From Flavobacteriaceae bacterium (GTDB taxonomy: Bacteria > Bacteroidota > Bacteroidia > Flavobacteriales > Flavobacteriaceae): a stretch of DNA of 63,612 nt. The notes below the pieces were generated by a model. It was not told the origin of the DNA. It saw only the letters and a list, made by a program, of their open reading frames with translations, and ran no database searches. Below are positions 1 to 63,612 of this stretch, in pieces (position 1 is the stretch's first letter; the number at the start of each line of letters is the position of its first letter). Location of the stretch: assembly GCA_029268555.1 (NCBI GenBank), contig JAQWNN010000022.1, positions 1 through 63,612 of the forward strand, read 5' to 3'. Made by a program: the position numbers and the translations under genes.

Positions 1-116
1 GGAAAAATAAATTTTGAAAAGATTGATATTAAATAAAAGTAATTGATGAATTTGAAAAGATACTTGATAGAATATAGAATCATCAAAAAATTAAAATTGT
101 TAAAATAAATTTAAAA

Positions 117-147
117 TTGTGGAAACATATTGTTATATTAACATTTG
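117..147 (+). promoter_or_regulatory. Possible flavobacterial promoter for the NTF2-like lipoprotein gene
   Basis: A TTG at 117-119 lies 20 bases before AACATTTG (140-147), which is one base off the Bacteroidota -7 consensus TAnnTTTG. Transcription would start near 152-155, just ahead of the ATG at 170. This is pattern matching only. The rest of bases 1-169 shows no gene. Confidence 0.35.
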
Positions 148-169
148 CACTAATCTTAAATAAATTAAA

Positions 170-682
170 ATGAAAAATATAATTTTAATATTAAGCTTAT
201 TTATAGCTTTAAGTTCATGTAATCAAGTAAATGAAAATCCTTCATCAAATTTAAACGAGGAATATTCTAAAAACCTTGCTACAGCAAAAAAATTCTTTGA
301 GCTATTTTTAACTGAGGATATTGAATCTCAAAAACCTTTAATTTGCCCTGGGGTTACACATTACCCACCTTTTTACGGTTCCCAACCAGGAAAATATGAC
401 GCTTTTATGGCTGCAGGGAAAGCTTGGATGGATAATTTTGATGAAATCACATATAATGCCGAAGTTTGGCTTCCAGGTACAGACTCGCTAGGAATTGCAA
501 ATGGTAGCGTAAGAACATATGGAGTTTGGACCGCAAAAAATCCGACAAATGGTAATGTAATTACTACTAATGCGTATCATAGTTTTGAATTTAATCCAAA
601 AGGTCAAATTCACGAAATGAGAGATTATTTTGACGCTTCTGGTTCAATGGCAGCTGCAATGAAACAGGCTACTGAAGAATGA
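170..682 (+). CDS. Lipoprotein with a SnoaL/NTF2-like fold
   Basis: The protein has 170 residues. It opens with a lipoprotein signal peptide (hydrophobic stretch, then the lipobox ending LSSC, Cys at about residue 17), so it should be anchored to a membrane on the periplasmic side. The remainder looks like a SnoaL/NTF2-like alpha+beta cone: a helix around TAKKFFELFL, then a sheet with the aromatic-rich segments VRTYGVWTA and AYHSFEFNPKGQI, ending in EMRDYFD. In this fold such proteins are enzymes or small-molecule binders, but no catalytic set can be assigned here. It stands alone, 171 bases before the next gene. The fold assignment is by resemblance and the function is unknown. Confidence 0.7.
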   Translation: MKNIILILSLFIALSSCNQVNENPSSNLNEEYSKNLATAKKFFELFLTEDIESQKPLICPGVTHYPPFYGSQPGKYDAFMAAGKAWMDNFDEITYNAEVWLPGTDSLGIANGSVRTYGVWTAKNPTNGNVITTNAYHSFEFNPKGQIHEMRDYFDASGSMAAAMKQATEE

Positions 683-853
683 GATTGAACTAATCTATAC
701 ATTAAAATAATACTATGAATTTGAAAAATAAGGTTTAATTAATCCCTTGTCCTACTTTGTGGTTAACAATAAAATATTTTAAAAACTTTAAAATAATGTT
801 AGTTTAATTAGATTATTAAGATTGATTTTATCTTCAATTTTCAAATTTAAAAG

Positions 854-1078
854 ATGAATTTACTTGAAATTATTGGTTGGATAGCTACAACATTTATCAT
901 CTCCTCATTTTTGATTAATGACATGATTCGTCTGAGATCAGTAAATCTAATTGGAGCATTTTGCTGGTTGATATATGGGATAATGGCTGATGCATCTTCT
1001 ATAATTTTTCTTAATGTAGTAATAATAGCAATACAGACATTTAAGTTATGGGGACTTCTAAGGAAGAAAAAGAATTAA
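854..1078 (+). CDS. Small three-helix membrane protein (YgjV/CBU_0592-like)
   Basis: A 74-residue protein made almost entirely of three hydrophobic helices (about residues 5-21, 28-45 and 50-68) with a basic tail RKKKN. The pattern, with NLIGAFCWLIYG in the middle helix, resembles the small YgjV/CBU_0592-type inner-membrane proteins, which have the size of SemiSWEET half-transporters. A transport role is only a guess. It is a stand-alone gene with an ordinary ATG start. The existence of the gene is well supported by composition; the function is not. Confidence 0.65.
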   Translation: MNLLEIIGWIATTFIISSFLINDMIRLRSVNLIGAFCWLIYGIMADASSIIFLNVVIIAIQTFKLWGLLRKKKN

Positions 1079-1176
1079 AATCTTTTTCTTCAAAAATTAT
1101 TGTTGAATTATGTAATCTAAGATAATTTCATATAAATATAGTTTTAAGATTTCGATGATTATTAAAAACCATAAAG

Positions 1177-1229
1177 ATGAAAAAAAGAGAATTTATTAAA
1201 AAAATGGGGCTTGTTGGATAAGTCCATTA
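1177..1229 (+). other. Out-of-frame Tat-like leader in front of the PLP enzyme
   Basis: An ATG at 1177 starts MKKREFIKKMGLVG and is then closed by TAA at 1219. One extra T (gga-tta-agt instead of gga-taa-gt) would join it to the frame of the 1230 gene and read MGLVGLSPLM, a normal continuation of a Tat-type or other signal peptide. The basic KKREF followed by a short apolar run is typical of Bacteroidota Tat-like leaders, here with KR rather than RR. It is either a real single-base deletion or a sequence error. Confidence 0.55.
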
Positions 1230-2432
1230 ATGTTAAAAAATAAAAGTGATTCTCCATACCAAATGAAACTTCCCCCTCTTCCTATTAAGGAAGATGAAAT
1301 TTGGGATTTAGTTAGAAGTCAATATGAACTTCATCCAGATTTTATAAATTTAGAAAGTGGTTATTACAACATCATCCCCAAACCAACAATGGAGAAACAC
1401 CTTAAGCATATAAAAAGGGTCAATTTAGAGGGATCTTATTATATGAGAAACAATCGTTTTGAAGACAAAGCATCAATAACTGCTGAGTTAGCTATACAAT
1501 TTGGCTGTGATCCTAAGGGTTTAGTTGTTACAAGAAACACCACTGAATCTCTTGATTTGGTCATTGGAGGGTATCCGTGGGAAAAAGGTGATCATGCAAT
1601 TCATGCTGTTCAAGATTATGGAGCCATGCAAGATATGTTTTCTCAAATTGAAAAACGACATGCAGTAGAGGTTTCAAAAGTATCAGTACCGAACCATCCT
1701 AAAAATGACGAAGAAATTGTCTCGCTGTATGAAAATCAAATAAATCCGAAGACAAAAATGCTCATGGTTTCTCATATGATAAATATTACTGGGCAAATTC
1801 TACCAATTAAAAAAATTTGCGACATGGCGCATCGTTATGGTGTAGAAGTATTAGTAGACGGGGCACATTGCATAGGCCATTTTAATTTCAAAATTGACGA
1901 TCTTAATTGTGATTATTATGGGTCAAGTCTTCATAAATGGCTGGCTACACCACTAGGAGCTGGTCTTTTATATGTAAAAAAGGATCATATTTCTAAAATA
2001 TGGCCTTTACTTGCTGATCATGAAAAAAACACACAAAACATTAGGCGACTAAGTCACACGGGAACTCATCCAGTAGCAACAGATTTAGCGATAATTGATG
2101 CTATTGAGTATCTAAATTGGATTGGAATTGAACGCAAAGAAAAAAGAATGCAGTTTTTGAAAACATATTGGCAAACTGCTCTAAAAGATGTATCCAAAAT
2201 ATTAATCAATACCCCTTTTGAATCATATCGGAGTTGTGGTATTGGTAATGTTGGACTTACAAACATGAGTCCATCTGAATTATCAGAAAGATTGTATAAT
2301 GAATATCAAGTCTTTACAGTAGCTATAGATTATGCAAACGTGAAGGGGTGTAGAATCACACCAAATATCTTTACATCCATTAGAGAATTAGATCACTTTA
2401 TCGGTGCAATGAAAAAATTAGCAGAGGCTTAA
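1230..2432 (+). CDS. PLP-dependent aminotransferase class V family enzyme (isopenicillin-N-epimerase/cysteine-desulfurase-like)
   Basis: A 400-residue fold-type I PLP enzyme of class V. The Schiff-base lysine is in SSLHKW (Lys236) and the pyridine-nitrogen aspartate is in VDGAHC (Asp210); VTRNTTESLDLV is the usual phosphate-loop region near residue 100. The family includes cysteine desulfurases, epimerases and lyases; the substrate cannot be told here. Related Bacteroidota proteins often carry a Tat leader, and one is present upstream but out of frame by one base, so the real start is uncertain: from 1230 the protein would be cytoplasmic. It is followed after 2 bases by the Kazal lipoprotein gene, suggesting one transcript with phhB. 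Confidence 0.85.
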   Translation: MLKNKSDSPYQMKLPPLPIKEDEIWDLVRSQYELHPDFINLESGYYNIIPKPTMEKHLKHIKRVNLEGSYYMRNNRFEDKASITAELAIQFGCDPKGLVVTRNTTESLDLVIGGYPWEKGDHAIHAVQDYGAMQDMFSQIEKRHAVEVSKVSVPNHPKNDEEIVSLYENQINPKTKMLMVSHMINITGQILPIKKICDMAHRYGVEVLVDGAHCIGHFNFKIDDLNCDYYGSSLHKWLATPLGAGLLYVKKDHISKIWPLLADHEKNTQNIRRLSHTGTHPVATDLAIIDAIEYLNWIGIERKEKRMQFLKTYWQTALKDVSKILINTPFESYRSCGIGNVGLTNMSPSELSERLYNEYQVFTVAIDYANVKGCRITPNIFTSIRELDHFIGAMKKLAEA

Positions 2433-2434
2433 AA

Positions 2435-2674
2435 ATGAAAGTTGTAAACATATCTATACTTTGGTTTTTTCTCACTTTACTCTTTTTTAATTGTTCAAGG
2501 AAATTATCTGATGAACCCAAGATAGATTGTATTAATGAATCCTTAATAGATTCTCAGGCATTATGCTATGAGATTTATGCCCCTGTCTGTGGATGCAATG
2601 GCGAAACCTACTCAAATGACTGTAAAGCATTAAATAACGGGATACTTAGATATGAAGAAGGGGAATGTAGCTAA
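2435..2674 (+). CDS. Kazal-type protease-inhibitor lipoprotein
   Basis: A 79-residue lipoprotein. The signal peptide ends in the lipobox LFFNC (Cys about 20). The mature part carries a Kazal domain (about residues 35-79) with the recognisable core APVCGCNGETYSNDC and the closing cysteine in EEGEC. Kazal domains are disulfide-bonded inhibitors of serine proteases; in bacteria they are found as secreted or lipid-anchored proteins, plausibly guarding against exogenous proteases. The reactive-site loop would lie just before or around the CYEIYAPVC segment. It starts 2 bases after the PLP enzyme stop and is likely co-transcribed. The domain assignment is strong; the target protease is unknown. Confidence 0.85.
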   Translation: MKVVNISILWFFLTLLFFNCSRKLSDEPKIDCINESLIDSQALCYEIYAPVCGCNGETYSNDCKALNNGILRYEEGECS

Positions 2675-2690
2675 ATTAAATATATAAACT

Positions 2691-2783
2691 ATGGAATGGT
2701 ATATTAAAAATAGATGGTGGATATGGACAATAACGGGGATTTATCTCACATATCGAATTATTACAGGATTTTTATATGGATAA
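2691..2783 (+). CDS. 30-residue membrane micropeptide overlapping phhB
   Basis: Too short for the ORF track. ATG at 2691 opens a 30-codon frame, beginning MEWYIKNRWWIWTITG and ending RIITGFLYG, that stops at 2781-2783. It has a basic N-terminus followed by one tryptophan- and isoleucine-rich apolar stretch, enough for a single membrane helix. Its last 8 bases overlap the phhB ATG (2776), an arrangement that commonly couples translation. It fills the otherwise empty gap between the Kazal gene and phhB. Whether it is translated is not known. Confidence 0.45.
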   Translation: MEWYIKNRWWIWTITGIYLTYRIITGFLYG

Positions 2784-3063
2784 TCTAAACAAAATAGAAA
2801 TTCATAAATTAACAAAAAGTCTTAACCTAGTTTGGGAAAATGAAGACCACATTTTAAAATACAAATTTCATTTTAAAGACTATTTTGAAACAATAAAATT
2901 TATAAATGAAGTTGCCGATATCGCAAACACACAAAACCATCACCCAACAATGATTGTAGATTTTGATAGGGTTGAGGTCTTAGTAACCACCCATGAAATA
3001 GGAAATATGCTAACTCAAAAGGATTTTGATCTAGCAAAAGCGATTGAACTAGTATCCCTTTAA
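2776..3063 (+). CDS. phhB: Pterin-4a-carbinolamine dehydratase
   Basis: A 95-residue protein of usual family length. It contains the diagnostic active-site histidines in NHHPTM and the later VLVTTHEIGNMLTQKDFDLA segment of pterin-4a-carbinolamine dehydratase (PCD/DCoH). The enzyme dehydrates 4a-hydroxytetrahydrobiopterin formed by aromatic amino-acid hydroxylases, so quinonoid dihydropterin can be recycled. No phenylalanine hydroxylase gene lies in this window, so the partner is elsewhere or the protein has another pterin role. The start overlaps the end of the upstream micro-ORF. High confidence in the family. Confidence 0.93.
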   Translation: MDNLNKIEIHKLTKSLNLVWENEDHILKYKFHFKDYFETIKFINEVADIANTQNHHPTMIVDFDRVEVLVTTHEIGNMLTQKDFDLAKAIELVSL

Positions 3064-3188
3064 TTTATAAGTTTTATTTTTAGTTTGAATTTAATTTTGA
3101 ATCCTTATAGAATAGAAAAGTGAATAAACACAACCATTTATTGAGATTTATTGTATTTAAGTAGGTGCATTCACATGTAGTAACATAT

Positions 3189-3779
3189 CTATAAAGAAGT
3201 TAATTTTAAATTTCTCCATCGAACCTTAATTCCCCCTCCATCGTGAATTTGAAGAGCTATCGATCCTTTACCATTGCCAATTTTTTCATCTTCAAGTTCA
3301 ATCATAGGGATGTCGTTTAACCAGGTTGAAATTTTACTACCTACGACAAGAATTTTCATTTGATTCCATTCTCCCATTTTTAAAGCAACATCTTTAGACT
3401 TATCTGGCTTTATTAGCCATCCCCTGCCGTAAGATTCATATACACCACCTGTATCACTTCCAGGTGGCGCAACTTCGACTTGCCAACCATTTACTTTAGT
3501 TCCTTTGACTGTAGAGCGAATGAAGACACCGCTATTTCCATTAGATTCTTGTTTAAATTCAAGAGTTAACTCAAAATCATCATAATACTCACTGGTAGAA
3601 AGATAACCATAGGCCTTGTCAGGGCCACTTTCACAAACTAAAAATCCATTCTCAACATACCATAATTCAGTTCCATGTACCGTCCATCCATCAAGATTAT
3701 TTCCGTTAAATAAAGATTTTTGAGCTAAAAGAGTAAAGGAATTGAAAAATAAAATTAATAAAACGAGATATGTTTTCAT
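3189..3779 (-). CDS. Secreted DUF1080 (3-keto-disaccharide hydrolase) protein
   Basis: A 196-residue protein with a cleavable signal peptide (MKTYLVLLILFFNSFTLLAQ). The mature part is one DUF1080 domain, a concanavalin-like beta sandwich: it opens with SLFNGNNLDGWTVHG and contains the conserved SGVFIRS and WQVEVAPP segments and YGRGWL. Members have been linked to hydrolysis of 3-keto-glycosides, and many act on plant or algal sugars in Bacteroidota. It is convergent with phhB and divergent from the acylase gene. The domain is clear; the substrate is inferred from the family only. Confidence 0.88.
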   Translation of the reverse strand: MKTYLVLLILFFNSFTLLAQKSLFNGNNLDGWTVHGTELWYVENGFLVCESGPDKAYGYLSTSEYYDDFELTLEFKQESNGNSGVFIRSTVKGTKVNGWQVEVAPPGSDTGGVYESYGRGWLIKPDKSKDVALKMGEWNQMKILVVGSKISTWLNDIPMIELEDEKIGNGKGSIALQIHDGGGIKVRWRNLKLTSL

Positions 3780-3865
3780 AAACCTAATATATATGATTAC
3801 AATTTACTTATTTTGAATAAAAAAATTGCTTATTAGAGTAAAAAAGGATTAATATTAGAAAAACT

Positions 3866-5926
3866 ATGAAAATACCCTACATTTTTTTGCTTTTGATGGC
3901 TTTCTGTGACACTATTATTGGTCAAATCGATCCTTCAAAAATTGATATTGTACGTGACCAATATGGAGTCCCTCATATTTTTGCCCCTACTGATCCTGAA
4001 GTAGCTTATGGTTTAGCTTACGCTCATGCAGAAGATGATTTTAAGACTATTCAAATTAGCTATCTAGCCGGAAATAATATGCTTTCTAAATATTTAGGAA
4101 ATAATGGACTTGGAGCTGATTTTATTGCTCAATTCATAGGGTCTGATGAATTATATGAATTGCGTTATGAAAAAGATATTCATCCTGACTATAAAAAAAT
4201 AATTGAAGCCTATGCTCAAGGAATTAATAGTTATGCATCATCTCATCCAAAGGAAGTGTTATATCAAGGTCTCTTCCCAGTTACACCAAAAAAAATGATG
4301 CGCTATGCACAACTACAATTGTTTATTTCATCTAAAGGGGACCAATGGGTGCAGCGAATAACTCAAAATAAACTCAATTATGATTTTAGTGATAATGAAA
4401 TTCCTAAAGGGTCTAATACTTTTGCGTTTAACAGTTTTAAAACTTCTGATGGATCAACATTTTTAGCCAATAATACCCACCAGCCACTTGATGGTCCTGT
4501 TTCATGGTATGAAGCACATCTTTGCAGTGAAGAAGGAACAAATATATTAGGAGCCCTTTTTGCTGGAAGTCCGAATATTTTAATTGGAGTAAACGAAAAC
4601 TTAGGATGGGCGCACACAGTCAATCAGCCAGATAAAACCGACGTTTTTGCTTTGGAAATGCATCCAAAAAATAAACTGAAGTATAAAGTAGATGGTGAAT
4701 ATTTTGATTTGATTCCCCAAAAAGCAAACTTAGAATTTCGCATATTAGGAATTCCGATAAAAATTAAAAAAGCTTTTTATAAAAGTATTTATGGTCCAAC
4801 TTTAAAGAGTAAAACAGGTGTATATGCTATTCGGACCCCTGCTTTAAATGAAATTAGAGCTCTAGAACAGTGGTGGCGTATGAATAAAGCATCAAATTTT
4901 ACAGAGTTTTATGATATTTTAAAAATGAAGGCCCTACCAGGATATAATATTGGTTATGCTGATAAAAATGATACTATATTTTATATTTCAAACGGGTTGA
5001 TTCCAAAGCGATCTGAGGGTTATGATTGGGGAGGTGTAGTGCCTGGTAATACCATAAAGACACTATGGAGAGAAACATATGACATTGAAGAACTACCTCA
5101 AGTAATTCAGCCAAAATCAGGCTATTTCTACAATGCTAATCATTCCCCTTTTCGTTCTAGCGATTCTCTAGATAATCCAATTAAAGAAAAATTTTCGTCA
5201 GATATGGGGTTCGAAACTTATGACAATAATCGATCGACAAGATTAAAAAATCTGATTGATCAATATGATAAAATTAGTTATGAGGATTTTAAAACAATCA
5301 AATATGATAGGGAATATCCAAAACCATATGCATTCAGTTGGATGGACATCAATTATTTAGATTTGCTAAATCCAGAAACTTATCCAGAGATTAAAGATCT
5401 AATATTAAATCTACAGAAATGGAATAGAAAAGCAGATACAAATTCTATTGGAGCAGGAATTTTTGCAGTACTATATGATCAGTTAAGACCTTATTACAAG
5501 ATTCTACCAGATTCTAAGATTTTCCCACCAACAATTTTGATCAGAGCGTTGGAAGATACAAAAGCATATCTATTAAAGCATTTTGGCACTACACAAATAC
5601 AACTTGGGACATATCAAAAACTTGTACGAGGATTAAAGGAAATTCCGATTTTTGGTTCGCCAGATGTTATTACAGCAATGGCAGCAAAACCTCATAAAGA
5701 TGGCAAGGTTAAAGTTGTTAGTGGTGAATCCTATATCCAGTTAATTCGTTTTTCAGAAATAGGTGCTGAAATAGAATCGGTAATCTCATATGGGAGTTCA
5801 GACAATCCAAAATCACCACATTACGACGATCAGATGGAAATGTATTCTCAATTTCAAACTAAGAAAATGAGCTTAGACAAGAATAAGGTCTATAAAGACG
5901 CAGAAAAAATTTATCATCCTAAATAA
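3866..5926 (+). CDS. Penicillin-acylase-family (PvdQ/aculeacin-acylase-like) Ntn hydrolase
   Basis: A 686-residue S45-family acylase precursor with a signal peptide ending near IIGQ. After export the precursor is expected to cleave itself before the catalytic serine in KGSNTFAF (Ser183), giving an alpha subunit of about 160 residues and a beta subunit of about 500. The GSN-aromatic start of the beta chain, the NNTHQPLDGP loop about 30 residues later and the YNANHSPF segment fit the aculeacin-A-acylase/PvdQ side of the family rather than classical penicillin G acylase. Such enzymes remove fatty or aryl acyl chains from amides, including lactone signals and siderophore precursors. Periplasmic location is expected; the substrate is not predictable. 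Single-gene unit, divergent from the DUF1080 gene. Confidence 0.9.
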   Translation: MKIPYIFLLLMAFCDTIIGQIDPSKIDIVRDQYGVPHIFAPTDPEVAYGLAYAHAEDDFKTIQISYLAGNNMLSKYLGNNGLGADFIAQFIGSDELYELRYEKDIHPDYKKIIEAYAQGINSYASSHPKEVLYQGLFPVTPKKMMRYAQLQLFISSKGDQWVQRITQNKLNYDFSDNEIPKGSNTFAFNSFKTSDGSTFLANNTHQPLDGPVSWYEAHLCSEEGTNILGALFAGSPNILIGVNENLGWAHTVNQPDKTDVFALEMHPKNKLKYKVDGEYFDLIPQKANLEFRILGIPIKIKKAFYKSIYGPTLKSKTGVYAIRTPALNEIRALEQWWRMNKASNFTEFYDILKMKALPGYNIGYADKNDTIFYISNGLIPKRSEGYDWGGVVPGNTIKTLWRETYDIEELPQVIQPKSGYFYNANHSPFRSSDSLDNPIKEKFSSDMGFETYDNNRSTRLKNLIDQYDKISYEDFKTIKYDREYPKPYAFSWMDINYLDLLNPETYPEIKDLILNLQKWNRKADTNSIGAGIFAVLYDQLRPYYKILPDSKIFPPTILIRALEDTKAYLLKHFGTTQIQLGTYQKLVRGLKEIPIFGSPDVITAMAAKPHKDGKVKVVSGESYIQLIRFSEIGAEIESVISYGSSDNPKSPHYDDQMEMYSQFQTKKMSLDKNKVYKDAEKIYHPK

Positions 5927-5941
5927 AGTTCTGATCTTGCT

Positions 5942-7078
5942 TTAAAACTTTGTTGATGCAACTGCATCTGAGTAAATAGTTTCGTACTTACCAATTATCC
6001 TTTCCAGGGAAAATAAACTTGCTTGCTTTTTAGCTTGTTGTTTAAATTGTTTGTGAAGGTTTTCATTCAAAAGTAAGTTTTTGGCCTTTGATACCATCTC
6101 ATCAATATCTCCAATATTTGATAGATAACCAGAATAGCCTTCTTTATTTACTTCTGAAAGACCACCCGCATTTGAGGAAATTACAGGCACACCATGAGCC
6201 ATAGCCTCTAGAGCTGATAGCCCAAAACTTTCTTTTTCTGAAGGAAGTAAAAACAAATCAGAATAGCAAAGAATTTTATCTATTTCATTACTGTTTCCCA
6301 AGAAGAGAATTTTATCACTTAATCCCTTTTTCTCAACATAATCTAATGCCTTGATCTTTTCGGGTCCTTCGCCAATCATCATTAGTCTACATGAAATTTC
6401 TGGACTTAGTCTTTCAAATATTGAAATTACGTCCATAATTCTTTTTAATGGTCTAAAATTGCTGATATGGGTCAATATTTTTTCTTCTTTTTCTGCTAAA
6501 AGAGTTCTTTCACATGGCTTTCCTACACTATCAATTTTTTCAATATCGATAAAGTTAGGGACAACTTCAATATTTGTTTTAATATCAAAAAGACGAATTG
6601 TATCTTGTTTTAAGCTTTGAGAGACTGCTGTCACTCGATCGGAATGATTAATACTAAAAGTAACTGCTGGTCGATAAAAAGGATGGCTTCCAACTAAAGT
6701 GATGTCTGTACCATGCAATGTTGTTACTATAGGAATCTGAATCCCTTCATCCATTAGCATTTTTTTAGCCATGTAAGCTGCATATGCGTGGGGAATGGCA
6801 TAATGAACATGCAACACATCAATGTGAGCATTTTTTACCACGTCTACCAAACGACTTGAAAGTGCTAATTCATAGGGCTGGTATTTAAATAAGGGGTATT
6901 CAGGGATATTTACCTCATGAAAGTGTATACTGTGATGCTGAAGTGCTTCAAGGCGAACAGGTTGGTGATAGGTGATAAAATGAACTTCATGTCCTTTAGC
7001 TGAAAGAGCGATTCCTAACTCCGTCGCTACAACACCACTTCCTCCAAAAGTAGGATAACAAACAATTGCTATATTCAA
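5942..7078 (-). CDS. bshA: N-acetyl-alpha-D-glucosaminyl L-malate synthase BshA
   Basis: A 378-residue GT-B fold glycosyltransferase of family GT4. The N-terminal glycine loop in YPTFGGSGVVATELG and the sequence HFITYHQPVRL are characteristic of BshA; the donor-site EX7E motif is in ESFGLSALE near residue 280, with PSEKES before it. BshA joins UDP-GlcNAc to L-malate, the first committed step of bacillithiol, the low-molecular-weight thiol of many Bacteroidota and Firmicutes. The other bsh genes are not in this window. It lies 12 bases downstream of the split GH3/serine-hydrolase gene on the same strand and is probably in its transcript. Confidence 0.93.
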   Translation of the reverse strand: MNIAIVCYPTFGGSGVVATELGIALSAKGHEVHFITYHQPVRLEALQHHSIHFHEVNIPEYPLFKYQPYELALSSRLVDVVKNAHIDVLHVHYAIPHAYAAYMAKKMLMDEGIQIPIVTTLHGTDITLVGSHPFYRPAVTFSINHSDRVTAVSQSLKQDTIRLFDIKTNIEVVPNFIDIEKIDSVGKPCERTLLAEKEEKILTHISNFRPLKRIMDVISIFERLSPEISCRLMMIGEGPEKIKALDYVEKKGLSDKILFLGNSNEIDKILCYSDLFLLPSEKESFGLSALEAMAHGVPVISSNAGGLSEVNKEGYSGYLSNIGDIDEMVSKAKNLLLNENLHKQFKQQAKKQASLFSLERIIGKYETIYSDAVASTKF

Positions 7079-7090
7079 TTTCTTTAGATT

Positions 7091-8023
7091 TTAGTTTATT
7101 ATTGCGTTATAAAAAAGCTCTTGCAAACGTGTTCTTATATTATTTTTACTGAATGCAAAGTCGTCATCAGGATACGTTCTGTTTGCCAAGATAACAATTA
7201 CTATTTGTTTTTCAGGGTCAGCCCAAGCATAAGTTCCAGTATATCCGGAATGTCCAAAACTTTTTTCAGATACACATCCACAAGTTGAAATGTGAACACC
7301 TTCTAATTGTGGCTTATCAAATCCTACTCCCCTCCTATTTCCTACAGAACAGTAAGAACATGAATTAAAAGATGCTATAGTTTTCGAATCCAGTAATTGA
7401 ATACCGTTATATGCTCCACCCTGAAGATACATCTGCATGATTGATGCCACAGCCTCTGAGTTTCCAAAGAGACCTGCATGAGCCCCTATGCCATTTTGCA
7501 TGGCAGCACCCATATCATGAACATACCCATCTAATTTTTGATTGCGAAAATAATCGTCAATCTCTGAAGGAACAATCTTTATTGTGTCAAATTTATTTAA
7601 TGGGGAATAAGTGATTTCTTTTAAACCGAGGGGATTAAATACTTTTTCCGCAACCAATTTATCATAACTTTTATTAAATGAACTTTCGAAATATTTTTTT
7701 AAAATATAGTAGGGTAAATCTGAATATAGATAAGATAAAGAATCAACTAATTCACTTGTCCTTATTTGGTCATATATTTCCTTTTCAAAATCTGTATTTA
7801 AAAATAAGTCTTTAGCAACTTTGATTGAAAATTTTGGGGAAAACTCTGACCGGTATTTCGATTTCTTTGGGAAGCCCTTATCATTTAACGTCTCTTTATA
7901 AAATGGAATCCAAGGAACTAATCGTGCATAGTGCGAAAGCATCTCTCTTAGTGTTAACTTGGCTTTATTCGTATCACTCCAATCTGGAAGTAATTCGGCT
8001 ACAGTAGTTTCTAGTGATATAGA
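7091..8023 (-). pseudogene. C-terminal part of the serine hydrolase (beta-lactamase-fold) domain, separated by an in-frame TGA
   Basis: Reading on in the same frame after the TGA at 8024-8026 gives SISLETTVAELLPDW, then joins without a shift to the 283-residue ORF that the track starts at ATG 7942. Together these 310 codons carry the rest of a class C beta-lactamase/esterase-like domain: the YSDLPY segment (Tyr motif), GAHAGLFG, and SFGHSGYTG (the HSG version of the third motif). The SxxK motif is on the upstream piece, so this piece alone cannot form a complete active site. The ATG at 7942 is an internal methionine (LREMLSH), not a convincing start. Read as one protein with the upstream ORF it would be 967 residues, a known Bacteroidota architecture. 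Confidence 0.8.
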
Positions 8024-9994
8024 TCACTCATTTATCGATTGCATAACAAGCGGCAGTGTTCCCAATATCTTTGTAAGGGAAGCCAAATCGTACAGGTCAG
8101 TTGATTTTACTTTTTGTTCCTTTTTATAAGTGTGAAACCCAAAGTTTTTTTGGTAAAATATCTTTCCGTTACGTGCCGCTAAAACTTGAATTCCAGGAGT
8201 CATCATAGAATCGATGGCTTGTAATGCAAGTTTATCAACTTCAATTAACTTTTTATTATCCATTCCTACATTTGCCGGACTTGAAAAGCCAAGTCTAAAA
8301 TTTCCTTTGAGTTCTATACCAGAACCCTCACTGAAAAAATCTGAGATATCTACAGGAAGTTCCCCTTTTATATCCTGAGTCCCAAATAATGCATCAACAC
8401 TTAATTCTTGTGAAATAGAACTGTTTTGATAGCTCAATAAAAGTGCATCTATCCCTTTTATATTCTTAACTGATTTTAGTGAATATGGATTAACAAATAG
8501 GTCTAAAATTATAGTTTTAGTTAAAGCAAGTTTATTGATAATTTTTATTTCATTATTGTTAAAACTTCCATCTTTCCATGGGCTATCATTAGATCGATGG
8601 AAACTGATGATTAGTGTATCAATATTTCTTGCTTTTTCTAAAGCATTAGATTGAGTAACCCCATAAAGAGTGGTTGTCTTTTGATATTTAGACAGTTGAG
8701 ATTGAAAAGAACTACTCGAAGCATCCCCTAATGGAAGGTGACCTAAATTTTTGACTTTTTTTAAAGGTAAAAGAGAGTTATTATTTTTTAACAATGTCAA
8801 TGCTTTTCCTATTGCTTCTGCATGTAAAGCATCATCAAAAGGAGTATTCAAATCTTGTATAAGATTTTCAATAATCACAGGTTTATAATTTGATAAGCCT
8901 ACTTTATATTTTGCTTTTAATATTTTTTTTACAGAATTAGCTAATCTTGCTTCTGTAATTTCCTCTCTTTCAATAGCTTCAGTAATAGCTCTAATTCCCT
9001 CAGGAATATCATTTGAAATCAATAATAAATCATTTCCAGCCTTAAAGGCAGCTAAATCTATATTTTTCACTTTATAATATTCCGATACCCCTTTCATATT
9101 TAAAGCATCAGTGACAATTAATCCCTTAAAACCTATTTCATCAATCAAAATTTTTTGAATTATATCTTTAGATAATGAAGTTGGTAACCCTTTCTTTGTT
9201 AAGGAAGGTACACTCAAATGAGCTACCATAACTGATGACAAGCCTGCATCAATTAATCTATTGTAAGGTTCTAGCTCAATACTTTTAATTCGTTTAGATG
9301 ATAATTCTATTGTAGGAAGTGTTTTATGAGAATCTAAAGCTGTATCACCATGTCCTGGAAAATGTTTACCAGAAGTTAAAATTCCAAAATCATGATGGCC
9401 TCTCATAATAGCCAACGCTTGTCTACTCACACGTTCTTTTGAAGCACCAAAAGATCTATTTCCAATAATTGGATTATTAGGATTTGTATTGATGTCAAGT
9501 ACTGGACCAAAACTATAATGAATTCCAAGTCTTTTTTCTTGTTCTGCCATTCGTTGTCCGATTTTTCTAAGTAATAGTGAATCATTAACTGCCCCCAGAG
9601 TCATAGACCATGGAAAGGGTTTAACTGAGTCCAAACGCATTGCTACCCCCCACTCTGCATCCATAGCAATTAATAAAGGAGTTTTAGATTGTGCCTGAAA
9701 ATCATTTAACCAATGACTTTGTTCTAGTGGTCCACCACGAGAAAAAATAAGACCCCCTACTTTTTGTTCCTTAACTAGTTTTAAGGTTTGGAAGTAATGT
9801 AAACTATCTTTTTCACTAAAAACCATAGGCATAAACAATTGTCCTACTTTCTCATTTAGTGATAAACTTTTATAAACACTGTCAACCCATTTTTTCTGGG
9901 CATACTGATTTGATAAATCAACTTTGAGTGGGTCTATTGTCTGACCTTGAACCAGAAAAGAGAAACAAATAAAAGAACTTATTATATATTTCAA
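8024..9994 (-). CDS. Glycoside hydrolase family 3 (NagZ-like) protein, N-terminal part of a GH3/serine-hydrolase fusion cut by TGA
   Basis: The GH3 domain spans about residues 30-580. The NagZ-type histidine loop KHFPGHGDTALDSH and the nucleophile in GLIVTDALNM (Asp296) are intact, so it should cleave beta-N-acetylhexosaminides such as muropeptide GlcNAc. Residues after about 590 begin a beta-lactamase-type domain whose Ser-x-x-Lys (ASLTK, Ser639/Lys642) is present, but the frame stops at TGA 17 codons later. I chose TTG at 9994 as the start because it gives a clean signal peptide (KYIISSFICFSFLVQGQ) and leaves 19 bases after the upstream gene; the track start at 10105 would overlap that gene by 92 bases. 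The GH3 part may still be active. Confidence 0.85.
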   Translation of the reverse strand: MKYIISSFICFSFLVQGQTIDPLKVDLSNQYAQKKWVDSVYKSLSLNEKVGQLFMPMVFSEKDSLHYFQTLKLVKEQKVGGLIFSRGGPLEQSHWLNDFQAQSKTPLLIAMDAEWGVAMRLDSVKPFPWSMTLGAVNDSLLLRKIGQRMAEQEKRLGIHYSFGPVLDINTNPNNPIIGNRSFGASKERVSRQALAIMRGHHDFGILTSGKHFPGHGDTALDSHKTLPTIELSSKRIKSIELEPYNRLIDAGLSSVMVAHLSVPSLTKKGLPTSLSKDIIQKILIDEIGFKGLIVTDALNMKGVSEYYKVKNIDLAAFKAGNDLLLISNDIPEGIRAITEAIEREEITEARLANSVKKILKAKYKVGLSNYKPVIIENLIQDLNTPFDDALHAEAIGKALTLLKNNNSLLPLKKVKNLGHLPLGDASSSSFQSQLSKYQKTTTLYGVTQSNALEKARNIDTLIISFHRSNDSPWKDGSFNNNEIKIINKLALTKTIILDLFVNPYSLKSVKNIKGIDALLLSYQNSSISQELSVDALFGTQDIKGELPVDISDFFSEGSGIELKGNFRLGFSSPANVGMDNKKLIEVDKLALQAIDSMMTPGIQVLAARNGKIFYQKNFGFHTYKKEQKVKSTDLYDLASLTKILGTLPLVMQSINE

Positions 9995-10013
9995 TTGATT
10001 GAGATTTTGCTTA

Positions 10014-10496
10014 TTAAAAAAAGCGGCTATGCCAACTTTCTTCAGCAGGGACTTCCCAAAAATTTTGGTAAGCCTCTTTTGTGTCAACCAAATTATTAAA
10101 AACAATTGTCGACTTATTTACTGCTTTTTCTTTGGCCATTTTTTTGAAATCCTTTAAATTCTTATGAGATAAATAGTCACCTTGTTTAAAAGTTACATTC
10201 ATTTTATCGAGAAGAATCAAATCTAGTTTTTGTTCAAGTTTTTGAATAAAATGAACTGACGCATCTATGGAACATCCACTAGCTCTTGTTTGTTCTTGAT
10301 TTAATCCTATTATTATAAAACGATTGTAAGGTAAATCAAAGCCTGCTTCTAGATCCTGATTATGTGCTGTCCAGCCAGAAAGAAAAACAGTCAAAGAACT
10401 TTTTATAGATTTAATATCACTATCAAGAAAAGATCGATTGGAAGGATAAATCCAAACTCTAGACTTGGGTGATAATTTTTCGAAAGGAACAATCAT
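10014..10496 (-). CDS. Conserved Bacteroidota protein of unknown function (often misnamed ABC transporter ATPase)
   Basis: A 160-residue soluble protein with no signal peptide or membrane helix. It resembles a conserved Bacteroidota family that automatic pipelines call ABC transporter ATPase, yet no Walker A, signature or Walker B motif can be seen. Recognisable stretches are VWIYPSNRSF near the N-terminus, FLSGWTAH, and NRFIIIGLNQEQTRASGCSID, where the cysteine sits in a GCSID turn. It lies 3 bases downstream of an Fe-S protein gene and upstream of the GH3 fusion on the same strand, so it is probably co-expressed with both. The function is unknown. Confidence 0.8.
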   Translation of the reverse strand: MIVPFEKLSPKSRVWIYPSNRSFLDSDIKSIKSSLTVFLSGWTAHNQDLEAGFDLPYNRFIIIGLNQEQTRASGCSIDASVHFIQKLEQKLDLILLDKMNVTFKQGDYLSHKNLKDFKKMAKEKAVNKSTIVFNNLVDTKEAYQNFWEVPAEESWHSRFF

Positions 10497-10499
10497 TAG

Positions 10500-11285
10500 C
10501 TACAAATTATTTGAGTTTGCAATTAGCTCGGCTACATCTAGTATTTTTACAGAATGTTCTTGCTTTTTATTCTTAAGCCCATCTGTCATCATGGTATTGC
10601 AGAAAGGACAAGCTGCTGCAATAATATTAGGATTTGTATCAAGTGCTTGTTCAGTTCTTTTAATATTGATTTCTTTATCTCCAGCTTCAGCATCTTTAAA
10701 CATTTGCGCACCCCCTGCACCACAACATAATCCATTGGTTTTACAAGATTTCATTTCAACCAATTCGGCATCTAGTTTTTCAATTAAAGAACGAGGGGCC
10801 TCAAATATCTTGTTCGCTCGTCCTAAATAACATGGATCATGAAATGTTATACGTTTTCCTTTATACATTCCCCCTTCAACTTTTAAGCTACCTTCTTTGA
10901 TAAGTGATTTTAAAAACTGTGTGTGATGCATTACTTTATAATGGCCACCTAACTCTGGATATTCATTTTTTAAAGTATTGAAGCAATGAGGGCAAGTGGT
11001 TACAATTTTAGTCACACCATAGTGATCTAAGGTTGTTATATTTTGGATTGCTTGCATTTGAAACAAAAATTCATTCCCGGCTCTTTTCGCTGGATCACCT
11101 GAACAGCTTTCTTCTTTTCCAAGAACTGCGAAAGAAGTATTAGTATGATTCAATATTTTAACGAAAGCCTTTGTTATCTTTTTAGCTCGATCATCAAAAC
11201 TTCCTGCACACCCAACCCAAAAAACAACTGAAGCTTTTTTACCTTCAGCCTCGAGAGATGCTAATGTAGGGACTTCAAGTTTCAT
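10500..11285 (-). CDS. CCG-domain (Fe-S)-binding protein, HdrB/GlcF-like
   Basis: A 261-residue soluble protein with two cysteine-rich CCG domains. The first has VGCAGSFDDR and TTCPHCFNTL; the second has HDPCYLGR, LCCGAGGAQM and AACPFCNTM. This pattern is shared by heterodisulfide reductase subunit B, glycolate oxidase GlcF and LutA-type proteins, and binds a special 4Fe-4S cluster. It lies 3 bases downstream of a HAD gene and near a membrane protein with two ferredoxin-type clusters (11757-13073). The two together look like a split HdrD/GlpC-type electron-transfer unit that passes electrons between a soluble donor and the quinone pool. Its redox partner is not known. Confidence 0.88.
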   Translation of the reverse strand: MKLEVPTLASLEAEGKKASVVFWVGCAGSFDDRAKKITKAFVKILNHTNTSFAVLGKEESCSGDPAKRAGNEFLFQMQAIQNITTLDHYGVTKIVTTCPHCFNTLKNEYPELGGHYKVMHHTQFLKSLIKEGSLKVEGGMYKGKRITFHDPCYLGRANKIFEAPRSLIEKLDAELVEMKSCKTNGLCCGAGGAQMFKDAEAGDKEINIKRTEQALDTNPNIIAAACPFCNTMMTDGLKNKKQEHSVKILDVAELIANSNNL

Positions 11286-11288
11286 CTC

Positions 11289-11738
11289 CTAAGATTCTGG
11301 TTGACCATCATCAAAAACTTCAATGGTAACTTCTTTTTCAATGAGATCTGTAAACTTTCCATTGTAGCGTGTTGACTTAACAAGGTGATTATCAATCCAA
11401 TGATAATTTCCACCTCTGGGTTTACCCATAACTAAACTATGATATTTAAACTTATTATCCCTCAACCACGCCTCAGTAACTGAGCGATGAGCTTCAACTC
11501 TGGATGTAAAGAAACAAATGAGATGACCTTCATCATACCATTGATTAAGTGTGACTAATGCGTCTGGATACAGTTTTGCAGTTGCCATTCTCTCAGGTTC
11601 TTCGTTGGGAATGTCATCACAGATGGTTCCATCAATATCTATAAGGTAGTTCTTGATTCCTTCCGGCAAAACAGGACTAACAACCTCCCCTGATTCAACT
11701 TTTTTATGCAAATAACTTTCCGCTTCTTCTCGTTCCAT
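11289..11738 (-). CDS. HAD-superfamily phosphatase-like protein
   Basis: A 149-residue protein with a HAD core. Motif I is DIDGTIC (nucleophile and acid/base aspartates about residues 34 and 36), motif II is FFTSR, and WIDNH occupies the place of the late acidic motif. Similar Bacteroidota proteins are sometimes called phosphoheptose isomerase, a name the sequence does not support. It lies between two Fe-S protein genes (3 and 18 bases away) and is clearly part of their operon, so it could act on a phosphorylated metabolite linked to them. Substrate unknown. Confidence 0.82.
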   Translation of the reverse strand: MEREEAESYLHKKVESGEVVSPVLPEGIKNYLIDIDGTICDDIPNEEPERMATAKLYPDALVTLNQWYDEGHLICFFTSRVEAHRSVTEAWLRDNKFKYHSLVMGKPRGGNYHWIDNHLVKSTRYNGKFTDLIEKEVTIEVFDDGQPES

Positions 11739-11756
11739 AAATTAAAATTAATATAA

Positions 11757-13073
11757 TTATTCGTTTACCCATTGCAAACGATCTTGATTATTAAAAGGCC
11801 ATGGGGCGCCGTTGTTTTCGATGTTTCCCATCATTGAGTTAAGTTCTTGTGGTGCAGCCGATTGCTCCATAACCAAATACTGTCTCATATCCATAATAAT
11901 AGAAAGAGGATCAATTGCAATTGGACAAGCATCAACACACGCATTACATGTAGTACAAGCCCAAAGCTCTTCTGGGTTAATATAGTTGTTTAACAACTTT
12001 TTATTATCGTCTTTGAAAACTCCTTTATTTACATCAATATTTTTTCCAACTTCTTCTAATCGATCACGGGTATCCATCATTATTTTTCTAGGGGATAATT
12101 TCTTTCCTGTTTGATTTGCTGGGCAAACATCAGAACATCTTCCACATTCTGTGCAACTGTATGCATTCATCAATTGTGTCCACTTTAAGTCAAATATATC
12201 ATTTGCACCAAATTTATCTGGGGGACTAGCCTTGTTCTCTGAAATTTCTTTCTCAGGATGCATCATCAGCATAACTTCATTCTTAATGTGAGAATCAACT
12301 TCAAATCTTCCTTCAGGTTCTAGATTGGCATAAAAGGTGTTGGGGAAAGCCAAAAGTATGTGTAAATGTTTAGAGTAAAATAAATAATTTAAAAATATTA
12401 ATATTCCTAAAATATGAAGCCACCAAAAAGATCTTTCAAAAATTATTAAGGCCTGATCACTTAGTCCATCAAAAAGTGGATATAAAAATTGGGAAATAGG
12501 AAAACTACCAGCATTTATGTAGGTTTCTACACCTCGATCCTGAAGTATTGAATCAGTTGCATTCATCGACAAAAATAAAAGCATTAAAACAACCTCAAAA
12601 TACAAGATGAAATCTGCATCTCTTTTTGGCCACCCTTTCATCTCTGGCTTCCAAAAGCGTTTTATTCTAACAACATTTCGTCTTGTCCAAAAAACAATAA
12701 CTGAAATTAACACTAAGAAAGCAAAAACTTCAAAAGTCCCAATAAGGAAGTTATATAATATACCCAAAAAAGGAGCAAAAAGCCTATGACTTCCGATAAG
12801 TCCGTCGAGAACAATCTCAAGAAGTTCTATATTGATAAGTATAAAACCCACATAAACAATAAGATGCAAAAATGCAGCTAAAGGTCTTGTACTCATTTTA
12901 GATTGGCCCAAAGCGACACGAATCATATGAGACCATCGAAGAGACTTATTGTCACTTCGATACACTTCTTTACCTATTAAAATATTCCGTCTAATACGTG
13001 ATATGTTTCTGGCAAAAAGACCGATCCCAAGAACAAGTAAACTAAGAAAAATTAAATTTGGAAAAAGGGCCAT
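11757..13073 (-). CDS. Membrane-anchored (Fe-S)-binding protein with two 4Fe-4S clusters (HdrDE/GlpC-like)
   Basis: A 438-residue protein. The first about 250 residues contain several membrane helices in a NarI/HdrE-like arrangement; the cytoplasmic part has two ferredoxin motifs, CTECGRCSDVCP and CTTCNACVDACP, about 70 residues apart. It ends with a tail after residue 400 (WPFNNQDRLQW). The organisation fits a quinone-linked electron-transfer subunit, and its natural partner is the CCG protein two genes downstream. It is the first gene after a perfect palindrome (13098-13126), so a transcription unit may begin here. Likely heme ligands in the helices were not assigned. Confidence 0.88.
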   Translation of the reverse strand: MALFPNLIFLSLLVLGIGLFARNISRIRRNILIGKEVYRSDNKSLRWSHMIRVALGQSKMSTRPLAAFLHLIVYVGFILINIELLEIVLDGLIGSHRLFAPFLGILYNFLIGTFEVFAFLVLISVIVFWTRRNVVRIKRFWKPEMKGWPKRDADFILYFEVVLMLLFLSMNATDSILQDRGVETYINAGSFPISQFLYPLFDGLSDQALIIFERSFWWLHILGILIFLNYLFYSKHLHILLAFPNTFYANLEPEGRFEVDSHIKNEVMLMMHPEKEISENKASPPDKFGANDIFDLKWTQLMNAYSCTECGRCSDVCPANQTGKKLSPRKIMMDTRDRLEEVGKNIDVNKGVFKDDNKKLLNNYINPEELWACTTCNACVDACPIAIDPLSIIMDMRQYLVMEQSAAPQELNSMMGNIENNGAPWPFNNQDRLQWVNE

Positions 13074-13097
13074 TAAATTTTATTGGTAAAATTAAAT

Positions 13098-13126
13098 ATA
13101 AAAAATGACACAGTGTCATTTTTTAT
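13098..13126 (-). terminator. Perfect hairpin between mlaD and the Fe-S operon, probable intrinsic terminator
   Basis: Thirteen-base arms around a CAG centre (ATAAAAAATGACA / TGTCATTTTTTAT). Read on the minus strand it follows the mlaD stop by 19 bases and contains a T-rich second arm, as in a rho-independent terminator. The core TGACACAGTGTCA is also a fully symmetric 13-mer 36 bases upstream of the next start codon (13073), so an operator role is possible. Confidence 0.55.
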
Positions 13127-13145
13127 CTTTCTTATTATTTTTACT

Positions 13146-14060
13146 TTACTTTCTACCAAAAATAGAAAAGTGAACGTAATTTTTTGGGTTTGCTTTCAAA
13201 TCATTAAGTAATGTCTCTAAAGCTTCTGATGAACCCAACAGTTTGTTATAAAGTGCATCGTCATTGAGAAACTTTCCAGCTGAGCCATTTCCTGTTTCCA
13301 ACCGTGAAATAATCATTTTTAAATCTGCAGATGTTTCCTCAAAATTTTTGATAGTAGAAGCTAAGGGCATTTTTTTGAAAGAATTTGTAATTTGACTTAA
13401 ATTTTTAGAGGTATCTTTCAGATTATTCATAGTACCTTTAAAATTTTGTTCATTTTGAGTTACAATATGATTCATGTTTTCAGTTAATCTAGATATATTA
13501 TTTATACTTACTGAGAGTCCCTCTAGTGCCAATTTCAAATTATTTTGAGTATCATAATTCATCACATTACTTACACCGGCAAACAAAGAATCAGCAGATG
13601 TTAAGAGCCCCTCAATTTTATCTTGTAAGGGAGCTATTTGCTGATTCACTAATTCTGTTAAACCTGGTTTGATATCCGATGGTAAAACATCACCATCTTT
13701 TACAATACTTCCTTGTTCGTAAATAGGTATGATCGCTATCGCTTTACCTCCTATTAGGCCAGCCTCATATAGCTGGGCTTTACTTTGGCTAGAAAAATTT
13801 AAATCATTTCGGAGACTGAATGTAACCAGGATTTTCTCATAATTTTCATCAAAATCAATATTTTTTACCTTGCCGACATTCATACCACTTATTGTGACAT
13901 TAGCTCCAATAACTAATCCCTCAACATCACTATATGTAGCTTTAACAATTTTATCATTATTGAGTAGCGAAGTACCTTTGAGATAGTTGAATCCAAAAAT
14001 AAAAATGGCAATACAAGTAATAATTAAAACTCCGGTCTTTAATTCACGAGATATTTTCAA
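13146..14060 (-). CDS. MlaD family (MCE domain) lipid-transport protein
   Basis: A 304-residue protein with an N-terminal membrane anchor (about residues 8-26, VLIITCIAIFIFGFNYL) followed by an MCE domain (about 35-115; VEGLVIGANVTISGMNVGKV) and a long helical, coiled-coil-like tail. MlaD proteins form periplasm-facing rings that pass phospholipids between inner and outer membranes with MlaEF ATPase and permease partners, which are not in this window. It is 53 bases downstream of the amidase gene on the same strand and part of an envelope gene block with lptD. High confidence in the family. Confidence 0.92.
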   Translation of the reverse strand: MKISRELKTGVLIITCIAIFIFGFNYLKGTSLLNNDKIVKATYSDVEGLVIGANVTISGMNVGKVKNIDFDENYEKILVTFSLRNDLNFSSQSKAQLYEAGLIGGKAIAIIPIYEQGSIVKDGDVLPSDIKPGLTELVNQQIAPLQDKIEGLLTSADSLFAGVSNVMNYDTQNNLKLALEGLSVSINNISRLTENMNHIVTQNEQNFKGTMNNLKDTSKNLSQITNSFKKMPLASTIKNFEETSADLKMIISRLETGNGSAGKFLNDDALYNKLLGSSEALETLLNDLKANPKNYVHFSIFGRK

Positions 14061-14113
14061 AATAAATTGTTATTTAATGCTCTACAAATTTAGGAATTAT
14101 TTTCAGAAAAATA

Positions 14114-15220
14114 TTATTTTAAAAGCTCTAGTGCATCACTAATTGATATTTTTTTATCACCATTGTAAACAACCAAGAATGCATTAGAATATCCTCTTTT
14201 TTTTGCGGTATTCAAATGATCTTTAGCATCATCATAATTAAAAGTACTTTGATAAAAATAACGATATATTTTACCACTTTTTTCTCTGCTTACTGGTGAC
14301 AATCCTTTAAAATTATAGGCTTTAGTCGTAATTCTATTCTTACTTGCCGCAATTTGAATCTTAAACAACAAATTCGAAGCCTTTTGATATTTTATTTTTT
14401 TCTCTGGTTCTATATTTACTGTTGTAATTACTTCATTTTGAACATCAGCTTGACGTTGATTTTTATAATTGATAATTGCTTTAGAAATGGCATTAGCCAT
14501 TTGATTTTGCCCTTTTGATGAATTTAAAAAAGAACCTTCAGCGCTATTGGTTAAAAACCCTGTTTCAACTAAAACGCTAGGCATATAAGTATATTTCAAA
14601 ACCACAAATCCAGCCTGTTTAACTGTTCTATCTTTACGTTGTAAATTATCAACAAAACTGTTTTGAATTGTACTCGCAGCAGCTATACTCTGGTCTAAAT
14701 AGGTTTCTTGCATAAGAATTAAACTAATTACCGATTCGGGATCATTTGGATTAAAACCGTCATATTTCTGTTCATAATTTTCTTCAAGAAAAATTACTGA
14801 ATTTTCTTTTTGGGCTACTTTGAAGTTACGCTCATTTTCATGGAGTCCAAGAACAAATGTTCCAGCTCCAAATGCTTTTGAAGAGGTAAAAGCATCACAA
14901 TGAATCGAAACAAATAAGTCTGCATCAGCCTTATTAGCAATCGCTGCACGATCAATTAAATCAACAAATACATCTTTTTTACGCGTATAGATTACTTTTA
15001 TTCCAGAAAGTTTTTCAAGTTGAGCGCCAATTTTGAGGGCAATGCTTAGGGCTATTTTTTTTTCATAATAACCGTTTCCTCTATTTCCAGAATCGTGCCC
15101 TCCATGACCTGCATCCAAAACCACAACAAAAGGTTTGTCTTGAGCATATATTTTAGAATTAAGACCTGCAACTAGAAAAGTAAAAAAGACACAAGAAATA
15201 AAAAGAAGAAAGTTTCTCAT
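14114..15220 (-). CDS. N-acetylmuramoyl-L-alanine amidase with SPOR-like tail
   Basis: A 368-residue secreted amidase. Signal peptide ends near IYAQ. The Amidase_3 domain (about residues 32-250) has the zinc ligands in DAGHGGHD, the glutamate in YEKKIALSIA and the histidine in SIHCDAF, and the catalytic glutamate in VETGFLTN. Residues about 280-368 form a SPOR-like repeat (FKIQIAAS, then a second half ending ISDALELL) that binds denuded glycan strands at the septum. It should cut the amide between MurNAc and the stem peptide during cell separation. It is divergent from lptD, with a promoter region between them. Confidence 0.92.
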   Translation of the reverse strand: MRNFLLFISCVFFTFLVAGLNSKIYAQDKPFVVVLDAGHGGHDSGNRGNGYYEKKIALSIALKIGAQLEKLSGIKVIYTRKKDVFVDLIDRAAIANKADADLFVSIHCDAFTSSKAFGAGTFVLGLHENERNFKVAQKENSVIFLEENYEQKYDGFNPNDPESVISLILMQETYLDQSIAAASTIQNSFVDNLQRKDRTVKQAGFVVLKYTYMPSVLVETGFLTNSAEGSFLNSSKGQNQMANAISKAIINYKNQRQADVQNEVITTVNIEPEKKIKYQKASNLLFKIQIAASKNRITTKAYNFKGLSPVSREKSGKIYRYFYQSTFNYDDAKDHLNTAKKRGYSNAFLVVYNGDKKISISDALELLK

Positions 15221-15259
15221 TTTTAACTTTTATTTGAAAAACAGAAATAGATTAATATG

Positions 15260-15291
15260 TTGATACATACTTAAAATTATCGTTAATTTTG
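15260..15291 (+). promoter_or_regulatory. Flavobacterial-type promoter for lptD
   Basis: TTG at 15260-15262, then 21 bases, then TAATTTTG at 15284-15291, an exact match to the -7 element TAnnTTTG with normal spacing. Transcription would start near 15297, which means the track's TTG start at 15289 cannot be used and the TTG at 15331 is the better start. Confidence 0.6.
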
Positions 15292-15330
15292 ACATTTGAA
15301 CAAAGCACAACAAATTTAGGGCTTATCAGT

Positions 15331-17961
15331 TTGCAATCAAAATTCTATCATATAGCAAATTTTCTCCTTTTCTTAGCAATTGGAATTATTAATGCTCAAA
15401 CTCCTACTTCTGAGACAGTTTCGAAAAAGGTCTTGTTTGATAGCATTCCTCAAAAAGAAGAAAAAAAACCGCTACTTCTTGCTGAAGTTCAATATACAGC
15501 AAAAGATTGCGTCCAAATCGACAGACAAAATAATAAACTTATTCTTTTTAACGAAGCGGAATTATATTATCAAGATATAGAGCTTCGTGCAGGTATTATT
15601 ATTTTAGATTATAAAACGAATGAAGTTAATGCTGGAAGAATAGAACTTGACTCAACTTTGGTACAGTATCCATTTTTTAAACAAGGCAGTAATGAAGTTA
15701 ATCCAGACTCTATTAGATTTAATTTTGACACACAAAAAGCTTTAATTTGGAATTCAAAATCAGGGCAAAATGGAATGGATATTTTCGCTGCCCTAACCAA
15801 AAAACAAAATGATTCTGTATATTTCATAAAAGATGCCAGAGTTAGTACGGCAGGAGAATTAATTGGTGGGGAAGATGAAGGCATTGACTATTATTTTAAA
15901 ATAAGAAAAGGAAAAATAATACCTGGTGGTAAAATTATATCTGGACTAACTAATATGTTTATTGCAGATGTTCCCACCCCTGTAGGCATTCCATTTGCCT
16001 ATTTCCCATCGTCTCAGACTAAAGAGTCAGGTTTCATAATTCCCTCAATAAGCGAAAGCAATTTGAGAGGATATTCTGTTCAAAATGGAGGCTACTATTT
16101 AGCATTATCAGATTTTTTTGATTTTACTCTAATAGCTGATTATTATACTAATGGAAGTTACGGTTTTCGTGGAGACTCCCAATACAATGTTCGATATAAA
16201 TATAGAGGAACTTTTAGTTTCAGATATGAAAACTTAATTAACGAAGCCCGTGGTTTACCCGATTATTCAAAATCAACGGTATTTAACGTTCGTTGGAATC
16301 ACAGCAAAGATTCTAAATCAAGTCCAAATTCAACATTTTCAGCCTCTGTAAACTTTGGAAGTAGTGATTATTACAGACAATCAGTAAATCAATTAAATTC
16401 TCCAAACTTTCTTAATAATAATTTAAGTTCGTCGATATCTTATTCTAAAACTTTCCCAGAGTATCCGCGAGTAAATATATCGCTTACATCAACTATGTCT
16501 CAAAATTCTCAATCAAAATCTGTTAATTTAACGCTTCCTACTTTTCAAGCTAATATGGAAAGGATTTACCCTTTTGCGCCCAAGTTAGGAGCTAAAAAAG
16601 GATTTTTTCAAAACATCAATTTTCAATATAGCAGTCGTGCAGAAAATAGAATAATAACCACTGAAGATGCGCTCTTCAGTCCAAATATGTTTGACAATGC
16701 TAAAACGGGCATGAAGCACTCAATTCCTCTTAGTACAAATTTTAAACTTTTCAAATACATTAGTATGTCTACTAGTGCTAACTATGAAGAGATATGGACG
16801 CAAAATTTAGTTCGTTTTTCTGATTATAATAGTGATTTAGATGTAGCCGTAAAAGACACAATCAATAAGGTTGGAACTTTCAGACAATACAATCTTAGTG
16901 CCTCATTGGGAACAACAATCTATGGAACTTTTAATTTTGGAGAGAATAAGAAAATTCAATCCATTCGTCATACAATAAGACCTTCAATAAGCTATACAAA
17001 TAGACCAAGTTTTGAAAAGTATTATGACACTTACATTGTTGATGCCGATGGGAATACTGCTGAATACACACGCTATAAAAATAGTCTTTTTGGCATCCCC
17101 TCAAAGTCGTTATCGAATAGCATGGGAATTAGCTTAGGAAATAACTTTGAAGCAAAAGTTAAGGATAATGATTCTACTGCTACTGGACCAAAAAAAATTA
17201 TATTATTAAATAACTTAAATCTTTCAACATCTCATAATTTTGCAGCAGATACTCTTCGATGGAGTCCAACGAGAGTATCCTCTGGTTTTTCATTGATAAA
17301 AAATAAAATGATTATCAATTTTGGAGCAACTTTAGATCCCTACACATTAAACGAAAATAATTTGAGAATTAATAAATATCATATTACAAATGGGGGTGGC
17401 CTTTTTCGAATGACAAGTGCAAATGTAAATATGAGTTATTCATTTTCAAGTAGTGAATTAGGTGGTAATGAGGAGGAAGAAGACGATTCAAATGAAAGAG
17501 TTCAAAAGGAATCAGCGTCTAGCGGAGGAAGAGAAGACGATTTATTTGGCCGTGCTGAAGACTTTACTGATAGACGTATGACTGACTCCCAAGATAGTGA
17601 GTCTGTGCCTGCTTATCCTAGTTATCGAACAAAGATACCTTGGGATATTAATTTTGCATATTCATTAACTTACAATAATTCAAGGGGACAAAAAGATATT
17701 AGCAATAACTCATTAATGTTTTCGGGTAATGTAGATTTAACACCCAAATGGAAAGTTGGATTATCCTCTGGATATGACTTTAAAGGAGAGGGTTTTACAT
17801 ATACCCAACTTCGTTTTAATCGAGACCTCAGTAGTTGGCGACTTAACTTTAGCTGGGTACCCTTCAGTGAAAGAGCTTCATGGAATTTCTTTATTGGAAT
17901 TAAGTCAGGTCTATTAAGTGATGTTAAGTATGAAAAACAGAGTTTACCCAATAGAAGATAA
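15331..17961 (+). CDS. lptD: Putative LPS assembly outer-membrane protein LptD
   Basis: A Bacteroidota-type LptD, 876 residues from TTG 15331 (890 from the track's TTG at 15289). I prefer 15331 because a good promoter covers 15289 and because a compact signal peptide then follows (QSKFYHIANFLLFLAIGIINAQ). The periplasmic N-terminal part is an OstA/LptA-like jelly roll (repeated LFNEAELYYQDIELRAG-type strands), and the rest is a long outer-membrane beta barrel ending in SDVKYEKQS. An acidic, low-complexity loop (GNEEEEDDSNER) interrupts the barrel near residue 715. It inserts lipopolysaccharide into the outer leaflet. RidA follows after 32 bases. Confidence 0.87.
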   Translation: MQSKFYHIANFLLFLAIGIINAQTPTSETVSKKVLFDSIPQKEEKKPLLLAEVQYTAKDCVQIDRQNNKLILFNEAELYYQDIELRAGIIILDYKTNEVNAGRIELDSTLVQYPFFKQGSNEVNPDSIRFNFDTQKALIWNSKSGQNGMDIFAALTKKQNDSVYFIKDARVSTAGELIGGEDEGIDYYFKIRKGKIIPGGKIISGLTNMFIADVPTPVGIPFAYFPSSQTKESGFIIPSISESNLRGYSVQNGGYYLALSDFFDFTLIADYYTNGSYGFRGDSQYNVRYKYRGTFSFRYENLINEARGLPDYSKSTVFNVRWNHSKDSKSSPNSTFSASVNFGSSDYYRQSVNQLNSPNFLNNNLSSSISYSKTFPEYPRVNISLTSTMSQNSQSKSVNLTLPTFQANMERIYPFAPKLGAKKGFFQNINFQYSSRAENRIITTEDALFSPNMFDNAKTGMKHSIPLSTNFKLFKYISMSTSANYEEIWTQNLVRFSDYNSDLDVAVKDTINKVGTFRQYNLSASLGTTIYGTFNFGENKKIQSIRHTIRPSISYTNRPSFEKYYDTYIVDADGNTAEYTRYKNSLFGIPSKSLSNSMGISLGNNFEAKVKDNDSTATGPKKIILLNNLNLSTSHNFAADTLRWSPTRVSSGFSLIKNKMIINFGATLDPYTLNENNLRINKYHITNGGGLFRMTSANVNMSYSFSSSELGGNEEEEDDSNERVQKESASSGGREDDLFGRAEDFTDRRMTDSQDSESVPAYPSYRTKIPWDINFAYSLTYNNSRGQKDISNNSLMFSGNVDLTPKWKVGLSSGYDFKGEGFTYTQLRFNRDLSSWRLNFSWVPFSERASWNFFIGIKSGLLSDVKYEKQSLPNRR

Positions 17962-17993
17962 ATTAAATATTTAAATTAACTTTAAGTAAAAAA

Positions 17994-18377
17994 GTGAAAA
18001 AAAAAATTATCACCACGTTAAATGCACCTGCACCCTTGGGTCCATACAATCAAGCAGTAAAGGCTGGTAACACTCTCTATATTTCAGGACAAATTCCGAT
18101 TGAAGCAGATAAGATGGAACTTTTTAGAGGGACAATAAAAGAGGAAACTGATTTGGTTATGAGACATTTAGAAGCAATTTTAGATGCAGCTGAAATGACT
18201 TTTAAACAGGTAGTTAAAACTTCTATATTTTTGGATGATATGGATAACTTTGGTCAGGTAAATGAAGTTTATGGAAGTTATTTTGATAATGATATTGCTC
18301 CTGCAAGAGAAACCGTAGCGGTAAAAACACTACCCAAATCCGTTCGAATTGAAATTTCTATGATTGCAGTTGATTAA
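17994..18377 (+). CDS. RidA family enamine/imine deaminase
   Basis: A 127-residue protein with a GTG start. It contains the family signature from GPYNQAVKAGNTLYISGQIP and the active-site arginine in PARETVAV, followed by RIEISMIA. RidA trimers hydrolyse reactive 2-aminoacrylate and related enamines released by PLP enzymes. It is the archetypal short form; a second, longer RidA lies at 56858-57325. It follows lptD in the same direction and may be read from the same transcript. Confidence 0.93.
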   Translation: MKKKIITTLNAPAPLGPYNQAVKAGNTLYISGQIPIEADKMELFRGTIKEETDLVMRHLEAILDAAEMTFKQVVKTSIFLDDMDNFGQVNEVYGSYFDNDIAPARETVAVKTLPKSVRIEISMIAVD

Positions 18378-18439
18378 TCTTATCGATATTATATACGTCA
18401 TTATTTAGAATTATTTCCTAATAATTAATCAATCGATCT

Positions 18440-19300
18440 CTAAGTTCCCTCAATTAAATTTTTGTGATATTTAACTAGCTCATCAATTGGCCTTTGGACT
18501 ATTCTGCCCATCACTAAACCTTTTAATTTTAGTGCTTTTTTAATTTCATCTTTTAAATAAAATGAAACTGATCCTATAAAATGAATTGGGATTTCTTTTG
18601 CATTTTGAAATTGTAAAATCTGATGATTTATAAATCGATCAAGACCTTTTTGAATAATATCCTGAAACAACTTGTTTTTTTTATGCTTGATTAAAAATTT
18701 TGAAAAAGAAGCCAAATAGGTGTTAGGGTTTTCACGACGGTAAATATTTTCCTTGACTGTATCAGGAGATAAGTCATATTCTTGTTCAAATTCTTTTGCC
18801 AAGTCTTCTGGCATCGTCTTAAAATAGTAACTCCGAATTAGCTGTTTCCCATAGAAATTACCACTTGCTTCGTCCATAAGTATATATCCCAAAGAAGTTA
18901 CGCGTTGTTCGATATTTAGACCGTCAAAATAGGTGCAATTAGAACCTGTGCCTAAAATACAAATAATTGATTTTTCACCTTTATCTGATGCAGCGTATAC
19001 TGCAGCAAAGGTATCTTCTTTAATTACAATTTCACTATTAATAAAAATTTCGTCAAAAACCCTACGGATTCTTCTTTGGGGAGAATCAACACCACAGCCT
19101 GCTCCATAGAAATATAAGTGAGTTACTTGTTTTCTGTTTTGATATAAATCAAAATTATTGATAATACGCTCCTTAAGAATAGCACTAGAAAGAACTTGTG
19201 GGTTTAAACCTAGGGTTTGAGTAGAAAAAAGAGTTTCACCTTTTTTGTCTACAGCAATCCAATCTGTTTTTGTAGATCCACTGTCAACGACTAAAATCAT
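18440..19300 (-). CDS. BadF/BadG-type ATPase, probable N-acetylglucosamine kinase
   Basis: A 286-residue protein of the ASKHA (hexokinase/actin) fold. The phosphate-1 loop is VVDSGSTKTDW at the N-terminus and phosphate-2 is CILGTGSNCTYFDG near residue 118; LMDEASGNFYGKQLI follows. Bacteroidota relatives are annotated as N-acetylglucosamine kinases, which would supply GlcNAc-6-phosphate for cell-wall recycling. The gene lies 13 bases downstream of gapA and ends the pfkA-gapA cluster. Substrate from family resemblance only. Confidence 0.8.
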   Translation of the reverse strand: MILVVDSGSTKTDWIAVDKKGETLFSTQTLGLNPQVLSSAILKERIINNFDLYQNRKQVTHLYFYGAGCGVDSPQRRIRRVFDEIFINSEIVIKEDTFAAVYAASDKGEKSIICILGTGSNCTYFDGLNIEQRVTSLGYILMDEASGNFYGKQLIRSYYFKTMPEDLAKEFEQEYDLSPDTVKENIYRRENPNTYLASFSKFLIKHKKNKLFQDIIQKGLDRFINHQILQFQNAKEIPIHFIGSVSFYLKDEIKKALKLKGLVMGRIVQRPIDELVKYHKNLIEGT

Positions 19301-19313
19301 TTGTATATGAAAC

Positions 19314-20339
<1,026 letters not shown>

Positions 20340-20344
20340 TTATG

Positions 20345-21331
20345 TTAGATTGTTAAAATATCAGATACGCGGATTAAATCTTTATTAATTTCTGATTTTC
20401 CTTTAATTGCCTTTACAAGAGGACTCAATATCATTTTTTCACTTTTCACTCCAACCATTACATTTGATTTTCCCTCAAGAAGAGCTTCCACAGCATATAA
20501 ACCCATTCTAGATGCTAGTACACGATCAAAACAACTTGGGCTTCCGCCACGCTGCATATGTCCAAGAACTGATACCCTTACATCATAATAAGGTAAATTC
20601 TTTTCCACATATTCTGCTATTTCAAAAACATTTTTACCTGTTTTATCACCTTCAGCAACAATAACTATACTGGAAGATTTTCCTGTCTTTTCACTTCTTT
20701 TTAGTGACTCTAGTAATCGTTCAAGTCCCATATCTTCCTCTGGAATCAAAACTTCTTCAGCTCCAGCGCCAATACCTGTATTAAGAGCTATATGTCCTGC
20801 ATCTCTTCCCATTACTTCTACAAAAAATAGTCGGTTATGAGAAATAGCAGTATCTCTAATTTTATCTACAGCTTCTATTACGGTATTCAAGGCCGTATCA
20901 TAGCCAATTGTATATGATGTTCCAAATATGTCATTGTCAATAGTTCCTGGTATTCCAATTACTGGAATATTGAACTCTGACTGAAAAATCATAGCACCAG
21001 TAAATGATCCATCACCTCCAATAATAACTAAAGCCTCTATATCGTTTTTTTGTATTGTCTTGAAAGCTGAAACTCTTCCTTTTTTTGTCCTAAACTCTAA
21101 ACATCTAGCTGACTTAAGGATAGTCCCGCCCTTATTAATTATATTATTTACACTTCGTGCATTCATTAATCTTACGTCATTATCAACAAGTCCTTGATAA
21201 CCTCGATAAATCCCAATACATACAATTGAATGAAAAGCAGCAGTTCTGACAACAGCTCTAAGGGCAGCATTCATGCCAGGAGCATCTCCTCCAGATGTTA
21301 ATACACCAATTCTTTTAATGCTTGTTTTCAT
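20345..21331 (-). CDS. pfkA: ATP-dependent 6-phosphofructokinase
   Basis: A 328-residue group I phosphofructokinase. GGDAPGMNAALR at the N-terminus, the GGDGSFTGA loop whose glycine marks the ATP-dependent (not pyrophosphate) type, the active-site PGTIDNDI with its catalytic aspartate, MGRDAGHIA and the C-terminal GGSPSCFDR. It commits fructose-6-phosphate to glycolysis and stands just upstream of gapA, so the two probably share a transcript. Very confident. Confidence 0.97.
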   Translation of the reverse strand: MKTSIKRIGVLTSGGDAPGMNAALRAVVRTAAFHSIVCIGIYRGYQGLVDNDVRLMNARSVNNIINKGGTILKSARCLEFRTKKGRVSAFKTIQKNDIEALVIIGGDGSFTGAMIFQSEFNIPVIGIPGTIDNDIFGTSYTIGYDTALNTVIEAVDKIRDTAISHNRLFFVEVMGRDAGHIALNTGIGAGAEEVLIPEEDMGLERLLESLKRSEKTGKSSSIVIVAEGDKTGKNVFEIAEYVEKNLPYYDVRVSVLGHMQRGGSPSCFDRVLASRMGLYAVEALLEGKSNVMVGVKSEKMILSPLVKAIKGKSEINKDLIRVSDILTI

Positions 21332-21414
21332 TCATGATAATTCGCTGCAAATTTAAGCATTATATCAACAGAAGACTAACGCACAAAGAAATTTTATATA
21401 AATTATACATAATA

Positions 21415-24400
21415 CTATAATTCGTTCTTATTTATAAAGCGAACTCCTCCAATTACAGTATCTTCCTTTTCAATTTGATCTGATGTAGTTTCTGAAATCT
21501 GATTTGTAATAATCTTTTTAATTAGATCTTTAAAAGTATTAAAGTCTACATCATAAGACAATCCAAATCCCTGGGTGTATCCTAATTCGTCGCCAATATA
21601 TCGAAATTCATTTTCTTTGTTAAAAACTTTTGCCCTAAGTGAGCCCTCATCGTTAAGTATAAAATCAATTTGAATATTACCTACAATCAAGGTTTGCTCT
21701 AATCCACCTACAGGAACTCCAATTTTACCATTCAATAAGACACGATCACTAATTTTAGTGGATAAGGTGAACCCTAAGCGATCTTGAGTTGCAATATCTA
21801 ATAGAGCACTCTTATCACCTTGAAGGTAATCAATACCAACTTTTAATTTATCATTGTCCTCACCAATAAGATTACTGACTATATCAGAGGCTTTTTGGTA
21901 TAGGTTATTTGTAATTCCCTGCATAGATACACTTACTTCATTTATAAAGATTCCTTGAGACAGAAGTGAAATGGCTTGTAATTGACTACGCTGTGGGTCT
22001 GCTAGGCGATAATTAATTTCTGAAGCTACTGTTCCACTAGTATTTGGAAAATTAATTTCAAACGCTGGATCCTCTGGTTTTAAAAGATTTCCTTGTAAAC
22101 GAATCAAAACTTCTGTAGGTATACTTTTATTAAAGTTTGGATTATCCAAAAGCAATGCTGGATTGGCCCCTCCTGGAACATTATAAACCGCCTCTAAATT
22201 CATTTGAGCATCTAATGGATTACCTTCCCAAATAATTGACCCTCCTGGTTTAAGATTGAATTTCTTATCAATTACACCTAGATTTTTAAAATTGTATATC
22301 CCATCAGAAGTTATGAAATCACCCCACATATTAAATTTTCCACTAGTATTAATTTCCATAAAAAGATTTCCAGCACCCCTACCACTTAAGTAACTCCCTG
22401 TTTCCTGATCAATAACAATTTCGATTGAGGCTTCATTTGTCAGATCCAATTCAAAATCCATTTCCAAACCTCGGATTTCTTTTAATACTTTTTCTTCACT
22501 CTTAAAATCTTTTACATATTGTTTATTTTTATCAATAAATTTTATAAAGTCATTATCAGATAAACCATAACTCTCCGCCCATGGAATTTTAATAGAAGTT
22601 CCCTCCTTTGTTGACCCTTTAAGTGAAATTTTTAAATTTTTAGTTGGGCCACTTAAATTTAAGTTTCCATCCAAAAATCCTTTTCCAAAAAATAATGACT
22701 CAGAATCTTTTGGTGTATTTAATAATAGCATTCGATCAGAATCAATATTCATGTCCAAACTCCAATCTCTAAAATTTAGATGAGACAACTTTCCATTCAA
22801 AAGTGCTGAGGTTCCTTCTGCTGAATCAAAAAGTTTAGTCTCTTTGAAATTAAAGTCTTGATTTGAAAGATCAACCAGTGTGGTCTCCGCTTCATAGTCA
22901 ATATTAAGGTAGGGAATAGTTATTTTCGCATCTTCCAGATTTAAAGATCCATTGTGATTTAATTTATTCAATGACCCCCACAAATTAACATCCCCAGTAA
23001 TTCTACCTGCTATATTCTTTATAGCATCTTTCCCTAATGGAGACAAAAAATTCAAATTCAAGCTGTCAAAACTTATGTTTAAATTGAGTGAAGGATCTTC
23101 CAAACCTTGCCAAATTCCTTTAGCTGAAATTTCTTTTTTTAAATCTTTTTCTAAATTAAAACTTACTAGATAAGTATTCATTAGTGAATTACCTATTGCA
23201 TTAAAATTAAATAGACCTAATTGCTGACCATTAATATTCCAATCATCTATATTTGCTGAAATATCTAATTCATTTGTTCCAGCAGATCTTGAGATCACTA
23301 GGTCTAAGTCAGCACTTCCAAGTTGTTTAAACACTCTACTATCAGGAAGTAAATTTTCTAAAAGAATATTTTGGACTTCCAAATCAATATTGAATTTATC
23401 TTTATTATAATAAGCTCCGGAAAGTTCAATTAACTGATCATCTGTGACTGCTAATAAATCTGTTATAATGATTTGTTTAGTTTTAGCATTGTAACTTATT
23501 TTTTGATTTGAAGTATCGTCAGGATTTAATATCCAAGTTTCTTTTCCAAGTGGAAATTTTGTTCTTTTAAATCCAAAAGAAGAAGTCCCATCAACTGACA
23601 TGGTATGATAAAAGTTTATTTCAAACGGAGTCTTATCTTTTGATTCATTTGTGAATTCTGATCGAAAATATAGGGTATCTTTTAACTTAGTACTGATCAT
23701 TTTAAATGACCTACCTTTAATATAATCTTGAGTGATTCGATCAACACTTAAAAACGTGTTATAAATTGGATTATTAGTGTCAATTTGAAAATGTAAGCGT
23801 TCTAGCTGTATTGTATTCCATCTTAAAAGAGGAGCATCAAGAAAAAGATTTGAATTTTTTAGATCAGAGGCAATTTTACCTTTGAGAGTAATATTTTTTG
23901 AAATGGAGAATTCTGGATATAAAGCGTCCAAAAGTTTTTTGTAAATTTTAAGATTAAATTGCAACTCTTGGCCTTTTATCGTCTGTTTTTCTGGTAAAAA
24001 AGGATATGCCTGATGGAGAGTTTGTTGAAACAGTTTTGTCAATTGTGAGGCTTTGAATTTCCCTTTAGCAGAGCCAGAAATACAATCAGAATTAATTATA
24101 GTTAGTTGAGTATTCCCTTCGTAAAGCTTTTGTGAAATTGTAATTGGATTAATCTTAACCACTTTATTTTCATTTGAAATTTGAGCTGCTGAGATCTTTA
24201 ACTCCCCCTCTAAATCGTCAAAACTTTTTCCTCTAAAACCGCCTAATACCACTCCTTTAAATTCACGTTTACCCTCACCAATTTTAACTCCCAGACGATT
24301 GATGTCCCATTTAGAAATATTTGCTGCTAAGGTATATTGGGGTAATGAATCTGAAAAATCAAATCTCAAGTCACTTTTTAGCTGAATAAGATCATTATCA

Positions 24401-25845
24401 ACACTCAGCTTATTTCTTAATTGCTTATTCTTGAAGCTCCCCTCTAATTCAATGTTTGAAATATAAAAATTATTTGAATTGAGATACATTTTTTGAATTA
24501 TCCAATTCATGGAAGGCTCGTTTTTTGGATTAAGATTACCTTTTAAATCAACAATACCACCAGAACTAAATATTTTTCTTGAGAATTCAGAAACTGAAAA
24601 ATCAATGGAATCAAATTTTACTTTTATATCAAAGGGTTTATATTTTATGTCATTTTTAAATAAGCTCTTACCTAAGCTTCCCTCGGTAGTAAAATTCCCC
24701 CAAGGGTTTTGGGAATCTAATTCAAAATCAAATTTTGAGTTATGGAAAGCTAACTTCCCGTTAAATTTTATGGAGTCTGCTAAAAAATAATTATTCAAAC
24801 CTTTTAAAGGATTAATTTTCTCAACTAATTTCTGTGTATTCAGTCGTACCTCCGAAATTAATAACTCCCAACTCAATTTTTCAGAATATAAAATATTTTT
24901 GACAACTAAGTCACCAAAGAAATTAAATTCATTATTTTTTAATTTAATATATTTAAATCTAAAATTATTGAAACTTCCTGTAATATTAGTTTGTAATTCT
25001 AAAGGACTTGAATTAATTAAAAAAGAAGATTTGGGATCAAGTCGTTTAGGATCCAAATTACTCTCATTTACTACCAATTCAAATTTTCCTTTGTTATTGA
25101 AATCTCTAAAACTATTATTTGGCCCTAGTAATTTTAATGCACCTTCTATCTTATTATTACCGGAAATTAATTTCCAATTCTCTAACTTGAGACTACCTGG
25201 CATGTAAGTCAGCATTTCAGTTGTTTCAATTTGCTCTTGAAAAGGTGTTTTAAGAATCCCTTTTAAGTTATTTAGCATAAAAGTTAGAGTGTCTGAATGA
25301 AAACTTAAATTTTGAGCATAAATGTTTAATGAATCAAACTGAATTGGTTTCTTTAATGAATTTAAGTCAGTGTAATTAAACTTTGTGTTTGTGAGGTCCA
25401 ACTGATCTACTTTCAAAAATGAATTATTTTGATTTAGAGACTCTTGCTTTAATTTTTCAATTAAAATTTTAAGAGAATGTTCTTCTTCTTTTGGGTATTT
25501 TTTAATATTTAAATAGACTCCAGAGGCTTCGATATAGTTAAAGTTAAAATCATTTTTTTGAAGTTTTTTTAAATCTTTAAATGAAGTTTCAATTTTTTGG
25601 ATAAATGTAAGTGTGTCATTGTGATGATCAGCTATTAAGAGTCCTGTCAATTCAAATGATCCATCCCACTTTAAGTTTATTTGCTCAAAAGTTATTTCTT
25701 GATTTGTAGTTTCTTCAAAATCTTTGAGAAACTTATTCATAATACCCGACTGGAGCCATGAGGTTGAAATCAGAATCACTCCTATCCCAAAAATGAGAAG
25801 GATACATCCTAAAAGGATTGCTAATATTTTATTACTCTTTTTAAT
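21415..25845 (-). CDS. tamB: TamB-like translocation/assembly protein
   Basis: A very long protein built of beta strands that form an extended hydrophobic groove, with the TamB (DUF490) domain in the last about 350 residues (EINYRLADPQRSQLQAISLLSQG). TamB bridges the inner and outer membranes for phospholipid transfer or outer-membrane protein assembly. The track begins at GTG 25779, but the open frame continues to a stop at 25855-25857 and encodes KKSNKILAILLGCILLIFGIG, the membrane anchor the family needs. There is no ATG, GTG or TTG in that extension; ATT at 25845 is the best start, giving 1476 residues (1454 from GTG). Divergent from tsaD. Confidence 0.85.
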   Translation of the reverse strand: MKKSNKILAILLGCILLIFGIGVILISTSWLQSGIMNKFLKDFEETTNQEITFEQINLKWDGSFELTGLLIADHHNDTLTFIQKIETSFKDLKKLQKNDFNFNYIEASGVYLNIKKYPKEEEHSLKILIEKLKQESLNQNNSFLKVDQLDLTNTKFNYTDLNSLKKPIQFDSLNIYAQNLSFHSDTLTFMLNNLKGILKTPFQEQIETTEMLTYMPGSLKLENWKLISGNNKIEGALKLLGPNNSFRDFNNKGKFELVVNESNLDPKRLDPKSSFLINSSPLELQTNITGSFNNFRFKYIKLKNNEFNFFGDLVVKNILYSEKLSWELLISEVRLNTQKLVEKINPLKGLNNYFLADSIKFNGKLAFHNSKFDFELDSQNPWGNFTTEGSLGKSLFKNDIKYKPFDIKVKFDSIDFSVSEFSRKIFSSGGIVDLKGNLNPKNEPSMNWIIQKMYLNSNNFYISNIELEGSFKNKQLRNKLSVDNDLIQLKSDLRFDFSDSLPQYTLAANISKWDINRLGVKIGEGKREFKGVVLGGFRGKSFDDLEGELKISAAQISNENKVVKINPITISQKLYEGNTQLTIINSDCISGSAKGKFKASQLTKLFQQTLHQAYPFLPEKQTIKGQELQFNLKIYKKLLDALYPEFSISKNITLKGKIASDLKNSNLFLDAPLLRWNTIQLERLHFQIDTNNPIYNTFLSVDRITQDYIKGRSFKMISTKLKDTLYFRSEFTNESKDKTPFEINFYHTMSVDGTSSFGFKRTKFPLGKETWILNPDDTSNQKISYNAKTKQIIITDLLAVTDDQLIELSGAYYNKDKFNIDLEVQNILLENLLPDSRVFKQLGSADLDLVISRSAGTNELDISANIDDWNINGQQLGLFNFNAIGNSLMNTYLVSFNLEKDLKKEISAKGIWQGLEDPSLNLNISFDSLNLNFLSPLGKDAIKNIAGRITGDVNLWGSLNKLNHNGSLNLEDAKITIPYLNIDYEAETTLVDLSNQDFNFKETKLFDSAEGTSALLNGKLSHLNFRDWSLDMNIDSDRMLLLNTPKDSESLFFGKGFLDGNLNLSGPTKNLKISLKGSTKEGTSIKIPWAESYGLSDNDFIKFIDKNKQYVKDFKSEEKVLKEIRGLEMDFELDLTNEASIEIVIDQETGSYLSGRGAGNLFMEINTSGKFNMWGDFITSDGIYNFKNLGVIDKKFNLKPGGSIIWEGNPLDAQMNLEAVYNVPGGANPALLLDNPNFNKSIPTEVLIRLQGNLLKPEDPAFEINFPNTSGTVASEINYRLADPQRSQLQAISLLSQGIFINEVSVSMQGITNNLYQKASDIVSNLIGEDNDKLKVGIDYLQGDKSALLDIATQDRLGFTLSTKISDRVLLNGKIGVPVGGLEQTLIVGNIQIDFILNDEGSLRAKVFNKENEFRYIGDELGYTQGFGLSYDVDFNTFKDLIKKIITNQISETTSDQIEKEDTVIGGVRFINKNEL

Positions 25846-25855
25846 ACTAATCGTT

Positions 25856-25863
25856 TATTTTTG
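25856..25863 (+). promoter_or_regulatory. Possible -7 element for tsaD
   Basis: TATTTTTG matches TAnnTTTG exactly and sits 19 bases before the tsaD ATG (25883). I see no TTG at the expected -33 spacing, so this is weak. It overlaps the divergent 5' region of tamB. Confidence 0.3.
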
Positions 25864-25882
25864 TAACGCTTTAAAAAACGCT

Positions 25883-26905
25883 ATGTTGCCTAATTCGGAA
25901 CTTATTCTAGCCATTGAATCTTCCTGCGATGACACCGCCGCCGCGGTTCTCAAGGGCAGAAAAGTTCTTTCCAACTGCATAGCCAATCAGGCCATTCACA
26001 AAGCTTACGGAGGGGTCGTACCCGAACTCGCATCTCGTGCTCATCAATCAAAAATCATTCCTGTTGTCCATCAGGCATTATCACAAGCAAATATCGATAA
26101 AAATGATCTAACTGCAATTGCTTATACCCAAGGTCCAGGATTATTAGGTTCCTTGTTAGTAGGAAGTGCTTTCGCCAAATCTCTTGCTTTATCATTAAAT
26201 GTTCCATTAATCCCTGTAAACCATATGCAAGGACATCTTTTAGTAAATTTCATTGAGGAGGATGGAATTAATAAACCCAAATTTCCATTTTTAGGGGTCA
26301 CTGTTTCAGGAGGACATACTCAATTGGTCTTGGTTAAAGACCACTTTAAAATGGAAGTATTAGGAACTACATTAGATGATGCTATTGGAGAAGCTTTTGA
26401 TAAATGCGGAAAACGGATGGGTCTGGACTATCCATCAGGACCACAGATAGATAAATTAGCGCAATCTGGTGATCCATATAAATTTAAATTTCCGATACCC
26501 AACATGAAAGACTATAATGTCAGTTATAGTGGGATTAAAACTGCTTTTACTAACTTCATTAACAGAGAAACTCAAAAAGACAAAGGGTTTATAAAGAAAA
26601 ATCTCCATAATCTCTGTGCTAGTTTACAATATTCACTTGTTCAAATTATATTAAATAAAATTGAACAAGTTGCACGATTTCAAAGCCTTAAGGAAATAGT
26701 TGTTGGAGGGGGCGTAGCAGCTAATTCAGAATTGCGAAGTCAATTACTTGCAAGAAAAATAAGTCATAAATGGAAAGTCTTTTTACCTCCTTTTAAATAC
26801 ACTACTGATAATGCAGCAATGATTGGAATAGTAGCGTATTATAAATTTGAAAAAAAACAATTCGGTTCTCTATCAGATACTTCTGAATCTCGATTAAAAT
26901 ATTAA
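25883..26905 (+). CDS. tsaD: tRNA N6-adenosine threonylcarbamoyltransferase TsaD
   Basis: A 340-residue protein from ATG 25883 (the track extends it to 25724 without support). Conserved Kae1/TsaD features: LILAIESSCDDTAAAV at the N-terminus, the metal-binding NHMQGH, SGGHTQLVLV, VVGGGVAANSELR and DNAAMIG. It transfers threonylcarbamoyl to A37 of ANN-decoding tRNAs and is essential in most bacteria. The first about 45 codons are much richer in G+C than the rest of the gene (see the separate entry). rsmE follows after 2 bases and is presumably co-transcribed. Confidence 0.95.
   Translation: MLPNSELILAIESSCDDTAAAVLKGRKVLSNCIANQAIHKAYGGVVPELASRAHQSKIIPVVHQALSQANIDKNDLTAIAYTQGPGLLGSLLVGSAFAKSLALSLNVPLIPVNHMQGHLLVNFIEEDGINKPKFPFLGVTVSGGHTQLVLVKDHFKMEVLGTTLDDAIGEAFDKCGKRMGLDYPSGPQIDKLAQSGDPYKFKFPIPNMKDYNVSYSGIKTAFTNFINRETQKDKGFIKKNLHNLCASLQYSLVQIILNKIEQVARFQSLKEIVVGGGVAANSELRSQLLARKISHKWKVFLPPFKYTTDNAAMIGIVAYYKFEKKQFGSLSDTSESRLKY
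25913..26040. other. GC-rich patch at the 5' end of tsaD
   Basis: Hand counts give 33/60 G+C for 25921-25980 and 34/60 for 25981-26040, then 20/60 for 26041-26100, with most of the window near one third. The change is abrupt at about 26040 and inside a conserved coding sequence (SSCDDTAAAVLKG to VPELASRAHQ), with codons such as gcc, gcg, ctc and cgt clustered here. Confidence 0.7.
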
Positions 26906-26907
26906 AT

Positions 26908-27615
26908 ATGATCCTATTTTTTGATAAAGATATAAAAGCTAAATTTTCAGAGTTTTCTTTCTCAAAAGAGGAAAGTAAGCATTTAACTAAAGTTTTGAGA
27001 AAAAAAATTGGAGAAAAAATTACGATTACCAATGGAAATGGACTGGAATGGCAAGGTGAGTTAATTAATATTTCTTCAAATTCAACTACTGCAAAAAAAA
27101 TAACATCACTTCAACACACTCAACCAATTAAACTAATTCATCTTGCAATAGCCCTCACAAAAAACAATAATCGGATAGAATGGTTAATTGAAAAATTGAC
27201 TGAGTTGGGCATCGCTTCTATTACGACACTCCTTTGTGAACATTCTGAACGAAAAGTTGATAGGACCCTTCGATTTGAAAAGATTACTATAGCGGCTCTC
27301 AAACAATCTCAACAATTTTATCTTCCTAAGATACAACCACTTAAAACTTTTTCTGATTTTATTGGGGGAGGTATAACTAATGGTTACATAGCACATTGTA
27401 GAGAAAGTTCAAAAGAAAACCTAGCAAACTATAATCTAAACCAAGACGAAGTAACGCTGATTATTGGACCTGAAGGGGACTTTAGTTTAAGGGAAATTGA
27501 GTTAGCAGAACAAGCAGGGATTCATTCAGTAAGTATAGGAAGTCAACGCTTTCGAACAGAAACAGCGGGGCTGCTAGCTTGTCACACAGTATTTCTTCAA
27601 CAACAAAAGAATTGA
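26908..27615 (+). CDS. rsmE: 16S rRNA m3U1498 methyltransferase RsmE
   Basis: A 235-residue SPOUT methyltransferase. The C-terminal knot carries the family signature LIIGPEGDFSLREIELA and SIGSQRFRTETAGLL, which bind S-adenosylmethionine. The N-terminal part (about residues 1-70) is the small RNA-binding PUA-like domain. It methylates U1498 of 16S rRNA. Only 2 bases separate it from tsaD. Very confident. Confidence 0.95.
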   Translation: MILFFDKDIKAKFSEFSFSKEESKHLTKVLRKKIGEKITITNGNGLEWQGELINISSNSTTAKKITSLQHTQPIKLIHLAIALTKNNNRIEWLIEKLTELGIASITTLLCEHSERKVDRTLRFEKITIAALKQSQQFYLPKIQPLKTFSDFIGGGITNGYIAHCRESSKENLANYNLNQDEVTLIIGPEGDFSLREIELAEQAGIHSVSIGSQRFRTETAGLLACHTVFLQQQKN

Positions 27616-27642
27616 AGCCCTAAACTTTCCTATATTTAATAT

Positions 27643-28731
27643 ATGAATTCAAAAGATATCTCCAGTGGAATAGTTCGTTCGGTAATTCAAATAACGGGGA
27701 TCTGTATCCTAATTTGGTTACTACTTCAGATAAAAACTTTGCTAATTTATATGTTAATAGCAGGCATCGTAAGTTTAATTGGACTACCAATAAATAAGTT
27801 TTTAACCGGTCGTTTAAAAATAAAAAATGTACTGGCATCATCAATTACTATTACATTTCTTATCTCGATCTTGGTAAGTATTTTTTCACTCTTTGTTCCA
27901 CTGCTTATCCAGCAGGGAGAAAACCTTTCCTTATTGGAGGTCGATCAGCTCAAAATAAATATAGAAGCTGTAACTCATGAAATTGGAACATATTTTAGTT
28001 TAGATAATAGCTTTTGGCAACAACAATTTTCAGTAGATAATCTCTTTCAAAATGTGAATTTTGGACTACTGCCTGAATTACTCAACCAAACCTTAGAATT
28101 ATTGGGTGGTTTTACCATAGGCTTATTTTCAGTAGTTTTTATTCTCTTCTTTTTCCTCAAAGACAGTCACTTGCAAGAACGAATTATTTTATCACTTGTA
28201 AATGATAATGTGAGTAATAGGGTAAAAAAATCAATCGGAAAAACAAAAAATTTACTCTCACGCTATTTTTTAGGACTCCTTCTTCAGATTAGTATTTTGA
28301 TGATTATTTACAGTATTGTTTTAGCTGTTTTTAAAGTAGAAAATGCTTTTATCATTGCTTTTCTCTGTGCTTTATTGAATTTAATCCCTTATCTCGGTCC
28401 GATTATTAGTGGTGTTTTGATGTTACTGTTAACTATGAGTAGCTTTATAGGTAATGATTTCAGTAGTATTATCCTTCCTAAAACTGGTTACGTAATGATT
28501 GGTTTTATTGTTGGACAGCTGATTGATAATTTTTTTAGTCAACCATTTATTTTTTCAAATAGTGTTAAGTCACATCCCTTAGAAATATTCATAGTTATTC
28601 TTGCTTCTGGGACTTTGCTTGGTCCAGTTGGGATGATAATCGCAGTACCTATTTATACTACCATAAAAGTTATTGCTCAAGAATTTTTCTCTGAAAATAA
28701 AATAGTAAAATCTTTAACTAGAAATTTTTAA
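27643..28731 (+). CDS. AI-2E family membrane permease
   Basis: A 362-residue membrane protein with about eight helices and the conserved NLIPYLGPIISG motif of the AI-2E (PerM/YdiK) family near residue 250. Members export small molecules or are sodium/proton antiporters; the autoinducer-2 name comes from one member. It follows rsmE by 27 bases and precedes the P1 peptidase by 13, so it may be in the same transcript. Family confident, function not. Confidence 0.9.
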   Translation: MNSKDISSGIVRSVIQITGICILIWLLLQIKTLLIYMLIAGIVSLIGLPINKFLTGRLKIKNVLASSITITFLISILVSIFSLFVPLLIQQGENLSLLEVDQLKINIEAVTHEIGTYFSLDNSFWQQQFSVDNLFQNVNFGLLPELLNQTLELLGGFTIGLFSVVFILFFFLKDSHLQERIILSLVNDNVSNRVKKSIGKTKNLLSRYFLGLLLQISILMIIYSIVLAVFKVENAFIIAFLCALLNLIPYLGPIISGVLMLLLTMSSFIGNDFSSIILPKTGYVMIGFIVGQLIDNFFSQPFIFSNSVKSHPLEIFIVILASGTLLGPVGMIIAVPIYTTIKVIAQEFFSENKIVKSLTRNF

Positions 28732-28744
28732 AAGAAATTCTATA

Positions 28745-29884
28745 ATGATGTTTAAAAAACAAAAATTACTACTCTTTTTGTTCCTTATTTTCTGTAGTGC
28801 TTTTTCTCAAAAAAAAAGAGCTAGAGATTATGGAATTGAAATAGGAGTTTTGCAAACTGGAAAATATAATTCAATAACCGATGTTGAAGGAGTAAAGGTT
28901 GGACATACTACTATTATTGAAGGAGATAATGTTCGAACTGGTGTGACTGCTATTTTACCTCATTCAGAAAATATTTTTCAATCCAAAGTTCCTGCAGCAA
29001 TTTATATAGGTAATGGGTTTGGAAAATTAGCCGGTTATAGTCAGGTAAAAGAATTAGGAAATATTGAAACTCCCATAATTCTTACAAATACACTTAGTGT
29101 CCCAATTGCTTCAGATGCATTAATAAGTTATACACTCCAACAAAAAGAAAATCAAGATGTATATTCTGTAAATTCAATTGTAGGAGAAACTAATGATGGT
29201 TGGCTGAATGATATACGGGGTCAACATGTTACAAAACAAGACGTATTGAATGCAATTATAAATGCAAAAAATGGTTTTATAGATGAGGGAAATGTAGGAG
29301 CTGGAACAGGTACTAGTTGTTTCGGTTATAAAGGAGGTATAGGTACGTCCTCACGAATTATTCCAAATAAATACGGCAGTTATACTGTCGGTGTTATGGT
29401 ACAATCAAACTTTGGAGGTATCCTGCAGATTAATGGTGTTCCCATTGCAAAAGAAATGGATAATTATCCAAGAGATTATAAGTACGACGTTGATGGATCC
29501 TGTATGATTGTTGTTATTACTGATGCTCCTTTAAAAGCCAGAAATCTTGAGAGATTGGCAAAAAGGGCAATGATGGGGTTGGCAAAAACCGGAGGGATAG
29601 CTTCGAACGGTAGTGGTGATTACGTTATATCTGTTTCTACAGCAAATAATAATTTAGTTCCTTATGAAAGTAATGTTTCTATTTTAAAAACACAAGAATT
29701 AAAAAATGAAGCAGTAACACCATTATTCTTAGCTGTAATAGAAGCAACTGAAGAAGCAATCATTAATTCACTTTTCGCTGCAGAAACAATGATAGGTAGA
29801 GAAAATCGTAAAAGAGAGACAATACCAAAAGATGAGATTATTAGTATCATGCAAAAACACAATGCAATTATCTCTAATAATTAG
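28745..29884 (+). CDS. P1 family (DmpA-like) aminopeptidase, secreted
   Basis: A 379-residue S58/P1 peptidase with a signal peptide (about residues 1-20, LLLFLFLIFCSAFSQ). N-terminal nucleophile-type family: the motif GNVGAGTGTSCFGYKGGIGTSSR holds the conserved glycine-rich segment, and the autocatalytic serine is in GIGTSSR. DmpA-type enzymes release N-terminal amino acids and also act on D-amino-acid amides and esters or beta-peptides. The start could be either of the two adjacent ATGs. It follows the permease closely. A link to the D-amino-acid operon 25 kb away is speculative. Confidence 0.9.
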   Translation: MMFKKQKLLLFLFLIFCSAFSQKKRARDYGIEIGVLQTGKYNSITDVEGVKVGHTTIIEGDNVRTGVTAILPHSENIFQSKVPAAIYIGNGFGKLAGYSQVKELGNIETPIILTNTLSVPIASDALISYTLQQKENQDVYSVNSIVGETNDGWLNDIRGQHVTKQDVLNAIINAKNGFIDEGNVGAGTGTSCFGYKGGIGTSSRIIPNKYGSYTVGVMVQSNFGGILQINGVPIAKEMDNYPRDYKYDVDGSCMIVVITDAPLKARNLERLAKRAMMGLAKTGGIASNGSGDYVISVSTANNNLVPYESNVSILKTQELKNEAVTPLFLAVIEATEEAIINSLFAAETMIGRENRKRETIPKDEIISIMQKHNAIISNN

Positions 29885-29910
29885 TTTTGTGTGGAAATAT
29901 AAAACCTACT

Positions 29911-30888
29911 TTACAAGCAGTACTTATTGTAATTTTCACTTTGTTCTTCCAAAGCACTTTTGAATTCAGATTTCAATTTTTCTATAAGTTCTTTGGTAGG
30001 TTTTACATCTGCTATAGAGGTAACACCCTGGCCAGCAGACCAAATAGTCTTCCATGCTTGAGCCTCTGCTTTTGCAGCGTCTAATTCACTTCCAAAGTCA
30101 ATTTTTTTAGTTTGATTCCATAGTTCTTCAGTAATACCCATTGCCTCTAGACTAGGTCGTAAGAAATTGGCATTAACACCTGAAACTGCTGCGGTATATA
30201 CAATATCTTCAGCTTTACTATTAATAATCATTTTTTGATACTCAGGATCTGCCATACTTTCTTTAACATTGATAAAGCGTGTTCCCATATATGCCAGATC
30301 AGCACCCATTTGAAGGGCTGAGGCAATATCTCTGCCTGTACTAATACAGCCTGAAAGCAGTATAGTCTTTTTAAAGATACTTTTTATTTCATTTACCAAA
30401 GCTAATGGGCTAAGAGCTCCAGCGTGTCCTCCAGCTCCTGCAGCTACAAGAATTAGTCCATCAACTCCAGCTTCAGCAGCTTTTTCTGCGTGTCGCTTTT
30501 TTATGATATCATGATAAACTAAACCTCCATAACTATGAACTGCACTTACTAAATCTGAAACAGCACCTAAAGAAGTAATAATTATAGGTACCTTATGTTT
30601 TATACAAATTTCAAGATCAGGTTGAACACGAGGGTTTGTTGGATGTACAATTAAATTAACTCCAAAAGGTGCAGCCTTATTTCCTGTTTCCTTTTCAAAA
30701 ATGTTTAGTGCTTCTTTGATTTCAACAACCCACTCCTCAAAACCTTCAGTAGTTCTGTGATTTAGAGCTGGAAAAGTACCAACAATTCCGTTTTTACAAC
30801 ATTCTATAACAAGTTGTGGTCCAGAAATTAGAAACATTGGTGCTGCTACTGCTGGAAGTTTTAATTCATTCTCGAAAGATATATTCAT
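29911..30888 (-). CDS. Nitronate monooxygenase family flavoprotein
   Basis: A 325-residue TIM-barrel FMN enzyme of the nitronate monooxygenase/2-nitropropane dioxygenase family. PAVAAPMFLISGPQLVIECC at the N-terminus is the usual substrate-loop start; VDGLILVAAGAGGHAG contains the catalytic histidine (in GGHAG), and LSGCISTGRDIASALQMGADLAYMGTRF is the phosphate site. It detoxifies propionate-3-nitronate and similar nitronates. It lies 3 bases downstream of the DUF4442 gene. Confidence 0.92.
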   Translation of the reverse strand: MNISFENELKLPAVAAPMFLISGPQLVIECCKNGIVGTFPALNHRTTEGFEEWVVEIKEALNIFEKETGNKAAPFGVNLIVHPTNPRVQPDLEICIKHKVPIIITSLGAVSDLVSAVHSYGGLVYHDIIKKRHAEKAAEAGVDGLILVAAGAGGHAGALSPLALVNEIKSIFKKTILLSGCISTGRDIASALQMGADLAYMGTRFINVKESMADPEYQKMIINSKAEDIVYTAAVSGVNANFLRPSLEAMGITEELWNQTKKIDFGSELDAAKAEAQAWKTIWSAGQGVTSIADVKPTKELIEKLKSEFKSALEEQSENYNKYCL

Positions 30889-30891
30889 AAT

Positions 30892-31347
30892 TTAATTTTT
30901 TAAAAGTAGGGTCCATTCAAATTCAAAGGTAGATACTATATCACCATTTTGATCAACGCCCTTTGAGGTAAGCCAAATAGTTTGGGGTACTTGGGTTTCA
31001 AGAAGTTGATTCATGGCTTTAGATAGTATTTGATTTTCATTACATTCAAATAAAATTTTTCCTTTCGCTTTTTTTGAAAAGTTAGCACGATTATTAAGAA
31101 CCAACATTGAAATTTTACGTTTTGAATTTTTAATAGCTTGCATAATTAATACTCCAGTAGTTAATTCTGCTGCCATTCCCTGAACTGCCCAAAACATTGA
31201 TTTAAATGGATTTTGATTAATCCAACGATGTACAACTTTAACTTCGCAAAAAATATTTTCAATTTTGGTCACTCTTATACCACACCACCAAACTGAGGGC
31301 AACTTAAAAAAAGTAAAGGTGTTGAGTTTTGATGGTGTAAATTTCAT
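30892..31347 (-). CDS. DUF4442 (hotdog-fold, thioesterase-like) protein
   Basis: I start it at ATG 31347 (MKFTPSKLNTFTFFKLPS), giving 151 residues; the longer track ORF (to 31431) runs inside the alanine dehydrogenase gene. The sequence resembles DUF4442 hotdog-fold proteins, which are related to acyl-CoA thioesterases: KLPSVWWCGIRV, then NPFKSMFWAVQGMAAELTTGVLI, with the helix carrying the likely active-site region. It starts 1 base after the alanine dehydrogenase stop and precedes the nitronate monooxygenase, so the three look like one operon. Substrate unknown. Confidence 0.8.
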   Translation of the reverse strand: MKFTPSKLNTFTFFKLPSVWWCGIRVTKIENIFCEVKVVHRWINQNPFKSMFWAVQGMAAELTTGVLIMQAIKNSKRKISMLVLNNRANFSKKAKGKILFECNENQILSKAMNQLLETQVPQTIWLTSKGVDQNGDIVSTFEFEWTLLLKN

Positions 31348-31348
31348 A

Positions 31349-32461
31349 TTAGTGCATGAAAGATGAAACTTCAATATACTCCAAATCAAATGCCTCAGCA
31401 ACTTCTTTATAAACAACTTTACCTCGGGCAATATTCAAACCCTTTTCCAAAGCTTTACTTTCTTTACATGCATTTTTCCAACCTTTATTTGCTAGTTGTA
31501 AAGCATATTTGAGAGTAGCATTTGTCAAAGCGGTAGTCGATGTATTGGGAACAGCTCCAGGCATATTTGTTACAGCATAGTGTATTATCCCTTCTTTAAT
31601 TTTAATAGGTGCATCGTGTGTTGTTGGTTCACTAGTTTCAAAACAACCTCCTTGATCAATAGCTACATCAACTAAAACAGTACCTAGCATCATTTGAGAT
31701 AGCATTTCCTTTCGAATCAATTTGGGTGCCTTAGAGCCTGGAATTAAAACTGTACCAATAATCAAATGTGAACGTTTTAGTTCTTCCTCTATAGTAAAGG
31801 GGTTAGAGTAAACCGGAGTTACATTAGCAGGCATGGTGCTTTCCAGCTCTCTTAGCCGATCTAAATCCGTATCTAGTATTGTTACATTAGCGCCTAGTCC
31901 AGCTGCCATTCTAGCCGCTTCAGTTCCAGAAACCCCACCACCAATGATCATTACATTCGCCGGTTGAACACCAGTAACTCCTCCAAGTAAAATCCCAAAA
32001 CCTCCAAAAGGTTTTTCTAAATACTTTGCTCCTTCCTGTGTTGCCATTCTCCCAGCCACTTCTGACATTGGTATCAATAATGGAAGTTTACCATCCTCTT
32101 CAACAGTTTCATAAGCCAGACAAATAGCCCCACTTTTAACCATTGCATTGGTTAATTGTTCACTTGAAGCAAAATGAAAATATGTAAAAAGTAGTTGTCC
32201 TTTTTGAATTAAATTGTACTCTCTCTCTAGAGGTTCTTTTACTTTAATTATCATTTCAGCAAGACTATAAATTGATTCAATATCTGCTACCAATTCACAA
32301 CCAACATAAAGATATTGTTCGTCAGTAATTCCACTGAGCAATCCTGCTTCTTTTTGGATATAAACTTGATGACCAGAATGAATTAAAGTCAAAGCACCAG
32401 CAGGAGTTAAACCTACTCTTGCTTCTTGAGGTTTGATTTCTTTTGGAACGCCTATTTTCAT
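31349..32461 (-). CDS. ald: Alanine dehydrogenase
   Basis: A 370-residue enzyme from ATG 32461 (MKIGVPKEIK); the track adds 29 residues of unrelated sequence. NAD loop VIGGGVSGTEAARMAAGLGANVTILD, catalytic lysine in IKVKEPL, histidine in LFTYFHFA, and the aspartate in LVDVAIDQGG are all present. It interconverts alanine with pyruvate and ammonia and NADH, giving a route for nitrogen from amino acids into central metabolism. First gene of the ald-DUF4442-nitronate monooxygenase group. Confidence 0.94.
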   Translation of the reverse strand: MKIGVPKEIKPQEARVGLTPAGALTLIHSGHQVYIQKEAGLLSGITDEQYLYVGCELVADIESIYSLAEMIIKVKEPLEREYNLIQKGQLLFTYFHFASSEQLTNAMVKSGAICLAYETVEEDGKLPLLIPMSEVAGRMATQEGAKYLEKPFGGFGILLGGVTGVQPANVMIIGGGVSGTEAARMAAGLGANVTILDTDLDRLRELESTMPANVTPVYSNPFTIEEELKRSHLIIGTVLIPGSKAPKLIRKEMLSQMMLGTVLVDVAIDQGGCFETSEPTTHDAPIKIKEGIIHYAVTNMPGAVPNTSTTALTNATLKYALQLANKGWKNACKESKALEKGLNIARGKVVYKEVAEAFDLEYIEVSSFMH

Positions 32462-32533
32462 TGTCTGAGTGTATAAATAAAATATCTTTCTAAGATAGAA
32501 ATTAGTAATATATTTATTAGTAAATACTTTTCT

Positions 32534-32561
32534 ATAAAAAAACTCCACTTAATGTGGAGTT
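32534..32561 (-). terminator. Intrinsic terminator downstream of tRNA-Arg
   Basis: AACTCCAC / GTGGAGTT arms (8 base pairs) around TTAAT, followed on the minus strand by a run of T (seven A on the plus strand at 32536-32542, the last two inside the stem). It is 4 bases past the tRNA 3' end and 79 bases ahead of the ald start. Confidence 0.8.
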
Positions 32562-32565
32562 TATG

Positions 32566-32639
32566 TGATCGCGATAGGATTCGAACCTATGACCGTCTGC
32601 TTAGAAGGCAGATGCTCTATCCAGCTGAGCTACGCGACC
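32566..32639 (-). tRNA. tRNA-Arg, anticodon TCT
   Basis: A complete cloverleaf of 74 bases on the minus strand. Acceptor GGTCGCG pairs with CGCGATC (one G-U), the D arm is GCTC...GAGC, the anticodon stem TCTGC / GCAGA encloses CTTCTAA so the anticodon is TCT (reads AGA and AGG, both favoured in AT-rich genomes), and the T arm is ATAGG TTCGAAT CCTAT. CCA is not encoded; it must be added enzymatically. A terminator follows. No integrated element is seen beside it. Confidence 0.95.
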
Positions 32640-32845
32640 ATTTGTATTGTTTGTAGTGCTTTGATAGGTAGTTAAGATTTTTTTTCTGACTCAGTACATT
32701 TCACTTGCATAAAATTTTACATAAAAGTTAAAAACTCATCTAATTTGACCTTTCAAAGAACTGCGGCAAAAATAGATTATTTACTGTAAAATGTAAAATG
32801 TTTATACTCTATTATTGACTATTGTCTTTTTGATTAAGTTTAGTC

Positions 32846-34021
32846 TCAGTATCCCATTAAGAATTTTCCTTCTTTGACCCATGTGTCTTTTCCTACTATC
32901 ACTGAAGCATTGGTAAAGAAATTCCATCTTACATACCCTCCTTTTACATTTCCACCCAGTTCTGAATTATCACCTAGCGATAGTCTTACCACTCCAGCTC
33001 CATAACCATAATAAGGAATCCAAGGGTTTTTTTTAGGAATAGCAAGTAATGGATTAAAGCCTAAAGCAAATTCTCTGAAAGAGTAGCCTGCCTCACCAGC
33101 TGAATCTAATTCTGCTTTCACTGCATCCTTTCCAATAGTACACTCAATTTTAATTACTTTTCCTGCATTAAAAGTTAGCATGAGATCTTCCACTTTCTCA
33201 CCATTCCAAATTGAGTTAGGAAAGGCTATAGTGCCCTCAACTGTTTCTTCAATTGGAGCTACACGAATCGCACCAGAGGGCAGTTCTATTTCTCTATCAA
33301 TTAGGTTGAGCTGAAGTTCTCTTTTAGAGGAGGCATTACCATCCTGTTTAGTAACCGGTCGGTTACCAATTTTGAATTTAATATTAGTACCTCTAGGGGT
33401 AGTTATAGATACCCAATTGTTTCTAATAGCACTTTCAAAACTCCGTTGTATCTTTCCAAGTTTAATGTAATCTGTATCTAAAAAGACCTTCTGATAGTAT
33501 TCACTTTTTATATTATCAATTTCAATGGCTTCTCCAGATAAATTATAAGCTCCAGACCAATGAAAATGAATAGCTCTTCCTTTATCTTTTCTTAGAACAT
33601 CCTGCATAGAGGCATATTCAAGATCAGTTGGAATTGTTCCAGGCATCATTATGCCAAGATCAACTTGCATAAGATAATCAGTCAAATCTTCTTTGTTTTT
33701 CCCTCTTGCTTGTTTGATAAAGTCAGTTTCCCATTCTCGTGGTATTTTGTTAGGATTAACTGAAAAGGTCCCCAAGTAAATTGCACCAGTTTTAGGAATT
33801 TTCTTTACTAATAGCTCAATTAAAGGATCAAAATCTCCTGGTTTAGCTACTAGAACTACTTTTTCTCCTTCTACTAAATCACTTCTCTCCAATAATTTAT
33901 TCGCTATTGCCTCCCAATCAGGAAATGAATTGTTTTTATCTTTTGACTCTTCTTTATTATGGCATGACAAAAAGCATAGAAGAATAAAAAACATAAAATT
34001 TGATGCTAATATATTTCTCAT
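32846..34021 (-). CDS. M29-like aminopeptidase lipoprotein
   Basis: A 391-residue lipoprotein (signal then lipobox CFLSC near residue 20). The body resembles thermophilic aminopeptidase (M29, aminopeptidase T) proteins: TTPRGTNIKFKIGNRP, then PSGAIRVAPIEETVEGTI, and a late EAGYSFREFALGFNP region where metal ligands lie in the family. In active M29 enzymes two metals are held by Glu, His and Asp; I see the glutamates (EET, EAGYSFRE) but could not place every ligand, so activity is uncertain. Stand-alone gene, divergent from the beta-propeller gene. Confidence 0.75.
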   Translation of the reverse strand: MRNILASNFMFFILLCFLSCHNKEESKDKNNSFPDWEAIANKLLERSDLVEGEKVVLVAKPGDFDPLIELLVKKIPKTGAIYLGTFSVNPNKIPREWETDFIKQARGKNKEDLTDYLMQVDLGIMMPGTIPTDLEYASMQDVLRKDKGRAIHFHWSGAYNLSGEAIEIDNIKSEYYQKVFLDTDYIKLGKIQRSFESAIRNNWVSITTPRGTNIKFKIGNRPVTKQDGNASSKRELQLNLIDREIELPSGAIRVAPIEETVEGTIAFPNSIWNGEKVEDLMLTFNAGKVIKIECTIGKDAVKAELDSAGEAGYSFREFALGFNPLLAIPKKNPWIPYYGYGAGVVRLSLGDNSELGGNVKGGYVRWNFFTNASVIVGKDTWVKEGKFLMGY

Positions 34022-34165
34022 AAATACTCTTTTAAGTAACTTAAATATATGGACTTTTTAAATAATATTTTTTATATTTAAATAAAAGTCTCTTCCTCTA
34101 TTTCGCTTAATTTCAATTGGTTTCATAGGTTAAACTAAAGCTTAAATTCTAAAATTAACTTACAT

Positions 34166-35452
34166 ATGAGAAAAAAAATAATTTTAGGCACACTTCTTAC
34201 AGGGTCAATTCTTTTAGGAATCTATCTTTATAATTTGGGGGATAGACCAGATAGAATATATCCATCGTTTCCACTTAACCCTGAAAAAAAAGCCGCAACA
34301 GTTCATGACAGTATTCCTTTACAGGATGTTGTTCTAGTAGGTAATAACTGGGACGGGGTGATTACCATTTTTGATCCAAATACTTTTAAAATCATAAAAA
34401 AGGTAAGTGCAATGCCCGACCGTGAGGAAAGGTTTGAAGAAATCTATTCAGGTCTAAAAAGAAGTCTTGCTTCAGGTTTTATAAGGGAATATATCGGTGA
34501 AGGTAATGATCAATTGGTTGACGACATGTTTACCTCAAATGATGGTAGGTATATTTATGCATCAAGACCAAGTTTTGCTGACGTAGTTGCTATTGATGTT
34601 AATTCTGGTGAAATTTTTTGGCGAACAAAGGTTGAGGGCCTTCGAGCTGACCATTCAGCAATATCTCCAGATGGAAAAATCTTTTTGGTCTCAGCCTCGA
34701 CAGCAAGAAAAGTTCATGCAATTGATGTTTCAACTGGTGAAATCATTGATAGTTTTGAATCTGGAGACCAACCCCATGAGAATATATATTCTGAAGATGG
34801 TAAAAAAATATACCATGCCAGTATCGGTAAAGTCTTTTTTGCATCGCCAAATCTCGACTTTTTAAAGGGGGATCGATGGTTTCAGATTGTTGATGCTAAA
34901 ACCTATAAAGTGATACGCCGTGTTGATATGAAGCAAAAATTAGAAGAAGCTGGTTTTGATTGGATTGACCGAGCAATTCGTCCAATGGCCATTACAAAAG
35001 ATGAAAAATTTGCTTATTTGCAAATTTCATTGTTACATGGTTTTTTTGAATACGATTTAGAGAATGATAAAATCACCCGAAAAATAGATTTACCTATCCC
35101 TAAAACAAATAGAAGTCTATCGCCTGGAGACCATCTTTTAAACTCAGGACATCATGGTATTTCTCTCAGCGGAGATGATAAAACTATATGTGTAGCAGGA
35201 ACAATGGATGGCTATATCGCCATAGTGGACAGGAAAACATTTAAATATAGTACTATTAAAATTTCTGATGATCCAAAACAAGCAAAGCCTTACTGGTCAA
35301 CTTCAAGTAAAGATGGCAAAAAGGCTTATGTATCTTTAAGCGGCCTTGACAAGGTTTCCATATTGGACTACGCCACTGGAAAAGTAGTTGCCGAAGTTCC
35401 AGTCGGCAACCACCCTCAAAGGGTTCGAAATGGACAACTAAGGTTAAAATAA
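34166..35452 (+). CDS. YVTN/YncE-type beta-propeller protein
   Basis: A 428-residue protein with an N-terminal membrane anchor or signal (about residues 5-25, ILGTLLTGSILLGIYLYNL) and then seven or so propeller blades with the recurring pattern of a hydrophobic strand plus SPDGK or TKDEK (for example HSAISPDGKIFLVSA and ISLSGDDKTICVAG). It resembles YncE and amine-dehydrogenase beta subunit propellers, which serve as binding platforms. No catalytic residues can be named. Single gene. Confidence 0.82.
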   Translation: MRKKIILGTLLTGSILLGIYLYNLGDRPDRIYPSFPLNPEKKAATVHDSIPLQDVVLVGNNWDGVITIFDPNTFKIIKKVSAMPDREERFEEIYSGLKRSLASGFIREYIGEGNDQLVDDMFTSNDGRYIYASRPSFADVVAIDVNSGEIFWRTKVEGLRADHSAISPDGKIFLVSASTARKVHAIDVSTGEIIDSFESGDQPHENIYSEDGKKIYHASIGKVFFASPNLDFLKGDRWFQIVDAKTYKVIRRVDMKQKLEEAGFDWIDRAIRPMAITKDEKFAYLQISLLHGFFEYDLENDKITRKIDLPIPKTNRSLSPGDHLLNSGHHGISLSGDDKTICVAGTMDGYIAIVDRKTFKYSTIKISDDPKQAKPYWSTSSKDGKKAYVSLSGLDKVSILDYATGKVVAEVPVGNHPQRVRNGQLRLK

Positions 35453-35507
35453 ATCACATCTATGTCTAAAATAAACCACTATGTGGAAGTTACCCTTAAT
35501 CATTTTT

Positions 35508-36455
35508 TTAGAAAATTCTTGGTGATAATAAAATACCAGATTTCTTTACTGAAAAATCATATCTAAGTAAAATCTCATGAGAATTAAGATTGTCAAAATT
35601 TGATATGCCTATTGAACTTCCTAAAACATAGCCTAGTGAAAAATGTCTTCCAAGATGCAAGCCAGCTATAAAACCAAGTCCCGATCCTGATTCAGAAATT
35701 TTTTCTGAAATACTCATTAAATTTTTAATTTGAGGACCAATCCAAAAAGTTTTATTCAAATAAATTAAAGTACTAAAGTCATATGCAACTGGACTTCCCG
35801 ACGAAGTCTTAAGTAAAAGACTTGGCTTTAAATCAAATGACTTTGATAGATTTATTAAACCTCCCATTATTAGATAATTATGTCTCACAAAAAAATAATC
35901 ATCATTTTCAATCATTCTTGGTATTGAATAACCTAAATAAAATTTAGGGGTATGGTAGTATAATCCAAAACCAACATTAGGCTCAAGCGTATTTGGGGTG
36001 GAAAATGAAAATAAGGCAGAATCATTTTGCTGCTGAGGAGTTAAAATACCACTATTAAATTCAAAAAATGAACTAGAGAGTTTTATCCCCACTCCTAAAT
36101 AATTTTCTTTATCATTAATTTTGAGTTGATATGAAATATCTGTACTCAAATTCGTTACTTGTATCGGCCCTATTTGATCTAGTAAACCAGATACAGCAAT
36201 TGCAAGATTTTTATTTCCCCTAGAGCTTGCGTATGAAAAACTTTGAGTTGATGGAGCTCCGCTAAAACCTACCCACTGTGATCTATTTAAAAAAGTAATT
36301 GTTGAATAATTCTTAGAGCCAACATACCCTGAATTAAACATTTGATTATTAAACATGTACATGTTAAAACTAGCCTCCTGTTGAGAATACAAGTGTAATG
36401 GAAGTATTAAGTAAAATACAAAAAGAGAAATTGATAAGATTTTTCTTTTTTTCAT
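35508..36455 (-). CDS. Type IX secretion PorP/SprF family outer-membrane protein
   Basis: A 315-residue outer-membrane barrel with a signal peptide ending near YSQ. It has the family start QQEASFNMYMFNNQMFNSGYVGSKNYSTITFLNRSQW, then GSGLGFIAGLHLGRHFSLGYVLG and the C-terminal HEILLRYDFSVKKSGILLSPRIF. PorP/SprF proteins partner with surface proteins that carry type B C-terminal signals. Its ATG overlaps the TGA of the giant surface protein gene (ATGA), so it is translated with it. Confidence 0.92.
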   Translation of the reverse strand: MKKRKILSISLFVFYLILPLHLYSQQEASFNMYMFNNQMFNSGYVGSKNYSTITFLNRSQWVGFSGAPSTQSFSYASSRGNKNLAIAVSGLLDQIGPIQVTNLSTDISYQLKINDKENYLGVGIKLSSSFFEFNSGILTPQQQNDSALFSFSTPNTLEPNVGFGLYYHTPKFYLGYSIPRMIENDDYFFVRHNYLIMGGLINLSKSFDLKPSLLLKTSSGSPVAYDFSTLIYLNKTFWIGPQIKNLMSISEKISESGSGLGFIAGLHLGRHFSLGYVLGSSIGISNFDNLNSHEILLRYDFSVKKSGILLSPRIF

Positions 36456-39400
36456 CTAGTTAAATAAATAAAACCTTTAGTAATTGCACCACCCTGCTCC
36501 TGTTCAAAAATATAAAAGTATACTCCACTGGGTAGTTTTTCTGAATTTGCATAATTGACATTTGGGGTTCCATCCCAATTATTTTGATAATTTTTAGTTT
36601 CAAAGACTTTCTGCTCCCATCTATTAAAAATTGATATTTTATGATCTGGATAGCTCTTTAATCCTGTAATTTCAAATAAATCATTTACTCCATCTCCATT
36701 TGGAGTAAAAGAATTTGGTATAAATAAATCTTGAGATATTAACTGAATTGGTTCTGTGAAAATAGATTCTACACAGGAGATATTTGATGTGCTTACTTCT
36801 AATCTAAATAGCCAACCAATCTGATTTTCAGAAGTATTTGAAATTTTTAATTCTGAACTTTTTGTTCCAATAAACGAAAAACTCTCTGCTAAATATTCCC
36901 AATTTTCCCCTAGCCTTTTAACTTGCCACTGATAAGAATAATTTGAATCATCATATTGATAACTTAATGAAAGTATTTCTTTTGATGGAACCTTAAATAT
37001 TCCTTGCTTGGGAGGTAATATAATTGGATATAAATTTTGTTCAATAAAATCATAATTTCCATCATTATTTAAATCCTCAGGGCTTTGAGAATACGCACCT
37101 TCAAAAATAACAAGACCGTTAGCTGATACTTCTACAGGTGATGTTCCAAGTATTCCATCCTTATCTAAATCTGAAAATCCGGCCTCAAAAACATCAAGAC
37201 ATCCATCATTATCACTATCTAAATCTAGATTATTTGGAATACCATCTAAATCAAAGTCTAAATTTGATTCCAAAACATCTAAAATTCCATCATTGTCATC
37301 ATCCAAATCAAGATTATTATCTACTCCATCAGAATCACAATCTGGAGATGATGTTATGGGAAGAAATATACTACCCAAAAGAAAACTACATGAGTTTTTT
37401 GGATCCGTGAAATCTGATTCTTCTATGTCATTTGAAACACCGTCACCGTCAATATCGATATCACATAAATCACCTACACCGTCATTATCAAGATCATTCT
37501 GATCAGGATTAAAGAGCAAAGGGCAAAGATCAATATTATCATGGTATCCATCTTTATCACTATCTACTTCATTATCCAGCGTGATAAGGGTCACTTCTTT
37601 TTGGGCTAAATACAAATAATTTAAATCTGTTGTTTGTGAATTAATCCTGATATATAAACTTGAATTAATATCCCCATCAAATAAATCATCATCCTGTCCT
37701 ATTAAAATTATATTTTTTGGAAGATTCCAATTTGTAGAATTAAATCTTAATTCAGTTGTTAACAAATTTATTTCGGTTAAATCTGAGAGCTGTAAATCTA
37801 GAATTACATCACTTTTAGGAGCATGGGATAAACTTATCTCTAAAGTGGTTTCTGTTCCATCCTCACTAAGTAATCCAGGGTCTGAAACTAATATCGAAGC
37901 AAGGTCATCATCTAAATTATAAAGTTCAAGATCTGCAATTTGATTTGCATCCAGATTATTATAGAAATTATCTGTAGAAGTTGGATTACCAGTTATGAAT
38001 GTGACTTTCTGATCGCCGTCGAGTAAATTATCGTCTACTCCCCTAATCGTAATTATATTACTTTCAAATTCCTCCCAATTTCCAACTGAAATTGAAATTT
38101 CATTTTGTGAAAGTAACATTTCGTCATTATTAACACCCAAAGAAAGAGGAATTGTGATTGGTCCAGTTGGTTTAGAAACAAGTTTAAATCCTATTTGAAT
38201 AGAATCTCCAATTTCAGATGTGTTATAATCTTCATCAAAAACTTTGATAATTATGGCTGGTGAATCGTTATCCTGATTAATCATATTAACCTCCGGAATT
38301 GTTTCAATTAAAATACTTGAATATTGAACATCTAAGCTTTCAATTTTAATTATTTTAATATCAAAAGGTTTTGCTCCATCGGCTTCTGGTGGTGAATCAT
38401 CAACGCCAGTTACAAGAACTGTATTATTATCGTTCCAATCTTCAGTATTAATTGTTATACTTGAATCAACTATACCCTCAGAAGGAGTTTCAGATTCGAA
38501 AAACAAAGTAACTGCATAATCAGGTTTAGTAGATAATCTAACTTCAAAAGCTCCCGTCTCTTGATCTTCACTTGTAAGTAAGTCCAACTCTGTTATTAGA
38601 ATTTGAGCAGTATCATTGTCTTCAGTAATTATTGAAACCGAATCAGGTGTAAGTCCAACATATAATAAATCTGAAGAAGGTAATACGGAAATTTGTATTT
38701 GACTTGACTGATCACCATCTAAAAGATTATCATCTAGACCTCTGGCATAAACTTTTTGTGGAATATTCCAGTTTGAATTATTAAATGTTAATATTTCATA
38801 TCCTGAAACTATTTCGGCTTCTGAAGAATCGTTCGCCTGAAAAGAAAGCTGAACATCAGAGGTTGGTTTTGAATTTAAAACTATATCAAAAGATCCTGTA
38901 TTACCGAATTCATTGAGATTATTTGAAAAGGGTATTACTGTAATTCCTGAATTATCATTATCTAAATTGATAAATGTAACATCTGCAACATCCGTATCTA
39001 AAAGATTATCATATGATGAATCTGCAGATACAGGATCTCCTGTAACTAGAGTAAGTGAAATATCACCATCTTTTACTAAATCATCTAAACCAGTAATTAC
39101 TATTTGATTTTGAGTTGGAATATTCCAATTGATATTCTTAATTGTTATAGAAGTTGTATTTAAAAATGCTTCTCCCGTTGGACCTGAAATACTTAAGGGA
39201 ATTGATACATCTGCACCCGATAAAGGTTGAGACAAAAGTTCAAAAGTAATAGTTATCGTATCACCATTCTCATCAGTTTCTGAGTCTCCATCGACAATTG
39301 TTAAATTAACGCCTGGAGCGTTATTATCCTGATTTATAAAATCAAGGTCATTTAGTGAACTACCATCTAAAGTGTTATAAGCAGCATCAGTTGAACTTAC

Positions 39401-42400
39401 ATTACCTGTTATTACTTTATAATTTATAGCTCCATCATGAAAAGGAATAGGATCTTGAAGTCCAGTTACATAAACTTGCTGTAAAACATTCCAATTTAAA
39501 GGTGTAAAAACTAATGTTGGAGAAACACTCCCTTCTGTTGAATCATTAGATGATATTGATAAATAAACATTTGCTGAAGGTTTACTGAGTAATTTTGTTT
39601 CGAAATATCCAGTTTCTCCATTTTCGTGCGTTAGATTATCAACTACATTAAAGAAAAAGTCAGCTTGATTAAGATCAAGAACAGTAATACTAATATTTTG
39701 ATCAGCTAATTCACTAAAGCAATTTGTGGTAATAAGATCTACAATTTGTGCTGTAATATTAAAAGTTTGGTTACCGTCAATAATATCATCTTGTTGGGGA
39801 GTAACTAAAATATTTTGAGGTATATCAAAATTAGTTTTAGTAAATGTTAGTCTTGCAGGGGAGATAACTACTTCAGTTGGATCAGGATTAATAATATCTA
39901 TAACAACATCAGAAGTAGGTGTTACCCCTAGACTAAATTGAATATTTTCTGAGCCTGAAGTTTCTGAAACCACAAGACTTGTTGGGCTAATGACCATACT
40001 AGGTTCTACTACAGTCAAAAATTTATCATCTGAATATGTTTCACAAATATAATTTTGCTTCCATGTTTTTAATCTATAATTTTTACCATTATAACTGTTA
40101 TCAGGAGGGGTAATTTGAAGGGTTTCTGATTCTACACCATTGTAGATAGCACTGCTAACTGAACTACTTACTAAGTCCGTCCATTCACCCGCAGAAAAAA
40201 TTTGCCATTGATAATTAAGGGGTGTTAATTCAGATGTAGAAATTGTAAATTCTGTCATTTCGTTAATACATGTATATGCATCGTCTGGTTGAGTGTCAAT
40301 TATGAGCGGGTTATTTGCTTGCTGAAAATCGTAAATGCTGTCAGAATCCCCATCTAGTGCACCTGTATACCCCCCCTGCCCTGTTACTTTTCCTCTGTTA
40401 TCCACAGATATTGGAGCATTACCTAAAAAACCATCATTATTTTGATCCTCAAAACCAGCTTCTCTTGTATCATAACAGCTATCATCGTCACTGTCAAGCT
40501 CGTAAGCATCACCAATACCATCATTGTCAGAGTCTAAAGTAAAATGAGATAATGATAAATCAAAATTGAAAGATGAATCTAATGAACCATTTTCATTAAT
40601 ATGCCCTATAAGTATTGTATTTCCTTTTTCAAGATAAAAAGTTCCACTATTAGTTCCAGAAGGAGAGGAATTATACTTGAATAAAATTTGATTGGAGCTA
40701 AATAAAGTTACGCCTGATTCAAAAATTCCATCAAAATTAGTATCAACTAAGTATTGTCCGTCTGGGTCTAAAAGTGTAATCGTCTCAGATGCATTTGTAC
40801 TTTCTATATAAAATGATTCATTTGTAATAATTGTTTTATTAGCAGATATGGCTGGAGTAAACTTTATATTCGCCTCAACTCCAAAATTAAAATATAAAGT
40901 ATTACTATTGCTCCCTGATGCAACAGTTGAACTAACTGATCCTGTAGGATTCCCTGTTACACTTGAACTTCCTGTGGAAAGGATGAATGTTGGGGAAGAA
41001 CTAGTAGATAAATCTGAAAAAACCATCAAAGGGTCTGATAAATCACTAAGATTTAAAATTATATCTCCTAATGACTCAAAGTCATTTAAAATACCATCAT
41101 TATCAATGTCTAAATCAATATTATCGTTTATACCATCAGAATCAAAATCTTCAGGACAAACAGATACTGTAACTTCATTTGAGCTAAAATATTGGATTGG
41201 ATTTAATCCACACTGAACCTGTCCAATAAGTTTATATTTTCCGGGTGCTGTTGGTGTAAAAGGATTTGAATCATCGTTTAAATTAATATATCCACCACCT
41301 GATTGATCATTATACCACCAAGAAAAACTATCTAAAGTGGATGTTCCTTCTGCAGAAATCGTAATATTTGGAAGGCATGATTCGCCGGATACGTCTGGGG
41401 TTTCCAATTCTAATTTAGGCGAGCTATTAAATCCTGCATAAAATCCTCCAGAAGTGGCAGAACCATTTTTATTCCAGTAAGAAACATATAATTCCCCATC
41501 AGATTCAAATGAAACATCTCCAATTAAATTACTATAGACATGTGCTGTATAACTTGCAGCGCCAGTAATAGTCCTTGTGCCCTTTGTTACTCCATTTGTA
41601 AATGGTCCTGTTAAGGGTACTTTTGTGTGGTTTGTATCAGTTAGTAAAAGATAAGTTCCATTTGTTACTACAAAAGCACTTCCGTCAGTAAATGTAGTCG
41701 TTCCTACTTTTCTTATATCAGGTATTGTTTCAAGAACACCCGCTACAGAACAAGAAAGTGGAGGCACAAAAAACATAGCTTGATTTGCATTACTGTTGGT
41801 TCCGGCCAATCCTTGGTAAGCATATGCATTTTTGGAAGTTTTTAGGTAAAGAGTTTCATTCAATCCATAAGCAGACCCTTCAATTACCTCATGTTGACCT
41901 GCATTTATAGTTGCGGTTGCTATACCACTACCATCAAGAAATATTTTAGTATCATCCTCATGTGCTACAATAATGACATTTTCATATGAATCGGCTCCCT
42001 CGCCCCTTACGAAGATATACTCGTTACCAATTTTCGACACTGGGACAATTTGATCCATTCCATAATCTCTGTTACTACTAGAAGTATCATTTGATCCAGT
42101 TAATGAGCCTATGTTTACTGCTATATTCTTATCAGACTCAATTAAAGATCCGACAAGGGCATCGTAAATATTCGTAGTGTTATTGCTTATTTTTGACGAA
42201 ATTATATATGATTCACCTCTGTCTAAGCTTATCATTTCTGTAAAACCTGCTGTAACTGTAGTATTACCACCAGATTTATTTAACACAACATTTTGATCAA
42301 TATCAGAAAATATAACTTGAGTATTATCCAAAGTCGCCATAACAGATATAAAATTTAGTGCTTTAGATTTATTATCGGAATTATTAACAAACATTCCTAC

Positions 42401-42829
42401 TCGAAAAGAAGTTCCAAGACCTGCTTCTCCCTTGCTGACAAGAGCGCCTGCTTGTAAATTATTATTGCTTTTAACTCTTAATGAAACGTATGAGGGTTCA
42501 CTTGTCTCAATTATAAACCCTTTATCAGAAATTACACTACTTGAATTTGTGTAATATTCGTGGGCATGAGAATCTCTAGCAGTTCCTATTGTAAAATCTA
42601 TATGATTAGTTTTACTTAGATTAGAGCCTGAGGAGACTATTCCAGTACCTGGAACAGTAATTGAATATGTTATGTCAGTTGGAGAAGGGGTTGAAATAAA
42701 AAGGTTTTGTTGACCTACATAATCAGAATTATTATCGGTAATTGGAGGTATATAATGCACCCTACTTAATTGCGAAAAAGAAACTTTTACTGCAAAGAAA
42801 AACATAAGAAAAAAACAACCGTTTTTCAT
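36452..42829 (-). CDS. Giant type IX-secreted surface protein with IgGFc-binding-like, calcium-binding and type B sorting domains
   Basis: A 2125-residue secreted protein. Signal peptide 1-20. Residues about 110-460 resemble the IgGFc-binding N-terminal domain (GFIIETSEPSYVSLRVKS, QMFFVPPLS-type strands). Thrombospondin type 3-like calcium repeats (DSDGINDNIDLDIDNDG) occur near 560-580 and again near 760-800, then an Ig-like segment near 860-945. Seven Calx-beta-like repeats of about 110-125 residues (hallmark NWNIPQ...GLDDNLLDGDQ) fill about 948-1751. More thrombospondin repeats follow, and the last about 90 residues are the gliding-motility-associated type B C-terminal signal (SFTPNGDGVNDLFEI to GFIYLTR). 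It is expected at the cell surface or released; adhesion is the likely role. Confidence 0.9.
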   Translation of the reverse strand: MKNGCFFLMFFFAVKVSFSQLSRVHYIPPITDNNSDYVGQQNLFISTPSPTDITYSITVPGTGIVSSGSNLSKTNHIDFTIGTARDSHAHEYYTNSSSVISDKGFIIETSEPSYVSLRVKSNNNLQAGALVSKGEAGLGTSFRVGMFVNNSDNKSKALNFISVMATLDNTQVIFSDIDQNVVLNKSGGNTTVTAGFTEMISLDRGESYIISSKISNNTTNIYDALVGSLIESDKNIAVNIGSLTGSNDTSSSNRDYGMDQIVPVSKIGNEYIFVRGEGADSYENVIIVAHEDDTKIFLDGSGIATATINAGQHEVIEGSAYGLNETLYLKTSKNAYAYQGLAGTNSNANQAMFFVPPLSCSVAGVLETIPDIRKVGTTTFTDGSAFVVTNGTYLLLTDTNHTKVPLTGPFTNGVTKGTRTITGAASYTAHVYSNLIGDVSFESDGELYVSYWNKNGSATSGGFYAGFNSSPKLELETPDVSGESCLPNITISAEGTSTLDSFSWWYNDQSGGGYINLNDDSNPFTPTAPGKYKLIGQVQCGLNPIQYFSSNEVTVSVCPEDFDSDGINDNIDLDIDNDGILNDFESLGDIILNLSDLSDPLMVFSDLSTSSSPTFILSTGSSSVTGNPTGSVSSTVASGSNSNTLYFNFGVEANIKFTPAISANKTIITNESFYIESTNASETITLLDPDGQYLVDTNFDGIFESGVTLFSSNQILFKYNSSPSGTNSGTFYLEKGNTILIGHINENGSLDSSFNFDLSLSHFTLDSDNDGIGDAYELDSDDDSCYDTREAGFEDQNNDGFLGNAPISVDNRGKVTGQGGYTGALDGDSDSIYDFQQANNPLIIDTQPDDAYTCINEMTEFTISTSELTPLNYQWQIFSAGEWTDLVSSSVSSAIYNGVESETLQITPPDNSYNGKNYRLKTWKQNYICETYSDDKFLTVVEPSMVISPTSLVVSETSGSENIQFSLGVTPTSDVVIDIINPDPTEVVISPARLTFTKTNFDIPQNILVTPQQDDIIDGNQTFNITAQIVDLITTNCFSELADQNISITVLDLNQADFFFNVVDNLTHENGETGYFETKLLSKPSANVYLSISSNDSTEGSVSPTLVFTPLNWNVLQQVYVTGLQDPIPFHDGAINYKVITGNVSSTDAAYNTLDGSSLNDLDFINQDNNAPGVNLTIVDGDSETDENGDTITITFELLSQPLSGADVSIPLSISGPTGEAFLNTTSITIKNINWNIPTQNQIVITGLDDLVKDGDISLTLVTGDPVSADSSYDNLLDTDVADVTFINLDNDNSGITVIPFSNNLNEFGNTGSFDIVLNSKPTSDVQLSFQANDSSEAEIVSGYEILTFNNSNWNIPQKVYARGLDDNLLDGDQSSQIQISVLPSSDLLYVGLTPDSVSIITEDNDTAQILITELDLLTSEDQETGAFEVRLSTKPDYAVTLFFESETPSEGIVDSSITINTEDWNDNNTVLVTGVDDSPPEADGAKPFDIKIIKIESLDVQYSSILIETIPEVNMINQDNDSPAIIIKVFDEDYNTSEIGDSIQIGFKLVSKPTGPITIPLSLGVNNDEMLLSQNEISISVGNWEEFESNIITIRGVDDNLLDGDQKVTFITGNPTSTDNFYNNLDANQIADLELYNLDDDLASILVSDPGLLSEDGTETTLEISLSHAPKSDVILDLQLSDLTEINLLTTELRFNSTNWNLPKNIILIGQDDDLFDGDINSSLYIRINSQTTDLNYLYLAQKEVTLITLDNEVDSDKDGYHDNIDLCPLLFNPDQNDLDNDGVGDLCDIDIDGDGVSNDIEESDFTDPKNSCSFLLGSIFLPITSSPDCDSDGVDNNLDLDDDNDGILDVLESNLDFDLDGIPNNLDLDSDNDGCLDVFEAGFSDLDKDGILGTSPVEVSANGLVIFEGAYSQSPEDLNNDGNYDFIEQNLYPIILPPKQGIFKVPSKEILSLSYQYDDSNYSYQWQVKRLGENWEYLAESFSFIGTKSSELKISNTSENQIGWLFRLEVSTSNISCVESIFTEPIQLISQDLFIPNSFTPNGDGVNDLFEITGLKSYPDHKISIFNRWEQKVFETKNYQNNWDGTPNVNYANSEKLPSGVYFYIFEQEQGGAITKGFIYLTR
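37575..39985 (-). repeat. Seven Calx-beta-like repeats in the giant surface protein
   Basis: About 330-370 bases each, recognisable at protein level by W-N-x-P / V-x-G-x-D-D / D-G-D-Q. Copies have diverged strongly in DNA, so the array is old and not a recent slippage product. Confidence 0.75.
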
Positions 42830-42902
42830 ATAGCAAGCTACTAAGATATTACTATAAATATACTTGTTTTTTTAATCAGTTATTAAAGTCATAGATAAAT
42901 CT

Positions 42903-42910
42903 TAAATTTG
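42903..42910 (+). promoter_or_regulatory. Possible -7 element for the C-type lectin surface protein operon
   Basis: TAAATTTG matches TAnnTTTG and sits 19 bases before the ATG at 42930, in the 100-base gap between the two divergent adhesin genes. A matching TTG at -33 is not seen. Confidence 0.3.
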
Positions 42911-42929
42911 TAAATCCTAATCATAAGCT

Positions 42930-45900
42930 ATGGGTCGCATAAAAAAAAATATATTGTTTTTTTTGTTTTCCCATATCATTATTGGACAAACTCTAACTAC
43001 TTCATTAACCCAAAATATTCCAGTTGATGAAAACAATGTCGAAATTCAAAATTTTTTACTAAGTGGTTATGGTGCTTCTACTACATATAAGGTTTCGTTA
43101 TCCGCCAGTACTACATTAGCTTCAACCTTTAGCTTATTAACAACTACTGGATTAACAAGAGATACAGGATATACATCATGGACTAATGTTTCTTCAGTAA
43201 ATTTTACTGGCACACCTTCAAATATTCAAAATGGATTAAATTCTATTGTATTTAACACTACTACAGTCGTAGATGGAGAAATAATTTTTAATATTGTTGT
43301 CACTGAACAAGTTGCAAATACTTTCTATAATCCAGATAATGGTCATATATACAAATTTGTTGCTGGTGCAATTCGTATTGCTGATGCTAGAGCTGCAGCA
43401 TTAGCTTCAACTTACAACGGAGAACCAGGATATCTTGTAAATATAACTAGTGATGATGAACAAAATTTTATTTGGAATAAAACCACTGCACAAAATATTT
43501 GGACAGGTTTATCAGATAAAGATGTTGAAGGTGAGTGGGCATGGATGGATGGACCTGAAGCGGGAGAAATTATTTATGTTGGTAAAACCCCAACTGGTAC
43601 AGCCTCTGGAACAAGCTATATAAAATGGTGTGGTGGTGAACCAAATGACTATAGTAGTGGGGAAGATTATATGGTAACAGCTTGGAATGGAAATAATTGT
43701 TGGAACGATTTTGGTCCGCCAGCATTTCCAAATAATGGAAGTATTGGCGGTTACTTGATCGAATACGGCACAACTTCTTCAGCATTCACTTTAACAGGAA
43801 ACACAGAGATAACTCTAACTCAGGTTAAAGTTGATCCAAATATCATTTTCAACGATGTAACAAAAACATACGGTGATCCTAATTTCAATCTGACTGCAAC
43901 CTCAAGTAGTACTGGTGCATTTACTTTCACAATTTCAAATACATCCTTAGCTACTGTTACTGGATCAACTGTAAGCATTGTAGCTGCTGGAATTACAATT
44001 TCTACAGTAAGTCAAACAGCCGATAGTAAACATCTTGCTGCAACTGCAACAATGACACTGACTATAAACAAAGCAAACCCAACTATTGTGTTTAATGATA
44101 TTACTAAAAACTTCAGGGATATTGATTTTGATCTTGTAGCTTCTTCCAATAGTTCTGGAACATTTTCGTTTACCGTTTCAGACACATCAGTAGCGACTGT
44201 AAGTAATTCTACTATTACTATAATCGGTGGTGGATCTACTATTGTAACATTAAATCAGGCTGAAGTAAATAACTATAATGCTGGAGTTGCAACTATGACC
44301 CTAACAGTAAATAAGGGAACTACTACCATCACATTTAATGATTTAACTAAAACTTACGGTGATCCAAACTTTGATTTCTCAGCAACTTCTTTAAGCTCAG
44401 GTGCAATGACATTTACAATTTCAAATACAAGTATCGCAACAATGGTTAATTCAACTAATGCCAGTATTGCAGCAGTAGGTACATCAACCGTAGAAGTTCA
44501 ACAAGCAGCTGATAGTAATTATAATTCATTAACTGCAACAATGACTTTGACCATAGTTAAAGCGGATCCGAATATAAGTTTTAACGATTTAGTTAAAAAT
44601 ATTAAGGATCCCAATTTCAATTTCAGCGCCATATCAAACAGCACAGGTGTTAAAAGTTATGTGATTTCTGATACCAACATTGCCACAGTTTTTGGATCTA
44701 ATGTGACAATTCAAAATTTGGGATCAACATTAGTAACAATTAATCAAGCCGCAGACAGCAATTATAATTCTGGTTCTTCAACAATGACTCTTCAAATAGT
44801 AACTGACCCAGTAATCAGTTTTAATGATATTACGAAAATATTTGGTGATGATGATTTTGAACTTAAACCCACATCAACAAGTCCTGCCCCATTTACATTT
44901 ACTATTTCTGATACTAATATTGCAACTTTAAGCGGATCAAATATAACTGTTCAAAATACTGGAAGCACAACTATTGTTGTGAAACAAGAGGCATATGAAA
45001 ATTTCATTGGCGCTAGTGCCTCTATGGTATTGACCGTCTTAAAGGCTGATCCGAAAATTATTCTTAATGAAATCATTAAAACCTATGGTGATTCTGATTT
45101 TGAAATCTCCCCTACTTCAAATAGTAAGGGTCAATTTAGCTTTAGTATTGAAAATCTTTTAATTGCAACCGTAAGTAATAATAAAGTTAAAATTCTAGAA
45201 ACAGGGACAACATATATAACAACAAGCCAAGCATCTACAAGAAATTATAATTCAGGAAGTATTAAAACTTTATTAACTGTATTAAAGGCAGATCCTGAAA
45301 TAATTTTTGATAATATAGTCAAGGAATTAGGAGATCCTGAATCTAATTTATCTTATAATTCAAATAGCAGTGGTGAAGTATCTTTTCAAATCGAAAATAA
45401 TTTAATTGCCTCCTTATCAGGATCATCAGTTTTTCCACTTTTCCCTGGAGAGACTATCATCATTTTAACTCAAAATGATACTAAAAATTATAATGCTGCA
45501 ACTGTATCTGCAACTATAGAAGTTTATGAAATAGTTGATAGTGATGGGGATGGGTTAACAAATGCTTACGACTTAGATGATGATAATGATGGTATCCTTG
45601 ACACTGAAGAAAAAAAAGAAGATTTAGATGGTGATGGATTACTAAACGTTATAGATCTTGACAGTGATGGTGATGGTTGTTTTGACACGATTGAGGCCGG
45701 CTTTACTGATGAAGACTTTGATGGTGTTATAGGAGTTTCTCCAGTTGAAGTAGGGCCTAATGGACTTGTTCAAAATGTAATTGCATACTCTACTCCAGTT
45801 GATATGAATGAAAATCTTATTTATGATTTTTTAGATTTTGAAACTGAAATTGATTTGGAAAAATATCTTTTACCAAGCCAAGTAAGCTTTAATTTAAATG

Positions 45901-46394
45901 AAGAATTAGAATTAGATATTGGAATTAACCTTCCAACCCAAATAGATTACCAGTGGCAGATAAGTATTGATAATGGAATTAATTATGAAAATTTACCTCA
46001 AAATAATTCAAAAATTCTTTTAAATCCTGAATTAGCTGACGATGGTTATCTTTATAGGGTAGTATTAAATCAAAAAGGTTTTGCATGTTCGGAAGAATAT
46101 ATATCCAACAGTACAAAAATAATATATAGTGATTTATTTATTCCATCAGGCTTTTCTCCAAATGGTGATGGACTAAATGATTATTGGCAAATAGTTGGAA
46201 TTGATAATTATCCCAACACAGCTGTTAATATATTTAATAGATTGGGGGTTAAAGTTTTTTCTAGTGTTAATTATAAAAATGACTGGAATGGATTTTATAA
46301 TGGGAATAAAGTTCCAGACGGAACTTATTTTTACGAGATAATTTTAAGGTCTAATATGACTAAAAAAGGATATGTTTATGTCAAAGGGAATTAA
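42930..46394 (+). CDS. Type IX-secreted surface protein with C-type lectin domain, MBG-like repeats and type B sorting domain
   Basis: A 1154-residue secreted protein. Signal peptide 1-20. Residues about 132-280 form a C-type lectin domain: YKFVAGAIRIADARAAALAS at the start, and the calcium/sugar site GGEPND (EPN, the mannose/glucose-type motif) with CWND (WND). Residues about 301-866 are seven MBG-like repeats of about 80 residues, each beginning with a FNDI-type strand followed by K.YGDPNF and ending in SNYNSG..TMTL. Thrombospondin type 3-like repeats follow at about 868-920, then a type B C-terminal signal (SGFSPNGDGLNDYWQI to GYVYVKG). A calcium-dependent sugar-binding surface protein is the likely role. 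PorP/SprF overlaps its end. Confidence 0.9.
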   Translation: MGRIKKNILFFLFSHIIIGQTLTTSLTQNIPVDENNVEIQNFLLSGYGASTTYKVSLSASTTLASTFSLLTTTGLTRDTGYTSWTNVSSVNFTGTPSNIQNGLNSIVFNTTTVVDGEIIFNIVVTEQVANTFYNPDNGHIYKFVAGAIRIADARAAALASTYNGEPGYLVNITSDDEQNFIWNKTTAQNIWTGLSDKDVEGEWAWMDGPEAGEIIYVGKTPTGTASGTSYIKWCGGEPNDYSSGEDYMVTAWNGNNCWNDFGPPAFPNNGSIGGYLIEYGTTSSAFTLTGNTEITLTQVKVDPNIIFNDVTKTYGDPNFNLTATSSSTGAFTFTISNTSLATVTGSTVSIVAAGITISTVSQTADSKHLAATATMTLTINKANPTIVFNDITKNFRDIDFDLVASSNSSGTFSFTVSDTSVATVSNSTITIIGGGSTIVTLNQAEVNNYNAGVATMTLTVNKGTTTITFNDLTKTYGDPNFDFSATSLSSGAMTFTISNTSIATMVNSTNASIAAVGTSTVEVQQAADSNYNSLTATMTLTIVKADPNISFNDLVKNIKDPNFNFSAISNSTGVKSYVISDTNIATVFGSNVTIQNLGSTLVTINQAADSNYNSGSSTMTLQIVTDPVISFNDITKIFGDDDFELKPTSTSPAPFTFTISDTNIATLSGSNITVQNTGSTTIVVKQEAYENFIGASASMVLTVLKADPKIILNEIIKTYGDSDFEISPTSNSKGQFSFSIENLLIATVSNNKVKILETGTTYITTSQASTRNYNSGSIKTLLTVLKADPEIIFDNIVKELGDPESNLSYNSNSSGEVSFQIENNLIASLSGSSVFPLFPGETIIILTQNDTKNYNAATVSATIEVYEIVDSDGDGLTNAYDLDDDNDGILDTEEKKEDLDGDGLLNVIDLDSDGDGCFDTIEAGFTDEDFDGVIGVSPVEVGPNGLVQNVIAYSTPVDMNENLIYDFLDFETEIDLEKYLLPSQVSFNLNEELELDIGINLPTQIDYQWQISIDNGINYENLPQNNSKILLNPELADDGYLYRVVLNQKGFACSEEYISNSTKIIYSDLFIPSGFSPNGDGLNDYWQIVGIDNYPNTAVNIFNRLGVKVFSSVNYKNDWNGFYNGNKVPDGTYFYEIILRSNMTKKGYVYVKGN
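43832..45530 (+). repeat. Seven MBG-like repeats in the lectin surface protein
   Basis: Each about 240 bases; start patterns such as NPTIVFNDI, TTTITFNDL, DPNISFNDL, DPVISFNDI, DPKIILNEI and DPEIIFDNI. The fixed spacing indicates duplication from one unit. Confidence 0.8.
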
Positions 46395-47334
46395 CATAAA
46401 ATTTAAATATTTATGGATGTTACGTTTGATAGCCATTCTAAATTGTTCTTTGCTTTTTTCTCAACAAGAGGCTACCTTCTCACAATACATGTTCAGTCAA
46501 CAATTAATAAACCCAGCCTACGTTGGGGCTCAAAGCTATACCCAATTAAGTATTTTGAATCATTCTCAATGGATAAATATAGATGGTGCCCCTGAAACTC
46601 AAGCATTAAGTTTAGGAACGAAACTCTCTGAAAAAATAGGTATTGGTTTTTCTGCTTTTAATGATAGGATAGGGCCTGCAAGAAACACCTCAAGCTCTAT
46701 TGATTTTGCCTATCATCTAAAACTAAATGAAAAAAATTTAAAATTAGGATTAGGATTGAAAATATCAGGAAGGCTGAATTCACTAGATCTTTCAGGCATT
46801 AGAACAGTTCAGTCTGGAGATAATTCATTTTTAGTTCAAACACAGAATGAATTAAATCTAAATTTTGGGGCAGGTTTCTACCTCTATAATCCAAAATTCT
46901 ACCTAGGTATGGGAATTCCTTTTCTTATTGAAGAAGACACGTTTAATATTCAAAGAAACTTTTATTTAGTCTTAGGGGGAATTTTTAAAATAAGTGACAA
47001 TTTACAGCTTAAGCCAAGTTTACTTGTGCAAAAGACTGCTGAAATAGAAACAATTTATGATAATAGTATATGGGCTGTTGTTAATGATAGATTTTGGTTT
47101 GGTCCACAATATAGAGCGTCACTAAAAAATGTATTACCTTCTCAAAAATCAGGAGGTTATTTTGGTGCGATTGCAGGTGTTTACATAAGTAAAAATTTGA
47201 GTTTAGGCTACGCTTACCAAGGAGCAACTGGTAATCAAAGGCTTGGTATAACAAATACAACTCATGAAATTTTATTACGTTTTCAGTTTCTTTCAAAATA
47301 TAGAGGAGTTTTACGTTCACCCAGATTATTTTAA
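46372..47334 (+). CDS. Type IX secretion PorP/SprF family outer-membrane protein (second copy)
   Basis: A 320-residue barrel protein with signal (CSLLFSQ), the family start QQEATFSQYMFSQQLINPAYVGAQSYTQLSILNHSQW, GAGFYLYNPKFYLGMGIPF and C-terminal HEILLRFQFLSKYRGVLRSPRLF. It overlaps the end of the lectin protein gene by 23 bases; the ATG at 46378 is an equally good start. Together with the copy at 35508 it makes a mirrored pair on either side of the adhesin genes. Confidence 0.92.
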   Translation: MFMSKGINIKFKYLWMLRLIAILNCSLLFSQQEATFSQYMFSQQLINPAYVGAQSYTQLSILNHSQWINIDGAPETQALSLGTKLSEKIGIGFSAFNDRIGPARNTSSSIDFAYHLKLNEKNLKLGLGLKISGRLNSLDLSGIRTVQSGDNSFLVQTQNELNLNFGAGFYLYNPKFYLGMGIPFLIEEDTFNIQRNFYLVLGGIFKISDNLQLKPSLLVQKTAEIETIYDNSIWAVVNDRFWFGPQYRASLKNVLPSQKSGGYFGAIAGVYISKNLSLGYAYQGATGNQRLGITNTTHEILLRFQFLSKYRGVLRSPRLF

Positions 47335-47336
47335 CT

Positions 47337-49442
47337 ATGAAAAAAATATTTATTCTTTCTATTAGTCTCATTTGTTTTTTAGGAAAAAGTCAATCAAATT
47401 CACCTATTCCAAAATCGATTGAAAATCAAAAAATATTGAAATGGGCAGATTACTATTTTATAAATGGTGAAGATGAAAAATCAATTACGTTTTATTCTGA
47501 AAATGAAAATGATTTATCTGCAGATCAAAGAAGAGCCCTATCAGGATTACTCCAAAAAAAAGGAGACCTTAGCCAAGCAGCAAAAGTTTTGAAGCCCCTT
47601 TTAGAAATAGAGCAAGTTTCTATAATTGACTATTATAAATTTTCTTCGTTAATACCTCAAAACAAAAAACTATCTGAGGAATATTTAGTAAAAGCATCAA
47701 AGCTTAAATTCAAATCAAATCTTAAGAATACTGAAAAAAGTATTAGTGACTCATATAAATTGCAAAACTTAAAGTTGAATTCTGAAAAATCTGAGTTTGG
47801 TGCTATCCTTTTAAACTTAAAAGATCCTACACTTTATTATTTAGGAAATCAGAAACAGCGCATAAAAAAATTAACTTCAGAAAATCAAGTTTATAATGTT
47901 TTTAAAGCAATATTTAATATAGATTCATTAAACACGTCTAAAGTTAAAGAACTTGATCTTCGTTTCAATTCAAAATATCAAGATGGCCCTATTGCGCTAG
48001 ATCCAATCAACAAGACACTTTACCTTACAAGAAGCAGTAGTAAAATAGATAAGAGTAAAAAAGTGCAGTTGGATTTGTATAGTTTACCCTTTGATGAAAT
48101 TGAAAAGAAAATACCCATATCATTATCCATTAATATAGATGGTTATTCTACATTACACCCAAGTGTATCACCAGACGGAAAACGTCTTTATTTTGCTAGT
48201 GATCGACCAAATGGCTTTGGCGGAATGGATCTTTATTTTGTTTCTCTGGAAAAAGGTGTCATAACTGGGAAAATAACTAATTTAGGTCAAGACATAAATA
48301 CTGCAGAGGATGAGGTATTTCCTTTTTTATATGATAATGATGTTTTATTTTATTCTTCAAATGACTCAAATAAAAAACTAACTTTAAAAATGGCTCTTAA
48401 TAGAGTTGCAAATCGCTGGGAAACTAAATTTTTAGAAAAACCTTTTAATTCAGAGGGCGATGACTTCTCATTACACATCAATAAAAAATATCAGGCTGGG
48501 TTTTTAAGTTCAAACAGAAAAGGAGGGAATGGAGATGATGATATATATTCTTTTCAATTTAAACCCAAATTGAAAGGCCAAAACGATAAATATGAATTTC
48601 AAAAAAATGATACACTTATAGTTGGATTTAATTCTGTTCTTAAAAATGATTTAAGCTTAATGGTTTCCGAGGACCCATTAGTAGAAATAATTCCCTTGGA
48701 AGCAAAACTAATTGAAGGTACTAGTAAAGGGAGTTTAACTTTTAATCCAAATGGTTCTTTTATATATGTTCAAGATTCAGAAAAAAAAGGCATTGATTTT
48801 TTTACATACCAAGTTATAGGATCAAATATTTATTCAGACAATATAACTGTTGAATTAAGTCCAGAAAAGACAGATTTCAAAAGGGTATTTCGACCCATTT
48901 ACTATAAATTTGATAAATCTAATCTGGAAATTGATTATAAACAGAGACTTGATTCTCTGGTAATTACGTTAAATGATTACCCTAATTTAAATCTTGAAAT
49001 TTCATCTTTTGCAGATTGCAGAGGTTCTGCTAAGTATAATTTTAAATTGACTGAAGAAAGAAATCAAACAATTATAAATTATATACAACCAAAAATTTCA
49101 AATCCAAAAAGAATTAATGGAATAGCATATGGTGAAAGCCAAGTTAAAAATAATCCAGGGTATGAATATACAATTGTTGTTTCATCTCTTAAAAGCAAGA
49201 ATAATGCCATTAAATTCATAGAAAAATTAAAAGAATTAAAGAAAGATACATTCATTGAAAAAACAAATTTAAATTTTCATGTTTTAGTAGGAAAATTTGA
49301 ATCCTACAGGAAAGCTAAAAAGTATTTAGTTATTCTTAATCAAAAGGGCCATGAAGGGTGGATTAAAAAAAGTAATTGTCTTAAAAATTCTGAATCAATT
49401 CATCAGTCTAATAGAAAAACTACATTTAAAATTAAAACATAA
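47337..49442 (+). CDS. OmpA-family peptidoglycan-binding protein with PD40 propeller and SPOR domain (PorE-like)
   Basis: A 701-residue protein with a signal peptide (SISLICFLGKSQ). Residues about 40-130 look like TPR helices, about 215-415 a PD40 beta propeller (LHPSVSPDGKRLYFASDRP), about 430-520 a beta-sandwich segment with DNITVELSP, about 520-605 an OmpA domain (YYKFDKSNLEIDY, then FADCRGSAKYNFKLTEER with the Asp and Arg that bind diaminopimelate), and about 610-690 a SPOR-like repeat. PorE tethers the type IX machine to the cell wall; here the extra SPOR gives a second peptidoglycan contact. Two bases after PorP/SprF. Confidence 0.82.
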   Translation: MKKIFILSISLICFLGKSQSNSPIPKSIENQKILKWADYYFINGEDEKSITFYSENENDLSADQRRALSGLLQKKGDLSQAAKVLKPLLEIEQVSIIDYYKFSSLIPQNKKLSEEYLVKASKLKFKSNLKNTEKSISDSYKLQNLKLNSEKSEFGAILLNLKDPTLYYLGNQKQRIKKLTSENQVYNVFKAIFNIDSLNTSKVKELDLRFNSKYQDGPIALDPINKTLYLTRSSSKIDKSKKVQLDLYSLPFDEIEKKIPISLSINIDGYSTLHPSVSPDGKRLYFASDRPNGFGGMDLYFVSLEKGVITGKITNLGQDINTAEDEVFPFLYDNDVLFYSSNDSNKKLTLKMALNRVANRWETKFLEKPFNSEGDDFSLHINKKYQAGFLSSNRKGGNGDDDIYSFQFKPKLKGQNDKYEFQKNDTLIVGFNSVLKNDLSLMVSEDPLVEIIPLEAKLIEGTSKGSLTFNPNGSFIYVQDSEKKGIDFFTYQVIGSNIYSDNITVELSPEKTDFKRVFRPIYYKFDKSNLEIDYKQRLDSLVITLNDYPNLNLEISSFADCRGSAKYNFKLTEERNQTIINYIQPKISNPKRINGIAYGESQVKNNPGYEYTIVVSSLKSKNNAIKFIEKLKELKKDTFIEKTNLNFHVLVGKFESYRKAKKYLVILNQKGHEGWIKKSNCLKNSESIHQSNRKTTFKIKT

Positions 49443-49453
49443 CATTAGACTCA

Positions 49454-49474
49454 ACTTATCTTAATAAGTCTTTT
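49454..49474 (+). terminator. Weak possible terminator after the OmpA/SPOR gene
   Basis: ACTTAT / ATAAGT (6 base pairs, 4-base loop) followed by CTTTT. A low-stability AT-rich hairpin in a genome where such matches arise often. Confidence 0.3.
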
Positions 49475-49553
49475 AATTCTAATAATTTGTATTAGTAAGT
49501 TCAGGTTTTAGATTTATCGTATTTTCAAATTTCAAATTAAACAACTACACTTA

Positions 49554-50684
49554 ATGAGAAAAATTATATTTATACTATCAACAATAATTAGCTTTATTTC
49601 TTGTAAAAAAATACTTTCTAAAAAAATCATGATTGAAAAAAATCCTTTCGGTATAACAAAAGATGGAATACCTGTAGATCAATATACCCTGAATAATAAA
49701 TCTGGCATGAAAGTGCAAATAATTACCTATGGAGGAATTATTACAGCAATTGAAGTTCCGGACAGAGATGGAAAAGTTTTAGATGTCACATTAGGATTCA
49801 AAAAACTGGGTGATTATGAAAAAAGAAGTCCTTACTTCGGAGCCTTAATAGGTCGTTATGGAAATCGAATTGCTAATGGAAAATTTAAATTAGATGGAAA
49901 AGAATATAATTTAGTCCAAAATGATGGTGAAAATCACTTGCATGGAGGAGATAAAGGATTTGATAAAGTGGTTTGGACTGCTGAAACATTAATTTTAAAT
50001 GATTCTGCTCAACTAAAACTTTTATATCAAAGTAAAGATATGGAAGAGGGATATCCTGGAAATCTTGATGTTGAAGTTATTTACAGATTAACCAATGACA
50101 ACTCAATTGAAGTAGAATATAAGGCTGCTACAGATAAAAAAACAGTCCTAAATCTCACACAACATACTTATTTTAACCTCTCTGAGGACAAAAATATTTT
50201 GAATCATAAATTAATGATTAACGCAGACAAATATATTCCTGTAGACGAAAATCTAATTCCCTTAGGTGAGCTTGTAAGTGTAAATGGATCTCCTTTTGAT
50301 TTCAAACTATTAAAAACTATAGGGAAAGATATTGAAGATAATCATATTCAGTTAGAACGTGGTGGAGGTTTCGATCATTGTTGGGTTCTAAATGAACAAA
50401 ATATTGGTCTAAGAACTTCGGCTATTTTACTCGATCCAGCTTCAGGAAGGCAAATGGAAGTTTTAACCGATGAGCCTGGAATTCAGTTTTACTCTGGAAA
50501 CTTTTTGGATGGATCACTTCCAATGAAAAATTCAGATTTTTTCTATGAAAAACGTTCAGGTTTATGTTTAGAAACACAACATTATCCTAATTCACCTAAT
50601 GAACCCTCCTTCCCTACCGTTGAATTAAATCCAGGAGAAAAATATTACTCTAAAACAGTATTTAAGTTTACAAATAGACCATAA
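49554..50684 (+). CDS. galM: Aldose 1-epimerase (galactose mutarotase), lipoprotein
   Basis: A 376-residue protein with a lipoprotein signal (lipobox SFISC, about residue 17) and then a full GalM beta-sandwich: GRYGNRIANGKF, active-site histidines in NHLHGG and LTQHTYFNL, and the catalytic glutamate in CLETQHYPNSPN. It interconverts alpha and beta aldoses. The lipid anchor places it on the periplasmic side. The sodium:sugar symporter gene follows after 8 bases, so it supplies the right anomer for uptake. Confident. Confidence 0.92.
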   Translation: MRKIIFILSTIISFISCKKILSKKIMIEKNPFGITKDGIPVDQYTLNNKSGMKVQIITYGGIITAIEVPDRDGKVLDVTLGFKKLGDYEKRSPYFGALIGRYGNRIANGKFKLDGKEYNLVQNDGENHLHGGDKGFDKVVWTAETLILNDSAQLKLLYQSKDMEEGYPGNLDVEVIYRLTNDNSIEVEYKAATDKKTVLNLTQHTYFNLSEDKNILNHKLMINADKYIPVDENLIPLGELVSVNGSPFDFKLLKTIGKDIEDNHIQLERGGGFDHCWVLNEQNIGLRTSAILLDPASGRQMEVLTDEPGIQFYSGNFLDGSLPMKNSDFFYEKRSGLCLETQHYPNSPNEPSFPTVELNPGEKYYSKTVFKFTNRP

Positions 50685-50692
50685 AATAAATT

Positions 50693-52312
50693 ATGCAAAC
50701 ACTAGAGTTATTAGATTGGATTTCAATTGCGATCTATTTTACAATTCTGGCTGGGATTGCTATTTGGGTAATTAAAGGTAAAAAGGAAAATACTGAAGAT
50801 TATTTTTTGGCAGGAAGAAATGTAGGATGGTTTGTTGTGGGTGCCTCTATTTTTGCTTCCAATATTGGTTCAGAACATGTGGTAGGCTTAGCTGGGGCTG
50901 GAGCTAGTGATAAACTTCCTTTATTAATATATGAAGTCCATGCTTGGATTGTATTAATATTAGGCTGGGTGTTCTTGCCATTTTATCAAAGGGCTGGGGT
51001 GTTTACTATGCCAGAGTTTTTAGAAAAACGATTTGATTCAAGGTTACGTTGGATTCTATCTGTATTTTCAATTGTTGCTTATGTTCTTACCAAGATATCT
51101 GTTACGATTTATGCAGGAGGTGTGGTAGTCTCCGCTTTATTAGGAATTGATTTTTGGACTGGTGCAATCGCAACTGTTATATTAACAGGACTTTACACTA
51201 TTTTTGGAGGGATGCGTGCTGTTGTCTATACCGAAACACTTCAGACTTTAGTTTTAATTTTAGGAGCGGCTATTTTGACTTATGTCGGATTAGAACGTGT
51301 TGGCGGTTGGGAAAGTATGAAGTCAACTGTTACTCCTGAATATTTAAATATGTGGAGATCCGCTTCTGACCCTGATTTTCCATGGCCCTCTTTGTTTATT
51401 TCAAGCACCATTGTTGGAATTTGGTATTGGTGCACAGATCAATATATAGTGCAAAGAACACTAACAGCGAAAAATATAAAGGAAGGCAGGCGCGGAACTA
51501 TTTTTGGAGCCTTAATGAAATTACTTCCAGTCTTTTTATTCTTAATTCCAGGGGTTATTGCATTAGCATTAAAAATGCGAGGAGAACTATATTGGGAAAA
51601 CGCTGATGAAGCTTTTCCAATATTAATGAGTAATTTATTACCAGCAGGACTAAGAGGGTTAGTTGCTGCTGGTCTATTGGCTGCCTTAATGAGTTCATTA
51701 GCATCAGTTTTCAACTCAGTATCAACTTTATTCACAGTTGATATTTATAAAAAATTGCGTCCAGAAACCCCTGAAAAAAAACTTGTTAAAACAGGTCAAA
51801 TTGCAACTCTTATTGTTGTGATTATTGGTATTTTATGGATCCCAATTATGGCAAATATTTCTGGAGTACTTTATGAGTACCTTCAATCAGTACAGACATA
51901 TATTGCTCCCCCCATTGCAGCTGTATTTATTATGGGAATCATGCATAAGCGTATTAATGCTCAAGGAGCTTATGTGACTTTGGTTTTAGGTTTTGTAATT
52001 GGGTTTGGAAGAATTTTATTAGAGATAATAAATGGCTCTCTTATACCAGGTAGCTTTTTACATCTTTTAGGAACAGTAAACTACCTAGACTTTGGAGCTT
52101 GGTTTTTTCTTTTTTGTATTTTTACAATTATTGTTGTGAGTTTAGCTACACCTGAACCACCAGCCGAAAAAGTATTGAATTTAACATTTGGAACTGTTAC
52201 GACAAAGGAAAAGAAAATTTCAAGATCTACCTTTGATTGGAAGGATGTCATAGTCTCAATTTTTGTTATACTTGTCGTGATTTTTGTACTGGTATGGTTT
52301 AATGGCAAATAA
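50693..52312 (+). CDS. Sodium:solute symporter (SSS family), probable sugar transporter
   Basis: A 539-residue membrane protein with about 13-14 helices. SSS features: LAGRNVGWFVVGASIFASNIGSEH near the start, a long GLYTIFGGMRAVVYTETLQT helix pair, and FNSVSTLFTVDIYKKL. The close resemblance to SGLT-type sugar transporters and the adjacent epimerase suggest a hexose or related sugar driven by sodium. Specific sugar unknown. Confidence 0.9.
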   Translation: MQTLELLDWISIAIYFTILAGIAIWVIKGKKENTEDYFLAGRNVGWFVVGASIFASNIGSEHVVGLAGAGASDKLPLLIYEVHAWIVLILGWVFLPFYQRAGVFTMPEFLEKRFDSRLRWILSVFSIVAYVLTKISVTIYAGGVVVSALLGIDFWTGAIATVILTGLYTIFGGMRAVVYTETLQTLVLILGAAILTYVGLERVGGWESMKSTVTPEYLNMWRSASDPDFPWPSLFISSTIVGIWYWCTDQYIVQRTLTAKNIKEGRRGTIFGALMKLLPVFLFLIPGVIALALKMRGELYWENADEAFPILMSNLLPAGLRGLVAAGLLAALMSSLASVFNSVSTLFTVDIYKKLRPETPEKKLVKTGQIATLIVVIIGILWIPIMANISGVLYEYLQSVQTYIAPPIAAVFIMGIMHKRINAQGAYVTLVLGFVIGFGRILLEIINGSLIPGSFLHLLGTVNYLDFGAWFFLFCIFTIIVVSLATPEPPAEKVLNLTFGTVTTKEKKISRSTFDWKDVIVSIFVILVVIFVLVWFNGK

Positions 52313-52399
52313 AATTTACATTTATAGTTTTTTAATTTAACAGTATGAAAATATTTTAAATGTTGGGATACAATCAAATATAAAAATCAATTCTTTAGA

Positions 52400-52433
52400 T
52401 TTAGAAACCTTACTTTTTTTATTGTTAATTTTG
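52400..52433 (+). promoter_or_regulatory. Possible promoter for the DUF5916 gene
   Basis: TAATTTTG at 52426-52433 matches TAnnTTTG exactly; TTTAG at 52400-52404 is one base off TTTG at 21-base spacing. The gene starts with TTG at 52460, 26 bases later. Confidence 0.4.
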
Positions 52434-52459
52434 ATAAACTTATCTTAACTTCAAATAAA

Positions 52460-54670
52460 TTGAAAAATTATATTACACTGCTATTGGTGTTTTCTATTGT
52501 TGCTGCACATTCACAAAATAATAATCTCAATAAAAATTTAAGTTTTAATATTAGTTCTTTAAAAGAAGAACCTCTCATTGACGGAAATATTTTAGGGGAA
52601 GAAATTTGGAATTCTGTCGAACCCATAACAGATTTAAAACAGATTAAACCTGATTACGGCGCTCCCGCAACGGAAAATACAGAAATCAGGATAGCTTACA
52701 CTTCAAAAACACTTTATGTAGCTGTAGTTTGTTATGATTCAGCACCAGAAAAGATTGTTGTTTCAGATTCGAGAAGAGACACTGACCTAAGCGATGATGA
52801 TAGTTTTTTATTTATAGTTGATACCTTCAATGATGAACAAAATGGTTTTTTATTTGGAACCAATGCAGATGGTATGGAATATGATGCTCAAATTAATAAT
52901 GAGGGTCAAGGAAATTTTAGTAATAGTAGGCAGCAAGGTGGTGCTGTTGGGGGTACAAACATTAACTGGGATGCTGCATGGGAGGTGAAAACAGAAAAAG
53001 GAGATTTCGGATGGAGTGCAGAATTTGCGATTCCGCTTAGGTCTATAAGGTTTAATGGTGGAGAAAATCAATCTTGGGGAATAAACTTTCAACGAAATAT
53101 TAGTAAAAGGACTGAAACTGCATATTGGGCAAATCTCCCCTTAGGCTTTGATATCAAGAGAGTCTCTGTTGCTGGGAAAATTGGAGGCTTAAATTTGAAG
53201 TCTCCGAAAAACTTAAAAGTTATCCCTTATGGTTTAGTTCAAACAATCCAAAATAATCAACCATCAAAAAACAGTAATAGTAATTCAGATTTTGGAGGAG
53301 AAGTGAAATATAGTTTAACATCAGCATTGACGTTAGATATGACATACAATACTGATTTTGCACAAGTTGAGGTTGACGAACAACAAATAAATTTAGATCG
53401 TTTTAATCTTTTTTTTCCAGAAAAACGTTTATTTTTTCTTGAAAACGCAGGCCAATTTAGTGTAGGAAGTCCAGGAGAGGTTGAACTTTTTTTTAGTAGA
53501 AGAATTGGAATAGGAAACAATGGAAGCTTAGTTCCAATAATAGGAGGATCAAGAGTTTCAGGTAAAGTTGGACAAACTAATATTGGTTTACTTAACATGT
53601 TTACCGATGAAGTTCCAAATCAATCTGGAGAAATAGATATTATAAAAAATAATTATTCTGTTGGAAGAGTAAACCATGATTTTGCGGGCAAAAGATCATC
53701 TATTGGGGGTGTTTTTGTAAATCGTTCTGGAATAGGTGTGGATTCAGATTATAATCGTGTTTTTGCTATGGATGGGAAATTAGGTATTGGTAAAAAATCA
53801 CAGCTTTCTGGTTATATTTCTAAAAGCAATACCCCTGGAATTTCGATGAATGATCATGCTTTTAATTTTTTAGCAGTTTATAATTGGAATGGGTGGAGGA
53901 TAAATGCTGGTTATACTGAAGTTGGAGAGGGATTTAATCCTGAAGTTGGTTTCTTATCACGCTCTGGTTTTAAAAAACCTGAGTTTTTAATATTTAAACA
54001 ATGGCGTCCAAAAAATACAGGAAAACTTTTAGAAGTAAGACCTCACATATCCTACAGAGGCTATTGGAATTTTCAAAACATCCAAGAAACTGGATTTTTA
54101 CATGTCGATAATCACTGGGTGTGGGAAAGTGGATTTGAAATACATACTGGTATAAATTTTACACGAGAGACAGTACTCTCTCCTTTCTCAATTTCAAATG
54201 TTACAGTCGATATCGGTGAATTCAACCATCAAGAATTACAGTTTGTCTTGATTACTAATCCCAATAAAAAATTATACTTTCAAAATCGAACTTACATAGG
54301 GGGTTACTTTGGTGGTAGTAGAATTTCAAGTAGAAATAAGGCTAATTTTAGATTAGGAGATAAATTTAATACTGAAGGAGTTTTAAATTACAATAGACTA
54401 AAATTACCCAATGGTAATGCAAATGTATTTATTTCAGGTGCTCGTCTGTCCTACTCTTTTACTCCTAGAATGTTTTTACAAAGTCTGGTTCAGTATAATA
54501 ATGTTTCAAATATAACGTCTGTCAATGCACGTTTCGGCTGGCTAAGAAATGCTAATACTGGATTATTTGTTGTAATTAATATAATTAAGGATACGGACTA
54601 TTTTGATGCACTCAATAATCAAAGCATCACCATTAAATACAGTTATCAATTTGATCTACTGCGAAAATAA
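52460..54670 (+). CDS. DUF5916/carbohydrate-binding family 9-like outer-membrane protein
   Basis: A 736-residue protein with TTG start and signal peptide (LLLVFSIVAAHSQ). Residues about 35-225 form a CBM9-like beta sandwich (PLIDGNILGEEIWNSVEPI, WGINFQRNISKRTE). The rest is a beta barrel of the DUF5916 type (DFAQVEVDEQQINLDRFNLFFPEKRLFFLENAGQF). Such proteins are common in marine Bacteroidota and are thought to sit in the outer membrane. Molecular function unknown. It follows the sugar symporter in the same direction with 147 bases between. Confidence 0.85.
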   Translation: MKNYITLLLVFSIVAAHSQNNNLNKNLSFNISSLKEEPLIDGNILGEEIWNSVEPITDLKQIKPDYGAPATENTEIRIAYTSKTLYVAVVCYDSAPEKIVVSDSRRDTDLSDDDSFLFIVDTFNDEQNGFLFGTNADGMEYDAQINNEGQGNFSNSRQQGGAVGGTNINWDAAWEVKTEKGDFGWSAEFAIPLRSIRFNGGENQSWGINFQRNISKRTETAYWANLPLGFDIKRVSVAGKIGGLNLKSPKNLKVIPYGLVQTIQNNQPSKNSNSNSDFGGEVKYSLTSALTLDMTYNTDFAQVEVDEQQINLDRFNLFFPEKRLFFLENAGQFSVGSPGEVELFFSRRIGIGNNGSLVPIIGGSRVSGKVGQTNIGLLNMFTDEVPNQSGEIDIIKNNYSVGRVNHDFAGKRSSIGGVFVNRSGIGVDSDYNRVFAMDGKLGIGKKSQLSGYISKSNTPGISMNDHAFNFLAVYNWNGWRINAGYTEVGEGFNPEVGFLSRSGFKKPEFLIFKQWRPKNTGKLLEVRPHISYRGYWNFQNIQETGFLHVDNHWVWESGFEIHTGINFTRETVLSPFSISNVTVDIGEFNHQELQFVLITNPNKKLYFQNRTYIGGYFGGSRISSRNKANFRLGDKFNTEGVLNYNRLKLPNGNANVFISGARLSYSFTPRMFLQSLVQYNNVSNITSVNARFGWLRNANTGLFVVINIIKDTDYFDALNNQSITIKYSYQFDLLRK

Positions 54671-54672
54671 TC

Positions 54673-55743
54673 TCAGTCAGGAAGGTTTTTCGTTAAAAAA
54701 CGAAGTCCATTTCTACTGAAAATATTTTCAATGTCATCTTCTCTATAACCTCTTTTTGAAAGTATCAAATCTAGTTTTTGGAGATCTTCAATAGTCTCAA
54801 GATCAAACGGGCACTGTTCTTTACCAAAACCACCATCTAAATCAGAACCAATCATTACATGCTCTGTATTCCCAGCTATCTGACAAATATCATCAATATG
54901 ATTTACAATTATTTCCAAGTTTAATCCAATTGTGTTTGGATCCGTAATACCTCGTTTCCAATCAGGAAGCATCATCCAAGCATCAAATGCCACTCCAATT
55001 ACAGCATCTCTCTCTAAAAGTTCTTTAATTTGATCATCGTTCAACTGTCTGTCATTAGGAACTTGTTTTCTGACATTACTATGACTTGCCCATACTGGTC
55101 CATCATAAATCGTCATAGTCTCCCAAAAACTTTGATCACACAGATGAGTGGCGTCTAAAATAAGTTGCAATGAAGCTATTTCTTTTAGAAGTTCTTTTCC
55201 TTTTGTTCCAATCCCCCCTTTAGAATCTGTTCCAAAAGCATATGTACCTGGTCCATAATGAGCAGGTCCAATCGCACGCAGTCCCTCTTGATACATAAGA
55301 TGTAAATGATTCATAGATACAATAGAGTCAGCCCCTTCAAGACTAAGAATATAACCTATTGCTAATTGAGTTGAATGTTGTTCCCAACTATTTAGATGTT
55401 TCTCTAATTGTTTTTTACTATCAATTTGAACTAATTGCCCGTCCAACTCCATCTCTCGATACCAAGCCAATTGACCTTGTGTTTGTGCCCATGCCTGTTG
55501 AGGGGAATTCCAACCCGGTAAGTTGTTCTTGGGTTTTACATAACGTGCAATAAGCGTTGCCATACAAAGGCCTATATTTCCATTTCGTAAAGAAGGGAAT
55601 GAAACTACTCCTTTTTCTCGATCGGGTAAGTCTGTCATTCCGGCCTCTAAAGCACGAATCTGTTCTATTTCGAGTCGAAAGTCACGATTCCACTCCAAAG
55701 CATTCATAGATAAATCTAAATGTGCATCAAAAATAAACTTCAT
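54673..55743 (-). CDS. M19-family membrane-type dipeptidase
   Basis: A 356-residue metallo-dipeptidase. Zinc ligands: FDAHLDLS at the N-terminus, LEGADSIVS, ILDATHLCDQSFWE and WASHSNVR, with IGSDLDGGFG near the end, all in the right order for the renal-dipeptidase family. Members hydrolyse dipeptides, often with a D-residue at the C-terminal position. No signal peptide, so it acts in the cytoplasm. Its ATG overlaps the stop of the PLP enzyme by 4 bases; it closes the operon. Its work would be to release D-amino acids from imported dipeptides. Confidence 0.9.
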   Translation of the reverse strand: MKFIFDAHLDLSMNALEWNRDFRLEIEQIRALEAGMTDLPDREKGVVSFPSLRNGNIGLCMATLIARYVKPKNNLPGWNSPQQAWAQTQGQLAWYREMELDGQLVQIDSKKQLEKHLNSWEQHSTQLAIGYILSLEGADSIVSMNHLHLMYQEGLRAIGPAHYGPGTYAFGTDSKGGIGTKGKELLKEIASLQLILDATHLCDQSFWETMTIYDGPVWASHSNVRKQVPNDRQLNDDQIKELLERDAVIGVAFDAWMMLPDWKRGITDPNTIGLNLEIIVNHIDDICQIAGNTEHVMIGSDLDGGFGKEQCPFDLETIEDLQKLDLILSKRGYREDDIENIFSRNGLRFLTKNLPD

Positions 55744-56849
55744 GTGTCTAATTCAATTTGATGATCTCTAGCTTCAACATTCCAATATCCTGTATGAACT
55801 CCATCTTCTATAGTATATACTCGATTATATTTTGCAACTGTAGGGCAAATATGGTAAGGTAAAGCATAAAAAAGATCCCCAACCTTAAAATCGTTATCTT
55901 CAATATATTCTACAATAAGGTGTTCTTCACTTTGACTCTTATGGATTGCACTTTCTAAACCTAAAATCTCGACACGAGGTAAAGGCATTTCAGAAGCAAC
56001 TGCTTTATGTCCTAAATCAAAACAATAGATATTAGTATTGGGTTTGCTTATCAAACGAGTAATCAAAATGGCAGCGTTAAGAAATGGAGATTCTTTCCAG
56101 ATTTTCTTGTATCCAAGATCCCAAAGAAGAGTGGTCCCTGGACTAAGTAATGTTTTTTCTCGTAATGCATGTGGATAAAAACTAGGAGATCCTCCCGTTA
56201 TGATTTCAGGCACTACTCCACCGCTCTCTTCAATTTGTTTGACCAAAATAGTTATGGATTCATAATCTGAGTTGCATATAGAGATTCGCTCATTCAAATT
56301 AAATGGTCGAATATGACCATCGTAAACATGTAATCCTTGAAATTCAATTTTTATATTCTCTTCAAAAGCAGCGTAAAGTGAAAAAGCTTTTTCTGGAAGA
56401 ATTCCTGTTCGGTTCATTCCATTATTTAGGTCAATCCACAACTTGATTTTTACCCCGGTTTGTTCAGCAAGATCAGAAAACATATTTAGGGAATCCAAAT
56501 TATCAACCAAAGTCTCAAAAACAATCATTGGATTCTTTTTTTGCCAATGAATAAACTGCCTCATTTTCTCTTTAGTTGGTTGATGAGCTAATATTATTCT
56601 ATCAACACTACAGCTTATTAAAAGATTCATTTCAGAAAGTGTAGCGCATTTAAACTGGCTAATTCCTGCTTTCATCTGAAGCTTTATAATAGCTGACATC
56701 TTATGTGTTTTAACGTGTGGAATTAACCGTTTAGTCCCACCTGCTATTTGGATCATTGCTTCAATATTTTGCTCTACTCGAGCAGGATAAACGAATAATC
56801 CAGGGGTTAGTAGTTTATCTTCATCATGAACTTTAAACTCGTCTATCAT
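55740..56849 (-). CDS. D-threonine aldolase/D-serine dehydratase-like PLP enzyme
   Basis: A 369-residue alanine-racemase-fold (fold-type III) enzyme. The PLP lysine is in IPHVKTHKM near residue 49, and the metal site is in the C-terminal PYHICPTVAKY (His-x-Cys), a hallmark shared by metal-activated D-threonine aldolase, D-serine dehydratase and 3-hydroxy-D-aspartate lyases. The aldolase would give glycine plus acetaldehyde; the dehydratases give a 2-keto acid plus ammonia by way of an enamine. The neighbouring RidA favours the dehydratase choice. It is followed by the dipeptidase with a 4-base overlap. Confidence 0.85.
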   Translation of the reverse strand: MIDEFKVHDEDKLLTPGLFVYPARVEQNIEAMIQIAGGTKRLIPHVKTHKMSAIIKLQMKAGISQFKCATLSEMNLLISCSVDRIILAHQPTKEKMRQFIHWQKKNPMIVFETLVDNLDSLNMFSDLAEQTGVKIKLWIDLNNGMNRTGILPEKAFSLYAAFEENIKIEFQGLHVYDGHIRPFNLNERISICNSDYESITILVKQIEESGGVVPEIITGGSPSFYPHALREKTLLSPGTTLLWDLGYKKIWKESPFLNAAILITRLISKPNTNIYCFDLGHKAVASEMPLPRVEILGLESAIHKSQSEEHLIVEYIEDNDFKVGDLFYALPYHICPTVAKYNRVYTIEDGVHTGYWNVEARDHQIELDT

Positions 56850-56857
56850 TTAAAAAA

Positions 56858-57325
56858 CTATTCTTCTAATAAAAATTGGGCCTCTATTTCTACTGCAACA
56901 TTATGTGGAAGTGACATTCCGACAGCGCTTCTTACACCAATTCCATTATCTTCACCAAAAACTTCAGCCATCAACTCACTAAATCCATTGATTACATAAG
57001 GATGCTCTTCAAAACTAGGTGTTGAATTTACCATTCCTAAAACTTTAACTAATCGCTTGATTTTATTTTTTGACTCCATATGAGTAACCAGTGTTGAAAG
57101 CATGGTAAGACCTACTTGACGAGCTGCATTTTTTCCTTGATCTCGATCCATTGTCTGACCTACCTTTCCTGTTATCAAATCCCGGTTTTTCAATATGGGA
57201 CCTTGACCAGAAACATAAAGATATTCACCTACTACAAGTAATGGACGATAAACACCCATTGGCTTTGGAGCTGGAGGCAAAATTAAACCTAGTGCCTCAA
57301 TACGCTCTTGTAAAACTATATTCAT
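56858..57325 (-). CDS. RidA family protein, long form
   Basis: A 155-residue Rid-family protein, longer than the 127-residue copy at 17994, with an N-terminal extension and YLYVSGQGP, HPYVINGFSELMAEVFG and the putative active-site arginine in GVRSAVGMSLP, followed by VAVEIEAQF. It lies 8 bases before the PLP enzyme gene and 3 bases after the permease gene. In this setting it would scavenge the enamine released by the PLP enzyme. Confidence 0.9.
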   Translation of the reverse strand: MNIVLQERIEALGLILPPAPKPMGVYRPLLVVGEYLYVSGQGPILKNRDLITGKVGQTMDRDQGKNAARQVGLTMLSTLVTHMESKNKIKRLVKVLGMVNSTPSFEEHPYVINGFSELMAEVFGEDNGIGVRSAVGMSLPHNVAVEIEAQFLLEE

Positions 57326-57328
57326 TTG

Positions 57329-58645
57329 TTATATAAATTGATTTAAAATTAAAACTCCAACTAGACCGCTTATACCTATGGAAGTTTCCATCAAAGTCCA
57401 TGTAGATAATGTCTCTTTTACGTTTAAATTAAAATATTCTTTAAACAACCAAAATCCACTATCATTAACATGAGAAAGCATTAGGCTACCTGAACCTATT
57501 GACAAAACCATAAGCTCAGGGCTTACTCCGGTAGATTTAACCAATGGCAAAACAATTCCTGCTGTAGTTAATCCTGCAACAGTTGCAGATCCTACCGAAA
57601 AACGAATTAAAGTTGCGATTAGCCAACCAATAATTAATGGTGACATGGAAGTGATCTCTAACAAATTTCCTATATAATCACTAATACCACTATCAACTAA
57701 AATTTGCTTTAATGAGCCTGCTCCAGCTATAATTAAAAGTATCATAGTAATACCAGAAACAGCTGTACCAAAAATTTTCATGACTTCATCCATCCTTAAA
57801 CCTCTAGAAATTCCTAATGTATAAGTCCCCACCAGGACAGTCAATAATAATGCAATTACAGGATTTCCAATAAATTTAATTATAGAAAAAAAAACTCCCT
57901 CAATATTTAAAAAATTGAGGATTAAAGTTGAAAAAGTGATTAAAATAACAGGAAGTAGGGCAGTCAAAATACTGTTTGAAAAACTCGGGAGTTCGTCCTC
58001 TAAAAAAATCTTAGTAGTCATAAATTCTTTTAAAGGTTTAGCTTCAACTTTTGGAATAAAACGTATCAAAAAAGGTCCTGAAATTAATATAACTGGTATT
58101 GCAATTATAACGCCATAAATTAGTGTCTTTCCAATATCGGCCTCAAACATTACTGAAAGAGCAGAAGGTGCTGGGTGAGGAGGAAGAAAACCATGTGTAA
58201 CTGATAAAGCAGCCAACATGGGTAATGCAATTGAAATTAAGGAAAGACCAGTTGCGGCAGCAACTGTAAAAACTAGGGGAACTAAAATTACAAATCCAAC
58301 TGAGTAAAACATGGTAATCCCAACAATAAAACCAGTAAGCATCACTGCAATTTTTGTATTTTTTACTCCAAAAATCTGGATTAATCTATTCGTTATTTTT
58401 TGAGCCGCACCACTTTCAGCAACAAGCTTACCCAGCATAGCTCCAAGACCAAGTATCATAACCAAAAATCCTAAAGTGTTACCAATCCCAGTTTCAATAG
58501 ATTCAACAATACTATTGAGTTCCATCCCCTGACCTATTCCAATAGCAATTCCAACTAGTATAAAGGCAATAAACGCATTTAAACGAACAACTAAAATGAG
58601 GAAGAATAAAAGAAGAATTCCAAGGGTGATTACTATTAACGGCAT
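57329..58645 (-). CDS. GntP family permease (gluconate/D-serine type)
   Basis: A 438-residue protein with about 12 membrane helices. It has the GntP hallmark HVNDSGFWLFKEYF near residue 390 and the LPPHPAPSALSVMFEADIGKTL region near residue 155. Members carry gluconate and related acids or D-serine (DsdX). The neighbours argue for D-serine or a similar D-amino acid. It is followed by RidA after 3 bases, as a tight operon. Confidence 0.87.
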   Translation of the reverse strand: MPLIVITLGILLLFFLILVVRLNAFIAFILVGIAIGIGQGMELNSIVESIETGIGNTLGFLVMILGLGAMLGKLVAESGAAQKITNRLIQIFGVKNTKIAVMLTGFIVGITMFYSVGFVILVPLVFTVAAATGLSLISIALPMLAALSVTHGFLPPHPAPSALSVMFEADIGKTLIYGVIIAIPVILISGPFLIRFIPKVEAKPLKEFMTTKIFLEDELPSFSNSILTALLPVILITFSTLILNFLNIEGVFFSIIKFIGNPVIALLLTVLVGTYTLGISRGLRMDEVMKIFGTAVSGITMILLIIAGAGSLKQILVDSGISDYIGNLLEITSMSPLIIGWLIATLIRFSVGSATVAGLTTAGIVLPLVKSTGVSPELMVLSIGSGSLMLSHVNDSGFWLFKEYFNLNVKETLSTWTLMETSIGISGLVGVLILNQFI

Positions 58646-58716
58646 ACGTAAAAATAGGAAAGTTAATTATATAAGCAGCTATAACAAATCTCCATATTTA
58701 GATGTAAATATTACTC

Positions 58717-60300
58717 TCACCCATTAATTGAGCCCATGGTAATATAGATAATCAAAGTAACAGCACAAAGAAATATAGAAAAGGGTTTTGTGTATTTCCA
58801 ACCCTCCATTTTAACAACTTTTAAATCATTGATTTTAAATTCTTTTTTATGCGGGTAGTAATATGAGATGAAATACATTACAACTAAATTTAAAATAAAT
58901 TCAATACCCCAAATATGAACAAAATGTATGCCTGTATCAAATACAAAACTTGCTAGAAGATAAAATGTCAAACCAACAAACAAAGCTACTTTTGCTGCTA
59001 GGGCAGAAATATTTTTGGTAAAAAATCCGACTAACATAATAGAGGCAATTGGAATGAAGAAAATCCCATTTAATTGTTGCAAAAGTTGATATAATCCGTC
59101 TGGTGCTTTGGCTACAAATGGTGCAGCAACTATAGCAAAAATAGCGAGTATAGAAGAAGTCAGTTTACCAACAAATACCAATCGCTTATCAGAAACTTTT
59201 GAATTAAAATGTCTTTTATATAGATCCAGACTGAAAATTGTTGCTGCACTATTAAGAACACTATTAAATGTACTTAATACGGCTCCCATTACGATGGCAG
59301 CAAAAATTCCTACAAAACTTGCAGGTAAAACTTTTTTAATGATTTCTGGATAGACCATATCCTGATTATTGTATAAAGAATCACCAAAATAATAGAATCC
59401 AATAACTCCAGGAAGAATAATAACCAAAGGAATGAAAATCTTAAGTAAGCCAGTGAATAGTAATCCTTTTTGTGCTTCTTTTAAATTTTTTGATCCCAAT
59501 GCACGTTGAATAATAGTTTGATTCATACACCAAAAGTAGATTTGGTTTACAATTAATCCTGTAAAGAGAACTTCAAAAGGGAGGACAGAATTTTTTGCGC
59601 CTATTACATTGAATTTACTAGGTGCATGGTTAAATACTTTTATCAAACCTTCAGAGATATTCCCCTCGCCTATACTCAATAAAGCAAGAAATGGAACTGC
59701 CAAACCTCCTATAAGTAAACCATAACCATTTATAGTATCTGAAACTGCAACAGCTTTGAGTCCACCAAGAATTGCATATAAAGAGCCGATTAAACCAACC
59801 ACCACGACTGTAAATAAAAGGGCATCTTCTTTTGATAAATCAAAAACTTCTGAAATATTAAATATACTTTCCAGATTAATTGCACCAGTATAAAGAACAA
59901 TAGGCAAAAGCGTTACGACAAAAGAGATCATTAAAAAAAAAGCAACATATGATCTGAGCATACCATCAAATCTGTTTTCTAAATACTCTGGAATAGTAGT
60001 CAATCCCATTTTCAAATATCTAGGAATAAAATAAACGGCCGCGACAATTAAAGCTAAAGCAGAAGTTACTTCCCAACCAATTACTATAAATCCGTTTTTA
60101 TATGAGGAACCATTCATGCCGATTAAATGTTCGGTTGAAATATTAGTTAACAGCATAGATCCTGCTATAACTATACCTGTCAAACTTCTACCACCTAAAA
60201 AATAACCATCTTGAGAACCTAATTTTTCATTTCTTAAGCGATACCAAGCATAGATGGCAACAAATAATGTGTAGGTTAAAAAAGTAATGAATGTAAACAT
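58717..60300 (-). CDS. Sodium:solute symporter (SSS family)
   Basis: A 527-residue transporter with about 14 helices. SSS features: YFLGGRSLTGIVIAGSMLLTNISTEHLIGMNG, SLYAILGGLKAVAVSDTING and FNSVLNSAATIFSLDLYKRH. It starts 71 bases upstream of the GntP gene on the same strand and divergently from iolC-DUF2090, 230 bases away. The substrate may therefore be inositol or a sugar as well as an amino acid. It is 30-40 percent like SGLT/SMIT by eye in motif pattern only; no alignment was run. Confidence 0.85.
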   Translation of the reverse strand: MFTFITFLTYTLFVAIYAWYRLRNEKLGSQDGYFLGGRSLTGIVIAGSMLLTNISTEHLIGMNGSSYKNGFIVIGWEVTSALALIVAAVYFIPRYLKMGLTTIPEYLENRFDGMLRSYVAFFLMISFVVTLLPIVLYTGAINLESIFNISEVFDLSKEDALLFTVVVVGLIGSLYAILGGLKAVAVSDTINGYGLLIGGLAVPFLALLSIGEGNISEGLIKVFNHAPSKFNVIGAKNSVLPFEVLFTGLIVNQIYFWCMNQTIIQRALGSKNLKEAQKGLLFTGLLKIFIPLVIILPGVIGFYYFGDSLYNNQDMVYPEIIKKVLPASFVGIFAAIVMGAVLSTFNSVLNSAATIFSLDLYKRHFNSKVSDKRLVFVGKLTSSILAIFAIVAAPFVAKAPDGLYQLLQQLNGIFFIPIASIMLVGFFTKNISALAAKVALFVGLTFYLLASFVFDTGIHFVHIWGIEFILNLVVMYFISYYYPHKKEFKINDLKVVKMEGWKYTKPFSIFLCAVTLIIYITMGSING

Positions 60301-60395
60301 GGATTAAATAATTTTTAGAGTGAAACAATTTGATTTTCTATACTTGATTTTTTTAGCTTTAAAATATTAAAATTTATTTTTCTTCTTTTAATTAT

Positions 60396-60411
60396 TTAAA
60401 CATTGGTTTAA
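60396..60411. promoter_or_regulatory. Possible operator palindrome between the SSS and iol genes
   Basis: TTAAACATTGGTTTAA, with 6-base arms and ATTG between, in the 230-base divergent gap (60301-60530). It would suit a dimeric regulator acting on both genes. Nothing else in the gap stands out: it is AT-rich, and I found no exact TAnnTTTG with a good partner. Confidence 0.3.
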
Positions 60412-60530
60412 TTAAAAGTTTCACACATTATTTTTTTGAAAATTTTAGGGTTTTATACTTTTAAATCTGTAAGCAATATGGTAATAATTACGAAATAAAC
60501 GTAAAAAAAATATTTATATTTAATAATATT

Positions 60531-62435
60531 TTGGAAATCATAAAAAAATTAGATCTTATATGTCTAGGGCGTTTAGCAGTTGATTTGTATGGTGAGCAAA
60601 TTGGCTCTAGGCTAGAGGATATGAATAGCTTCGCTAAGTATTTGGGAGGATCATCTGCAAACGTAGCATACGGTACAGCAAGACAAGGATTAAAGTCTTC
60701 AATGCTCGCAAGAGTTGGAAACGAGCATATGGGCCGTTTTTTAAAAGAAGAACTTCTAAGAGCCGGTGTAGATACTAGCAATATTATTACAGATAAAGAA
60801 AGGCTAACTGCTTTAGTCATACTAGGCATCAAGAACCAAGAAACTTTTCCTCTTATTTTCTACAGAGATAATTGTGCTGACATGGCGCTTACCAAAGAAG
60901 ACATTAAAGAAGAATATATAGCATCTTCTAAAGCTCTTGCAATTACAGGAACACACCTTTCACATCAAAATACACGAGAAGCTGTTTTAACAGCTCTTTC
61001 CATGGCAAAAAATCATAGTTTGAAAAGAATTTTAGATATTGATTATCGTCCTGTTTTATGGGGACTAACAAGCTTAGGAGATGGGGAAACTAGATATGTA
61101 GAATCAGAAAGAGTTACGTCAGATTTGCAAGAAGTGCTTCATCATTTTGATTTAATTGTTGGTACTGAAGAAGAATTTCATATAGCAGGGGGCAATACTA
61201 ACACTATAAAAGCATTAAATAATATACGCAAATATTCAAATGCAATTTTAGTTTGTAAGAGAGGTTCTTTAGGCTGTTCTGTTTTTGAAAATACCATTCC
61301 TGAATATTTAGATGAAGGAATTACTATCAAAGGTGTTAAGGTTGAAGTCCTAAATGTTTTAGGAGCTGGAGATGCATTTATGTCGGGATTTTTAAGAGGT
61401 TATTTAAACGATGAAACTTTAGAGAAATGTTGTCAATACGCAAATGCGTGTGGCGCCTTAGTAGTCTCTAGACATGGTTGTGCACCTGCTATGCCTTCGC
61501 GAGAAGAAATTGATTATTACCTGTCGAGGAAAAAAAAAATTTTAAGACCAGATCTAGACAATCACTTAAATCATTTGCATCGAGTAACTTCAAGAGAGCG
61601 TAATTGGCAAGAACTTTTTTTACTTGCCTTTGACCATCGATCTCAACTAGTTGAAATGGCAATTGAGGCTAACACTTCACTAAATAGGATTGAAGAGCTT
61701 AAAAAACATATTTTAAAAGCTTTTATAGAATCTAGTCAAGTACCAAATATTAGAGGTAAGTCAGGAGTTTTTATCGATCAAACTTATGGTCAGTCAGTTT
61801 TAAATGAATTAACTGGTCAAGATTTTTGGATCGCTCGACCAGTTGAAATACCTGGATCTAGGCCCTTAAGACTTGAGCACGGTAATATAGGATCTCAATT
61901 AATCAGCTGGCCTATTGAGCAAATAGTAAAATGTCTCGTATTTTATAATCCTGATGACACCTATGCTCTTCGTATTGAACAAGAAGATCAGATTAAAGAA
62001 GTTTATGATGCATGTCTAAAGAGCGGTCATGAAATGTTATTAGAATTAATTGTAAACAACGATGAGTGTAGTGTTAATCCCTATGTTCGTTCCATTCAAA
62101 GAATTTATAATATTGGGATTAAACCAGATTGGTGGAAAATACCTCCATTATCAACATCTGAATGGAATAAAATTGATGCCATTATTGATGATAGAGATCC
62201 TTATTGCAGGGGAATAGTAATCCTAGGTTTAGGAGCTACTAAAGAAAAACTGTATAATGGTTTTAGAAGAACGAGTGCTTCTAAATATGTAAAAGGGTTT
62301 GCTGTAGGAAGAACTATTTTTTCAGAACCTTCTAAAATGTGGTTTGAAAATCAAATAGATGATAATACTTTAATTAAAAAAATTAAAGAAAATTATATTG
62401 AAATGATCCAATTGTGGAGTAATCGAAAACAATAA
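60531..62435 (+). CDS. iolC: 5-dehydro-2-deoxygluconokinase fused to a DUF2090 aldolase-like domain
   Basis: A 634-residue two-domain protein with TTG start. The first about 330 residues are a PfkB/ribokinase-type kinase (GGSSANVA near residue 41, catalytic aspartate in VLGAGDAFMSGFLRG); IolC phosphorylates 5-dehydro-2-deoxy-D-gluconate. From about residue 355 comes a DUF2090 domain (WQELFLLAFDHRSQL), a TIM-barrel homologous to IolJ-type aldolases that split the phosphorylated product into malonic semialdehyde and dihydroxyacetone phosphate. Fused forms are known. iolD follows after 11 bases, and an SSS transporter gene is divergent. Confidence 0.92.
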   Translation: MEIIKKLDLICLGRLAVDLYGEQIGSRLEDMNSFAKYLGGSSANVAYGTARQGLKSSMLARVGNEHMGRFLKEELLRAGVDTSNIITDKERLTALVILGIKNQETFPLIFYRDNCADMALTKEDIKEEYIASSKALAITGTHLSHQNTREAVLTALSMAKNHSLKRILDIDYRPVLWGLTSLGDGETRYVESERVTSDLQEVLHHFDLIVGTEEEFHIAGGNTNTIKALNNIRKYSNAILVCKRGSLGCSVFENTIPEYLDEGITIKGVKVEVLNVLGAGDAFMSGFLRGYLNDETLEKCCQYANACGALVVSRHGCAPAMPSREEIDYYLSRKKKILRPDLDNHLNHLHRVTSRERNWQELFLLAFDHRSQLVEMAIEANTSLNRIEELKKHILKAFIESSQVPNIRGKSGVFIDQTYGQSVLNELTGQDFWIARPVEIPGSRPLRLEHGNIGSQLISWPIEQIVKCLVFYNPDDTYALRIEQEDQIKEVYDACLKSGHEMLLELIVNNDECSVNPYVRSIQRIYNIGIKPDWWKIPPLSTSEWNKIDAIIDDRDPYCRGIVILGLGATKEKLYNGFRRTSASKYVKGFAVGRTIFSEPSKMWFENQIDDNTLIKKIKENYIEMIQLWSNRKQ

Positions 62436-62446
62436 TTTATTTAAAA

Positions 62447-63612
62447 ATGAGTAAGAAAAAAGTATTTAAGCTCACTGCAGCACAAGCAGTAATTCGTTTT
62501 ATGATCTCCCAAAAAGTAAAAATAAAAGGAGAAGTTAAACCATTATTTCCAGGTATTTGGGCAATTTTTGGTCACGGGAATGTGGCTGGAATTGGAGAGG
62601 CCTTATTTCAATATCAAGAAGAGCTACCAACCTTTAGAGGCCAAAATGAACAATCTATGGCACATGCGGCAATTGCATATTCAAAAACATTAAATAGACA
62701 ACAGGTAATGGCTTGTACATCTTCGGCAGGTCCTGGTTCAACAAATATTATTACTGCTGCAGCCTTAGCTCATATAAATAGAAGTCCTTTATTTTTATTA
62801 CCTGGTGATACTTTTGCTACACGAATACCTGACCCTGTACTTCAACAATTAGAAGTTTATGGTGATCATACGCTTACTACAAATGATTGTTTTAAACCTG
62901 TAAGTAGATTTTTTGATCGAATTACTCGTCCAGAACAATTATTAACATCTTTACCTCAGGCAATTAGAGTTCTTACTGATCCTGTTGATACTGGAACTGT
63001 AACTATAGCTTTGCCACAAGATGTACAAACAATGTCTTGGGATTTTCCAGAACGCTTTTTTGAGGAAAAGGTATATACACTTCGCCGTCCACAAGCAGAT
63101 GAAAGGGAATTGAATATTGCCACTCAAATAATCCTAGATTCAAAAAAACCGGTTCTTATATCAGGTGGAGGAGTACATTATTCATTGGCGACTAAAGAGC
63201 TTGATAAGTTTGTAAGCGCACTTCAAATACCTGTTGGAGAAACCCAATCAGGAAAAGGAGCTTTACCATGGGAACACCCAATGAATGTTGGATCAGTTGG
63301 AGTTACAGGGGGATCAGCCTGTAATAAACTTTTGAAGGAAGCTGATTTGATAATAGCTGTAGGAACAAGACTTGGAGATTTTATTACTGGGTCCCGAACA
63401 CTTTTTAATCCAGAAGCAAGACTATTGACGATAAACGTTTGCGCATATGATTCTGTCAAACACAGAGCAATATCTTTAGTTGGAGATGCCAAACTAACCC
63501 TCGAGAAGCTGATTCATAAATGTACTTTATTCAAAACTTCAAATTCTTGGCAACAAAAGGTGTCTGACTTTAGAAATGAGTGGTTGATTGCAGTTGATGA
63601 GGCATCAACAGA
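62447..63612 (+). CDS. iolD: 3D-(3,5/4)-trihydroxycyclohexane-1,2-dione hydrolase IolD (5' part; runs off the window)
   Basis: The ORF track omits this gene because it has no stop in the window. ATG at 62447 opens MSKKKVFKLTAAQAVIRFM, and 388 complete codons continue to the end. The pyrimidine-binding domain of a thiamine-diphosphate enzyme is evident: IFGHGNVAGIGEAL, then RGQNEQSMAHAAIAYSK, ACTSSAGPGSTN and LPGDTFATR. This is IolD, which hydrolyses the ring diketone in myo-inositol degradation. The cofactor-binding half is beyond the edge. Immediately downstream of iolC, so one operon. Confidence 0.93.
   Translation, partial: MSKKKVFKLTAAQAVIRFMISQKVKIKGEVKPLFPGIWAIFGHGNVAGIGEALFQYQEELPTFRGQNEQSMAHAAIAYSKTLNRQQVMACTSSAGPGSTNIITAAALAHINRSPLFLLPGDTFATRIPDPVLQQLEVYGDHTLTTNDCFKPVSRFFDRITRPEQLLTSLPQAIRVLTDPVDTGTVTIALPQDVQTMSWDFPERFFEEKVYTLRRPQADERELNIATQIILDSKKPVLISGGGVHYSLATKELDKFVSALQIPVGETQSGKGALPWEHPMNVGSVGVTGGSACNKLLKEADLIIAVGTRLGDFITGSRTLFNPEARLLTINVCAYDSVKHRAISLVGDAKLTLEKLIHKCTLFKTSNSWQQKVSDFRNEWLIAVDEAST

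Follow-up and report, generated by a model that had tools for sequence, protein, structure and literature searches.

Does the in-frame TGA that interrupts a cell-wall-recycling enzyme of an uncultured marine Flavobacteriaceae bacterium belong to the organism, or to the draft assembly in which it was found? The window, that is, the whole stretch of 63,612 nucleotides that was analysed, is contig C22 of the source assembly (G000), a 75% complete draft of 1.55 Mb in 65 contigs. On its minus strand, at ~9994–7091, lies a fusion gene encoding a GH3 (NagZ-like) enzyme followed by a PF00144 serine hydrolase of the class-C beta-lactamase fold, and the frame of this fusion is interrupted by a TGA at 8024–8026. 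The original prediction left three explanations side by side: a recent nonsense mutation, a readthrough event and a sequence error. The features to which the argument refers are as follows.

8027..9994, minus strand: upstream part of the gene, 656 codons, with a signal-like N-terminus, the GH3 domains and the first ~70 residues of the serine hydrolase (sequence; start by alignment with relatives)
8915..9859, minus strand: GH3 N-terminal catalytic domain PF00933, with the NagZ-type KHFPGHGDT motif (Pfam, E 7e-74)
8342..8797, minus strand: GH3 C-terminal domain PF01915 (Pfam)
8069..8080, minus strand: SxxK motif (SLTK) of the serine hydrolase, upstream of the stop (sequence)
8024..8026, minus strand: in-frame TGA within the fusion gene; most relatives have Gly in this column
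7094..8023, minus strand: remaining serine-hydrolase domain, open and conserved, with the Tyr motif (YSD) from 7726 and HSG at 7252–7244 (Pfam, alignment)
7091..7093, minus strand: TAA, the natural stop of the fusion gene (sequence, alignment)
5942..7078, minus strand: downstream neighbour with a TTG start, which we take to be a BshA-like glycosyltransferase (ORF list; relatives keep the gene order)

The reading of this locus as an otherwise intact fusion split by one stop codon is borne out by the frame and by the Pfam domains on both sides. Thus, the frame before the stop ends in LVMQSINE, and the same frame then reads SISLETTVAELLPDW... and stays open without a shift for the predicted 310 codons (8023–7094), up to the TAA at 7091–7093. 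Both the N- and C-terminal GH3 domains and PF00144 positions 4–62 are recognised before the stop, and PF00144 positions 73–318 after it. The gene likely starts at the TTG at 9994–9992, which lines up with the MKYTLSF starts of the relatives, and its truncated product would accordingly have 656 residues. The GH3 part is of the NagZ type, as it has PF00933 and a KHFPGHGDT motif that is identical across the 29 aligned copies covering that region. The serine of the SxxK motif sits 18 residues upstream of the TGA, whereas the Tyr and HSG motifs come after it; therefore, as had been claimed, neither piece is a complete serine hydrolase, and all three motifs would stand on one polypeptide if the stop were read through. 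Likewise, the single open reading frame across GH3, domain 2 and PF00144 that defines a fusion of the RmNag3 type is broken in the source assembly and continuous in relatives. The protein start of the downstream neighbour also comes after the fusion gene in relatives, according to the alignment.

The layout itself is already known. RmNag3 of Rhodothermus marinus, a GH3 beta-N-acetylglucosaminidase with a C-terminal beta-lactamase domain, is described as the only characterised enzyme so arranged (PMC6987092), and it has in common with the gene studied here all three parts, namely GH3 domain 1, domain 2 and a C-terminal domain of the beta-lactamase type. RmNag3 is uninterrupted, whereas the assembled gene has a TGA within its third domain. 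In B. subtilis, NagZ (YbbD) and AmiE (YbbE) are sequential muropeptide hydrolases whose genes lie side by side (PMC5061867, PMC6987092), and YbbD structures in the PDB match the GH3 part of the fusion (3bmx, E 8e-60). These are two separate proteins, as opposed to the one fused protein here, and it is by analogy with the NagZ-AmiE pair (PMC5061867) that we regard the C-terminal serine hydrolase as probably an AmiE-like muropeptide hydrolase. If the TGA is a base error or a rare allele, the real protein would be the full-length fusion, in which the NagZ-type GH3 part would take GlcNAc off peptidoglycan fragments and the C-terminal part would cleave the peptide portion, like the separate AmiE of B. 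subtilis.

A structure of the serine-hydrolase domain was predicted for the window protein from 38 sequences, Gly being placed at the TGA position (pLDDT 86.6). In this model, the residue at the TGA position sits immediately behind the SxxK helix, so that the truncated product would retain just the first strands and that helix. Fold matches include 4ivi (TM 0.70), EstG (7u1c/7uda, TM 0.70–0.71) and 3pte (TM 0.63). The domain shares its fold and the SxxK, Tyr and HSG motifs with family VIII carboxylesterases, EstG, class C beta-lactamases and the R61 DD-peptidase, but the identity to them is only 15–18%, and the substrate therefore cannot be deduced from the fold matches.

By sequence comparison, the intact fusion is near-universal in Flavobacteriaceae. 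A match was found in 189 of 191 genomes of the family, nearly all of the matches listed being full-length, and none of the ~150 family matches listed has an internal stop besides the window's own gene. Within the genus, which is represented by 38 members (the 37 others likewise being drafts), the fusion is present in 32. Among 29 comparable genus genes, the TGA column holds Gly in 25 and Lys or Asn in the rest; the nearest relative (77% amino-acid identity) carries a Gly codon, and no other comparable genus copy has a stop at this column. Gly was thus rightly named as the expected residue, and the split fusion is no chance arrangement of open frames. A search of viral contigs for a second copy of the stop site found none. 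The genome search had also flagged stops in further members of the genus (G011, G021) and in the control genes described below, but these are either natural ends or positions no further downstream than the start; the stop flagged in a stand-alone paralogue in the source genome is its natural end.

How old could such a stop be? In the comparison with the nearest relative, the post-stop part has a dN of 0.113 and a dS of 0.93 (a ratio of ~0.12), and GH3 has 0.145 and 0.81. Amino-acid changes on the window's branch versus the relative's stand at 23:18 in the post-stop part and at 44:38 in GH3, and these counts show no acceleration on the window's branch. Furthermore, the other copies all agree at 86 post-stop positions, and the window's gene departs from them at a single one of these, as opposed to ~55 expected had the region been neutral for the whole branch. 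Judged from these substitutions, the part after the stop is as constrained as the remainder of the gene, and neither the relaxed selection nor the further lesions that would mark a decaying pseudogene were found there. This constraint implies that the stop has been present for less than about 5–7% of the branch, or was never present in the living population.

The stop is also not alone in its assembly. A scan of ~397 kb of the source assembly, in stretches, for stops flanked on both sides by coding sequence returned at least three further mid-gene nonsense codons, i.e., at least four in total. An in-frame TAG (L155:9123, contig C3, plus strand) lies in an otherwise intact DegT/DnrJ/EryC1 aminotransferase, with PF01041 positions 4–204 upstream and 212–359 downstream; its homologue in G001, a relative assembled in four contigs, is intact and has a Tyr codon at the TAG position. 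An in-frame TGA (L171:10141, contig C19, minus strand) interrupts a DUF5916-type protein, the G011 homologue of which (82% identity) is open with Arg at this position. The remaining case is an in-frame TAA (L156:15681, contig C4, plus strand) in a folK-dNK fusion, where it separates the HPPK half from the deoxynucleoside-kinase half; this fusion is open in every other genus member among those listed. Every broken gene in the source assembly has a single lesion and a frame that is otherwise intact. A homology check of ~140 kb of this assembly recovered the TGA at 8024, the aminotransferase TAG and the DUF5916 TGA, and no frameshift; its remaining hits were antisense or start-upstream noise, as judged by eye. 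The defects seen are thus substitutions only. The four lesions look like transversions, but this does not discriminate, because with such codon usage most of the changes able to create a stop are transversions in any case.

There was no clear mid-gene nonsense case in 400 kb of G001. G011, another member of the genus, yielded roughly two to three candidates for a stop within a gene over 343 kb, which suggests that sporadic nonsense codons occur in other genus assemblies too. The G011 candidates L187:5853 and L183:3172 fall in a ComM-like protein and a SusC/TonB-receptor-like protein, respectively (names given by eye from the sequence).

Against this background, the explanations can be weighed. 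Programmed readthrough or recoding, with selenocysteine inserted or TGA read as Gly, would yield the full-length protein and would account for a downstream frame that is fully conserved and under purifying selection. Yet no relative has a stop at this position, so it is not a conserved device, and the residue expected there is Gly rather than Cys. In the 75%-complete assembly, where absence is not absolute, no match over the cut-off was found for tRNA-Sec (the best hits of the model were ordinary Ser, Leu, Tyr, Arg and Glu tRNAs) or for SelB. A selenoprotein was rejected on these grounds, the column being Gly, Lys or Asn in relatives, and a recoded genetic code (e.g., table 25, TGA = Gly) does not fit the seven other long open reading frames in the window that terminate at TGA, nor the RF2 gene prfB, which is present over the cut-off. 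Folding of the RNA beyond the TGA revealed nothing stable (z −0.87), and the Rfam scan around the gene gave only a sub-threshold match to a snoRNA model. The base that follows the TGA is T, and a T in this place usually makes a strong terminator context. Readthrough and recoding are therefore disfavoured, and we regard them as very improbable; this part of the original prediction found no support. It is harder still to believe that the locus holds two separate functional genes with the downstream part translated alone. An ATG is indeed available 27 codons past the stop, but the downstream piece has neither SxxK nor the strands and helix with which the fold begins and hence could not be a serine hydrolase, and the conserved coding frame continues straight from the stop codon.

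Sequence error and nonsense mutation, the two other explanations offered at the outset, fared better. Our preferred explanation is that the TGA is probably a base error in the consensus or a rare captured allele, and that the gene is intact in the living population. The TGA would then be one of the sporadic nonsense codons of a draft environmental consensus, either through a miscalled base or because the consensus picked up a rare allele of some strain. What favours this explanation is that the assembly has no fewer than three further isolated nonsense codons, in unrelated genes that are otherwise intact, since lone nonsense codons without frameshifts, in genes otherwise undamaged, are the expected product of base miscalls; an excess of this kind is what was found, four in ~397 kb. 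Cooley and Wright 2024 (PMC11017572) show that miscalled bases at low coverage are often the source of internal stops in assemblies, and that what increases when reads are of poor quality is the number of internal stops, not that of frameshifts. The present case is alike in having an isolated stop in an otherwise intact gene, several such stops per assembly and no frameshifts found, the likeness being drawn from the assembled sequence. If all four lesions were errors, ~77 wrong bases in 397 kb, or 2 in 10,000, would be implied, an estimate that ignores missed cases. Two observations speak against this explanation, namely the stop candidates of G011, on account of which sporadic nonsense may be partly real in these populations, and further lesions in the fusion gene itself in two other genus members. 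These are an in-frame TAA shortly upstream of SxxK in G013 (L113, contig C59) and a frameshifting deletion of roughly 14 bases in G032 (L114, contig C36, around 3194); together with the TGA of the source assembly, all three fall within the serine-hydrolase part.

The same lesions lend support to the main rival, a real and very recent nonsense mutation, which we hold to be possible if somewhat doubtful. The cell would make a 656-residue protein in which the two GH3 domains are followed by 70 residues of the serine hydrolase, a stub of no use; the GH3 activity would be kept, and the second activity would be lost, or covered by a stand-alone serine hydrolase elsewhere in the genome. This is biologically possible because a few Flavobacteriaceae have GH3-only homologues of ~534–546 codons, without the serine-hydrolase part (L149 in G223, L150 in G187 and L148 in G222), so the GH3 part is able to exist alone, and because contig C42 of the source assembly encodes an intact stand-alone serine-hydrolase paralogue (35% identity) with SxxK and HTG motifs. 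However, a mutation has to be reconciled with the near-universal fusion and with the narrow fraction of the branch into which the constraint would compress it. In addition, the other nonsense codons of the assembly, which sit in conserved genes unrelated to the fusion, would not be explained by a loss of the fusion's function. The excess of lesions in the fusion gene (two nonsense codons and one frameshift) is weak as well: three control genes from the window, followed through the same genus, have no internal nonsense codon in ~95,000 codons and one poly-A frameshift, giving p 0.04–0.06, which makes a gene-specific excess suggestive at most. It is quite unlikely, in our opinion, that free-living marine flavobacteria of this genus repeatedly and recently lose the serine-hydrolase half while keeping GH3 (the TGA of G000, the TAA of G013 and the deletion of G032), as a parallel trimming of peptidoglycan recycling. 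From the stop, the conservation of the gene and of its post-stop part, and the other lone stops, all of which are seen directly, we infer that the TGA base is most likely wrong or rare.

For the enzyme, the consequence is a modest one. The TGA is most likely nothing particular to this cell-wall-recycling fusion, given the at least three other isolated stops in healthy-looking genes of the same draft genome. Caution is in order with draft environmental genomes, where one nonsense codon may catch the eye and seem special until the same assembly is checked for others. If, on the other hand, the TGA were real and fixed, the two activities of the NagZ fusion would have been separated in nature, and the organism would provide a natural test of the poorly studied serine-hydrolase half.
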